A stretch of 38,351 nucleotides of DNA from Clostridia bacterium (GTDB lineage Bacteria > Bacillota > Clostridia > Oscillospirales > CAG-272), in assembly GCA_017517745.1 (NCBI GenBank), contig JAFWYJ010000015.1, positions 1-38,351 of the forward strand. The letters are read 5' to 3'. The translations under genes were made by a program, and so were the position numbers. Within the stretch, counting starts at the first letter, position 1, and every line of letters begins with the position of its first letter. The notes below the pieces were generated by a model. The model did not search any database and had not been told where the DNA came from. It saw only the letters and a program-made list of their open reading frames with translations. Of the stretch, positions 1-38,351 are shown one piece after another.

Positions 1-411
1 CCTGCGCTTGCGGTGAAATCAAGCTTGAGAAGATCGACAAGCTCCCTGCACACGTTCACAGCTTTGACGAGGGTGTGATTCTCACCAACCCGAGCGAGAC
101 CACCGAGGGCGTGAAGGTTTACACCTGCGCTTGCGGTGAAGTCAAGCTTGAGAAGATCGACAAGCTCCCCGCGCATACTCATACGTTTGATGATGGCGAA
201 ATTCTTACCAATCCCTCCGAGCTTACCGAGGGCGTCAAGGTTTACACCTGCGCTTGCGGTGAAACTAAGCTTGAGAAAATCGACAAGCTCCCCGCGCACG
301 TACACAGCTTTGATGAGGGTGTTGTTGTCGTAAATCCCACCCACTTGACCGAAGGCGCGAAGATCTACACCTGTACCTGTGGTGTGACGCGCGCGGAAAC
401 GATCGCAAAAA
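1..411 (+). repeat. Tandem 123-bp coding repeat
   Basis: Three near-identical units and one diverged unit, spaced exactly 123 bp, lie within the surface protein gene. More units may lie upstream of the window. The strong DNA identity, including third codon positions, suggests recent expansion by unequal recombination or slippage. Confidence 0.85.
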
Positions 412-641
412 CGGCAGAGCATACCCACGGTGATTGGGAAAATCACAACGACACGCAGCACAAAAAGGTGTGCGCGTGCGGTGATACCGTTTATGAAGAT
501 CACACGTTGGCAGACGGTGCATGCGGCGTCTGCGGAAAGCAATCGGCATCCGGCTGCGCGGCATCCGTCTCGGGCATTGCGCTCATCCTTCCCCTCTGCG
601 GCGCGGCATGTCTGATGCTTCGCAAAAAGAAAAAGCAATAA
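3..641 (+). CDS. Surface repeat protein, 5'-truncated by window edge
   Basis: The reading frame is open from base 3, so the gene begins outside the window; at least 212 residues are visible. It is built of 41-residue (123-bp) tandem units whose anchor CxCG sequence recurs at DNA positions 1, 124, 247 and 370. Each unit has the pattern H-x-H-(S/T)-F-D-(D/E)-G, T-N-P, T-E-G-(V/A)-K, Y-T-C-(A/T)-C-G. The first three units are nearly identical and the fourth is diverged. A further Cys/His-rich segment (HTHGDW, CGVCGKQ) follows. The C-terminus is a Gly-Cys, a hydrophobic segment of about 20 residues and then RKKKKQ, a membrane-anchor tail common on Clostridia surface proteins. Paired Cys in each unit suggest metal binding or disulfides (inference). 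Such repeats usually lie at the end of BspA-like leucine-rich-repeat or other large exported proteins; the N-terminal type cannot be known here. The related fragment at 21347-21871 supports a BspA-like parent. Confidence 0.75.
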   Translation, partial: CACGEIKLEKIDKLPAHVHSFDEGVILTNPSETTEGVKVYTCACGEVKLEKIDKLPAHTHTFDDGEILTNPSELTEGVKVYTCACGETKLEKIDKLPAHVHSFDEGVVVVNPTHLTEGAKIYTCTCGVTRAETIAKTAEHTHGDWENHNDTQHKKVCACGDTVYEDHTLADGACGVCGKQSASGCAASVSGIALILPLCGAACLMLRKKKKQ

Positions 642-657
642 GGTTTGATAAAAATCC

Positions 658-681
658 GAGGAGCGGCATTCGCCGCTCCTC
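658..681 (+). terminator. Hairpin after surface protein gene
   Basis: A 10-bp stem GAGGAGCGGC / GCCGCTCCTC with a 4-nt loop lies 17 nt after the stop codon. The following sequence has only a weak T tract (CGTTTATTTG), so it is a probable but not textbook intrinsic terminator. Confidence 0.6.
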
Positions 682-725
682 ACGCCGTTTATTTGAACAA
701 TTTCATATTATTTTTTCAAAAGCTA

Positions 726-754
726 TTGAAAAGAAGCTCGGGATATGGTATAAT
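726..754 (+). promoter_or_regulatory. Sigma-A promoter of pnuC
   Basis: TTGAAA at 726-731, a 17-bp spacer and TATAAT at 749-754. It predicts a transcript start near 761 and a leader of about 105 nt before the pnuC start codon. Confidence 0.85.
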
Positions 755-760
755 ACCTCC

Positions 761-867
761 GTAATCAATCATCTGCTGCCACCGGGTAGCGTGCTTTGGC
801 ACTCGCGCACGTCGTTAGGTCTTGGAAGACGTGTGACGGGTGTTTTTTCTTGGAAAGGAATCCCATC
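761..867 (+). promoter_or_regulatory. Structured 5' leader of pnuC, possible cis-regulatory RNA
   Basis: The leader contains three successive hairpins: GCTGCC-ACCG-GGTAGC (775-790), GTGC-TTTG-GCAC (791-802) and CACGTC/GACGTG (808-833). These are followed by a T tract at 842-848 just before the ribosome binding site, as expected for a conditional terminator or attenuator. I could not match it to TPP, FMN, preQ1, THF, ZTP or the streptococcal pnuC/NAD-II motif by eye. It may be an unrecognised riboswitch or just a structured leader. Confidence 0.4.
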
Positions 868-1578
868 ATGAAAATCCGAAATCCCTTTCGTTATCTGAAC
901 ACGTTTGAATACGTTCTTTGGGGCACCTCGCTCTCAGTGGTGACCGCCTCCTTCTTTCTTGGCGGCGGCGAGGGTATCCTCTCTTTTATCGCTTCTCTTT
1001 TGGGCGTGACCGCGCTGATCTTCGTCGCAAAAGGCGACGTCACGGGACAGTTTTTGTGTGTCATTTTCGCCACGCTCTACGGCATCGTCTCGTTGCAACA
1101 GCAATATTACGGCGAGATGATCACCTACGTTTTCATGAGCGCGCCCGCCTCGATCTTCAGCATCGTCTCCTGGATCCGACACCCCTTTGACAAGGAGAAA
1201 AACGAGGTTCGCGTGGCAAAGATGACACCCATCAAAACGATCCTTCTGTTCGCCGCGACGGCGGCGGCAACGCTTTTGTTCTATTTTGTCCTGCGCGCGC
1301 TTGACACCGCCGAGCTTGCCGTCAGTACCTTCTCGGTCAGCACCAGCTTTCTCGCGGCATCGCTTCTCTTTTTGCGCAGTCCTTATTATGCGCTGGCTTA
1401 TGCCCTGAACGACGTGGTTCTGATCGTCCTTTGGGTGATCGCATCGCTCACCGACGCCTCTTCTCTTTCGATGGTGGCGTGCTTTTCGATGTTCCTCTTC
1501 AATGACCTTTACGGCTTCTTCAACTGGCTGAAAATGCAACGCAAGCAAGCGGTGATCGACGCCTCGAAAAACGAATAA
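868..1578 (+). CDS. pnuC: PnuC-family nicotinamide riboside (vitamin) transporter
   Basis: This 236-residue polytopic membrane protein has about seven hydrophobic segments and the PnuC C-terminal signature NDLYGFFNWLKM. PnuC proteins are facilitators for nicotinamide riboside; related members carry thiamine (PnuT) or riboflavin, and the sequence alone does not settle the substrate. ATG 868 is chosen because GGAAAGGAA lies just upstream, and the in-frame codon at 796 would fall inside the leader hairpins. It has its own promoter (726-754) and structured leader, and ends at a bidirectional terminator shared with the convergent PncC/CinA-C gene. That neighbour acts on nicotinamide mononucleotide, which favours an NAD-precursor role (inference). 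PnuC normally works with a cytoplasmic kinase such as NadR or NrtR-linked enzymes; none is in the window. Confidence 0.85.
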   Translation: MKIRNPFRYLNTFEYVLWGTSLSVVTASFFLGGGEGILSFIASLLGVTALIFVAKGDVTGQFLCVIFATLYGIVSLQQQYYGEMITYVFMSAPASIFSIVSWIRHPFDKEKNEVRVAKMTPIKTILLFAATAAATLLFYFVLRALDTAELAVSTFSVSTSFLAASLLFLRSPYYALAYALNDVVLIVLWVIASLTDASSLSMVACFSMFLFNDLYGFFNWLKMQRKQAVIDASKNE

Positions 1579-1584
1579 CAAGCA

Positions 1585-1620
1585 AAAACCGCCCGAGTCT
1601 TTGAAAACTCGGACGGTTTT
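1585..1620. terminator. Bidirectional terminator between pnuC and pncC
   Basis: A long stem pairs AAAACCGCCCGAGT (1585-1598) with ACTCGGACGGTTTT (1607-1620), with one internal mismatch. It is followed by T's on the plus strand and, read on the minus strand, also by TTTTTGC. It can end both convergent units. Confidence 0.85.
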
Positions 1621-1667
1621 TTGTCATTCCAAACCAAGTGCGTCCCCGAAAACGAAATCAGGGAAAG

Positions 1668-2180
1668 TCAAACCTCCGTCGAGCAGACGGCATTCCACAA
1701 AAGATCCAGCGCGCGCACCGCGGCTGCGGTACGTACCTGTCTGCGAGTCGCTCCCGCGGGCGCGCAAAAGCGCTCGACCGTCACGCCGTTCGGAGAGGCA
1801 ACACCGAGATAGACCGTCCCCACGGGATCGTCATCGGTCCCGCCGCCGGGACCTGCAAATCCGGTCGCCGACACGGCAAGCGTTGTTCCCAACCGTTTTC
1901 TCGCACAAGATGCCATCTCGGCGGCACACGAGGCACTGACCTCGGTGTCGCGTGCGATGACGTTTGCATCCACCCCCAGCACGCCGATCTTGATCTCGTT
2001 GGTATAGGTCACAAACGCCCCCGCAAGAACCGCGGAACTGCCGGGAACGTCGGTGATCAGCTTGGCAATCAGCCCTCCCGTGCAGGACTCCGCGCTCCCC
2101 ACCGTGATCCCGCGGCGAGAAAATTCACGAACCAGTCTCCTTGCCGTGACGGCTTTCGCGCTTCCATTTTGTTCTTTCAT
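1668..2180 (-). CDS. pncC: CinA C-terminal domain protein / NMN amidohydrolase (PncC)
   Basis: This 170-residue protein is a stand-alone CinA C-terminal domain. The family motif AESCTGG lies near the N-terminus and TGFAGPGG then DDDPVGTVYLGV follow in the middle. Members such as E. coli PncC (YgaD) hydrolyse nicotinamide mononucleotide to nicotinic acid mononucleotide and ammonia, recycling the NMN released by NAD-dependent DNA ligase; ligA is also in this window at 24593. The N-terminal MoCF-like domain of full CinA is absent. ATG 2180 has GGAGG five bases upstream. An alternative ATG at 2198 overlaps the TGA of the ABC-F gene (ATGA) and has a weaker GGAG. Either way it is the last gene of the S24 repressor - ABC-F - pncC operon. 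Confidence 0.85.
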   Translation of the reverse strand: MKEQNGSAKAVTARRLVREFSRRGITVGSAESCTGGLIAKLITDVPGSSAVLAGAFVTYTNEIKIGVLGVDANVIARDTEVSASCAAEMASCARKRLGTTLAVSATGFAGPGGGTDDDPVGTVYLGVASPNGVTVERFCAPAGATRRQVRTAAAVRALDLLWNAVCSTEV

Positions 2181-2194
2181 AAAGCCCTCCGATC

Positions 2195-4120
2195 TCATTC
2201 CAATTCTCCGTAGATCTCCAAAAGCCGCTCCTCGACCTCGTTCTTTCTTCGGTCAATCTCAGCGGCGCGAACGTAGTCTGCGGCGGCAGAACCGAACAGC
2301 TCTTCCTCCAATCGCTCCAGCTCGCGCTCCAGCTCCGCGCATTCTTTCCGTAACCGCTCCATACGCGCGTTCTTTTTCCGCGCTTCGGCGGCGGCTTGCT
2401 TGTTTTTGAGATATTGCTCCTTGCCCGATGAGAGCGGAGCCGATGCAACGCTCGCCTCGCCGCTTGCCGTTCTCTCTGCGATCCGCGCCGCCTTGTATTC
2501 TCCAAACTCGGTGTAGGCCCTGCCCGCACGGTCAACGTGAAAATCCAACAGATCCCCGGAGAACGCCTCCCCCGGCTTGATCTCGAGAATCCGCGTGGCA
2601 AGCTTGTCGATCAGATAACGGTCGTGTGAGACCGTGACGATCGTACCCTCAAATTGCTCCAGTGCGCTTTCCAACGCCTCGCGCGAATCGATGTCAAGAT
2701 GGTTGGTCGGCTCGTCAAGCACCAACAGATTCATCCTCGACAGGATCAGCTTGGCAAGCGTCAGACGCGCGCGCTCGCCGCCGCTGAGCACCGAAACCGT
2801 TTTGAACACGCTCTCACCCGTAAAGCGGAACATGGCAAGCGTATTGCGCACGTCGGTCTCATTCATGGTGGGATAGGTCGACCAAAGCTCTTCCAAGACG
2901 CTGTTTTCCGCAGTAAGATTCTGGTTTTCCTGATCGTAATATCCGATCTCGACGTTGTATCCCGTCTCGATCACGCCTCCCGTCGGTGCCAGCCGCCCCA
3001 AAATGATTTTGATCAACGTCGATTTCCCGCAGCCGTTCGGGCCGATGATCAGCACGCGCTCCCCTCTCTTGACCAAAAAAGAAAGATCGGAAAACAACTG
3101 CCGTCCCGGATATGCCATCGAAAGCCCGCGTGCCTCCAACACGTCGTTTCCCGACGTCAGCGACTCCGAAAACTTCATGCGGATCGCGCGAGGCGCGTCC
3201 TGCGGGCGCTCGAGCTTTTCCATCTTGTCCAACAGCTTCTGACGGCTCTCGGCGGCGATGATGTTCCGCTCGCGATTCCATGCGCGTTGCTGGGCAATAT
3301 AAGCCTCCTGCCGCGCGATCTCCTTCTGCTGATTCTTCCAATGCCGCTCCGCGATCTCGCGGTCGATGCGTCTTTGCTCCATGCTCTTGGTGTAGCCGCC
3401 GTTGTAAAGCTTGGCGCGGTGATGCTCGATGGCAAGCGTTTTGTTCGTCACGCGGTCAAGAAAATAGCGGTCGTGTGAGATCACCATGACACATTTCGGA
3501 TAGGACACCAAAAAGCTCTCCAGCCATGCAAGCGTCGCGATGTCGAGATGGTTAGTCGGCTCGTCAAGCATCAGCACGTCGGGCTCGCGCGAGAGCTGAA
3601 CGGCAAGCGCCAATCGCGTGCGCTGTCCGCCGCTGAGCGTGGCAACCGATTGCTCCATGGCAAGTCGGTCAAAACCCAATCTCTGCAGGATCGACGCGCA
3701 TCGGGAGCGAAACTCCAAGCCCCCCTCGCTCACGTATCGCTCGTGCAGATCGGTATATTCGCGGATCACCTCCGCCGTGCCGTCCTTCAGCATTGGCTCA
3801 AGCTCGGAAAGACGCGCCTCCGCCGCCAAGAGATGCGGAAACGCGGAATACATCCTGGAGAGCACGGTCTGTGTCTCCTCACCCGCGTCAAACGCACCGT
3901 CCTGCGTCAGGACGCCGACGGTCTTTCCTTTTGATAAATAGACTTCGCCCTCCGTCGGTGTCTCCTCGCCCAAAATCAGACGAAACAACGTCGATTTTCC
4001 GCATCCGTTGACGCCGATGATGCCAAGCTTGTCGTTCTCCTCAAGCGAGAAGGTCACCTTCTCCAGAATCGGAACGGTGCCGTAGGAGAGAGAAAGATTG
4101 TTAATGCTAATTGCCAACAT
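2195..4120 (-). CDS. ABC-F family ATPase (ribosome-associated)
   Basis: This 641-residue protein has two ABC ATPase domains and no membrane segments. The first has Walker A GVNGCGKST (36-44), signature LSGGQ (162-166) and LDEPTNHLD (185-193). A charged linker (about 235-320) corresponds to the P-site tRNA interaction motif. The second has GPNGCGKST (360-368), LSGGE (445-449) and LDEPTNHLD (468-476). The last 80 residues are a Glu/Arg-rich coiled coil. ABC-F proteins act at the ribosomal E site, either as translation factors (EttA, YfmR, Uup types) or antibiotic resistance factors; the long linker and C-terminal coiled coil fit the YdiF/Uup-like side, but I cannot assign the subfamily. It lies 18 nt downstream of the S24 repressor gene and is presumably under its control, which hints at stress-induced expression. 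Confidence 0.9.
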   Translation of the reverse strand: MLAISINNLSLSYGTVPILEKVTFSLEENDKLGIIGVNGCGKSTLFRLILGEETPTEGEVYLSKGKTVGVLTQDGAFDAGEETQTVLSRMYSAFPHLLAAEARLSELEPMLKDGTAEVIREYTDLHERYVSEGGLEFRSRCASILQRLGFDRLAMEQSVATLSGGQRTRLALAVQLSREPDVLMLDEPTNHLDIATLAWLESFLVSYPKCVMVISHDRYFLDRVTNKTLAIEHHRAKLYNGGYTKSMEQRRIDREIAERHWKNQQKEIARQEAYIAQQRAWNRERNIIAAESRQKLLDKMEKLERPQDAPRAIRMKFSESLTSGNDVLEARGLSMAYPGRQLFSDLSFLVKRGERVLIIGPNGCGKSTLIKIILGRLAPTGGVIETGYNVEIGYYDQENQNLTAENSVLEELWSTYPTMNETDVRNTLAMFRFTGESVFKTVSVLSGGERARLTLAKLILSRMNLLVLDEPTNHLDIDSREALESALEQFEGTIVTVSHDRYLIDKLATRILEIKPGEAFSGDLLDFHVDRAGRAYTEFGEYKAARIAERTASGEASVASAPLSSGKEQYLKNKQAAAEARKKNARMERLRKECAELERELERLEEELFGSAAADYVRAAEIDRRKNEVEERLLEIYGELE

Positions 4121-4138
4121 ATCTGCAAAATCCCCCTC

Positions 4139-4765
4139 TCAAAGCTTGGTCTTTGCCTCGATGGCAACGCCCAAAATACGCGCGCGTCCGATCTCAAAAT
4201 CCTCGGGGGACAGCGTGATCGGCTTATAAGCATCATTCTCGGGCTGAAGCAAAATCTTGTGATTTTTCTTGAAAAAGCGCTTGACCGTTGCGCTCTCTCC
4301 GTCCACAAGACAGGCAACGATGTCGCCGTTTTCGGCGTATTGCTGTTTGTGAAAGAGGACGTACGTCCCCTCAACGATGCCGCAGTTTTTCATACTGTCT
4401 CCGCAGACCACAAGATAGAAATAGTCCTCGATGTCCTCCACGTCGGCAAATTCACGCCCCAGAAGCGTTTCGTCGGTGACGATCGGCGCACCTGCGCGGA
4501 TCACCCCGATCACGGGAACCATCTTCTGCGCGCGCAGAGCAAGGTAGGACGCCTCCGCACTCTTCTTTCCCTCATTGGTCCCAAGCAGCTCGTCAAGGCC
4601 GACGGAAAAATAGTCCGCGATGCGCGCCAGCTTGTCCGCCTTGGGCGTTGACCGCCCACTCTTCCAATCGCTGAAGGTGGACGCCGAGATCCCCGTTGCC
4701 TTCGACACCTGATAGACCGTGACGTTGTGTGATCGAAGAAGCTTTTCAAATGCCACGTATTCCAT
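4139..4765 (-). CDS. LexA-like transcriptional repressor (XRE HTH + S24 peptidase)
   Basis: This 208-residue protein has an N-terminal Cro/CI-type helix-turn-helix (about residues 5-60, with SASTFSDWKSGRSTP as recognition region) and a C-terminal S24 autoprotease domain. The catalytic Ser is in CGDSM (Ser124), the Lys in ATVKRF (Lys162), and an Ala91-Gly92 bond in IRAGAPI matches the LexA/CI self-cleavage site. It should therefore be able to inactivate itself, usually when RecA filaments form. It is not classical LexA, whose HTH is a winged type, but resembles HdiR/ImmR-like stress or phage repressors. The start at 4765 is chosen for AAAGGAG eight bases upstream; the more upstream in-frame codon has no such site. 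The gene lies downstream of a symmetric promoter-operator region (4862-5070) and heads an operon with the ABC-F ATPase and PncC. Confidence 0.88.
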   Translation of the reverse strand: MEYVAFEKLLRSHNVTVYQVSKATGISASTFSDWKSGRSTPKADKLARIADYFSVGLDELLGTNEGKKSAEASYLALRAQKMVPVIGVIRAGAPIVTDETLLGREFADVEDIEDYFYLVVCGDSMKNCGIVEGTYVLFHKQQYAENGDIVACLVDGESATVKRFFKKNHKILLQPENDAYKPITLSPEDFEIGRARILGVAIEAKTKL

Positions 4766-4875
4766 AATATTGACTCCTTTCGACACGCCTTGTGCAAAAA
4801 AACCGTTCAAACAAACAAAAAATTCTTTGCTTTTTGTACAGTTTCACAGAATATTTCTGTTTTCCGAAATATCTA

Positions 4876-4904
4876 TTGACATTAGTTCGGAAATGCGATA
4901 TAAT
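4876..4904 (+). promoter_or_regulatory. Rightward consensus promoter (toward HTH gene 5176)
   Basis: TTGACA at 4876-4881, a 17-bp spacer and TATAAT at 4899-4904. The predicted start is near 4911, giving a long AT-rich leader of about 265 nt before the gene at 5176. It faces the leftward promoter at 4921-4949. Confidence 0.85.
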
Positions 4905-4936
4905 GAATACACCCAAGTACATTATATCGGATTTCC
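4889..4936. promoter_or_regulatory. 17-bp inverted repeat, probable repressor operator
   Basis: GGAAATGCGATATAATG (4889-4905) and CATTATATCGGATTTCC (4920-4936) form an inverted repeat with one mismatch and a 14-bp spacer. Each arm contains a -10 box. Related TCGGAAA / TTTCCGA words also occur at 4861, 5029 and 5060. These are good candidates for operators of the adjacent S24 repressor (inference). Confidence 0.65.
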
Positions 4937-4949
4937 TTCCAAATGTCAA
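4921..4949 (-). promoter_or_regulatory. Leftward consensus promoter (toward S24 repressor operon)
   Basis: On the minus strand TTGACA lies at 4949-4944, a 17-bp spacer follows and TATAAT lies at 4926-4921. The predicted start is near 4914, about 150 nt before the repressor start codon. It faces the rightward promoter, so the two polymerase footprints overlap and should exclude each other. Confidence 0.85.
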
Positions 4950-5175
4950 GGAAAAAAGCAAAATATTTTTATTTTTTCTACAACATCATGCAAGCAAAGC
5001 CTTTTTTCGACAAAAAAGCGCATCAATATCGGAAAACAAAGACAAATAGACAAGCAATCGGATTTCCGTACATAACAAAACATTTTTTGGAAAGTTTTTT
5101 GTTTTTTTAGTTCGCATTTTCGAAATTCGTGACCAAAAGAGATGTCAAAAAAGCATTTTTCATGCAGGAGGTAAT
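4950..5175 (+). promoter_or_regulatory. Long AT-rich leader of gene 5176
   Basis: No coding region is supported here. The stretch holds additional operator-like words (TCGGAAAAC near 5029, CGGATTTCCG near 5059) and long T runs. It ends in a very strong ribosome binding site, GCAGGAGGTAAT, directly before ATG 5176. Confidence 0.5.
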
Positions 5176-5580
5176 ATGATCGAGACCAAACAACCCCAAA
5201 AGAAAATCCCGACCGATGACAGAATCGAGCGCACGCGCAATTTTTTGTGTGGATACCAGCTCTGTCTGGATATGCTCAATCTGAGAAAATACGAGCGTCG
5301 TCGCACGAAAGCCTTTTCGGACGAGTGCGACTGCGAAGACATTTTGCTCGGCAACGAAGCCTTCTGGCGCGCGAGAATGTATGAAGTCAGCACGCTGATC
5401 TCAAGCATGAAAAACGGGCGCGAAAAGCTCATCCTTTATTATCACTACATCCGCGGCGAAAGCATCGAGCATGCCGCAAACCTCCTCGGCATATCCCGCC
5501 GCACCGGCTATCGCCTCCTCCAAAAAGGACTCCTCCAAGCCTCCTTCCTTTTGAAAAAAGAAAGGGTTTTGGAACCGTGA
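5176..5580 (+). CDS. Small HTH protein resembling sigma region 4 / ArpU-type regulator
   Basis: This 134-residue protein has a mostly helical, charged N-terminal half. Its C-terminal helix-turn-helix resembles sigma-70 region 4: Y-x-H-Y-I-R-G then HAANLLGISRRTGYRLLQKG (about residues 100-120). Such short proteins appear in phage late-gene regulators (ArpU/RinA-like) and in chromosomal Clostridia loci. No core-binding sigma region 2 is visible, so it is probably an accessory regulator rather than a full sigma factor. The start has a near-perfect Shine-Dalgarno. It is driven by the rightward member of the face-to-face promoter pair whose other arm drives the S24 repressor, so the two genes probably form a regulatory pair (inference). 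The stop codon is followed by a copy of the dispersed hairpin repeat. Confidence 0.7.
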   Translation: MIETKQPQKKIPTDDRIERTRNFLCGYQLCLDMLNLRKYERRRTKAFSDECDCEDILLGNEAFWRARMYEVSTLISSMKNGREKLILYYHYIRGESIEHAANLLGISRRTGYRLLQKGLLQASFLLKKERVLEP

Positions 5581-5624
5581 GTTTTGTTCGGAAATGGAAT
5601 TCGCGAGCGCGTTTTGCGAGGTGC

Positions 5625-5653
5625 GGGGTGAGCTTTTCTCAAAAAGCTTCCCC
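5625..5653. repeat. Partial copy of dispersed hairpin repeat
   Basis: GGGGTGAGCTTTT-CTC-AAAAAGCTTCCCC forms a hairpin nearly identical to the module at 15722-15749, including the trailing CACAAAAA. It sits between genes 5176-5580 and 5741-5971 and may act as terminator or processing signal. Confidence 0.65.
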
Positions 5654-5740
5654 ACAAAAAACTTCTCCACAAAAACCATCGAAAGCATAAAAACATGTTT
5701 TTTGCAGATACTAATCAAAAAAACAGGGAGGTTTTTGAGG

Positions 5741-5971
5741 ATGATGAACGAAACAAAAGGTTCGGATATGATTTGTGCCATGAAGAAACACAAAACCGCG
5801 ATCTATATCGCCCTTGGCGTAACGGGCGGCGTGGCACTGCTCGGCGCGGCAGCTGTCGCCGTCTGGAACTCCAAGCAGCTTCGCACTGCGCGTGCCGTCA
5901 AGCGCACGAGCAAAATTCTGTATCAAGTCGGCACTGCGATGCGCAACGTCTCCTGTATGGAGGATCACTGA
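5741..5971 (+). CDS. Small single-pass membrane protein of unknown function
   Basis: This 76-residue protein has a short charged N-terminus and one membrane segment (TAIYIALGVTGGVALLGAAA, about residues 20-40). A basic cytosolic tail (RTARAVKRTSKILYQVG) ends with MRNVSCMEDH. It loosely resembles YtxH-type envelope proteins, but I do not recognise the family. ATG 5741 has GGGAGG nine bases upstream; ATG 5744 is an alternative. It may be co-transcribed with the HTH gene 5176 across the 160-nt repeat-containing gap, or be an independent unit. Confidence 0.6.
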   Translation: MMNETKGSDMICAMKKHKTAIYIALGVTGGVALLGAAAVAVWNSKQLRTARAVKRTSKILYQVGTAMRNVSCMEDH

Positions 5972-5981
5972 ATCAAAAAAC

Positions 5982-6016
5982 GGAGGGGAAAGCCGCAAAA
6001 AGGCTTTCCCCTCTCC
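5982..6016 (-). terminator. Intrinsic terminator of the fakB-fakA operon
   Basis: The stem GGAGAGGGGAAAGCC / GGCTTTCCCCTCC on the minus strand is followed by GTTTTTT (5981-5975). It starts 16 nt after the fakA stop codon. It could also stop plus-strand transcription from gene 5741, less efficiently. Confidence 0.85.
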
Positions 6017-6031
6017 GGTTTCCGCGCTCGG

Positions 6032-7693
6032 TTACTCCGCGGAAATGATATAATCGTAAATCGGCTGACCGCCCGACATGCAAACGATCTCGGCACCCGT
6101 GCCAATCTTCTCGCGCAGGATGGCAACCGCACGCTCCGCGCGCGCTTCGTCGATCTCCGCGCCGTAGAAAACCATCACATAGGAAGCGTCGGCAAAGCTC
6201 TCTCCGATCGCGGCCAAGCAGTCGGCGTTGTTGTCGGCAGAACAAATGATCTTGCCGTCCACCAAAGCCATGGTCTGTCCGCTGCTGATCTTGATGCCCT
6301 CAATCGAGGTGTCTCGCACAGCATAAGTAACCTGCGCCGTTCGCACCGTTTCGATCGCCGCCAGCATTTGGGCAGTGTTGGTCGCTTCGTCGGCGTCGGG
6401 GTTGAATCCGATCATCGCCGAAATTCCCTGCGGAACGCTCTTGGTCGGCAGCACGATCACCTTTTTGTCGGAGATCATTTCCGCCGCCTGCGCGGCAACC
6501 ATCTGAATATTTTTGTTGTTCGGCAACACGTAGACGTTCTTTGCCGGCGTGCGATTCACGCCGTCGATGATGTCCTGTGTGCTGGGGTTCATCGTCTGAC
6601 CACCGAAGACCGTGACGTCAACGCCAAGATCAAGGAACGCATCGCGGATCCCGTCTCCCATGCAAATGCTGACGAAGCCGAATTCCTTCTCCGCTTTTGC
6701 AACAACCGCCTCGGATGCAGCTGACGTCGCTTCCTCGCTCTTTCCCGCTTCACTTGCAACCAAATTCGAATGTTGCAACCGCATGTTTTCGACTTTCAAG
6801 GTTTCCAGCTCACCGTATTCCAGTGCCTTTTCGATCACCTGACCGGGGTGGTTGGTGTGGACGTGCAGCTTGATAATATCCTCCGCATCGACAAACACCA
6901 CGCTGTCTCCGATGCCGCAGACGAGATCGTGGAAATCGGTCGCCGTACCTTCGCCGCGGTATTTTTCCTTCTTTGCGACAATGCATTCGGTGCAATAAGC
7001 AAACTCGATGGAGCTTGTGTCAAAATCCGCAAAATTTGCGCTCGCCTCGGTCGCGCCGGTGGTTTCCTTGGCAACCACGGGATTGAACTTGAGCGCAGCA
7101 AGCATGCCCGAGATCAGGAACAAAAATCCGTAGCCACCCGCGTCAACCACGTTGGCTTCCTTCAGCACGGGAAGCAGATCGGGGGTCTTTGCCAGCGTTT
7201 TTTCACCGGTTTTCAATACGTATCCGAAAAGTCCCGCAGGATCGTCCTTATAGCGTCCCTTCGAAACGCGCTCGACCGCCTTTTCGGCGCAGACGCGCAT
7301 GACCGTGAGAATGGTTCCCTCGGTCGGCTTCATGACCGCCTTATAAGCCTCATCGGTTCCGCGCTTGAGTGCCGCCGCGATGTCGGCCGCAGTTGCCGTC
7401 TCCAATCCCTTGAGCGATTTCGCGATTCCGCGGAAAAAGAGCGACAAAATGGCTCCCGAGTTTCCGCGTGCCGAACGAAGCACCATGTTGGCGATCTTTT
7501 CGGCACAATCGCTCACCGTGCCGTCAAAGCCGCTCAGCGTGCGCACCGAAACCATCGTCAGCGTCATGTTGATGCCCGTATCTCCGTCCGGAACGGGAAA
7601 CACGTTCATATTATTGATGACAACCTTGTTGTTATCCAGGGCGTTTGCCGCCGAGATGACCATGTTGCACAGCGTATGTCCGTCAATTACCAT
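6032..7693 (-). CDS. fakA: Fatty acid kinase catalytic subunit FakA (DAK2 / YloV)
   Basis: This 553-residue protein has an N-terminal DhaL-like kinase domain: NVFPVPDGDTGINM (about 30-43) binds Mg-ATP, and RSARGNSGAI (73-82) follows. The middle domain and C-terminal DAK1-like half (ending GGQPIYDYIISAE) match the FakA family. FakA phosphorylates exogenous or recycled fatty acids held by FakB, producing acyl-phosphate for PlsX/PlsY phospholipid synthesis. The region around residue 315 is Ala/Glu-rich and probably a linker. It lies 6 nt downstream of fakB, so kinase and lipid-binding subunit are co-expressed. The Shine-Dalgarno GAGAGG lies within the end of fakB. Confidence 0.9.
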   Translation of the reverse strand: MVIDGHTLCNMVISAANALDNNKVVINNMNVFPVPDGDTGINMTLTMVSVRTLSGFDGTVSDCAEKIANMVLRSARGNSGAILSLFFRGIAKSLKGLETATAADIAAALKRGTDEAYKAVMKPTEGTILTVMRVCAEKAVERVSKGRYKDDPAGLFGYVLKTGEKTLAKTPDLLPVLKEANVVDAGGYGFLFLISGMLAALKFNPVVAKETTGATEASANFADFDTSSIEFAYCTECIVAKKEKYRGEGTATDFHDLVCGIGDSVVFVDAEDIIKLHVHTNHPGQVIEKALEYGELETLKVENMRLQHSNLVASEAGKSEEATSAASEAVVAKAEKEFGFVSICMGDGIRDAFLDLGVDVTVFGGQTMNPSTQDIIDGVNRTPAKNVYVLPNNKNIQMVAAQAAEMISDKKVIVLPTKSVPQGISAMIGFNPDADEATNTAQMLAAIETVRTAQVTYAVRDTSIEGIKISSGQTMALVDGKIICSADNNADCLAAIGESFADASYVMVFYGAEIDEARAERAVAILREKIGTGAEIVCMSGGQPIYDYIISAE

Positions 7694-7699
7694 GTCAAA

Positions 7700-8563
7700 T
7701 TACCTCTCACTTCCCAAAAAGAACAGCGCCAACGTACCCGGGCCGGAATGCGCACCGATCACGGGGCCGATAAAATCGATCACAACCTGCTTGACGCCAA
7801 GCTCCGCCTGCACGCGTCCCGCCAGATATTCCGCGTCCTCCACGCAGTCGCCGTGGCTGATGAACATCACGTCGTTTCTGCCTTCCAGCATCGTCTCCTT
7901 TGCCTTTTGGAAGATCGCGTCGATCGCGGCTTTTCTGCCGCGCACCTTGGAAACGTTGATCAGTCTTCCCGCATTGTCCACGTGCATGACAGGCTTGATG
8001 TTGAGCAACGAACCGACAACGGCGGTCGCCGCGCTGATGCGCCCGCCTCTCTTGAGGAAGAACAGATCGTCCACGGTGAACCAATGGCAAAGATTGAGCT
8101 TGTTGTTCTCCACAAAATCCTTCACGGTGTCAATATCCGAACCGTTCTCCTTCATCTTTGCGGCATACCAAACCAAAAGCCCCTGCCCCATCGAGGCGCA
8201 GAGCGTATCGACCGCGTAAAGCTTGCGGTCCGGGTATTGCTCGGCAAGCTCCTGCAGGGCAACGGAACTCGCGGAAAAGGTTCCGCTGAGCGCCGAGGAA
8301 AATCCGAGGTAAAGCAGATCCACGTCCTCCTTCAGGATCTCACCGAAAAACTCCAAAAACTGCTCGATGTTCGCGGCGTTGGTCGTCGCGCTCTTCTTTT
8401 CGCGCAACATCGTATAAATCGCACGAACGTCATCGGTGCTTTTCGCCTGTCTCTCCACACCGTCCACCATCACACCGAGCGGAACGATGCGCAGGCCGAG
8501 TTGTTCGGCTCTCTCAATCGAAAGATCCGCGGCGGAATCGGTAACAATCACATAATTTCTCAT
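7700..8563 (-). CDS. fakB: Fatty-acid binding protein FakB (DegV family)
   Basis: This 287-residue protein has the full DegV fold signature: TDSAADL near the N-terminus (8-14), the carboxylate-binding SSALSGT (89-95), FFLKRGGRIS in the middle, and GPVIGAHSGPGTLALFF at the C-terminus. DegV proteins bind one fatty acid in a tunnel and present it to FakA. The neighbouring fakA makes this assignment firm. A good AAAGGAG precedes the start. The 122-nt gap to the upstream marR gene has no clear promoter, so fakBA may be read from the marR promoter, although a weak separate promoter cannot be excluded. Confidence 0.9.
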   Translation of the reverse strand: MRNYVIVTDSAADLSIERAEQLGLRIVPLGVMVDGVERQAKSTDDVRAIYTMLREKKSATTNAANIEQFLEFFGEILKEDVDLLYLGFSSALSGTFSASSVALQELAEQYPDRKLYAVDTLCASMGQGLLVWYAAKMKENGSDIDTVKDFVENNKLNLCHWFTVDDLFFLKRGGRISAATAVVGSLLNIKPVMHVDNAGRLINVSKVRGRKAAIDAIFQKAKETMLEGRNDVMFISHGDCVEDAEYLAGRVQAELGVKQVVIDFIGPVIGAHSGPGTLALFFLGSER

Positions 8564-8685
8564 AAAATTTTACTCCTTTCCATCGGAAGCGCACCGTTTT
8601 TTGCGAGCAACCCGCAGGCGCATTCCGTTGTCCCCGCGCATAGGCGGCATGATCTTATCGTTTTTGCTGTTCAAGCAAGAAAATT
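8564..8685. other. Gap between marR and fakB, no gene seen
   Basis: This 122-nt stretch has no convincing promoter, hairpin or reading frame. It probably is part of the marR-fakB-fakA transcript. Confidence 0.4.
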
Positions 8686-9192
8686 TCAGGTTTTTCCGAC
8701 CTCCGAATCGGTCAATTTTACGAGATGATCCGTGCAATCGCGCTCGTCTGCAACAAGTCTGAAATTGTGATAGATCTTTTGCAGCGTGTCATAAAAAGCC
8801 GCAAGCTCCTCTGCCGAAATTCCGGCGGCAACGCGCCCCTGCACCTCCATGCCTTCCTCGGAAATCGAGCGTGCGAGCTGCTCGCCTTTCTCGGTCAGTG
8901 TGATGCGCGCGTTGTAATTCTTTCGCTTGCCGTGTCCCGTTTCGGGCATTTGAACGTAGCCCTCTCGCAAAAGCATCTCGATCTCACGGGATACCAATGA
9001 GCGCGAGATCTTACTCTTTGCGGCAAGCTCTGCCGCCGTCAAGCCTTCCGGGTGTGCATGAAGCTCATAAATCCAAAAAATATGAACGCTCTTCACTCCG
9101 AACTCCGGAGCAACGTCGATCTTGATTTTGTGAATACATTTATGGATTCCGTCGATCAAAAGCGTGAACAGATAAAATCTTTCCGCAATCAT
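8686..9192 (-). CDS. MarR-family transcriptional regulator
   Basis: This 168-residue protein has the MarR winged-helix layout: helical dimerisation N-terminus, HTH LTAAELAAKSKISRSLVSRE then EMLLREGYVQ, a wing with GKRKNYNARITLTEKGE, and a C-terminal helix. ATG 9192 is chosen because the consensus promoter predicts a transcript start near 9255. That excludes the longer in-frame start at 9273; GGAGG lies 14 bases upstream, rather far. A 16-bp inverted repeat brackets the promoter and is the likely autoregulatory operator. The downstream fakB-fakA genes suggest a fatty-acid or acyl-ACP-sensing role comparable to streptococcal FabT, also a MarR protein (inference). Confidence 0.85.
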   Translation of the reverse strand: MIAERFYLFTLLIDGIHKCIHKIKIDVAPEFGVKSVHIFWIYELHAHPEGLTAAELAAKSKISRSLVSREIEMLLREGYVQMPETGHGKRKNYNARITLTEKGEQLARSISEEGMEVQGRVAAGISAEELAAFYDTLQKIYHNFRLVADERDCTDHLVKLTDSEVGKT

Positions 9193-9235
9193 CCTATGAC
9201 CATCAACCTCCGTTTGTTGATTCAATGAATAAGAT

Positions 9236-9291
9236 GTTAACAAGTGAACATCTCCGTCTATATTATAACACAATCATGTTTACTTGTCAAC
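9236..9291. promoter_or_regulatory. Inverted-repeat operator around marR promoter
   Basis: GTTAACAAGTGAACAT (9236-9251) and ATGTTTACTTGTCAAC (9276-9291) match in 14 of 16 positions when inverted. One arm covers the -35 box and the other the start of the transcript. Two such sites bracketing a promoter are typical of MarR autorepression. Confidence 0.75.
9262..9290 (-). promoter_or_regulatory. Consensus promoter of marR
   Basis: On the minus strand TTGACA (9290-9285), a 17-bp spacer and TATAAT (9267-9262). Confidence 0.88.
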
Positions 9292-9299
9292 ATTTTTCT

Positions 9300-9596
9300 G
9301 CCAAAGAGAGAAAAAGAATTCAAAAAATTGAAAATTTTAGAAAAAATATTGATTTCTTACCTATATCATAATATAAAAAGCGCAAAAAAACAACCCCCGA
9401 TCCCAAAATCATCTTCTACTCTTTCGCACAGCACCTCCAACCCCGGTAGAATGGCATTCTACTTGGAGTAGAGTCACCCGTGTGTCGACAAAAAACGCTT
9501 CAAAAGGAAAGAAACCGCGGATTTGTCGGGAGGTTCCGCAATTGTTTTTTGTGTGCGAGCTTTTGAAAAAGCGCCCTCCGCACCTCTCGACAAGAC
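9300..9596. other. AT-rich intergenic region with hairpins, no gene seen
   Basis: The left part is AT-rich without a supported gene. A perfect GTAGAATG/CATTCTAC hairpin lies near 9450, framed by CTCCAA...TTGGAG. From 9523 to 9592 an imperfect inverted repeat (TGTCGGGAGGT ... ACCTCTCGACA) encloses GAGCTTTTGAAAAAGCGC, resembling the dispersed repeat family. It lies just past the lysR stop codon and may serve as its terminator. Confidence 0.45.
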
Positions 9597-10487
9597 TCAG
9601 CGGGAAAACTCATTGGCCTGGATATATTCGATGAAGGTTCTCAAGCTTTTTGACATCCATTTATTTTTATGATAGATGAGCTGCTTCCAAATTTCGGTAT
9701 TCATGTCGGTCACATCAAGATAGCAAAGCGTTCCCGCTTCAATGAGATCCTGTGTCACAAAATCGGGGAGATAGGAGATCATATCACTCTGGGCAAGAAC
9801 GTGTGTGATCATGTCGGTTCTTCCGATTTCGAGCACGGGGGTGATGTCCAGGGATTTTTTGGCAAGCTCCTTGTCAAACACGCGGCGGTAGCCCTGACCG
9901 TACTCGGTCAGAATGAACGGCTCGTTTACGATGTCAGCCATTTTGAGATTGCGCCTGCCGGCGAATTTTGATTTCGCGTTTGCGACAAAGTGCATGGAAA
10001 GCGGTTCTTCTCGGGCGATCACGTAATCCTTTCTATAAGAATGGCTGTCAAGCGTCATGATGGCATCGGCTTCGTTGTGGTCGAGCATCTCGAACATGAC
10101 CGCGGTGTCCGCGGTTGTAAATTTTACCGATATATTGGGATACTTGTTGTGAAAATCGATATAGTGCGAGTTGATGATCTTCTCGCAGACCGAGTCGGGC
10201 GTGACAATGTGAATGTGACCGCTGCTTTCTTCCTCTTTCTTGAGATTTTCCTTGAAGCTGTCTGTCAGCGCGCGGATCTGATGCGCGTAGGACACCAACT
10301 CGCGCCCGCGTTCGGTCAGCGTGATCGTGTGATTGATGCGCTCAAACAAAAGGCATCCGAGCTCCTCCTCAAGCTGCTTGATCTGAAAGGAAATCGTGGA
10401 TTGCGAATAGCCGAGTTGCTCCGCCGCTCGGGTGAAGCTGCCAAGCTCGGCAACGTGAATGAACGTGATCAGATTTCTTAATTCCAT
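9597..10487 (-). CDS. LysR-family transcriptional regulator
   Basis: This 296-residue protein has the LysR N-terminal HTH (LITFIHVAELGSFTRAAEQL, YSQSTISFQIKQLEEELG) in the first 60 residues and a periplasmic-binding-like effector domain from about 90 onward. Two adjacent ATGs exist; 10487 is preferred because GGAGG is then six bases away rather than three. It is divergently arranged with the sodium:solute symporter at 10653, and a T-N11-A dyad lies between them. LysR regulators usually control the divergent gene in response to its substrate, so it probably activates the symporter gene (inference). The effector is unknown. Confidence 0.9.
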   Translation of the reverse strand: MELRNLITFIHVAELGSFTRAAEQLGYSQSTISFQIKQLEEELGCLLFERINHTITLTERGRELVSYAHQIRALTDSFKENLKKEEESSGHIHIVTPDSVCEKIINSHYIDFHNKYPNISVKFTTADTAVMFEMLDHNEADAIMTLDSHSYRKDYVIAREEPLSMHFVANAKSKFAGRRNLKMADIVNEPFILTEYGQGYRRVFDKELAKKSLDITPVLEIGRTDMITHVLAQSDMISYLPDFVTQDLIEAGTLCYLDVTDMNTEIWKQLIYHKNKWMSKSLRTFIEYIQANEFSR

Positions 10488-10500
10488 CATATACCTCCAT

Positions 10501-10517
10501 CATCGAAAAAATCGATG
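10501..10517. promoter_or_regulatory. LysR-type T-N11-A box
   Basis: CATCGA-AAAAA-TCGATG is a perfect dyad whose T10503 and A10515 are 11 bases apart, the classical LysR binding pattern. It lies in the lysR 5' region and 22 bp upstream of the symporter -35 box. Confidence 0.7.
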
Positions 10518-10538
10518 GCAAATATCAAAACCATTCGC

Positions 10539-10567
10539 TTGACTAATGCTGAGAAGTATTATATAAT
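10539..10567 (+). promoter_or_regulatory. Promoter of sodium:solute symporter gene
   Basis: TTGACT (10539-10544), a 17-bp spacer and TATAAT (10562-10567). Confidence 0.8.
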
Positions 10568-10652
10568 AAAGTCACACAAAAAACAAGTCCTTTGAGAAAA
10601 ATTCTTTTCAAAAAAGAAAAAAACGGGGACGGACAACGGAGGAACACAAACA

Positions 10653-12215
10653 ATGACAACCCCACAACTCTACACCGTCATTGCACTCGCGATATATGCC
10701 GTGACAATGGCTTTGATTGGCTGTATCAGCTACGGCAAATCCAAAACGCTCGACGGATTTCTCTTGGGAGGAAGAAAAATCGGCGCATGGTCAACCGCTT
10801 TTGCTTACGGCAGCGCGTATTTTTCTGCGGTTGTATTCATTGGCTATGCAGGTCAACACGGTTGGAATATCGGCATTGGCGCCGTTTGGATCGGAATTGG
10901 AAACACCGTTATCGGATGCTTGCTTTCTTGGCTTCTGTTTGCAAACAAAACCCGAAAGATGACAAAGAAGCTGAACGCACGAACCATGCCGGATTACTTT
11001 GAAAAAAGATATGCCTCCAAGGGAATGAAAATTTTGGCGGCGGCAATCATCTTCGTCTTTCTCGTTCCGTACTCCGCAGCCGTTTACAAGGGACTCGGCT
11101 CTTTGTTCAGCGCGGTATTTCCGAGCGTTGACACATGGGTGTGGATGCTGATCATCGCGTGTCTTACCGCGGTATATCTTGTCGCCGGCGGATACATCGC
11201 AACGGCATATACCAATCTCATTCAGGGTATTATTATGCTTGTCGGTGTCATTTGTCTGGTGGTTGCCGTACTTTCTCACGATGCGGTTGGCGGCATTTCG
11301 GGACTGATTGAAAACTTGGGAAAATTCCAGTCGCTTCCCACAGATCCCAATCCCACAACGGGCGCACAGCTGACCGACATCTTCGGCGGCTCGTCTTTCA
11401 AGTTCCTTTGCTTCAATATTATGCTCACAAGCTTCGGTACGTGGGGACTTCCGCAGATGATCGGCAAATTCTACGCGATCAAGGATACCGCGGCAATCAA
11501 GCGCGGTACGATTATTTCCACAATCTTCTGCATCGTGATCGGTTGCGGCGCATACCTGATTGGAAGCACCTCGCGTCTGATCCTCGGCGGTCAGCTTCCC
11601 GAGGGCGGAGTCGATGCCGTTATTCCCGCGCTTTTGATGGAGGTTCTCGGCGGCGGAACGCTCGGCATCATCCTGCTTGCCATCATCATGATCCTGCTTC
11701 TTTCCGCGTCTATGTCCACGCTGGAAGCGGTGGTTCTGACCTCCGCCTCCGCAGTCGCGGTCGATTTGATTCCTGCCGTGAGCAAAAAAGAAATTCCCGC
11801 GAAAAAGCAGATGCTTCTCACGAGAACCCTTTGCCTTGTTTTCGTGGCATGCTCGTTCGTTTTCGCAACGCAGAACATTCCGATCATCGTCAGCCTGATG
11901 TCCTTCTCTTGGGGAATCGTGTCGGGTTGCTTCATCGGTCCGTACATTTGGGGACTCTTTTCCAAAAAGATCACCAAGATCGGCGCGTATGCGGGCATTC
12001 TCTCGGGACTGCTCACCGTTGGCGGTGCAACTCTTGTGATCTCTCTGAACTCCGGTTTTGGTGCGGCTGCTTCCAAGTCGCCTGAAATGGGCGTTGCGGC
12101 AATGGCGATCTCCTTCGTTGTCGTTCCCGTTGTCAGCTTGCTGACAAAAAACAAGGCGAAAGAACAAGAGCGTGTGGAAGAGATCTTCACTTGCTACAAA
12201 GAAGAAACCGAATAA
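10653..12215 (+). CDS. Sodium:solute symporter (SSS family)
   Basis: This 520-residue protein has about 13 hydrophobic segments and SSS family hallmarks: an N-terminal LGGRKIGAWSTAFAYGSAYF stretch, AGGYIATAYTNLIQGIIML in the middle and SASMSTLEAVVLTSAS in the sodium-site region. Members co-transport sodium with pantothenate, proline, sialic acid, sugars or monocarboxylates; the substrate here cannot be told. Codon use and GC are somewhat lower at the start than in neighbours. ATG 10653 follows GGAGG by ten bases. It is expressed from its own promoter under probable LysR control and is followed by two hairpins (12221-12243, 12285-12302). Confidence 0.9.
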   Translation: MTTPQLYTVIALAIYAVTMALIGCISYGKSKTLDGFLLGGRKIGAWSTAFAYGSAYFSAVVFIGYAGQHGWNIGIGAVWIGIGNTVIGCLLSWLLFANKTRKMTKKLNARTMPDYFEKRYASKGMKILAAAIIFVFLVPYSAAVYKGLGSLFSAVFPSVDTWVWMLIIACLTAVYLVAGGYIATAYTNLIQGIIMLVGVICLVVAVLSHDAVGGISGLIENLGKFQSLPTDPNPTTGAQLTDIFGGSSFKFLCFNIMLTSFGTWGLPQMIGKFYAIKDTAAIKRGTIISTIFCIVIGCGAYLIGSTSRLILGGQLPEGGVDAVIPALLMEVLGGGTLGIILLAIIMILLLSASMSTLEAVVLTSASAVAVDLIPAVSKKEIPAKKQMLLTRTLCLVFVACSFVFATQNIPIIVSLMSFSWGIVSGCFIGPYIWGLFSKKITKIGAYAGILSGLLTVGGATLVISLNSGFGAAASKSPEMGVAAMAISFVVVPVVSLLTKNKAKEQERVEEIFTCYKEETE

Positions 12216-12220
12216 GACGC

Positions 12221-12243
12221 GTAGGGCAGGCTTGCTGCCCTAC
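12221..12243. terminator. GTAGGG-type hairpin after symporter gene
   Basis: GTAGGGCAG / CTGCCCTAC form a 9-bp stem five bases after the stop codon. The T tract is weak. It has the same GTAGGG...CCCTAC ends as hairpins at 21270-21297 and 21354. Confidence 0.6.
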
Positions 12244-12284
12244 GTTTCAAAATCAAAATCAACAAAAAATTGCGACAAAAAAAG

Positions 12285-12302
12285 CCCGCACGATTGTGCG
12301 GG
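12285..12302. terminator. Bidirectional terminator between symporter and tRNA
   Basis: CCCGCAC-GATT-GTGCGGG is followed by ATTTTTT on the plus strand and by CTTTTTTTG on the minus strand. It directly follows the CCA end of the tRNA on the minus strand. Confidence 0.88.
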
Positions 12303-12308
12303 ATTTTT

Positions 12309-12384
12309 TGGAGCTGGTAATCAGAATCGAACTGATGACCTCGTCATTACCAATGACGTGCTCTACCGACTGAGCCATACCAGC
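12309..12384 (-). tRNA. trnT: tRNA-Thr (anticodon GGT)
   Basis: The minus-strand sequence folds as a complete 76-nt cloverleaf. The acceptor GCTGGTA pairs with TACCAGC, the D arm is GCTC-AGTCGGTA-GAGC, the anticodon stem CGTCA/TGACG encloses loop TTGGTAA, and the T arm is ATCAG-TTCGATT-CTGAT. The discriminator base is T and CCA is encoded. Anticodon GGT reads ACC and ACU threonine codons. Confidence 0.97.
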
Positions 12385-12400
12385 GTCTTGCGACTCATGT

Positions 12401-12429
12401 ATTATAACAGACTTTGAGACGTTTGTCAA
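12401..12429 (-). promoter_or_regulatory. Consensus promoter of tRNA-Thr
   Basis: On the minus strand TTGACA (12429-12424), a 17-bp spacer and TATAAT (12406-12401), ending 17 bp before the mature tRNA 5' end. Confidence 0.9.
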
Positions 12430-12478
12430 GGGTTTTTTTGAAAAAATTAAAAATATTTTGCGAATTGCTTGAAAAAAC

Positions 12479-12508
12479 TTGACTTGACGTCAATCCGCAT
12501 GATACAAT
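12479..12508 (+). promoter_or_regulatory. Promoter of DUF4838 gene
   Basis: TTGACT (12479-12484), an 18-bp spacer and TACAAT (12503-12508), 31 bp before the start codon. A TTGACG copy overlaps it at 12484, so the exact -35 is uncertain. Confidence 0.6.
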
Positions 12509-12538
12509 AAAGCAACTCAAGGAAAGCGAGGTTTGCAA

Positions 12539-13474
12539 ATGAAAAGTGAAATTTTGATTCATCCCGAAGAACTGACCGAAAAGCAGATCGACCGCATGGC
12601 GTCGCGCGGTGTCAACGTGCTCGGACTCCATCCCGTGGGCGGTGACAGTGCCGTCGACTCCCTGAACCGACTGTTGGCGCAAATTGAACAGCCCTCTTTC
12701 CGCATCCTTTTGGACTACGCCGCAGAATGCGGTCTGGAAATTGAATACGAAATGCACGCCGCAAGCTATCTGCTCCCGCGCGAGCTGTTTGAGACGCATC
12801 CGGAATACTTCCGCATGAACGAGGACGGCGAGCGTGTCGCCGATTACAATTTCTGCGTTTCCAATTCCGAGGGACTTGAGATCGTTGCCGCTCGCGCCGC
12901 AGAGCTGGCGCACAGACTCTATCGCAGTCGCCCCGCCTACTATTTCTGGATGGACGACATCCGCGAAAAGCCCTGCCACTGTCCCGCGTGCCGCAAGCTG
13001 TCTGTCGCGGAGCAACAGCTGACCGCACTCAACCGCATGATCCGCGAAATCCGCAAAACGATTCCCAACGCGAAAATGGCGCACATCGCCTATCTCGATT
13101 GCATCGACGTGCCGCACGCAGTCAAGCCCGAGGAGGGGATCTTTCTGGAGTTCGCGCCGATCGAAAAATATAAAGACCGCCCCGACCGCACGCGAGAGGA
13201 GGAGGAGCGTCGCATGATGCCGCTTTTGTTGGATTATTTCGGCAAAGAGGACGCCAAGGTCTTGGAATATTGGCTCGACAACTCGCTCTTCTCTCACTGG
13301 AAGAAGCCTCCCAAGCCCTTTTCCGCCGATCCCGAAAAGGTCAAAGCCGAGGTTCTCGATTATGCCGACGCGGGCTTTTCTCTGATCGCCACCTTCGGAT
13401 GCTACCTCGGCGAGGACTACGAGGCGCTTTACGGCGAACCGAATATTACGCCGTTTACCGATGCATTTCTTTGA
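12539..13474 (+). CDS. DUF4838-like putative glycoside hydrolase-type protein
   Basis: This 311-residue cytosolic protein (no signal peptide) resembles the TIM-barrel DUF4838 family linked to alpha-glucuronidase-like enzymes. The central motif YYFWMDDIREKPCHCPAC (about residues 138-155) combines the Trp-Asp-Asp seen in that family with three Cys, perhaps a small metal site. Other barrel elements are VNVLGLHPVGG near the start, EIEYEMHA, AHIAYLDCIDVP, IFLEFAPIEKY and LEYWLDNSLF. Substrate and activity are unknown. The start has GGAAAGCGAGG upstream. It is monocistronic between the tRNA promoter region and its own terminator at 13484. A secreted glycosidase would have a signal peptide; its absence suggests an intracellular sugar substrate or a non-enzymatic role. 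Confidence 0.65.
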   Translation: MKSEILIHPEELTEKQIDRMASRGVNVLGLHPVGGDSAVDSLNRLLAQIEQPSFRILLDYAAECGLEIEYEMHAASYLLPRELFETHPEYFRMNEDGERVADYNFCVSNSEGLEIVAARAAELAHRLYRSRPAYYFWMDDIREKPCHCPACRKLSVAEQQLTALNRMIREIRKTIPNAKMAHIAYLDCIDVPHAVKPEEGIFLEFAPIEKYKDRPDRTREEEERRMMPLLLDYFGKEDAKVLEYWLDNSLFSHWKKPPKPFSADPEKVKAEVLDYADAGFSLIATFGCYLGEDYEALYGEPNITPFTDAFL

Positions 13475-13483
13475 TATCGAATC

Positions 13484-13508
13484 CCACCGTTCCCCCTCCG
13501 AACGGTGG
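13484..13508 (+). terminator. Terminator after DUF4838 gene
   Basis: CCACCGTTC / GAACGGTGG stem with a 7-nt C-rich loop, followed by TTCTTTTATTTTTT. Confidence 0.9.
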
Positions 13509-13564
13509 TTCTTTTATTTTTTCGAAAAATTTTGAAATTATTTGATATTTTTTTGTAATTACTA

Positions 13565-13593
13565 TTGACAATCATTTGATTATATGTTATAAT
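13565..13593 (+). promoter_or_regulatory. Promoter of three-gene membrane operon
   Basis: TTGACA (13565-13570), a 17-bp spacer and TATAAT (13588-13593). Confidence 0.9.
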
Positions 13594-13637
13594 TTAGAAA
13601 AAGCAACAAGCGGTTGCAAAAAGAAAGGTGGGATCAA

Positions 13638-14252
13638 ATGAAAAACATCAACCAAATCAAAGCCGCCGTATTGGCGCAAAATCCGGACCTCAAGCGATTT
13701 CGCGCAAAGAAGTTAGCCGTTTTCTTCCTCAAACTGGCAGGACTGGAGGCTTTGGCGGTGGCACTCACGGCTGCTCTGCTTTCTCACAAAATCGTCGCCG
13801 CAATTCCCATCGGTGTTGTGCTGGCGCTTCTGTTGCCGTTCTTGGTTCTGAAAGCACACAAATTCTTTGTGTTTGGCGTGCGGCTGGGAAAGGTCGTTGA
13901 GGTCAAGATCGTTCAGCGGAGGGCGGACTCGCAAAGAGGTTGGCTCTGGGGATATGCGAGCATGACCGATAGACAGTTTGCCGTTTTTAAGCTCGAGGAT
14001 GAAAAAGGACATACCTCCTACGTTGAGCTGGAAGCGCGTTTTCATGCCTGCATCTACGAGGGCGACGTGCTTCTGCGCCTGGCGGGAGTTCCCTACCCCA
14101 TCAATCTCAAGCGTCACACCAAAGCCCTCTGCCCCATTTGCGGCAATATCATGCCGCGCGAGAGCACGCGTTGCGTCGGCTGTGACGCCGATGTGGTGCA
14201 GACGCTTGGAAATTTTGAAGAAGTTACAAAAACAAGGAGTGATTTCTCATGA
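13638..14252 (+). CDS. Membrane protein with C-terminal zinc ribbon, paralog 1
   Basis: This 204-residue protein of unknown function has a basic N-terminus, two adjacent membrane segments (about 27-47 and 52-70) and a cytosolic domain of about 100 residues containing ELEARFHACIYEGD and GVPYPINLKRHTKALCP. It ends in a zinc ribbon with CPICG and CVGCD pairs near residues 171-190. The start has AAAGGTGGG upstream. The stop overlaps the ATG of its paralog (ATGA), so the two are translationally coupled. DNA at 13810-13915 is identical to 14421-14526, and 14115-14179 is identical to 14732-14796, implying very recent duplication or gene conversion. The protein pattern suggests a small sensor or quality-control factor, but nothing direct supports a function. 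Confidence 0.8.
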   Translation: MKNINQIKAAVLAQNPDLKRFRAKKLAVFFLKLAGLEALAVALTAALLSHKIVAAIPIGVVLALLLPFLVLKAHKFFVFGVRLGKVVEVKIVQRRADSQRGWLWGYASMTDRQFAVFKLEDEKGHTSYVELEARFHACIYEGDVLLRLAGVPYPINLKRHTKALCPICGNIMPRESTRCVGCDADVVQTLGNFEEVTKTRSDFS

Positions 14253-14860
14253 AAGACATCAAACAGATCAAAGCCGCCGTATTGGCGCAGAATCCCGACG
14301 TCAAGCGGTTTCGAAACAGACGGCTGACGGCATTTTTCGTCAAGCTGGTAGCCATCGAGGCAGTCGTGGTCGCACTCACGTCAACCTTGATTGCGCACGG
14401 AGTGGTCGCCGCAATTCCCGTCGGTGTTGTGCTGGCGCTTCTGTTGCCGTTCTTGGTTCTGAAAGCACACAAATTCTTTGTGTTTGGCGTGCGGCTGGGA
14501 AAGGTCGTTGAGGTCAAGATCGTTCAAAGACACATAGAATCACAACATGGCTGGATAAGAGACAACTGGGTATTGGGCGCGAACTATGGACAGTTTGCTG
14601 TCTTTAAGCTTGAGGACGAAAAAGTCCGCATCTCAAAGATCGAGCTGGAAGCGCGCTTCCACGAGTGCATTTACGAGGGCGACACGCTTCTGCGACTCGC
14701 CGGAGTGCCCTATCCGATCAATCTCAAACGCCACACCAAAGCCCTCTGCCCCATTTGCGGCAATATCATGCCGCGCGAGAGCACGCGTTGCGTCGGTTGC
14801 GACGCGGCGGCAGTACCGAATTTTGAAAATCTTGAAGAAAACAAGGAGATCACGTCATGA
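14249..14860 (+). CDS. Membrane protein with C-terminal zinc ribbon, paralog 2
   Basis: This 203-residue paralog of the preceding gene has the same two membrane segments, cytosolic domain (ELEARFHECIYEGD) and zinc ribbon (CPICG...CVGCD). It carries a two-residue insertion in the variable segment around HIESQHGWIRDNWVLGANYG, where paralog 1 reads RADSQRGWLWGYASMTD. Divergence is concentrated at the first transmembrane segment, that variable segment and the C-terminal tail. The start overlaps the upstream stop by 4 nt with AAGGAG upstream, and its own stop overlaps the next gene the same way. Function unknown; possibly a heteromer partner of paralog 1 (inference). Confidence 0.8.
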   Translation: MKDIKQIKAAVLAQNPDVKRFRNRRLTAFFVKLVAIEAVVVALTSTLIAHGVVAAIPVGVVLALLLPFLVLKAHKFFVFGVRLGKVVEVKIVQRHIESQHGWIRDNWVLGANYGQFAVFKLEDEKVRISKIELEARFHECIYEGDTLLRLAGVPYPINLKRHTKALCPICGNIMPRESTRCVGCDAAAVPNFENLEENKEITS

Positions 14861-15483
14861 AACGAGGCATTTTATTCTTTTATAACATGGGAACCTTCAC
14901 AACCATTGGACGAATCGCGCTCATCCCCTTGATCTGGATGCTCACAAGATTCGTTCCGCCGGCATATTACGTGTGTCTTGTGCTGTTTGTGATATCCCTG
15001 ATCCTGACGGTCATTCCCGCCCCCGCCGACAGAACAATGCTGCGCGTCATCGAAAAACACCGCGAAGAAACCAAACGACAGATGCGAGACAGATGCGAGA
15101 TTCGCAACGAAGAAAAGTTTGTCATCCTTCACGCCTATCGCAAAAAGGGTACCATGAAGCTTCGCCGCCGCGTCGGTCGCGACGTGATCTATCCGCATCT
15201 TGCAAGCTTTGTGTTTGCCGAGCACGGAGACAAGAAATTCTTGATGATCGCAAAAAAGTCGCTCCTGAAGGCAACACCGACCGACTACGAGCTGATCAAA
15301 CTGCATGATCCGAGTGAGCTGGAAGCCTTCCGCATCGAGTCGGATCCGAACGCCAAGAGCGAGGCTGTGGCACAACTGACACTCTATACCAAAAATGCGC
15401 CCGAAGGCATCACCGTCTTCGCCAAAAACGACTATCACTACCGCGATTTCGTGAAAGCGATGCAGAGCGTGTCAAATGGTTGA
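14857..15483 (+). CDS. Two-TM membrane protein with cytosolic domain, unknown
   Basis: This 208-residue protein has two N-terminal membrane segments (about 18-34 and 37-55). A cytosolic domain rich in Lys/Arg and beta-strand patterns follows: FVILHAYRKKGTMKLRRRVG, LASFVFAEHGDKKFLMIAKK, ITVFAKNDYHYRDFVKAMQS. It lacks the zinc ribbon and is not a close paralog of the two genes before it, though the 2-TM plus soluble-domain plan is the same. The ATG overlaps the preceding TGA (ATGA) with AAGGAG upstream, so all three proteins are made together from the promoter at 13565. I do not recognise the family. Confidence 0.75.
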   Translation: MKRGILFFYNMGTFTTIGRIALIPLIWMLTRFVPPAYYVCLVLFVISLILTVIPAPADRTMLRVIEKHREETKRQMRDRCEIRNEEKFVILHAYRKKGTMKLRRRVGRDVIYPHLASFVFAEHGDKKFLMIAKKSLLKATPTDYELIKLHDPSELEAFRIESDPNAKSEAVAQLTLYTKNAPEGITVFAKNDYHYRDFVKAMQSVSNG

Positions 15484-15765
15484 TCGGTTCAAAATGCGAT
15501 CGCGGGGGACGCGATCGTGGGGACGCTATTGAAAAAGGACGCGATCGTGGGGGCTTCTTGAAAGAAGCCCCCACACCCCCAAGAACTTTTCGGGTAAGGG
15601 GAAAAGGAAAGGCTTTATCTGTACGCTCCGAATGAGCAATTGCTCCCCTGCGATAAAAGTTTTTGAAGAGTTCAGAGAAACTTTTTTCAAAAAGTTTCTC
15701 TGGTCGCCGAAGGCAAAAAAAGGGGGAGCTTTTCTCAAAAAGCTTCCCCACAAAAAGGCATACCG
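15484..15765. repeat. Dispersed intergenic repeat, copy A (inverted)
   Basis: No gene is supported here. The left part contains two or three GACGCGATCGTGGGG-like words and a strong GTGGGGGCTTCTTG / AAGAAGCCCCCAC hairpin (about 15548-15575). The right part is the reverse of the element seen at 20888-21060 and 38075-38340. It contains a 32-nt hairpin (15672-15703) and CGCCGAAGGCAAAAAAA, then a GGGGGAGCTTTT...AAAAAGCTTCCCC hairpin (15722-15749). Confidence 0.8.
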
Positions 15766-16587
15766 TCAAATCAACTTGTCGGCGCGCAAACGAAGGCGGC
15801 CTTTTTTTGTTTCGCCGTCAAAGGCGCGAAGAATGAATCTGCCGAATCCCCGCGCTGAGATGGTTGCGGGTGGAGTCAGCGTCAAATCGACACGCTCGCA
15901 AGGCTCAAAATCGACCTCGACCAAACCGGAACGGATCGCGCTTTGCGAGTCCTCGCGCGAAAGCCCTGTCAGCGATGCGATTACACAATCAAGCCGAGCG
16001 GATGCTACCGTCGAGGAAATCGGCGCGTAGACCTTTCCGTCGGTGAAGGAGGCGTCGAGCGTATAGAAACGGCACTTGACCGTATCGGAGCCGACCTTGG
16101 AGAGCGATTCGACCAGGAAAGTCGCCAAGGTCTGTGGACAAAAGAGGACCGCCTCGCACTCGTTTTGCACGGCGAGATCGCCAAGCGCATCGCGAGAAAG
16201 TCCCAAGCCGAGGATCGCTCCCAAATAGTCCCGGTGCGTCAGCTTGCGGAAACCGCTTCCCGTGATCCGCACGGCAGAGACCGCGCGTACCGCATCCTCC
16301 TCGATCAGCGCAAGAACCGCTTCATCCTCGCAGTTGGTCGGAATTTTCTCCAACAGTAGCGTCAGATAATCCGGCAACAAAAAGAGGCACGCGCGCTCGG
16401 CAGTACCGTATCCGCCGAAAAACCACGCCGCCTCCCAAGCCCCGCGGACGCGCAATTCGCGCTCCGCCTGCTTTCGCTGTGCGGGTGTCAGAAACGGAAG
16501 CACCGCCACTTCACCGCGTGCCGCTTTTTCGATTGCATCGCCAAGTCGCGCCGCAAGCATCGCCGCGCCGTTGTCTCGTTCCCCCAT
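15766..16587 (-). CDS. ylmH: YlmH family S4 RNA-binding protein
   Basis: This 273-residue protein matches YlmH. It has an N-terminal part with AVLPFLTPAQRKQAER and AWFFGGYGTAERACLFLLP, a middle YRDYLGAILGLGL-like stretch (here HRDYLGAILGLGLSRDALGD), and a C-terminal S4 domain (LDCVIASLTGLSREDSQSAI, SGLVEVDFEPC). YlmH binds RNA and peptidyl-tRNA in ribosome quality control in Bacillus and lies in the division gene cluster of many Gram-positives. The start at 16587 shares its A with the yggT stop codon (TGATG), indicating coupling. It ends next to a dispersed repeat. Confidence 0.9.
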   Translation of the reverse strand: MGERDNGAAMLAARLGDAIEKAARGEVAVLPFLTPAQRKQAERELRVRGAWEAAWFFGGYGTAERACLFLLPDYLTLLLEKIPTNCEDEAVLALIEEDAVRAVSAVRITGSGFRKLTHRDYLGAILGLGLSRDALGDLAVQNECEAVLFCPQTLATFLVESLSKVGSDTVKCRFYTLDASFTDGKVYAPISSTVASARLDCVIASLTGLSREDSQSAIRSGLVEVDFEPCERVDLTLTPPATISARGFGRFILRAFDGETKKGRLRLRADKLI

Positions 16588-16871
16588 CACAAAGAAATCA
16601 CCAACGTCTGGAGCACAGACAGAAGAATCCACGTCAAAAGGAACGGGATATCCAAAGGAAGTCCTTCAAACCAATGCATCTTTTGACAAAGCGCCCGTAT
16701 GGGAAGGATCACAGGTTCGGTCACGATCAGCAAAAACGTCGAAATCCGTCCCTCTTGCATGGGATCAAACCACGAAAAGATGGCGCGCAAAAGCATTGCG
16801 ATCTGCAAACCGCTGATGAGAACGTCAACCGTTCTCTGCAACACAAAAAAGACGATCGCCCCGGTGTTCAT
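16587..16871 (-). CDS. yggT: YggT family membrane protein
   Basis: This 94-residue protein has two hydrophobic hairpins and the YggT motif AIFSWFDPMQEGRIST followed by LLIVTEPVILPIRAL. YggT proteins are small integral membrane proteins in the sepF-ylmH cluster, implicated in envelope integrity or division. ATG 16871 is chosen because AAAGGAGAGG lies six bases upstream. A hairpin between sepF and yggT (16913-16945) may reduce read-through from the upstream operon. Confidence 0.9.
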   Translation of the reverse strand: MNTGAIVFFVLQRTVDVLISGLQIAMLLRAIFSWFDPMQEGRISTFLLIVTEPVILPIRALCQKMHWFEGLPLDIPFLLTWILLSVLQTLVISL

Positions 16872-16912
16872 CCGATCCTCTCCTTTCCTCAATCAAACCA
16901 TAATAGCATCAA

Positions 16913-16945
16913 AGGGCTGTCCCAAACTCACATTTGAGACAGCCT
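16913..16945 (-). terminator. Hairpin between sepF and yggT
   Basis: AGGCTGTCTCAAA / TTTGGGACAGCCCT on the minus strand form a 13-bp stem with a 6-nt loop. Only a short T stretch follows (TTTGATGC), so it may be a partial terminator that tunes yggT-ylmH expression. Confidence 0.6.
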
Positions 16946-17006
16946 CTCGCGAAATGCGCCACGGATGCAAGCAAACGCGCAACCGTAGCACTTCCGTTTC
17001 AACGGA

Positions 17007-17534
17007 TCAAGCCTGTCCGTCGACAAAGATCTCCTCTTCGTACGTCTCAAACTCCTCAGCGGCAGGCACTTCGGGAGCTGCGGGAGAAGCAGGCTCGGGC
17101 GTCTCATCGGGGGCGAATCCCGAAATATCCACGCCTGCGGGAGAAACGACAATGGTGCTCTTGTTGGTCATGATCATCTCGCCGCCCAAAACGTAAGCAA
17201 CGCCTGCCAAAAAGTCGACCAAACGGTGCGCCTTGTCCTTGCTCAGATTGCTGATGTCAAGAATCACGATGCAACCTTCCTTGAGCTTGTCCGCGATCTT
17301 GGTTCCCTCGGTGTGTGTCTTGGGCTGAAGCAGCTTCACCTCGACCTTGTCGGGGCTTGCGGGACGAATTTCAGACTCCTTGCGCGCCGGGCTGTCCATT
17401 GCGGAAACGTCCGTTGCGATGTCGGAATCCATTTCCATTTTGATATCCTCCGGCATGATGTAGATATCGCTGTCGTCATAGTCCTCTTCCAGATCCGCGT
17501 TGTCATTTCTGACAAATTTCTTCAACAAATTCAT
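17007..17534 (-). CDS. sepF: Cell division protein SepF
   Basis: This 175-residue protein has the SepF core: VEVKLLQPKTHTEGTKIADK, CIVILDISNLSKDKAHRLVDFLAG and LGGEMIMTNKSTIVVSP (about 65-140). SepF polymerises into arcs, binds membrane through its N-terminal amphipathic helix (MNLLKKFV here) and tethers FtsZ. The linker before the core is acidic, and the C-terminus carries an unusual Pro/Ala/Glu-rich acidic tail of about 35 residues absent from Bacillus SepF. It follows yggS by 45 nt with CGGAGGATG as ribosome binding site. Confidence 0.93.
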   Translation of the reverse strand: MNLLKKFVRNDNADLEEDYDDSDIYIMPEDIKMEMDSDIATDVSAMDSPARKESEIRPASPDKVEVKLLQPKTHTEGTKIADKLKEGCIVILDISNLSKDKAHRLVDFLAGVAYVLGGEMIMTNKSTIVVSPAGVDISGFAPDETPEPASPAAPEVPAAEEFETYEEEIFVDGQA

Positions 17535-17579
17535 TTTGTCATCCTCCGTTCAAATTATGATATGTTTATTTTTTATTTT

Positions 17580-18314
17580 TTAAAAGATTGATGGTTCGCC
17601 TTGCGGTTCGGCAAAAAGCGCACGTCCGACGCGTACCACGTCGGCTCCCTCCTCGATCGCCGCCTCAAAGCTTTCCGACATTCCCATCGACATGATCGGC
17701 TTACCTATATTATGGAGGTTTTTTTGCCAAATGTCAAGACATTGTCGATAAGTTTTTTGAAAATATTTTCGATAGTCCTCGTTTTTCTCGCATTTTGGCG
17801 CCATCGTCATGAATCCACGATGTCGAATGTGCGGATATTGGGAAAGCTTTTCGCAAAATGCGGCAACCTCGTCGGGATGCAGTCCGCTTTTGCTCTCCTC
17901 CAGCCCGCTGTTGATCTCCACCAGAACGTCCATCACAATCCCATGCTTTGCCGCCTGCTTTTCGATCTCCTTGGCAAGAGATTCGCTGTCGAGCGAATGG
18001 ATCATGGAAACCTTATCAATGATGTATTTGACCTTGTTCGTCTGAAGCGTTCCAATGAAATGCACGCGCAGGCCCTCACGGTCCAGCTCCTCCCAACGGG
18101 CAAGCAACTGCTGCACGCGGTTCTCTCCCACGTCATTCACCCCCAGCACACGGTGCAAATAATTGACGTGTGCCGTGTCGGTATATTTGATCGCAGCCAA
18201 CAGCGTGACCTCGCGGTCGCTGTGCTCCGACGCGCGTCTTTGCTTCGCCGCCTCGATCCGCTCACGAATCTCTGCGACGTTTTGATCCATGTATTGCAAT
18301 TCGGAACTGTTCAT
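17580..18314 (-). CDS. yggS: PLP-homeostasis protein YggS/YlmE (PLPBP)
   Basis: This 244-residue single-domain alanine-racemase-fold protein binds PLP through the Lys in LLAAIKYTD (Lys43). Other family motifs are GENRVQQLL, HFIGTLQTNKVKYI, VLVEINSGLEESKSGL, MTMAPKC and MGMSESFEAAIEEGADVVRVGRALF. It keeps free pyridoxal phosphate in balance and is regularly next to sepF. ATG 18314 overlaps the stop of the HlyD-like gene (ATGA) with GGGAGG eight bases upstream. Confidence 0.93.
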   Translation of the reverse strand: MNSSELQYMDQNVAEIRERIEAAKQRRASEHSDREVTLLAAIKYTDTAHVNYLHRVLGVNDVGENRVQQLLARWEELDREGLRVHFIGTLQTNKVKYIIDKVSMIHSLDSESLAKEIEKQAAKHGIVMDVLVEINSGLEESKSGLHPDEVAAFCEKLSQYPHIRHRGFMTMAPKCEKNEDYRKYFQKTYRQCLDIWQKNLHNIGKPIMSMGMSESFEAAIEEGADVVRVGRALFAEPQGEPSIF

Positions 18315-19555
18315 CGGTACACCCTCCCATCATACAAATCCTTACCTGCCGTCACCAACACGTCATGCAGGGCAAGATACTCTTTGCCGCGATCCCCCTG
18401 CTCGGCAACCACGACGTAACCTTCTCCGCGGTGAAGGATCTCCACACGCCGAAAATGTACGGCACTGTCAGAAAAGACGTAAACGCCCTCGACGCCGTTT
18501 TCCACGTGCAACGCGCTCTCGGGAATGTAGTATCCCGAAAGGCTTCCCACCTGGATCTCCACTCGCTGTCGGCGCAGATAGAGAAACTCCGTCGGCACCT
18601 CATCGCTGTGAAAGATCACGGCGAACGAGCCGTTCTCTTCTTCGGAGATCCGATCGCAGCGCATCCGCAGGGTGACGTCGCGGTTATCGGGGAAGCGGAG
18701 CGAATAGCTCCTTCCCTCCTCCAAAAGCTCTGCCGATTGTGCCGTCAGCACGATCGCAAGATACCAATCGAAATCATACACCATTTTCCCAACCGCAAAA
18801 CCTTCTTGCGCACCGTGCGGTGTCTCAAAAAGCTCTTGCAGGCGACTCGGTGTCAAATTTTCAAGTGCCGCGGTGCAAAACAGACTTTCGTAACCGTCTA
18901 CGTGCGTGCGGTCATAAAAATAGCCCGACGATTTTTCGCTGTAAAGCGTCAGCGGCGTTCCCGTCAAAAGACGGCTTCTCGCCTCTTTGAGCGAAGCAAG
19001 CGTTGCGCGCATTCCCTCCGACGAACCGGTCAGCACGCCGTATTGGTTGAGCGCGATCTGCATCGCATCGCTCCAATCGGAAAGCCCGCTCCAATCTCCC
19101 GTCCGTGCGGCACGGCAGATTGCCAAATAATCGGCATTTGCCTCGGCGCGGAATCCGTCGGCGGAGGAAAGCGATCCATCCGTCTGCAAGCCGTCCTCCA
19201 ACACGCCGATCAGGCGGTTGATGGCATCCAGCTCGGTCTGCGCCGCCGCAAGCCCCTCCGCATCTCTGCCAAAGTAGACCTCGGTCAGCTTGACGTTGCG
19301 GCTCACCTTGATACCGCTCTCGGCAAAATCGTGAATCAGCCCCGCGTTCGAGGTCTTCAAAACCTCTTCATCACGGAACAAATACGCCTCTCCGCTCGCT
19401 GTCAGACGCTCGGTGTAGCTTTGCACGGGTAGCTTCATCAAGCTTCCCTCGGCAGAAGAAAAGACGTGATACACCGTGTAAACAATCAGCCCCAAAAGTG
19501 TCAGAGACACCGCGAAGCGCATCAGATATTTTTCCAAAAAAGCTCTTCGTGTCAA
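18311..19555 (-). CDS. HlyD/MFP-like membrane-anchored adaptor protein
   Basis: This 414-residue protein has a short basic N-terminus, one membrane segment (about 12-32, LMRFAVSLTLLGLIVYTVYH) and a large extracytoplasmic part. That part has a lipoyl-like strand early (TASGEAYLFRDEEVL), a coiled-coil middle, and a C-terminal beta-barrel region (GYYIPESALHVENGVEGVYV then VVVAEQGDRGKEYLALHD). It matches the HlyD-like protein found upstream of yggS-sepF in many Clostridia. No ABC or RND transporter partner is nearby, so its role may be structural in the division cluster rather than efflux. The start is TTG, overlapping the miaA TGA by 4 nt. Confidence 0.75.
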   Translation of the reverse strand: MTRRAFLEKYLMRFAVSLTLLGLIVYTVYHVFSSAEGSLMKLPVQSYTERLTASGEAYLFRDEEVLKTSNAGLIHDFAESGIKVSRNVKLTEVYFGRDAEGLAAAQTELDAINRLIGVLEDGLQTDGSLSSADGFRAEANADYLAICRAARTGDWSGLSDWSDAMQIALNQYGVLTGSSEGMRATLASLKEARSRLLTGTPLTLYSEKSSGYFYDRTHVDGYESLFCTAALENLTPSRLQELFETPHGAQEGFAVGKMVYDFDWYLAIVLTAQSAELLEEGRSYSLRFPDNRDVTLRMRCDRISEEENGSFAVIFHSDEVPTEFLYLRRQRVEIQVGSLSGYYIPESALHVENGVEGVYVFSDSAVHFRRVEILHRGEGYVVVAEQGDRGKEYLALHDVLVTAGKDLYDGRVYR

Positions 19556-20541
19556 GGCTCCACCGCCCTTCCCGGCGAGAACTCGTCCTCACGGAAGCAA
19601 GCGATCGCCCGCTCAAGCAGCGCATCCGGCGGCAATATGCTTCCATTCTCAAGCGCGTCGATCCACTTGACGTAATCCTTTGCGCCAAACCACGTGAGCT
19701 GTCGCTTGGCATAGCGTCTCGTTGCACGCTTGAGCACCTCGGTTGCCTCGGCAAGGCTTTGCTCGCCGCGAAGATGCCCGAGAAGCTCCTTGTAGCCGAT
19801 CGCCTGTGCCGCGGTTGCGTTCTGTTCGAACACGCCCTCCACCAAAAGCGATCTCGTTTCCTCCAAAAGTCCGTCCGCCAGCATCGCGTCAACGCGTTTG
19901 TCGATCCGCGCGTAAAGGACCTCACGATCCTCATAGCGAAGTCCGATCACCGTGGCATCATACGGCGAATCCGCTTGCCGAGATTGCAGATCCGCCTGCG
20001 TTTTGGTCATGCCCGTCGTTTCAAAAATTTCCAGCGCGCGGACCACGCGCTTGATGTTGTTCTCGTGAATTGCCGCCGCGCTTTCGGGATCGACCGCAGC
20101 AAGCCGCGCATGAAGCGCGTGATTCCCCTGTTCTCGCGCGAGAGCAAACAATTTCTCGCGCAACGCGGGATCCCCCTCGGTCTCCTCAAATCCGCCGCCG
20201 CGCAAAAGCGCGTCGAGGTAAAGCCCCGTGCCTCCGCAAAGGATCGGAAGCGCTCCGCGCGAAGCGATCTGTGCGATGATCTCCCTCGCCGCCGTTACGT
20301 AATCGGCACAAGAAAAGCTCTCCTGCGGCTCCACGGCATCGATCAGATGATGCGCGATCCCCCGCCGCTCCTCGGCACTCGGCTTTGCCGTGCCAACGTC
20401 CATGCGACGGTAGATCTGCATGGAGTCGCAAGAAACGATCTCGCCGCCAAGCCTCTCGGCAAGCGCCACCGCCAAAGCACTCTTTCCGCTCGCGGTCGGT
20501 CCCACGACGGCAAGAAGGCGGATTCGCTCATTGTTCGCCAT
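19552..20541 (-). CDS. miaA: tRNA dimethylallyltransferase MiaA
   Basis: This 329-residue protein has P-loop GPTASGKS (14-21), DSMQIYRRMDVGTAKP, HHLIDAVEP, CGGTGLYLDALL and QAIGYKELLGHL. It adds a dimethylallyl group to A37 of tRNAs reading UNN codons. Its ATG lies inside the last codons of the upstream antitoxin gene (14-nt overlap), so expression is coupled to it. It heads the run of housekeeping genes ending with ylmH. mutS and mutL, often next to miaA, are not in the window. Confidence 0.95.
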   Translation of the reverse strand: MANNERIRLLAVVGPTASGKSALAVALAERLGGEIVSCDSMQIYRRMDVGTAKPSAEERRGIAHHLIDAVEPQESFSCADYVTAAREIIAQIASRGALPILCGGTGLYLDALLRGGGFEETEGDPALREKLFALAREQGNHALHARLAAVDPESAAAIHENNIKRVVRALEIFETTGMTKTQADLQSRQADSPYDATVIGLRYEDREVLYARIDKRVDAMLADGLLEETRSLLVEGVFEQNATAAQAIGYKELLGHLRGEQSLAEATEVLKRATRRYAKRQLTWFGAKDYVKWIDALENGSILPPDALLERAIACFREDEFSPGRAVEP

Positions 20542-20764
20542 TTTGCGGCCTCCTCGACTCTGCTTCCGTCTCGTCCTTTTTCATCGGAGTGCCGTCCGAC
20601 GGCGTCTTGCGCGAAATCGGAAACGGAATGGCATTCTCTCGAATCGCCTGACGCAAAAATATATTGATGGCGGTTGACAGATCCAAGCCGAAATCCGCAA
20701 ACAACTCCTGCGCCTTCGCCTTGGTATCGGAATCTATGGTAATGTTTGTCGATACCTTTGCCAT
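20528..20764 (-). CDS. RelB/DinJ-type antitoxin-like protein, no toxin partner
   Basis: This 78-residue protein begins like RelB/DinJ antitoxins: MAKVSTNITIDSDTKAKAQE then LFADFGLDLSTAINIFLRQA (ribbon-helix-helix). IRENAIPFPI follows and is typical of the toxin-binding C-terminus. A proline/charge-rich tail (SDGTPMKKDETEAESRRPQ) extends it. ATG 20764 has AAAGGAG upstream and a consensus promoter. The normal partner, a YafQ/RelE toxin, would be immediately downstream, but the next gene is miaA, overlapping by 14 nt. It is probably an orphan or solitary regulator (inference). Confidence 0.85.
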   Translation of the reverse strand: MAKVSTNITIDSDTKAKAQELFADFGLDLSTAINIFLRQAIRENAIPFPISRKTPSDGTPMKKDETEAESRRPQNGEQ

Positions 20765-20786
20765 GCTCGTCACTCCTTTCCACATC

Positions 20787-20815
20787 ATTATAACATATTA
20801 CAAACACTTTGTCAA
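20787..20815 (-). promoter_or_regulatory. Promoter of antitoxin-miaA-...-ylmH operon
   Basis: On the minus strand TTGACA (20815-20810), a 17-bp spacer and TATAAT (20792-20787), 22 bp from the antitoxin start codon. A RelB-type protein may autoregulate here; the spacer reads GTGTTTGTAATATG. Confidence 0.88.
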
Positions 20816-20887
20816 CACTTTATGCGCATTTTATATTGATTTTATTCAAAAAATGATCTCTTGAAAAGAAAACAGTTTTTGTAGAAG

Positions 20888-21060
20888 GGTTTTTGTGGGG
20901 ACGCGTTTTTTTGTGGGTGGCTTTTGAAAAAGCCACCCCCTTTTTTGCCTTCGGCGACCAGAGAAACTTTTTGAAAAAAGTTTCTCTGGACTCTTCAAAA
21001 ACTTTTATTGCATGGGTGGAAACGTAATTGTTTATCTGTACGCTCGACCAATCAATCGCT
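20888..21060. repeat. Dispersed intergenic repeat, copy B
   Basis: The order is: a GTGGGTGGCTTTT/AAAAGCCACCC hairpin, TTTTTTGCCTTCGGCGA, a 32-nt hairpin of CCAGAGAAAC...GTTTCTCTGG (20958-20989), ACTCTTCAAAAACTTTTATT, GCATGGG, a variable segment, then GCTCGACCAATCAATCGCTC. It shares this modular order with 38075-38340 and, inverted, with 15640-15760. Confidence 0.85.
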
Positions 21061-21346
21061 CCCGCGGCCGGCGGCGACCTGCGATAGCAGGCACGCCGAA
21101 CGATGTTTGCCTTCGGCAAGAGATGTTGGCTTCGCCGAACGAGGCGCGGCTTCGCCACATTTTGAAGGCAAACATCACTTCTCCACCCAAAATGGCAAGA
21201 AAAGTTGTTTGGATTTGGCTTTTGTGATTCAAATTTTGATTTGTCGCACACTTTGTTCGCACAAGCCTTGTAGGGGCGATTCACGAATCGCCCCTACGGT
21301 GTTTCGTTCATTCGTTCGTTGAAATGAGACACCGATAAATCCCAAT
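21061..21346. repeat. Structured intergenic region with nested inverted repeats
   Basis: No gene is supported. GATGTTTGCCTTC (about 21101) and GAAGGCAAACATC (about 21163) form a long-range stem enclosing smaller TTCGGC/GCCGAA-type hairpins. At 21270-21297 a perfect 12-bp stem GTAGGGGCGATT / AATCGCCCCTAC follows, and a related imperfect one starts at 21354. These resemble REP-like palindromes scattered in Clostridia genomes. Confidence 0.6.
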
Positions 21347-21871
21347 TTATCTTGTAGGGGCGTGCATTGCACGTCCGCCTTCATCGGCAATAAATATCCA
21401 CCCGCATAGCGGGTGGATATTTATTTCGGTTTTCCTCTCGCCGCAAGGACAAGCAAAGGTCTTCACGCCTTCGCTCAAATGGGTTGCAGGCGTAGTGATC
21501 ACACCGTCATCCCACTCATGTTCATGCGTTGCCCCACATGCGGTACACACGTAATTTTCAAAATCATGGAACTGAACTGTTGCGGGAACATCCTTGTTCC
21601 AGTCGCTTCCTTTAAATATTGCATCCCATTCTTCACCCGTTCCACAGTAGACCAGCTTGGTCAAGCCCGTGCAACCGTCGAATGCAGAATACCCAATGAT
21701 CGTAACGCTGTCGGGAATTGTGATGCTCGTCAAGCCCGTGCAATTCGCAAATGTCAAATAGCCAATGCTCGTGACGCCGTCTTCAATTCTTACAGATTTG
21801 ATAAACTCCCTGTAAGCCGCCCCTTTGTAAAGTCTTTTTATCATTTTCCCATCCGTATGATTTTGGGGCAT
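21347..21871 (-). pseudogene. Fragment of BspA-like leucine-rich-repeat surface protein
   Basis: The 174-residue frame holds two or three BspA-type LRR units (SVRIEDGVTSIGYLTFANC, TSITIPDSVTIIGYSAFDGC), a LVYCGTGEEWDAI linker, and one unit of the H-E-H...T-H-L-S-E-G-V-K-T-F-A-C-P-C-G repeat that also builds the surface protein at 3-641. It has no signal peptide and no membrane anchor. Its start lies in a palindrome (21865-21886) and the last 25 codons read through a 14-bp-stem hairpin (21392-21422) of intergenic type. It is therefore most likely a decayed or recombined fragment. ATG 21844 would be an alternative start if it is expressed. Confidence 0.65.
21392..21422. repeat. Perfect 14-bp stem hairpin
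   Basis: AAATATCCACCCGC and GCGGGTGGATATTT pair around a 3-nt loop. It interrupts the C-terminal end of the BspA-like fragment and is probably part of an inserted intergenic element. Confidence 0.75.
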
Positions 21872-21886
21872 CCGATCGGATGCCCC
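21865..21886. terminator. 22-bp perfect palindrome downstream of CrtO-like gene
   Basis: GGGGCATCCGA and its exact complement form a hairpin 18 nt past the stop of the CrtO-like gene. There is no T tract on the minus strand; on the plus strand TTGGCTGTTTTTG follows. A terminator role is plausible but not clear. Confidence 0.5.
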
Positions 21887-21903
21887 TTGGCTGTTTTTGA
21901 GGT

Positions 21904-22476
21904 TTATGCGACTTGGTTGCTCTCTTTTCTCCGTAATCGTTTGAGCATGGAATGCAACTTCGGGGTATTATATCTGAGTGCGAGCGTCGGCAGGATATTG
22001 AGAAACAAATTGACGGTCGCGACGGGAAGCGCGAGCGTCAGCGAGCAGACGTTCGGGAGCGTCAGCATCGCCAAAAATCCGATGGGATAGGAAAGCCGGT
22101 GCGTCAGAACCCCCTTGTTACACTCGATGATAAATTTCTCGATGTATTTCGGGTTGCTCGGCTCCTTCACGTGCTTTTTGCTGAAGCCACCCAGTCCTCC
22201 AAGCTCCCAAACCTTGTCCTTCCAAAGGCGAACCTTCAGCTTTTTGTAAAGATCCCGCTCCTTTTGGGAAACTCGGTAGAGCCGATTGTCCACCCCGAAC
22301 CATTTGTCGGGCATCTTATTGATCAGAAAGGCAAGCAGACCGTCAAACGCGAACTGCAGGGCGGTACACCAGATCACGGCGAGGATGACGTAATGCCACG
22401 CGGCTGTGCCAAACGCGATATTGACCGCGGAAATGATCGCCATGGCGATCCCGATGATGGAAAGATAGAGCTTCAT
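21904..22476 (-). CDS. CrtO-like glycosyl-carotenoid acyltransferase family membrane protein
   Basis: This 190-residue protein has two N-terminal membrane segments and a pair near the C-terminus. Between them lies a conserved family segment: Y-K-K-L-K-V-R-L-W-K-D-K, W-E-L-G-G-L-G-G-F-S-K-K, Y-I-E-K-F-I-I-E-C and GVLTHRLSYPIGF. This pattern matches the family of glycosyl-4,4'-diaponeurosporenoate acyltransferase (staphyloxanthin CrtO), which is widespread in bacteria without carotenoids. No carotenoid genes are nearby, so another glycolipid acceptor is more likely. Its ATG overlaps the PlsC-like stop by 4 nt. Together with PlsC and GT8 it forms a three-gene operon. Confidence 0.75.
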   Translation of the reverse strand: MKLYLSIIGIAMAIISAVNIAFGTAAWHYVILAVIWCTALQFAFDGLLAFLINKMPDKWFGVDNRLYRVSQKERDLYKKLKVRLWKDKVWELGGLGGFSKKHVKEPSNPKYIEKFIIECNKGVLTHRLSYPIGFLAMLTLPNVCSLTLALPVATVNLFLNILPTLALRYNTPKLHSMLKRLRRKESNQVA

Positions 22477-23303
22477 TTTTCACCGTAAACAAGAGGCTTT
22501 TGGTAAAATTCCTCGTAAACCTTTACCCACGCCTCATAGTTTTCCCGTTTCATTTTTTCTTTCGCCTCATTCTTTGAGAGTGTCGCGTCGGGATGGATGG
22601 CAGGCAGAATGTGGATCGTGTATTCCTGCACGAAAAATCCGTCGCCGTCCGGAACGTCACTGTCCTCCATCGTGATAAAAATCGGCACAACGGGGACTTT
22701 GTTTCGCACCGCCAACGTGAAAGCCCCGTCCTGCAGAGGCTTGGGCTTGCGATAATTCCACCACATGCTTTGCTCGGGATAGATCAAAACCGTTTCGCCG
22801 CGTTCCATGAGCACCTTGAAGGCGCGCAGAAACTTTTTCATCGTTGCCGTCTGACTCGAAAGCGGAAGCGTGTTGCAGTGGCGCATAAAAAGTCCGAACG
22901 GCTTTGGCGGGTTGGTATAGTTCCCTTCGCGAATGACCTTGTAGAGCATTTTTCCGCCCATGTGCTCGCGGAGCGCCACCCAAACCGCGTAATTGTCACA
23001 TACGCTGAAGTGATTGCAGGTCACGATTCTTCCGCCCTCGACCGCGTCAAAATGCTCGATGCCGCGCACTTCCTTGACGATCAGTTGACGCTTGGCGATC
23101 ATTTTGTCAAAGAAGCGAGCACCCGCGATATTGGCGATTTTGTTTTTGATTTTGCTTGACAGCTTTTCATTCAGATAGTCCACCTGATCCGGCATCAGCG
23201 GATAGGTCTCGGGATCGTCCTCGACGTCCTGATGCCATCTCTCTTGCTTTTCGAGCTCGGCAATGCGGCGCATCAGCTCCAGCTTGTGAGAAGATTGTTC
23301 CAT
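22473..23303 (-). CDS. PlsC-like lysophospholipid acyltransferase
   Basis: This 276-residue protein has the acyltransferase box CNHFSVCDNYAVW (an HX4D motif), GLFMRHCNTLPLSS, the substrate-binding YPEQSMW block in place of the usual EGTRS, and PVVPIFITME. It has no clear membrane segment. The PlsC family transfers an acyl chain to 1-acylglycerol-3-phosphate or related acceptors. ATG 23303 is chosen for GAGGTAAAGGG upstream, and it overlaps none of the GT8 coding region (gap 10 nt). The altered EQS motif and genetic context suggest a specialised acceptor rather than bulk phospholipid (inference). Confidence 0.85.
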   Translation of the reverse strand: MEQSSHKLELMRRIAELEKQERWHQDVEDDPETYPLMPDQVDYLNEKLSSKIKNKIANIAGARFFDKMIAKRQLIVKEVRGIEHFDAVEGGRIVTCNHFSVCDNYAVWVALREHMGGKMLYKVIREGNYTNPPKPFGLFMRHCNTLPLSSQTATMKKFLRAFKVLMERGETVLIYPEQSMWWNYRKPKPLQDGAFTLAVRNKVPVVPIFITMEDSDVPDGDGFFVQEYTIHILPAIHPDATLSKNEAKEKMKRENYEAWVKVYEEFYQKPLVYGEK

Positions 23304-23313
23304 TCCCTTTACC

Positions 23314-24240
23314 TCAATTTTCGCAAAGCGTTTTTGAGAACGTTTCATCGGATTCGACGATTCTCAGCGCGTGCGCGATGATTTCTTTCGCCATGGCTTC
23401 TCGTTTTGCCCGCTCGGCATCCCCGAAGCTCTGCTTTTTGGCGAGGATCTGCTCATAGAATGGGGAGCGCTCGGCATAATGCCAAAAATGCTCACCGTCC
23501 GAGACGTCATCGTATTGCCACGGTTTTTTGTAGAGTGCATAATGCACGATGTTCTTCCTGCCTTCGCAAAGCAGAGGCATCGGCTCCTTGTTCCATCCGT
23601 TCGGCAGAACGAGGATCTTGCCCAGACACAAATAATTCAAATACGCCTGATCGGGATCGAGAAGATCGAAGTCGTGCTCGGTGATCAGTCGAACAAATTT
23701 GTCCTCAATGTTGTTTTTTCTGAACGCGGCGAGATTCATCAGAAGGACACCGGCGTTGACGTATCCGTCGGGATCGACGCCCAACGCGACTTCGGCATAT
23801 TGGCGAAATTCTTTCGTGTTTTGCACGAACTCTTCGGGTGCAGCCCCCAGAATATTGTCTCCCAGATCCACGTGATAAAGCTCGGATACGTCACCCAGCA
23901 CCACGAGATCGCAGTCCAAATAAATGACTTTGTCATACTGCGGGAAAAGCGAGGCGATGAAAAGACGGTAATAGGTCACGATCGAAAAATGATATACGTT
24001 CTTGAAGCGGTCCTTGATCTTCGCCAAGTCGTGCGAAATGTCAATGAACTCAATGCAAAAGCCGGGACGCTCGTTTGCCTTGACGAGCAAAACGTTTTCA
24101 GATAGAAGCCCCGTATGCAAAACGATGATGCGATATTGATAATCCTTGCTTGCATTCTCAATCAAAGAAAGGATCGCCACGTCAAGAAAGGGAATATAAT
24201 TGTCATCGGTGGAAAAGAAAATCGGGATCTCTTCGCGCAT
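23314..24240 (-). CDS. Glycosyltransferase family 8 protein
   Basis: This 308-residue protein shows the GT8 fold: IPIFFSTDDNYIPFLDVAIL at the N-terminus, the metal-binding DxD in YLDCDLVVLGD, GYVNAGVLLMNL, LLDPDQAYLNYLC, and the C-terminal metal ligand in HYALYKKPW. Such enzymes transfer galactose or glucose from UDP-sugars in LPS, capsule or glycolipid synthesis. ATG 24240 has GAAGGAG upstream; a much longer in-frame start lies beyond the promoter and is excluded. First gene of the GT8-PlsC-CrtO operon. Confidence 0.9.
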   Translation of the reverse strand: MREEIPIFFSTDDNYIPFLDVAILSLIENASKDYQYRIIVLHTGLLSENVLLVKANERPGFCIEFIDISHDLAKIKDRFKNVYHFSIVTYYRLFIASLFPQYDKVIYLDCDLVVLGDVSELYHVDLGDNILGAAPEEFVQNTKEFRQYAEVALGVDPDGYVNAGVLLMNLAAFRKNNIEDKFVRLITEHDFDLLDPDQAYLNYLCLGKILVLPNGWNKEPMPLLCEGRKNIVHYALYKKPWQYDDVSDGEHFWHYAERSPFYEQILAKKQSFGDAERAKREAMAKEIIAHALRIVESDETFSKTLCEN

Positions 24241-24280
24241 CTGCTGTACTCCTTCGGTTTGATTTGTTGTATCCGATCTC

Positions 24281-24309
24281 ATTATATCCGATTTGCTCGG
24301 AAAAGTCAA
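24281..24309 (-). promoter_or_regulatory. Promoter of GT8-PlsC-CrtO operon
   Basis: On the minus strand TTGACT (24309-24304), a 17-bp spacer containing TCCGA-GCAAA-TCGGA, and TATAAT (24286-24281). The spacer dyad could be an operator. The 30-bp block resembles the leftward promoter at 4921-4949 (24 of 30 bases). Confidence 0.85.
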
Positions 24310-24592
24310 TCTAATCATTCGCAAATTCTGTCTACACATCCGCCACGGGGGAGTAGAGAGCTTCAAATGCGGCTCTACTCTCGGTAGAATTGCCGCCAAA
24401 GCCTCCATTCCCAAGAGAAATCGATCGTTTTTTCTTGCTTTTTCAAGAAAATCACGTAATTTCACGGAAAAGAGCGTCTAAAAATCGCGCTTCTCCTGTT
24501 TTCAAGCAACGCCTCAAAAGAAGGAAACGAGAGAGAGGAGAACATCCTCTCAAGAAGTTCTCCTCTCTACAAATTCGGGTGTTCCAAATCAA
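24310..24592. other. Intergenic region between GT8 promoter and ligA, no gene seen
   Basis: It holds imperfect GTAGAG/CTCTAC hairpins (about 24350-24395) and, near ligA, a terminator hairpin at 24533-24567. No convincing coding region or promoter other than those listed. Confidence 0.5.
24533..24567 (-). terminator. Terminator-like hairpin after ligA
   Basis: GAGAGGAGAAC / GTTCTCCTCTC form an 11-bp stem with a 13-nt loop. On the minus strand it is followed by CTCGTTTCCTTCTTTT, a moderately T-rich tail. It lies 25 nt past the ligA stop. Confidence 0.7.
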
Positions 24593-26656
<2,064 letters not shown>

Positions 26657-26661
26657 TTATT

Positions 26662-26690
26662 ATTATACCAAATTTTTTCCGTTCTGTCAA
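26662..26690 (-). promoter_or_regulatory. Promoter of ligA
   Basis: On the minus strand TTGACA (26690-26685), a 17-bp spacer and TATAAT (26667-26662). Confidence 0.88.
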
Positions 26691-26771
26691 TGCCTCTTTT
26701 TTCTTTCTTCAAAAATTTTTTATCCAAAATGACGAACTCTCCGTCAATCCGGAGAAATCATTTGTTTCATG

Positions 26772-26800
26772 TTTACAAGAACGCGCGGATATGGTATAAT
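26772..26800 (+). promoter_or_regulatory. Promoter of hpf
   Basis: TTTACA (26772-26777), a 17-bp spacer and TATAAT (26795-26800), 54 bp before the start codon. Confidence 0.85.
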
Positions 26801-26854
26801 AAAGTTGCAAGGATCCCAGAGTCCTGCAAGTCCCATTGAAAGGAAGGAAGCCGC

Positions 26855-27385
26855 ATGAAGATTACCGTAGTTGGCAGACAAATGAACGTCTATGAGGAAA
26901 TGAAGCTCCTCATCGAAAAGAAACTCAAAAAGCTTGACAAATTCTTCGCCGGGGAGGGTGACGCGACGGTCACACTTTCCTGTAAGCATAATCAGAAATA
27001 TATCGAGCTGACGATTTCCGCGGGCGGTGCCCTCTTCCGCAGTGAGGTCGGTGCCGACAGCTTCCGCGACGCACTTGACGATGCAGTCAGCAACATTGAG
27101 CGTCAGATCCGCAAAAACAAGACCAAACTTGCAAAAAGACTGCGCCAGGGCAGCTTCATCCCTCCCTCCGAGGAGGAATTCGACGACACTCCCCTCGACG
27201 AGGAACAGATCCTGCGCACCAAGACCTACGACACCAAGCCCATGTCCCCCGAGGAAGCGATTCTGCAAATGAATCTTTTGGGACACCAATTCTTTGTATT
27301 CAAAGATGACCAGACCGGCGCGACCTGCGTGGTTTACGCGCGGCGTGACGGTGCATACGGTCTGATCGTACCCGAAGCAGAGTAA
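26855..27385 (+). CDS. hpf: Ribosome hibernation promoting factor, long form (Hpf)
   Basis: This 176-residue protein has an N-terminal Hpf/RaiA S30AE domain (KITVVGRQMNVYEEMKLLIE, LDKFFAGE, ADSFRDALDDAVSNIERQIR). After a linker it has the long-form C-terminal dimerisation domain (KPMSPEEAILQMNLLGHQFF, VVYARRDGAYGLIVPE). The long form pairs two 70S ribosomes into 100S dimers in stationary phase. The start has AAAGGAAGG upstream. Often followed by secA in related genomes, but here a tiny frame and a terminator follow. Confidence 0.95.
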   Translation: MKITVVGRQMNVYEEMKLLIEKKLKKLDKFFAGEGDATVTLSCKHNQKYIELTISAGGALFRSEVGADSFRDALDDAVSNIERQIRKNKTKLAKRLRQGSFIPPSEEEFDDTPLDEEQILRTKTYDTKPMSPEEAILQMNLLGHQFFVFKDDQTGATCVVYARRDGAYGLIVPEAE

Positions 27386-27425
27386 CCGCCCACAGGCGGA
27401 ACTCACGTGCCGAAAGGAGAACAGT

Positions 27426-27461
27426 ATGAACGTCAAAAATGAGGGCAGTCCGCCCAGATAA
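27426..27461 (+). CDS. Possible 11-residue micro-ORF after hpf
   Basis: ATG 27426 is preceded by a strong AAAGGAG five bases upstream and runs MNVKNEGSPPR then TAA, just before the hpf terminator. It is too short to judge by composition. It could be a tiny peptide, a leader, or the remnant of a lost gene whose ribosome binding site survives. Confidence 0.3.
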   Translation: MNVKNEGSPPR

Positions 27462-27466
27462 GAAGC

Positions 27467-27503
27467 ACCGGCTCAAATGCGAACGCATTTGAGCCGGTTT
27501 TTT
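27467..27503 (+). terminator. Strong intrinsic terminator after hpf
   Basis: ACCGGCTCAAATGC / GCATTTGAGCCGGT with a 4-nt loop is followed by TTTTTTG. It may also stop minus-strand transcription weakly. Confidence 0.92.
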
Positions 27504-27509
27504 GATTCT

Positions 27510-27809
27510 TTATACGGTTTCGGTCTCTTCCTCGGCAAGCGTGCCGTCACCGAGCAATTCCTCCATACTCGCCTCACACATACGCGCGTCGGCTTCATCC
27601 AAAAGCTCGCGCACGGTCAGGCGCATCCTTTTTTTGCGCTCGGGTTCGTAAGCGATCAAAGCTCCGCCGAGAAGCCCCGCGATGCCTGCCAGCAATACGC
27701 CCGAACAAACCGCTTCATTCTTTTTTCTGCGGAGGGCGTATCCGATGATCATCGCCGTCGATGCCACCGCGCTTGCCGCTCCGATCCATGCGTAAGTGTT
27801 TTTTTTCAC
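27510..27809 (-). CDS. Small two-TM membrane protein, unknown
   Basis: This 99-residue protein starts with GTG. It has two membrane segments (YAWIGAASAVASTAMIIGYA near 6-25 and VCSGVLLAGIAGLLGGALIA near 34-53), then a charged cytosolic tail with LTVRELLDEADARMCEASME and an acidic end. The GTG has GGGGAAGAG upstream. It lies 28 nt downstream of prfB, so probably the second gene of that operon. Family unknown. Confidence 0.65.
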   Translation of the reverse strand: MKKNTYAWIGAASAVASTAMIIGYALRRKKNEAVCSGVLLAGIAGLLGGALIAYEPERKKRMRLTVRELLDEADARMCEASMEELLGDGTLAEEETETV

Positions 27810-27837
27810 GGTTCTCTTCCCCTTTATGATCCAAAAT

Positions 27838-28944
27838 TTATTTGGAGATCATCTTCAGATAGGCATTGATAAAACCGTCGATCTCTCCGTCCATGACTGC
27901 TTGAATATTTCCCGTTTCATAGCCCGTGCGCGTGTCCTTTGCCAGCGTATAGGGCATGAATACGTAAGAGCGAATCTGTGCGCCCCACTCGATGTTGGTC
28001 TTGTTGCCCTGAATGTCCTCGATGGTGTCCAGACGCTCCTGCAGCTTGATCTCCATCAGCTTGGATTTGAGCATGCGCAGCGCGGTCTCCTTGTTCTGCA
28101 GCTGCGAGCGCTCGGTCTGACATCCGACCACGATGCCCGTGGGCTTGTGTACGATGCGGATCGCGGAGTCGGTCTTGTTGATGTGCTGACCGCCCGCACC
28201 GCTCGAACGGTGCGCCGTGATCTCAAGATCCTCGTCGCGCAGAACGACGGCATCCACATCCTCAAACTCGGGCATGACCTCGATCGACGCGAAGGAGGTC
28301 TGACGTCTGCCGTTGGCGTCGAAGGGAGAGACGCGCACCAGACGGTGTACGCCGTTCTCGCTCTTGAGATATCCATAGGCGTTGAGTCCGTTGACCATGA
28401 CGGTTGCACTCTTGATGCCTGCGCCGTCGCCGTCGAGCCAGTCGGTCAGCTTGACCTGAAATCCGCTCTTCTCCGCCCAACGCGTGATCATGCGGTAAAG
28501 CATCTGCGCCCAGTCCTGCGCCTCGGTGCCACCCGCTCCGGGATGAAAGGAGACGATGGCGTTGTTTTTGTCATATTCTCCGGAGAGCAGGACCTCAATG
28601 CGGCGATGCTCCTCCTCGGCGGTGATCTCCGCCAGCTCGTTCTGCACTTCCTCGATGAAGGACTCGTCATTCTCCTCGATTGCCATTTCGGCAAGCGCGA
28701 TGGCATCCTCCAAGCGAGCGCAAAGGCGCTCGTAGCCCGAAACCTTATCCTGTCCCTGCTTGATCACCTGCAGGACCTTGCTCGATTTGTCGGCATTGTT
28801 CCAAAAGTCCGGCGCCTGCGTTTGCGCCTCCAGATCCTTCAGATTCTCCCTGGTCTCTTCAATGCGGAGTGCCGAGCCAAGCTCTTCGATGCTCTCTCGC
28901 ATTCCAATCAATTTGTATTTTGCGTCTTCCAATGCAACGATCAA
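27838..28944 (-). CDS. prfB: Peptide chain release factor 2 (RF2)
   Basis: This 368-residue protein has the stop-recognition SPF (206-208) within VRVSPFDANGRRQTSFAS and the catalytic GGQ (251-253) within SSGAGGQHINKTDSAIR. It reads UGA and UAA stops. Unlike E. coli and Bacillus RF2, the frame is continuous through the N-terminal region (SALRIEETRENLKDLEAQTQ), so there is no programmed +1 frameshift site. The start is TTG 28944 with GGAGGT five bases upstream. A hairpin directly before the Shine-Dalgarno may tune initiation. Own promoter at 29006-29034. Confidence 0.95.
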   Translation of the reverse strand: MIVALEDAKYKLIGMRESIEELGSALRIEETRENLKDLEAQTQAPDFWNNADKSSKVLQVIKQGQDKVSGYERLCARLEDAIALAEMAIEENDESFIEEVQNELAEITAEEEHRRIEVLLSGEYDKNNAIVSFHPGAGGTEAQDWAQMLYRMITRWAEKSGFQVKLTDWLDGDGAGIKSATVMVNGLNAYGYLKSENGVHRLVRVSPFDANGRRQTSFASIEVMPEFEDVDAVVLRDEDLEITAHRSSGAGGQHINKTDSAIRIVHKPTGIVVGCQTERSQLQNKETALRMLKSKLMEIKLQERLDTIEDIQGNKTNIEWGAQIRSYVFMPYTLAKDTRTGYETGNIQAVMDGEIDGFINAYLKMISK

Positions 28945-28956
28945 AGGTTACCTCCA

Positions 28957-28972
28957 ACGCCGCTTTCGGCGT
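28957..28972 (-). promoter_or_regulatory. Hairpin adjacent to prfB ribosome binding site
   Basis: ACGCCG-AAAG-CGGCGT on the minus strand abuts TGGAGGT, the prfB Shine-Dalgarno. A stable GC-rich stem right next to the binding site may expose it or slow ribosome loading. Confidence 0.5.
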
Positions 28973-29005
28973 ATCTTTGTGTTAGTATTTCCATGTGATG
29001 CTTAT

Positions 29006-29034
29006 ATTATAGCATGCAAATCGGTTTCTTTCAA
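29006..29034 (-). promoter_or_regulatory. Promoter of prfB
   Basis: On the minus strand TTGAAA (29034-29029), a 17-bp spacer and TATAAT (29011-29006). It lies just past the rlmH stop, so prfB has its own start although read-through from the TerB operon is possible because no terminator is seen between them. Confidence 0.85.
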
Positions 29035-29055
29035 TAGGATTTTCGAATTTTTTCC

Positions 29056-29535
29056 TTATTTATGATAGCGCGTGCCCTTCATGATCGAGAAGGAGCGGTA
29101 AAGCACCTCAAGCAGCAAGGGACGCATCATCTGGTGCGGAAAGGTCAGCTTGGAGACCGACAGGCGCATCTGACAAGCCGACTTGACCTCCTCGTCAAGT
29201 CCGTGCGACGAGCCGATGACAAGGCAGAGATTGCCGCATTCGTTCAAGGCACTCTCGAGTCGACTTGCCAGCTCCTCGGACGAAAGCTGCTTCCCTTCCA
29301 CGCAAAGAGCCACGCGAAAGGATTTTTGCGGCATGGCGACAAGGATCCTTTTTGCCTCGTCGGCAAGCGCCGCACGGATCTCTCCCTCGCTCGGGTTCTC
29401 CGGAAGCTTCGTCTCCTTGAGCTGGACGATGCTCGGCTTGCAAAAGCCGGAAAGGCGTTTTTCATATTCGGCAACCGCGTCTCTCCAATAGGACTCCTTC
29501 AGGTTGCCGACGGTGATGACCGTGACCTGTATCAA
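29056..29535 (-). CDS. rlmH: 23S rRNA pseudouridine1915 N3-methyltransferase RlmH
   Basis: This 159-residue protein, the usual length, begins IQVTVITVGNLKESYW and ends with the SPOUT knot signature: CLVIGSSHGLDEEV and FPHQMMRPLLLEVLYRSFSI followed by KGTRYHK. The usual GGS-x-G is GSSHG here. It methylates pseudouridine 1915 in the decoding-centre helix 69. The start is TTG, overlapping the walJ stop by 4 nt, with GGGAGG upstream. Last gene of the TerB-BrxD-helicase operon. Confidence 0.92.
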   Translation of the reverse strand: MIQVTVITVGNLKESYWRDAVAEYEKRLSGFCKPSIVQLKETKLPENPSEGEIRAALADEAKRILVAMPQKSFRVALCVEGKQLSSEELASRLESALNECGNLCLVIGSSHGLDEEVKSACQMRLSVSKLTFPHQMMRPLLLEVLYRSFSIMKGTRYHK

Positions 29536-30329
29536 AGCATGCTCCCTCCCATCAGCTCGGTAATCGCGTCGGGCTGTGCCACACAGATGCGCACGCCCTC
29601 GTCCCCAACGGCACCGATACATTCGTCGTAGGCAGTATCGGGGGTATTGTTTTCTTGACTCAAGTGTGCCAGCATCAGATATTTCGTGCCCGCGGCGCAA
29701 AGACGAGCGGCAAACGCCGCGCTCTCGGGATTGGACAGATGTCCGCGACGCGATGAGATCCGCAGCTTGAGATCGTAGGGATAGGGCCCGTCTCGCAGCA
29801 TATCGGGATCGTGATTGCTCTCCAGAACCACCGCCTCACAGCCCAAAAGCCCCGCTTCAACCTCGCGTGAGACGTAGCCGATGTCGGTCGCGTAGCCGAT
29901 GCGGAAGACGCTTCCGTCCTCGCGCGGGATCTCGATGTGATAGCCCACGGAGGCGCGGCTGTCATGCGGCGTCGGAAAGGAGGTGACGGTCATGCCCGCC
30001 ACCGTTTCGCAAAAGATCGGCGGATGCTCACAAAGACAAGGCGCGACTCTTTCTTCGCAGGAAAGCTTGTAGGCGCAACCCGTGGGAAGATGTACCGGAA
30101 TCTTATGCCGTTTGAGAAGCACGGCGAGCGCGCCGACGTGGTCGTTGTGCTCGTGAGTGATGAAGATCGCTTTCAGCTCCTCGGGAGACACCCCCGCGTC
30201 AGCGAGCGCCGCGCAAAGCTTCTTCGCGCTTTTTCCGGCGTCGATCAGAATGCTCCCCTCCGCGGTCGAGATCAGGCAGGCGTTGCCCTGCGATCCCGAA
30301 TAGAGCGATACAATCCGAATCTCCTTCAT
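29532..30329 (-). CDS. walJ: MBL-fold hydrolase, YycJ/WalJ family
   Basis: This 265-residue metallo-beta-lactamase-fold protein has SLYSGSQGNACLIS at its N-terminus, the zinc motif THEHNDH (58-64), a later metal His in FPTPHDSR, and GYATDIGYVS then LESNHDPDML. It matches YycJ/WalJ, a predicted nuclease linked to DNA repair and replication termination, commonly next to rlmH in Gram-positives. The ATG overlaps the stop of the three-TM gene by 4 nt. Confidence 0.9.
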   Translation of the reverse strand: MKEIRIVSLYSGSQGNACLISTAEGSILIDAGKSAKKLCAALADAGVSPEELKAIFITHEHNDHVGALAVLLKRHKIPVHLPTGCAYKLSCEERVAPCLCEHPPIFCETVAGMTVTSFPTPHDSRASVGYHIEIPREDGSVFRIGYATDIGYVSREVEAGLLGCEAVVLESNHDPDMLRDGPYPYDLKLRISSRRGHLSNPESAAFAARLCAAGTKYLMLAHLSQENNTPDTAYDECIGAVGDEGVRICVAQPDAITELMGGSML

Positions 30330-30706
30330 GCGAACATCCTCTCAAAATACGGAAAAATGAACAGATAAACCATGTCTGCCAAAAAGGTCAGAAGGATGGG
30401 CACGACCAAAGTCAGTGTCCAGCGCGACTTTTTCTCGCGCAGCTTGGCATCCTCGATCAACCTCTGTTTCTCGATCATGCTCAGGTGTGACGGCGGCATC
30501 TCCGGCGTGGCGTTCTTGAACACGAAGCCGCGGTTGTAGATCACGTAATAGAGCGCAAAGATCACACCCACGACCAGATAGATCGCCGGCAAATATTCAA
30601 AGTGCCACTGTGTCGGAAGCCAAAAATAAAGAAAGATCATAATGACGGAATTGATCAAAAGAAAAATCAAAACCCTCTTGGTTTCAGCGGTGACTTCTTT
30701 TTTCAT
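30326..30706 (-). CDS. Three-TM membrane protein of unknown function
   Basis: This 126-residue protein has membrane segments at about 11-30 (RVLIFLLINSVIMIFLYFW), 40-58 (AIYLVVGVIFALYYVIYN) and 98-118 (TLTLVVPILLTFLADMVYLF). A charged cytosolic loop between the last two contains MPPSHLSMIEKQRLIEDAKL. Its ATG overlaps the helicase stop by 4 nt and its stop overlaps walJ by 4 nt, so it is translationally locked into the operon between the helicase and walJ. I do not recognise the family. It might tether the module to the membrane, but that is conjecture. Confidence 0.75.
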   Translation of the reverse strand: MKKEVTAETKRVLIFLLINSVIMIFLYFWLPTQWHFEYLPAIYLVVGVIFALYYVIYNRGFVFKNATPEMPPSHLSMIEKQRLIEDAKLREKKSRWTLTLVVPILLTFLADMVYLFIFPYFERMFA

Positions 30707-32949
30707 AACATTTCTCCTTCGGTTTCGTATTCCCGCTCGATCTCAAGAAGCCGTGCCTCGACCTCTCTGACGTTGAGCTTGTCGAGGGCGTAGGCTCGCC
30801 GCAAAAGATCCGACGGGACGTAATCGTCATATTTTTCAAACACGGGAATCTCTCCGCCCGCCACCAGCTCCTCGGCGTCGATCCCGCACGTTCTGACCTC
30901 GTCCGCCATGCAGGAGATCAGCTCGACGTCACTGCCGCGCGACATCTTGAAGGTGATGAAGCAGCAGCCCTCGTACTCGATCCCCGTGATCCCGAACGCT
31001 GCGGCGTGTCGGGCAAGTGTCTTGCGCATGGCACGGAAACCGCGCGTGCCGAGCCACGGAAAGAGGCACCACGAATATCCGCCCAGATGCACGAGCGAGT
31101 GTCGCAGCATTCCCGTATTTCTCGCCACGTGGCGCGCGACGTCAAGCCTTTTTTGCGCGTTGGGCTTGAGATAGGGATAGACGGTATCCTCCTCAAGCAC
31201 CCGACGCATCCGTTGCACGATGCGCGTGTGGATCTCTCCGAGATCTCCCGGCCAGGAGACCTCCATTTTTCCCGCGACGCTTTTGACGTAGATCAGTCGG
31301 TGCTGAATATCCAGCTCCTCCACCTCCCACACGCGTCCCGCCAGCGCAAATCGGTCGCCCACGGGGGGAGGCGTTGTGATGGTGCCGATCTCGTCCGAGC
31401 CGCAGCGCACGGTATAGTCCTCGCTGTCCTTGAAGACCGCGTAGAATTTGAACGAGCGCAAAAGCCGCTCGCCCGCGAGTCCCACGATCAGCGTCTTTTC
31501 CTCGGTCATCTCCAAAAAATCGTTGTTGAGCATCGAGAGGATCAGTGCCTTATAGTCCTCCCGCGGCACCTGTGCAAACGGCGGCAGGGCCAGCACGCGC
31601 TCGGCAAGCCTCTTTGCGGTCAGCTCTCCCGACGATGCCAGCACGCTCAGCGTTTGATGGAACAGCAGACTGTACGGCAATTTTCGCAGCGCGGGCGGCT
31701 CGATGAATCTCTCTTCGATATAAAGCTGCACGATCGCGATCGCGCGAAGCAGCTCCCACGGGATCAGTTGCGGAAGCGGCGTGTTGGGAAGCGGATCCTC
31801 CTCACGAAAGACCATCATCATCTCGGGCGGCTGTCCGCGTCTGCCCGAACGTCCCAGACGTTGCAAGAAGCTCGTGACCGAGTTTGGCGACTGATTTTGC
31901 AGGATCCGTTCAAGTCTGCCAATGTCAATGCCAAGCTCCATCGTCACCGTCGCGCAGGTGACGGCAACGCAGTCCTCGTCCTTCATTTTCAGTTCGGCTT
32001 CCTCGCGGATCGATGCCGAAAGATTGCCGTGATGGATCAGAAACACGTCGCTGTCTCCGCGGTTTGCGGCAATCTGCCGAAAGGTCGCGCACAGATATTC
32101 GGTCTCCTCGCGAGAATTGGAAAAGACCAGCGATTTCTTGTCGCGGACACAGTCGTACATATAGGAATATCCCGCGTCGTAGGCGACTGGCGAGGCAGGT
32201 CCTTCGGCGTCATCTTTCGGCTCGACGCTCTGCATGGTTTTGGCGTTCTGAATGTAAAAATGTTCCATGCCGAGCCGCCAGCGGATCTTTCCTCCCTCGA
32301 AGCGCGGCGCGACGGTCTCGCGTCCACTTCCCGCGCCCAGCCAATCCGCCACCTTTTGCAGATCTCCCACGGTTGCCGAAAGCCCGATGCGGCGGGGATG
32401 GTGTCCGATGAGTCTGCCGATGCGCGCCATCTGACACAGGATCTGATTGCCGCGATCACTGCCCGTCAGGGTGTGGATCTCGTCGATGATGATATAACGC
32501 AGGTCTCCAAACAAGCGCACGATGTCATTGGAGCGATTGATGAGCATCGACTCCAGCGATTCGGGCGTCACCTGCAAAATCCCCCGTGGGTTTGCAAGCA
32601 GCTTCTTTTTGTGGGATTGCGCCACGTCGCCGTGCCAATGCGTCACGGGGATCCCACTCTCGTCCAAAAGCTCCTCCATACGCCAGAACTGATCGTTGAT
32701 CAGGCTCTTGAGCGGCGCGACGTAAAGCACTCCCACGCTGGCGGGCGGATTTTCGCAAATCTCTGCCAGAATGGGAAAAAACGCCGCCTCGGTCTTGCCG
32801 CTTGCAGTGGACGAGGTCAGAAGCAGATTGGCATCGCTGTCAAAGATCACCTCTGCCGCCGCGACCTGCACCTCGCGCAACGTTTCCCAATTGTGCGCGT
32901 AGATATATTCCCGGATGAAATCGGGAAAGCGTTCAAATATCTTACTCAT
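30703..32949 (-). CDS. Lhr-like SF2 DEAD/DEAH helicase (BrxHI-like)
   Basis: This 748-residue superfamily 2 helicase has a Q-type REVQ (25-28), Walker A STASGKT (47-53), motif Ia YVAPLKSLIND (76-86), QVTPESLE (126-133), DEIH box (156-159), GLSATVGD (189-196), CATVTMELGID (332-342) and motif VI QRLGRSGRRG (363-372). The C-terminal 350 residues are the winged-helix and beta-rich region of Lhr-like proteins. It starts 36 nt after the BrxD-like gene. Lhr-like helicases of this size pair with BrxD in type 2 BREX (Pgl) loci, where they are named BrxHI. Its likely job is to remodel nucleic acid for the BrxD-TerB partner proteins (inference). Confidence 0.85.
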   Translation of the reverse strand: MSKIFERFPDFIREYIYAHNWETLREVQVAAAEVIFDSDANLLLTSSTASGKTEAAFFPILAEICENPPASVGVLYVAPLKSLINDQFWRMEELLDESGIPVTHWHGDVAQSHKKKLLANPRGILQVTPESLESMLINRSNDIVRLFGDLRYIIIDEIHTLTGSDRGNQILCQMARIGRLIGHHPRRIGLSATVGDLQKVADWLGAGSGRETVAPRFEGGKIRWRLGMEHFYIQNAKTMQSVEPKDDAEGPASPVAYDAGYSYMYDCVRDKKSLVFSNSREETEYLCATFRQIAANRGDSDVFLIHHGNLSASIREEAELKMKDEDCVAVTCATVTMELGIDIGRLERILQNQSPNSVTSFLQRLGRSGRRGQPPEMMMVFREEDPLPNTPLPQLIPWELLRAIAIVQLYIEERFIEPPALRKLPYSLLFHQTLSVLASSGELTAKRLAERVLALPPFAQVPREDYKALILSMLNNDFLEMTEEKTLIVGLAGERLLRSFKFYAVFKDSEDYTVRCGSDEIGTITTPPPVGDRFALAGRVWEVEELDIQHRLIYVKSVAGKMEVSWPGDLGEIHTRIVQRMRRVLEEDTVYPYLKPNAQKRLDVARHVARNTGMLRHSLVHLGGYSWCLFPWLGTRGFRAMRKTLARHAAAFGITGIEYEGCCFITFKMSRGSDVELISCMADEVRTCGIDAEELVAGGEIPVFEKYDDYVPSDLLRRAYALDKLNVREVEARLLEIEREYETEGEML

Positions 32950-32985
32950 TTAAAACCTCGTTTCGGTCTGAAAGCGGATTTTTTC

Positions 32986-34365
32986 TCAAAACTCGATCTC
33001 GTCGATCGAATATTTCCTCGGTGCCGTCTCGGATGCACGCTCCGCCTCTTCCTCTTTCTCACCGTCATCGGAGTCGGTTTTGAGCGTCACCGCGCTCCCC
33101 ACCACCGATTCGAACGAGGCGTTTGGATTTTGCATCAAAATATTGAGCACGGTCATATAGTCGCGCAGCATCTCACGCGGCGTGATCATGCTGTCCGCCC
33201 CCGCACGGCCGAGACAGATCTTCAAAAATTCGACCATCTGCTCCTGTGTGATGCGCGGTTCTTCTCCGTAATTCTGCGCGTAGAGCTTGGTCACGCGGCT
33301 GATCAGCGCGAACAGCTCGTCATCGGAAAGACGGCGCAAACGAATGACGGGACCGATCAGATTCTTGAAGCCCTCCAGGGCAAATCGGCTGTCGCAAAGG
33401 CGGCTTCGGAGCGCCTCGTAGCTGAAAAGTCCGCGACGCGTATCCTCCAAAAACTGCGGCGTACCGCCCAAAATCAGCGCCAAGCCCTCGGCTCTTCCCT
33501 GCAGGGTGTCGTTGAACATCGAGAGGATTTTTTCATAGTTGTTCTCGCGGCTGACGCGATGCGAGATCTTGTAAAGATTGACACACTCGTCAATGAAAAC
33601 CACCAGACCGCGGTATCCCATCGCGCGCGCAAGCGCCGCCCAGAGCTTGAGAAAATCGTACCAATTGTCATCGTCAATGATGACGGACACCTGAAATCCC
33701 AGCTCGCGTCTCGCTTCGCTCTTGGTGGAGTATTCTCCGCGCAGCCAGCGCAGGCAAGCACTCTTTCGCTCGTCGTCTCCGTCTGTATAAGCGCGATAAT
33801 ACGCCGTGACCACGCGCGCAAAATCAAACCCGCCGACCAAAGACTCGATCTCTTGCATGGTGCCGAGCACCTCGCGCTCCAAAGCAGTTGAAAAGGCTGC
33901 GGAATTCGCTGAAATTCCGGACGCGACCACGCGTCCCTGAAGCGTGGTGATCCAGCGCGCGATGACGCGAGGCAACGCCCCGCCGTCGGGAGATGCCTTC
34001 GACGCGAGATTTTTCATCAGCTCGCGATAGGTCGCCACGCCGCTGCCTCCCGTACCGTAAAGACGGCGTTCGGGTGAAAGATCGGCATCGGCGGTCAGAA
34101 AATCGCGCTCGAGCGCGTAGCCGCGAATGAGCTGCATCAGAAAGCTCTTTCCGCTTCCGTAGCGTCCGATGAGAAAGCGCATCGTACCGCTCCCCTCGTT
34201 CACCGCCTCCAGATCCGACAGCATCGCCGCGATCTCGTCACGTCTGCCGATGGCGATATAAGGCGCACCCGCGCGCGGGACAACACCCGCCGACACCGAA
34301 GCCAGAAGCGAGGTCAAAATACGCTTCGGCACCTTGGGAACCTGATATTCTTCGATTCGTTCCAT
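32986..34365 (-). CDS. BrxD-like P-loop ATPase (DUF2791)
   Basis: This 459-residue AAA-type ATPase has Walker A GRYGSGKS (67-74), Walker B GLVVFIDE (253-260), a sensor-like ILGGTPQFLEDTRRG (298-311) and SYEALRSRL, the signature of the DUF2791 family that includes BrxD. The C-terminal 40 residues are acidic and look disordered before RKYSIDEIEF. BrxD occurs in type 2 BREX (Pgl) systems. It lies 21 nt after the TerB-like gene with AAAGGAAAG upstream. In this window there is no PglX, PglZ, PglW, BrxC/PglY or BrxL, so it belongs to a smaller module with TerB and the helicase. Confidence 0.88.
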   Translation of the reverse strand: MERIEEYQVPKVPKRILTSLLASVSAGVVPRAGAPYIAIGRRDEIAAMLSDLEAVNEGSGTMRFLIGRYGSGKSFLMQLIRGYALERDFLTADADLSPERRLYGTGGSGVATYRELMKNLASKASPDGGALPRVIARWITTLQGRVVASGISANSAAFSTALEREVLGTMQEIESLVGGFDFARVVTAYYRAYTDGDDERKSACLRWLRGEYSTKSEARRELGFQVSVIIDDDNWYDFLKLWAALARAMGYRGLVVFIDECVNLYKISHRVSRENNYEKILSMFNDTLQGRAEGLALILGGTPQFLEDTRRGLFSYEALRSRLCDSRFALEGFKNLIGPVIRLRRLSDDELFALISRVTKLYAQNYGEEPRITQEQMVEFLKICLGRAGADSMITPREMLRDYMTVLNILMQNPNASFESVVGSAVTLKTDSDDGEKEEEAERASETAPRKYSIDEIEF

Positions 34366-34386
34366 ATTCTCTCTTTCCTTTCGTCA

Positions 34387-36054
34387 TCATCCTTGCCCGA
34401 TCAACGCCGCAAGCGTCTCCCGATAATCCTCGATCACGGCGTAGCCTTCGCCGTTCTCCTCCAACAAAATATCTCCCAAAAGATCGGCGGCAAGCGCATT
34501 CACCTCGTCCACCAACACCTCAAGCGGCACACCCGCCGCACTCGCTGCCGCGCGCTGTTCCGCAAAATCCTCTTCGCGGATCGCGCCAAGGAGCGCAAGA
34601 TAGGGCTTCCATGCCCCGCTGTCCTCGCTCGGAGCTTCCTCGGCAATCGGTGGTTGTGCGGGAATCTGCGGCTGTGTCGCCGTCTCTGCGCGCTCACCGT
34701 CTGCCGCCTCCTCAAACGCCTCGACCAGGCGCTCGGTGGTGTCCCACGAAAGCCGTTCGATCTCTGCCGCATCCGAAAGTGAAAAATCCTTTCGCGGCAA
34801 ATCGTAAAGCCGCTCGTATTCCGCCTCTCGCGCCTCCTCGCGCTTTTTTTTCGTACTTGCCGCCTCCTTTGCGGGCAACAGCTCGTCCAGCACGCGATCC
34901 AACAGCGCACGGATTTCCGTGGGGAGCGCGTAGATCGAAAGGCGCGAACGGACTCCAAAATGCGCGCGCAGACGGTTTTCGGTATATTTGACCACGTCGG
35001 TGATCAGATAACGAAGCTCGTGCGATCGGGAAAACGAGCAGAACTCGACCTCGATGCGCCGCTTGATGCGATAGGAGCAGAGCGCTCCGGCGTATGCGTC
35101 GCGCACAAGTCTGCTGTCATCCATGCCGACCATGAGAAAAGGCTTTCCCGCCTCCGAGGTGTGCGATGCCACGGCGCGCAGGGCGCAGGCAACCGCTCTG
35201 TCATAGGTCTTCTGACGCTCGGGCGTGCAGAATTTGCTCTTGCGGTGATCATAGTTCGAGCAAAAGGTCAAAAGCGCGCGCACGGTAACGTCCGCATCCC
35301 CCGCGGGAACGTAAAACTCCTTGAGCGTGCAATGCGACATCACCTCTCGAAGCAGGCTTCCCACGCAACTCTCGGGCGGCGGCAGACGGTGGATCAGACT
35401 AAAGTCGCAGATCCACTCGGGCAGGCAGCTGTCGAGCTGAGGATAGGTTTTGCGATAATTCACCCACACGCGGCACAACAACTCTTGCGACCGCCTTGCA
35501 TCGGTCTCGCCAGACAGATTGATGATCTCATAGACAAACAGCAAAACGTAGCTGTAATCGCACGCAAGGCAATCCCCCTGCCGCAGATTCTCGCGCCACC
35601 ACAGATACCATTCGAGCTGCTGCCGCGACATCTGCGAATACTGCGGAACGTAGGAAAAGAAGGGAACGCGCAGACACTCGACGCCTTTGACGTCACGAAG
35701 CCGCATCGCATCGCGCGCAAAGCTTTCGTAGTAGCGATAATTACTCCGCCAGCGGAAGAGCCTGACGCGGTGGATCAGCGCGTTTTCGGGAATATACTCT
35801 TCGTCTGCCGAAGGACGCTTTTCCTCCTCCGCGGTGTGCGGCGGAATGAAACGGCGGCGCGGCTCCTCCCCGGGAGCGGGGATCGGAATTTCTCGCGATC
35901 GACTTTCCGCCGTTTTTTCCGGCACGTCGACCGTGATCTCCACGGGATCGGTATCGCTCGGATAGCGCGGTGCCCGCTTTGGCGGAATCAGCGCGTCAAT
36001 ATCCCAAAATCGGTCCACATCCTCAGCGCGTTTCTTTTTTTCGTCGCGGTCCAT
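34387..36054 (-). CDS. TerB-N / TerB-C domain protein
   Basis: This 555-residue cytosolic protein has a disordered, charged N-terminus of about 90 residues. The TerB-N block follows: YSQMSRQQLEWYLWWRENLR (139-158) and YSYVLLFVYEIINL (167-180). A long helical middle contains FCSNYDHRKSKF, and a TerB-C-like end carries IERLSWDTTERLVEAFEE and, in the last 75 residues, WKPYLALLGAIREEDF and VDEVNALAADLLGDILLEE. No intact metal-binding TerB core is obvious. TerB-N/TerB-C proteins occur in Ter stress and DNA-processing gene neighbourhoods. It is the first gene of the operon, with a strong AGGAGGGGAGAG site and consensus promoter. Confidence 0.82.
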   Translation of the reverse strand: MDRDEKKKRAEDVDRFWDIDALIPPKRAPRYPSDTDPVEITVDVPEKTAESRSREIPIPAPGEEPRRRFIPPHTAEEEKRPSADEEYIPENALIHRVRLFRWRSNYRYYESFARDAMRLRDVKGVECLRVPFFSYVPQYSQMSRQQLEWYLWWRENLRQGDCLACDYSYVLLFVYEIINLSGETDARRSQELLCRVWVNYRKTYPQLDSCLPEWICDFSLIHRLPPPESCVGSLLREVMSHCTLKEFYVPAGDADVTVRALLTFCSNYDHRKSKFCTPERQKTYDRAVACALRAVASHTSEAGKPFLMVGMDDSRLVRDAYAGALCSYRIKRRIEVEFCSFSRSHELRYLITDVVKYTENRLRAHFGVRSRLSIYALPTEIRALLDRVLDELLPAKEAASTKKKREEAREAEYERLYDLPRKDFSLSDAAEIERLSWDTTERLVEAFEEAADGERAETATQPQIPAQPPIAEEAPSEDSGAWKPYLALLGAIREEDFAEQRAAASAAGVPLEVLVDEVNALAADLLGDILLEENGEGYAVIEDYRETLAALIGQG

Positions 36055-36114
36055 TCTCTCCCCTCCTTCCGTCTCGGTATTTGACCGTCAAACCGTCATG
36101 CATCGTAATACTTT

Positions 36115-36143
36115 ATTATATCACGCTTTCCCGTCTTTGTCAA
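36115..36143 (-). promoter_or_regulatory. Promoter of TerB-BrxD-helicase operon
   Basis: On the minus strand TTGACA (36143-36138), a 17-bp spacer and TATAAT (36120-36115). A TTTGAC-CG-TCAAA dyad at 36080-36092 in the early transcript could be an operator. Confidence 0.88.
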
Positions 36144-36229
36144 TCACTCTCGTTTTTTTTGCAAAATTCTTTCGTTCAAAAATTCTTGACACAGAGCAAG
36201 AAATTTTATCCGACACCTCTACAAATATT

Positions 36230-36241
36230 CACAAATTTGTG
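36230..36241. promoter_or_regulatory. Palindrome upstream of pepF
   Basis: CACAAATTTGTG is a perfect 12-bp palindrome 43 bp before the pepF start. No clean -10/-35 pair was found for pepF: TTGACA at 36186 lacks a matching -10 at 17 bp. So the promoter may be activator-dependent or overlap this site. Confidence 0.45.
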
Positions 36242-36283
36242 GTAAACTGTTATCAACGATGCTTTTGGAAAGGATTTTTGATC

Positions 36284-38062
36284 ATGGCAATCAAGCAAAG
36301 AAACGAAATCGACGAGCAATTCACCTGGAATTTTTCGGATATCTTCGCCTCCGACGAGGCGTGGGAGGCGGCTTACGCCGCCGCAGAGCAAAAGATCGCC
36401 GCAGTCGAAGCCGTCAAGGGAACGCTTGGAAATTCCCCGGAGGACCTGCGCCGCGGTCTTGATGCGGTGTACCGCGCGGCACGCGAGATGGAGCTGGTAT
36501 TCCTCTACGCCATGCTCCGCAAAAACGTCGACAACGGCGATCCCAAATATCAGGCAATGCAGGGCAAAGCCATCAATCTCAACGTCAAATTTTCCACCGC
36601 CTGTGCCTTTCTCGATCCCGAGATCCTCGCGATCGACGCCGACAAATTGACAGAAATGATGCAACATCCGAGCCTCGCATCCTACCGTCACATTCTGGAA
36701 GACACCTCCCGCAACCGCGCCTACACCAAGGACGCGCAAACCGAGACCATGCTCGCCATGCTTTCCGACGCCGCCGGAACCGCCTCCGACAGCTTTGATA
36801 TGCTCAGCAACGTCGACATGACCTTCCCCGAGATCACCGACGAAAACGGAGAGCGCGTCACTTTGACACACGGCAACTTCGGCGTCTTTCGCGAAAGCAC
36901 CGATCCGCGCGTGCGCCGTGAGTCCTTTGAGGTGTATTTCGGAGAATTCAAGCGTTTCATCAACACCTTTGCCGCGATGTATGCGGGCAACGTGAAGATG
37001 GATAACTATTACACACAGGTACGCGGCTACACCTCCGCCTGCGAGCGCGCGCTCTTTTCCGACAACGTCTCCGTTGAGGTCTACGACAAGCTGGTCGAGG
37101 CGATCCACGCGGGACTTCCCTCCATGCGCCGCTATCTCGAGCTTCGCCGCCGCGTGTTGGGGCTGGAGGAGCTGAATATGTACGATCTCTACTGTCCGAT
37201 CGTACCCAACGTCGAAATGACAGTGTCCTTTGAAGAGGCGAAGGAAATGCTCAAAAAAGCCACACTCCCGCTCGGCGAGGACTATCAAAAGCTGCTTGAC
37301 AAGGCATTTTCCGAGCGTTGGATCGACGTCTACGAGAACAAGGGAAAAACTGCGGGGGCATATTCCTGCGGTGTATTCGGTGTGCATCCTTACGTCCTGC
37401 TTAACTACACCGACACCCTCGACGACGCCTTCACGCTCGCACATGAGATGGGACACGCCATGCATTCCTATCTCTCGGATCACGCGCAGGAATTCCAGAA
37501 TCACGACTACCGCATCATGGTCGCCGAGGTCGCTTCGACCGTCAACGAGGTGCTTCTCACACGCTATCTGCTCGCGACCGAGACCGATCCCGCGCGCCGC
37601 GCCTATATCCTCAATCACTTCCTTGAAGGTTTCCGTACCACGGTCTTCCGCCAGACGCTCTTTGCCGAGTTTGAACGCCAAGCACACGATCTGCAAATGA
37701 GCGGTACGCCTCTGACAGCCGAGTGCCTGAACGAGATCTACCGCAAGCTCAACGAGCTCTATTACGAGGGTGCCGTCATCAATCCGCTCCAAGAGATCGA
37801 ATGGGCGCGCATCCCGCATTTCTACAACGCCTTCTACGTCTACAAGTACGCCACCGGATTCTGCTCCGCCGTCTCGATCGCGAAAAACATTCTCGAAAAC
37901 AACGGGACCGCCGATTATCTGCGTTTCCTCTCGACCGGCGGATCGGATTATCCTTTGGAAGAACTCAAGATCGCCGGTGTCGATCTCACCCGGCCAGATA
38001 CCGTCGCCTCCGCCCTTGCCGAGTTTGACCGCGTGTTGACCGAGCTGGAAGGGCTTCTGTAA
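36284..38062 (+). CDS. pepF: Oligoendopeptidase F (M3 metallopeptidase)
   Basis: This 592-residue cytosolic protease has the M3 zinc motif HEMGH in LAHEMGHAMHSYLSDHAQ, followed by MVAEVASTVNE (third zinc ligand Glu). An N-terminal PepF lobe begins FTWNFSDIFASDEAWEAAY. It cleaves peptides of roughly 7-17 residues during peptide turnover. ATG 36284 is preceded by GGAAAGGATT; the in-frame extension back to 36098 has no family similarity. Divergent from the TerB operon, and followed by a dispersed repeat. Confidence 0.95.
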   Translation: MAIKQRNEIDEQFTWNFSDIFASDEAWEAAYAAAEQKIAAVEAVKGTLGNSPEDLRRGLDAVYRAAREMELVFLYAMLRKNVDNGDPKYQAMQGKAINLNVKFSTACAFLDPEILAIDADKLTEMMQHPSLASYRHILEDTSRNRAYTKDAQTETMLAMLSDAAGTASDSFDMLSNVDMTFPEITDENGERVTLTHGNFGVFRESTDPRVRRESFEVYFGEFKRFINTFAAMYAGNVKMDNYYTQVRGYTSACERALFSDNVSVEVYDKLVEAIHAGLPSMRRYLELRRRVLGLEELNMYDLYCPIVPNVEMTVSFEEAKEMLKKATLPLGEDYQKLLDKAFSERWIDVYENKGKTAGAYSCGVFGVHPYVLLNYTDTLDDAFTLAHEMGHAMHSYLSDHAQEFQNHDYRIMVAEVASTVNEVLLTRYLLATETDPARRAYILNHFLEGFRTTVFRQTLFAEFERQAHDLQMSGTPLTAECLNEIYRKLNELYYEGAVINPLQEIEWARIPHFYNAFYVYKYATGFCSAVSIAKNILENNGTADYLRFLSTGGSDYPLEELKIAGVDLTRPDTVASALAEFDRVLTELEGLL

Positions 38063-38074
38063 GAGAGTCGTTGA

Positions 38075-38340
38075 ACCCCTTTTTGCCTTCGGCGTTTTTT
38101 GTGGGGATGCGATTGTGGGGGTGCTTTTCGAAAAAAGCCACCCCCACGCCCCTTTTTTGCCTTCGGCGTTTTTTGTGGGGGCGCTTTTTGAAAAAAGCCG
38201 CCCCCACACCCCTTTTTTGCCTTCGGCGACCAGAGAAACTTTTTGAAAAAAGTTTCTCTGGACTCTTCAAAAACTTTTATTGCATGGGTATAAAGGTATG
38301 TTTTCACCCCTGCGCTCGACCATTCAATAGCTCCCGCGGC
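38075..38340. repeat. Dispersed intergenic repeat, copy C
   Basis: Two tandem modules of TTTTTTGCCTTCGGCGTTTT plus GTGGGGG/CCCCCAC-type hairpins (about 38107-38145 and 38177-38210) precede the 32-nt hairpin CCAGAGAAAC...GTTTCTCTGG (38230-38261). ACTCTTCAAAAACTTTTATT, GCATGGG and a GCTCGACCATTCAATAGCTC end follow. No gene is supported between pepF and the window end. Confidence 0.85.
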
Positions 38341-38351
38341 TGTTTTGGTAC

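Follow-up and report, generated by a model that had tools for sequence, protein, structure and literature searches.

A predicted complete Shango anti-phage operon in the chromosome of a Clostridia lineage

Shango (SngABC) was reportedly described by Millman and coworkers in 2022. According to the available part of a later report, the system of Pseudomonas aeruginosa PA14 consists of a TerB-like protein, an ATPase and a DEAD/DEAH helicase, resides within a defence hotspot, and gives, in plate assays, a modest 10- to 100-fold protection from many of the phages tried, though not from every one (Johnson 2023, PMC10250203). SngC has been grouped with BrxHI, DruE and DpdJ in the accessible text of the Hachiman paper (PMC12278908). 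BrxD and BrxHI of type 2 BREX are presented, in the portion of the source at hand, as a linked pair for which a loader-helicase relationship has been proposed (PMC12839542), and Dionysus and Bunzi, as far as the available excerpts tell, are other defence systems containing TerB (PMC12926258, PMC10952713). No published mechanism of Shango was found in abstracts and partial texts, and titles and abstract openings returned no report of a resident or scattered Shango in a bacterial family. A search for TerB-N/TerB-C together with DUF2791 gave nothing relevant, and one on prevalence gave unspecific results. To our knowledge, the Lhr protein of Mycobacterium smegmatis (PDB 5v9x) is a repair helicase for which no partnership with SngA- or SngB-like proteins is known.

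The locus described here has the same three proteins as the known system, in one operon. The window, that is the whole stretch of 38,351 nucleotides analysed, is contig C11 of a 97%-complete genome (2.17 Mb, 62 contigs). The three genes lie on the minus strand in one orientation, separated by gaps of 21 and 36 nt, and encode a TerB_N/TerB_C protein, a BrxD-like ATPase and an Lhr-like helicase, in the order given in a preliminary description. The trio had been regarded there as a new minimal module. This has to be abandoned, since PADLOC identifies the trio as Shango, which is already published (available text of PMC10250203). The PADLOC Shango models align along most of their length with all three proteins. 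SngA matches its model with an E-value of 6.5e-57 (192 bits; residues 90-552 on positions 67-527 of the 528 of the profile), SngB with 8.7e-170 (563 bits, versus 175 for the BrxD model), SngC with 7.3e-243 (806 bits, versus 408 for the BrxHI model). Pfam families recognised are TerB_N (76.3 bits) and TerB_C (27.3 bits, with a cut-off of 26.3) in SngA, BrxC_BrxD (530 bits) in SngB, DEAD (95.6 bits) and Helicase_C (54.8 bits) in SngC. The Walker A (G67, G72, K73, S74) and Walker B (D259, E260) residues of SngB are invariant among 28 aligned sequences, and the helicase motifs of SngC are intact in the sequence alignment; alignments A1, A2 and A3 comprised 28, 39 and 36 sequences of our choice, respectively. 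With SngA, SngB and SngC all recognised, adjacent and in the same orientation, the gene set is complete, and by sequence the trio amounts to a complete Shango, an anti-phage system already known from bacteria. Sequence searches among solved structures gave no firm relative of SngA (best E 0.022, to MarR proteins) and a weak match to YtrE for SngB (E 0.0024). A structural model and weak fold matches suggest that the C-terminus of SngA is perhaps a winged helix.

Table 1. Positions of the Shango genes, of the neighbouring signals and host genes, and of associated genes in the same and in related genomes
Feature	Position	Strand	Remarks
sngA: TerB_N/TerB_C protein, Shango subunit A	34387..36054	-	555 aa; PADLOC SngA, Pfam
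sngB: AAA+ ATPase, BrxC/BrxD family, Shango subunit B	32986..34365	-	459 aa; PADLOC SngB, Pfam
sngC: Lhr-like SF2 DNA helicase, Shango subunit C	30703..32949	-	748 aa; PADLOC SngC, Pfam
Consensus promoter TTGACA-17-TATAAT, extended -10 (TG), upstream of sngA	36115..36143	-	12/12
Small protein with three hydrophobic stretches (3TM)	30326..30706	-	stretches by eye
walJ-like MBL-fold hydrolase	29532..30329	-	Pfam Lactamase_B_2, 60.5 bits; name walJ from the preliminary description
rlmH, presumed TTG start	29056..29535	-	Pfam SPOUT_MTase, 161 bits; start from DNA
Second strong promoter-like site, before prfB	29006..29034	-	11/12 with TG
EutH and/or PHP-domain insert loci	L084:1616-2710, L067:9551-11472, L070:8377-10361, L069:2548-3420
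PDC-S37/Hhe-like gene loci	L086:11017-16056, L160, L167, L170, L171
f7 RecQ-type genes	L090:7128-8969, L155:1831-3672, L157:9512-11410		4-nt overlap in L090, L155
Type I HsdR gene, genome of the window	G000:C53:12159-12818
PDC-S37-like gene, genome of the window	G000:C54:47683-50349		stop inside match

SngB and SngC are an ATPase and a helicase of the same kinds as BrxD and BrxHI of type 2 BREX, but the locus differs from the BREX pair in having a TerB-type partner, no PglZ and lower scores to BREX models. The kinship of SngB and SngC with BrxD and BrxHI would suit a decayed type 2 BREX (Pgl) locus from which pglX, pglZ and brxC had been lost. However, scores with the Shango models are two- to threefold those with the BREX models, and SngB reaches 174 bits with the NCBI BrxD model NF033438, whose cut-off is 350. 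PglZ (PF08665) has no match in the 97%-complete genome, and PF10923 matches this genome once, at sngB, so that no second BrxC/BrxD gene was found. Moreover, sngA adjoins sngB in most of the loci surveyed (see below), and the SngA-containing trio is conserved in many genomes. A broken BREX locus was rejected on the model scores, the single PF10923 gene and the lack of PglZ, and is exceedingly improbable. The absence of PglZ and BrxC claimed in the preliminary description stands, as does the notion of a stand-alone three-gene machine, probably serving defence. The TerB_N and TerB_C domains would also fit a stress module of the Ter type, directed at tellurite or metal, with the TerB protein as its effector. 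Yet TerD (PF02342) has no match in the same genome, and the partners are DNA motors; a Ter stress operon was discarded for lack of TerD, and this reading is very unlikely. Dionysus and Bunzi have a TerB-type component in common with Shango, a likeness taken from their published descriptions.

SngB (E up to 1e-90) was identified in 69 of 297 genomes of the order, and in none of 14 control genomes. The positives are divided between the family of the window (23/38) and the rest of the order (46/259), a split which assumes that the 208 SngB-negative genomes lie outside the family, because the genomes are listed in order of kinship. Of 398 genomes drawn across the phylum, 22 have SngB, the window included. 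Of 66 loci examined among the 69 (the three left out lie on other or cut contigs), 62 have sngA upstream of sngB on the same strand, at a distance of up to 780 nt, and 55 have sngC downstream at up to 950 nt. The triplet is thus co-conserved, as the preliminary description presupposed. All 11 genomes lacking an adjacent sngC carry a SngC match on another contig; the search, extended to three more genomes, was positive in 14/14 (491 to 912 bits), though at its E limit the SngC model also matches in 6 of the 14 control genomes. Among 80 named GTDB loci, mostly from MAGs of herbivore-gut Clostridia, 71 have sngA, 78 sngB and 54 sngC, counts limited by the several stretches that end at contig ends. 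Where sngC is not adjacent, alaS may follow sngAB at no more than 13 nt (scanned in G226, by eye in G183), or a SpoU-type methylase gene at 21 nt (G112). An RNase Y gene follows sngAB at 540 nt in G064 (scanned) and at 229 nt in G041 (by eye). The identities of SngB and SngC covary in 21 family genomes (rho 0.81, G090 and G190 not included), and in the 90 pairs involving an unlinked genome (rho 0.68).

Several other genes occur close to Shango in related microorganisms (Table 1). Genes encoding EutH (an ethanolamine-type permease) and/or a PHP-domain protein are inserted between sngB and sngC in genomes of the same genus, and in another genus (L082) a PHP-type gene is the second gene downstream of sngC. 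Four members of family f20 (L169, L181, L184, L188) have a tandem pair of sngC genes behind sngAB. A very large gene encoding a PDC-S37/Hhe-like helicase, ending in L086 with a C-terminal MTES nuclease domain, directly follows sngC in four f17 genomes and in G150, and is a possible fourth part of Shango. Large genes after sngC are present also in L172 and L174; their kinship is unconfirmed, and the cut L174 piece has no PADLOC match. In family f7 the gene after sngC encodes a RecQ-type helicase (L157 scanned, the others alike by eye). A methyltransferase-like gene, with no Pfam match above cut-off in the two scanned, lies upstream of sngA in four same-genus genomes (L065, L069, L070, L081). 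HsdR was detected in 9 of the 69 SngB-bearing genomes, a count which indicates patchiness only, because the genomes had been picked for SngB and no HsdR tree accompanies it.

The single consensus promoter previously noted before the trio was confirmed as a perfect match. Promoter-like sites of any score number 5 in 8.8 kb versus 3.3 in shuffles, and the sngA promoter therefore stands out by score only. Promoters scoring at least 11/12 are found near the sngA start in 47 of 79 loci, 33/40 in the family and 14/39 outside, versus 0.76% of mononucleotide shuffles; over-long sngA frames may account for some of the low rows. The Shango operon is probably constitutively expressed in this lineage. Inspection of the DNA also bore out the 4-nt overlaps reported for the downstream genes, ATGA at sngC/3TM and 3TM/walJ, TTGA at walJ/rlmH. 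The rlmH frame 29056-29700 (214 aa) is overlong, and translation presumably starts at the TTG at 29535. Given the overlaps, 3TM, walJ and rlmH are probably read from the sngA promoter in this genome. The 3TM protein has no Pfam family above its cut-off. In genomes where the walJ operon is free of Shango, 3TM lies between a galactokinase-like gene and walJ (G007, G036, G019 and also G025, which alone has an additional gene in between); the galactokinase-like gene of the window's genome is on another contig. 3TM, walJ and rlmH are the host walJ operon, and 3TM is no part of Shango. Relatives of walJ were found in 53 of 60 genomes.

The stable position next to walJ and rlmH initially proposed was ruled out by comparison within the genus. 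Of 35 genomes of the genus, 24 (counting that of the window) have SngC, and walJ was found in 19 of these 24. Adjacency of sngC and walJ is limited to three of the 19 (the window, G027 and G004), the two being found on different contigs, some of them short, in the other 16. In G004 3TM and walJ are next to a C-terminal fragment of SngC, and sngAB with the remaining part of SngC end another contig; the junction is only presumed, because the two contigs have no exact end overlap. The walJ site is therefore specific to a small clade, in which Shango would have become placed ahead of 3TM, walJ and rlmH.

Across the genus and two genera near it, the identities of the Shango proteins follow those of walJ, with rho values of 0.72 for SngC (19 genomes), 0.74 for SngB (18 genomes) and 0.87 for SngA (17 genomes), p being 0.001 in each case. 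In the genus alone (17 genomes) the value for SngC is 0.46. The partial G004 and G017 were left out before the genus tests. In a SngC tree of 85 rows, built by a quick method with SH-aLRT support after removal of 6 of 91 rows (short or duplicate pieces), the 22 same-genus rows form one clade (SH-aLRT 100), as do 41 of the 43 family rows together with two f6 rows (SH-aLRT 99). By eye, every genus with at least two rows except g87 forms a single clade (15 of 16). The placement of G090 and G190 outside the family's clade may be taken as a sign of transfer. Family-level Mantel agreement with prfB is weak; with these two genomes dropped, after the tree had been seen, SngC rises to 0.33 (p 0.013) and SngB to 0.41 (p 0.001). 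On these comparisons of sequences, inheritance of Shango looks vertical within the genus, and largely so within the family. The earlier view of a chromosomal locus, not a mobile island, fits this lineage, even though plasmids of other bacteria often carry relatives of the genes. Out of 72,556 plasmid records, 533 carry relatives of SngC (404 predicted conjugative) and 677 relatives of SngB (538 predicted conjugative), numbers which may include BrxHI and BrxD. No SngB relative was found in phages at 1e-10. In contrast to the P. aeruginosa copy and its defence hotspot, Shango is here inherited vertically at the genus level, has housekeeping neighbours, and sngC is sometimes elsewhere in the genomes of relatives. 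Same-genus genomes with SngC are larger (median 2.2 versus 1.5 Mb, p 0.0005), a difference confounded with assembly completeness.

Vertical descent in the genus, the clustering of the 41 family rows with those of f6, the unlinking of sngC from sngAB in 11 of 66 loci, the strong promoter motif of the family loci, and the higher conservation in the genus of SngC (81%) versus walJ (63%) may alternatively be read as marks of a domesticated Shango. SngABC would then act mainly in chromosome maintenance (replication restart, recombination, repair), phage defence being secondary or lost. The presence of uvrA, nrdR, recQ, a DEAD_2 helicase gene, a BRCT exonuclease gene and alaS directly after the Shango genes, each in individual genomes of the order, points the same way, but the neighbours scanned were ten chosen by eye, with no background rate. 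Shango was not found in 15 of 38 good family genomes and in 11 of 35 genomes of the genus, some assemblies being incomplete, and is hence hardly essential, and the fast evolution of SngA fits a recognition role in defence. Domestication is an unlikely explanation.

We consider it likely that the locus is a complete, probably constitutive chromosomal Shango of an uncultured Clostridia lineage, inherited vertically in the genus at least, in which SngB is the loader, SngC the helicase, and SngA provides targeting. The identity of the three parts, the intact ATPase and helicase motifs, the co-conservation and the vertical inheritance within the genus are what the sequences show. SngB, which is an AAA+ ATPase of the BrxD kind and thereby ORC/Cdc6-like, would load the SngC helicase on DNA and activate it, the target being invading or abnormally replicating DNA. 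SngA, through its helical TerB_N part and possible winged-helix C-terminus, would pick the target and couple it to SngB. SngA evolves fast, SngB and SngC slowly, which makes SngA the likely recognition subunit. Because the trio has no recognised nuclease, it would more likely act by blocking replication or stripping phage DNA than by cutting DNA itself. The assignment of a TerB-type adaptor, an ATPase loader and a helicase motor made in the preliminary description is supported, as a set of inferred roles.

The system itself is already known; the interest lies in its being resident, and sometimes scattered, within a single family of bacteria. One may speculate that in this family of gut Clostridia Shango is a resident, scattered machine for genome maintenance, made of a constitutive Orc/Cdc6-like loader, an Lhr-like helicase and a TerB-type targeting subunit, and that mobile Shango elsewhere is its exported form; the genes would be free to scatter over the chromosome because they no longer travel as a cassette. 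This scenario is decidedly doubtful. For the resident Shango favoured here, the vertical lineage, the separable sngC and the conserved strong promoter motif provide a natural test of whether the three proteins act as one complex, and the same lineage a natural test of a housekeeping role for Shango.
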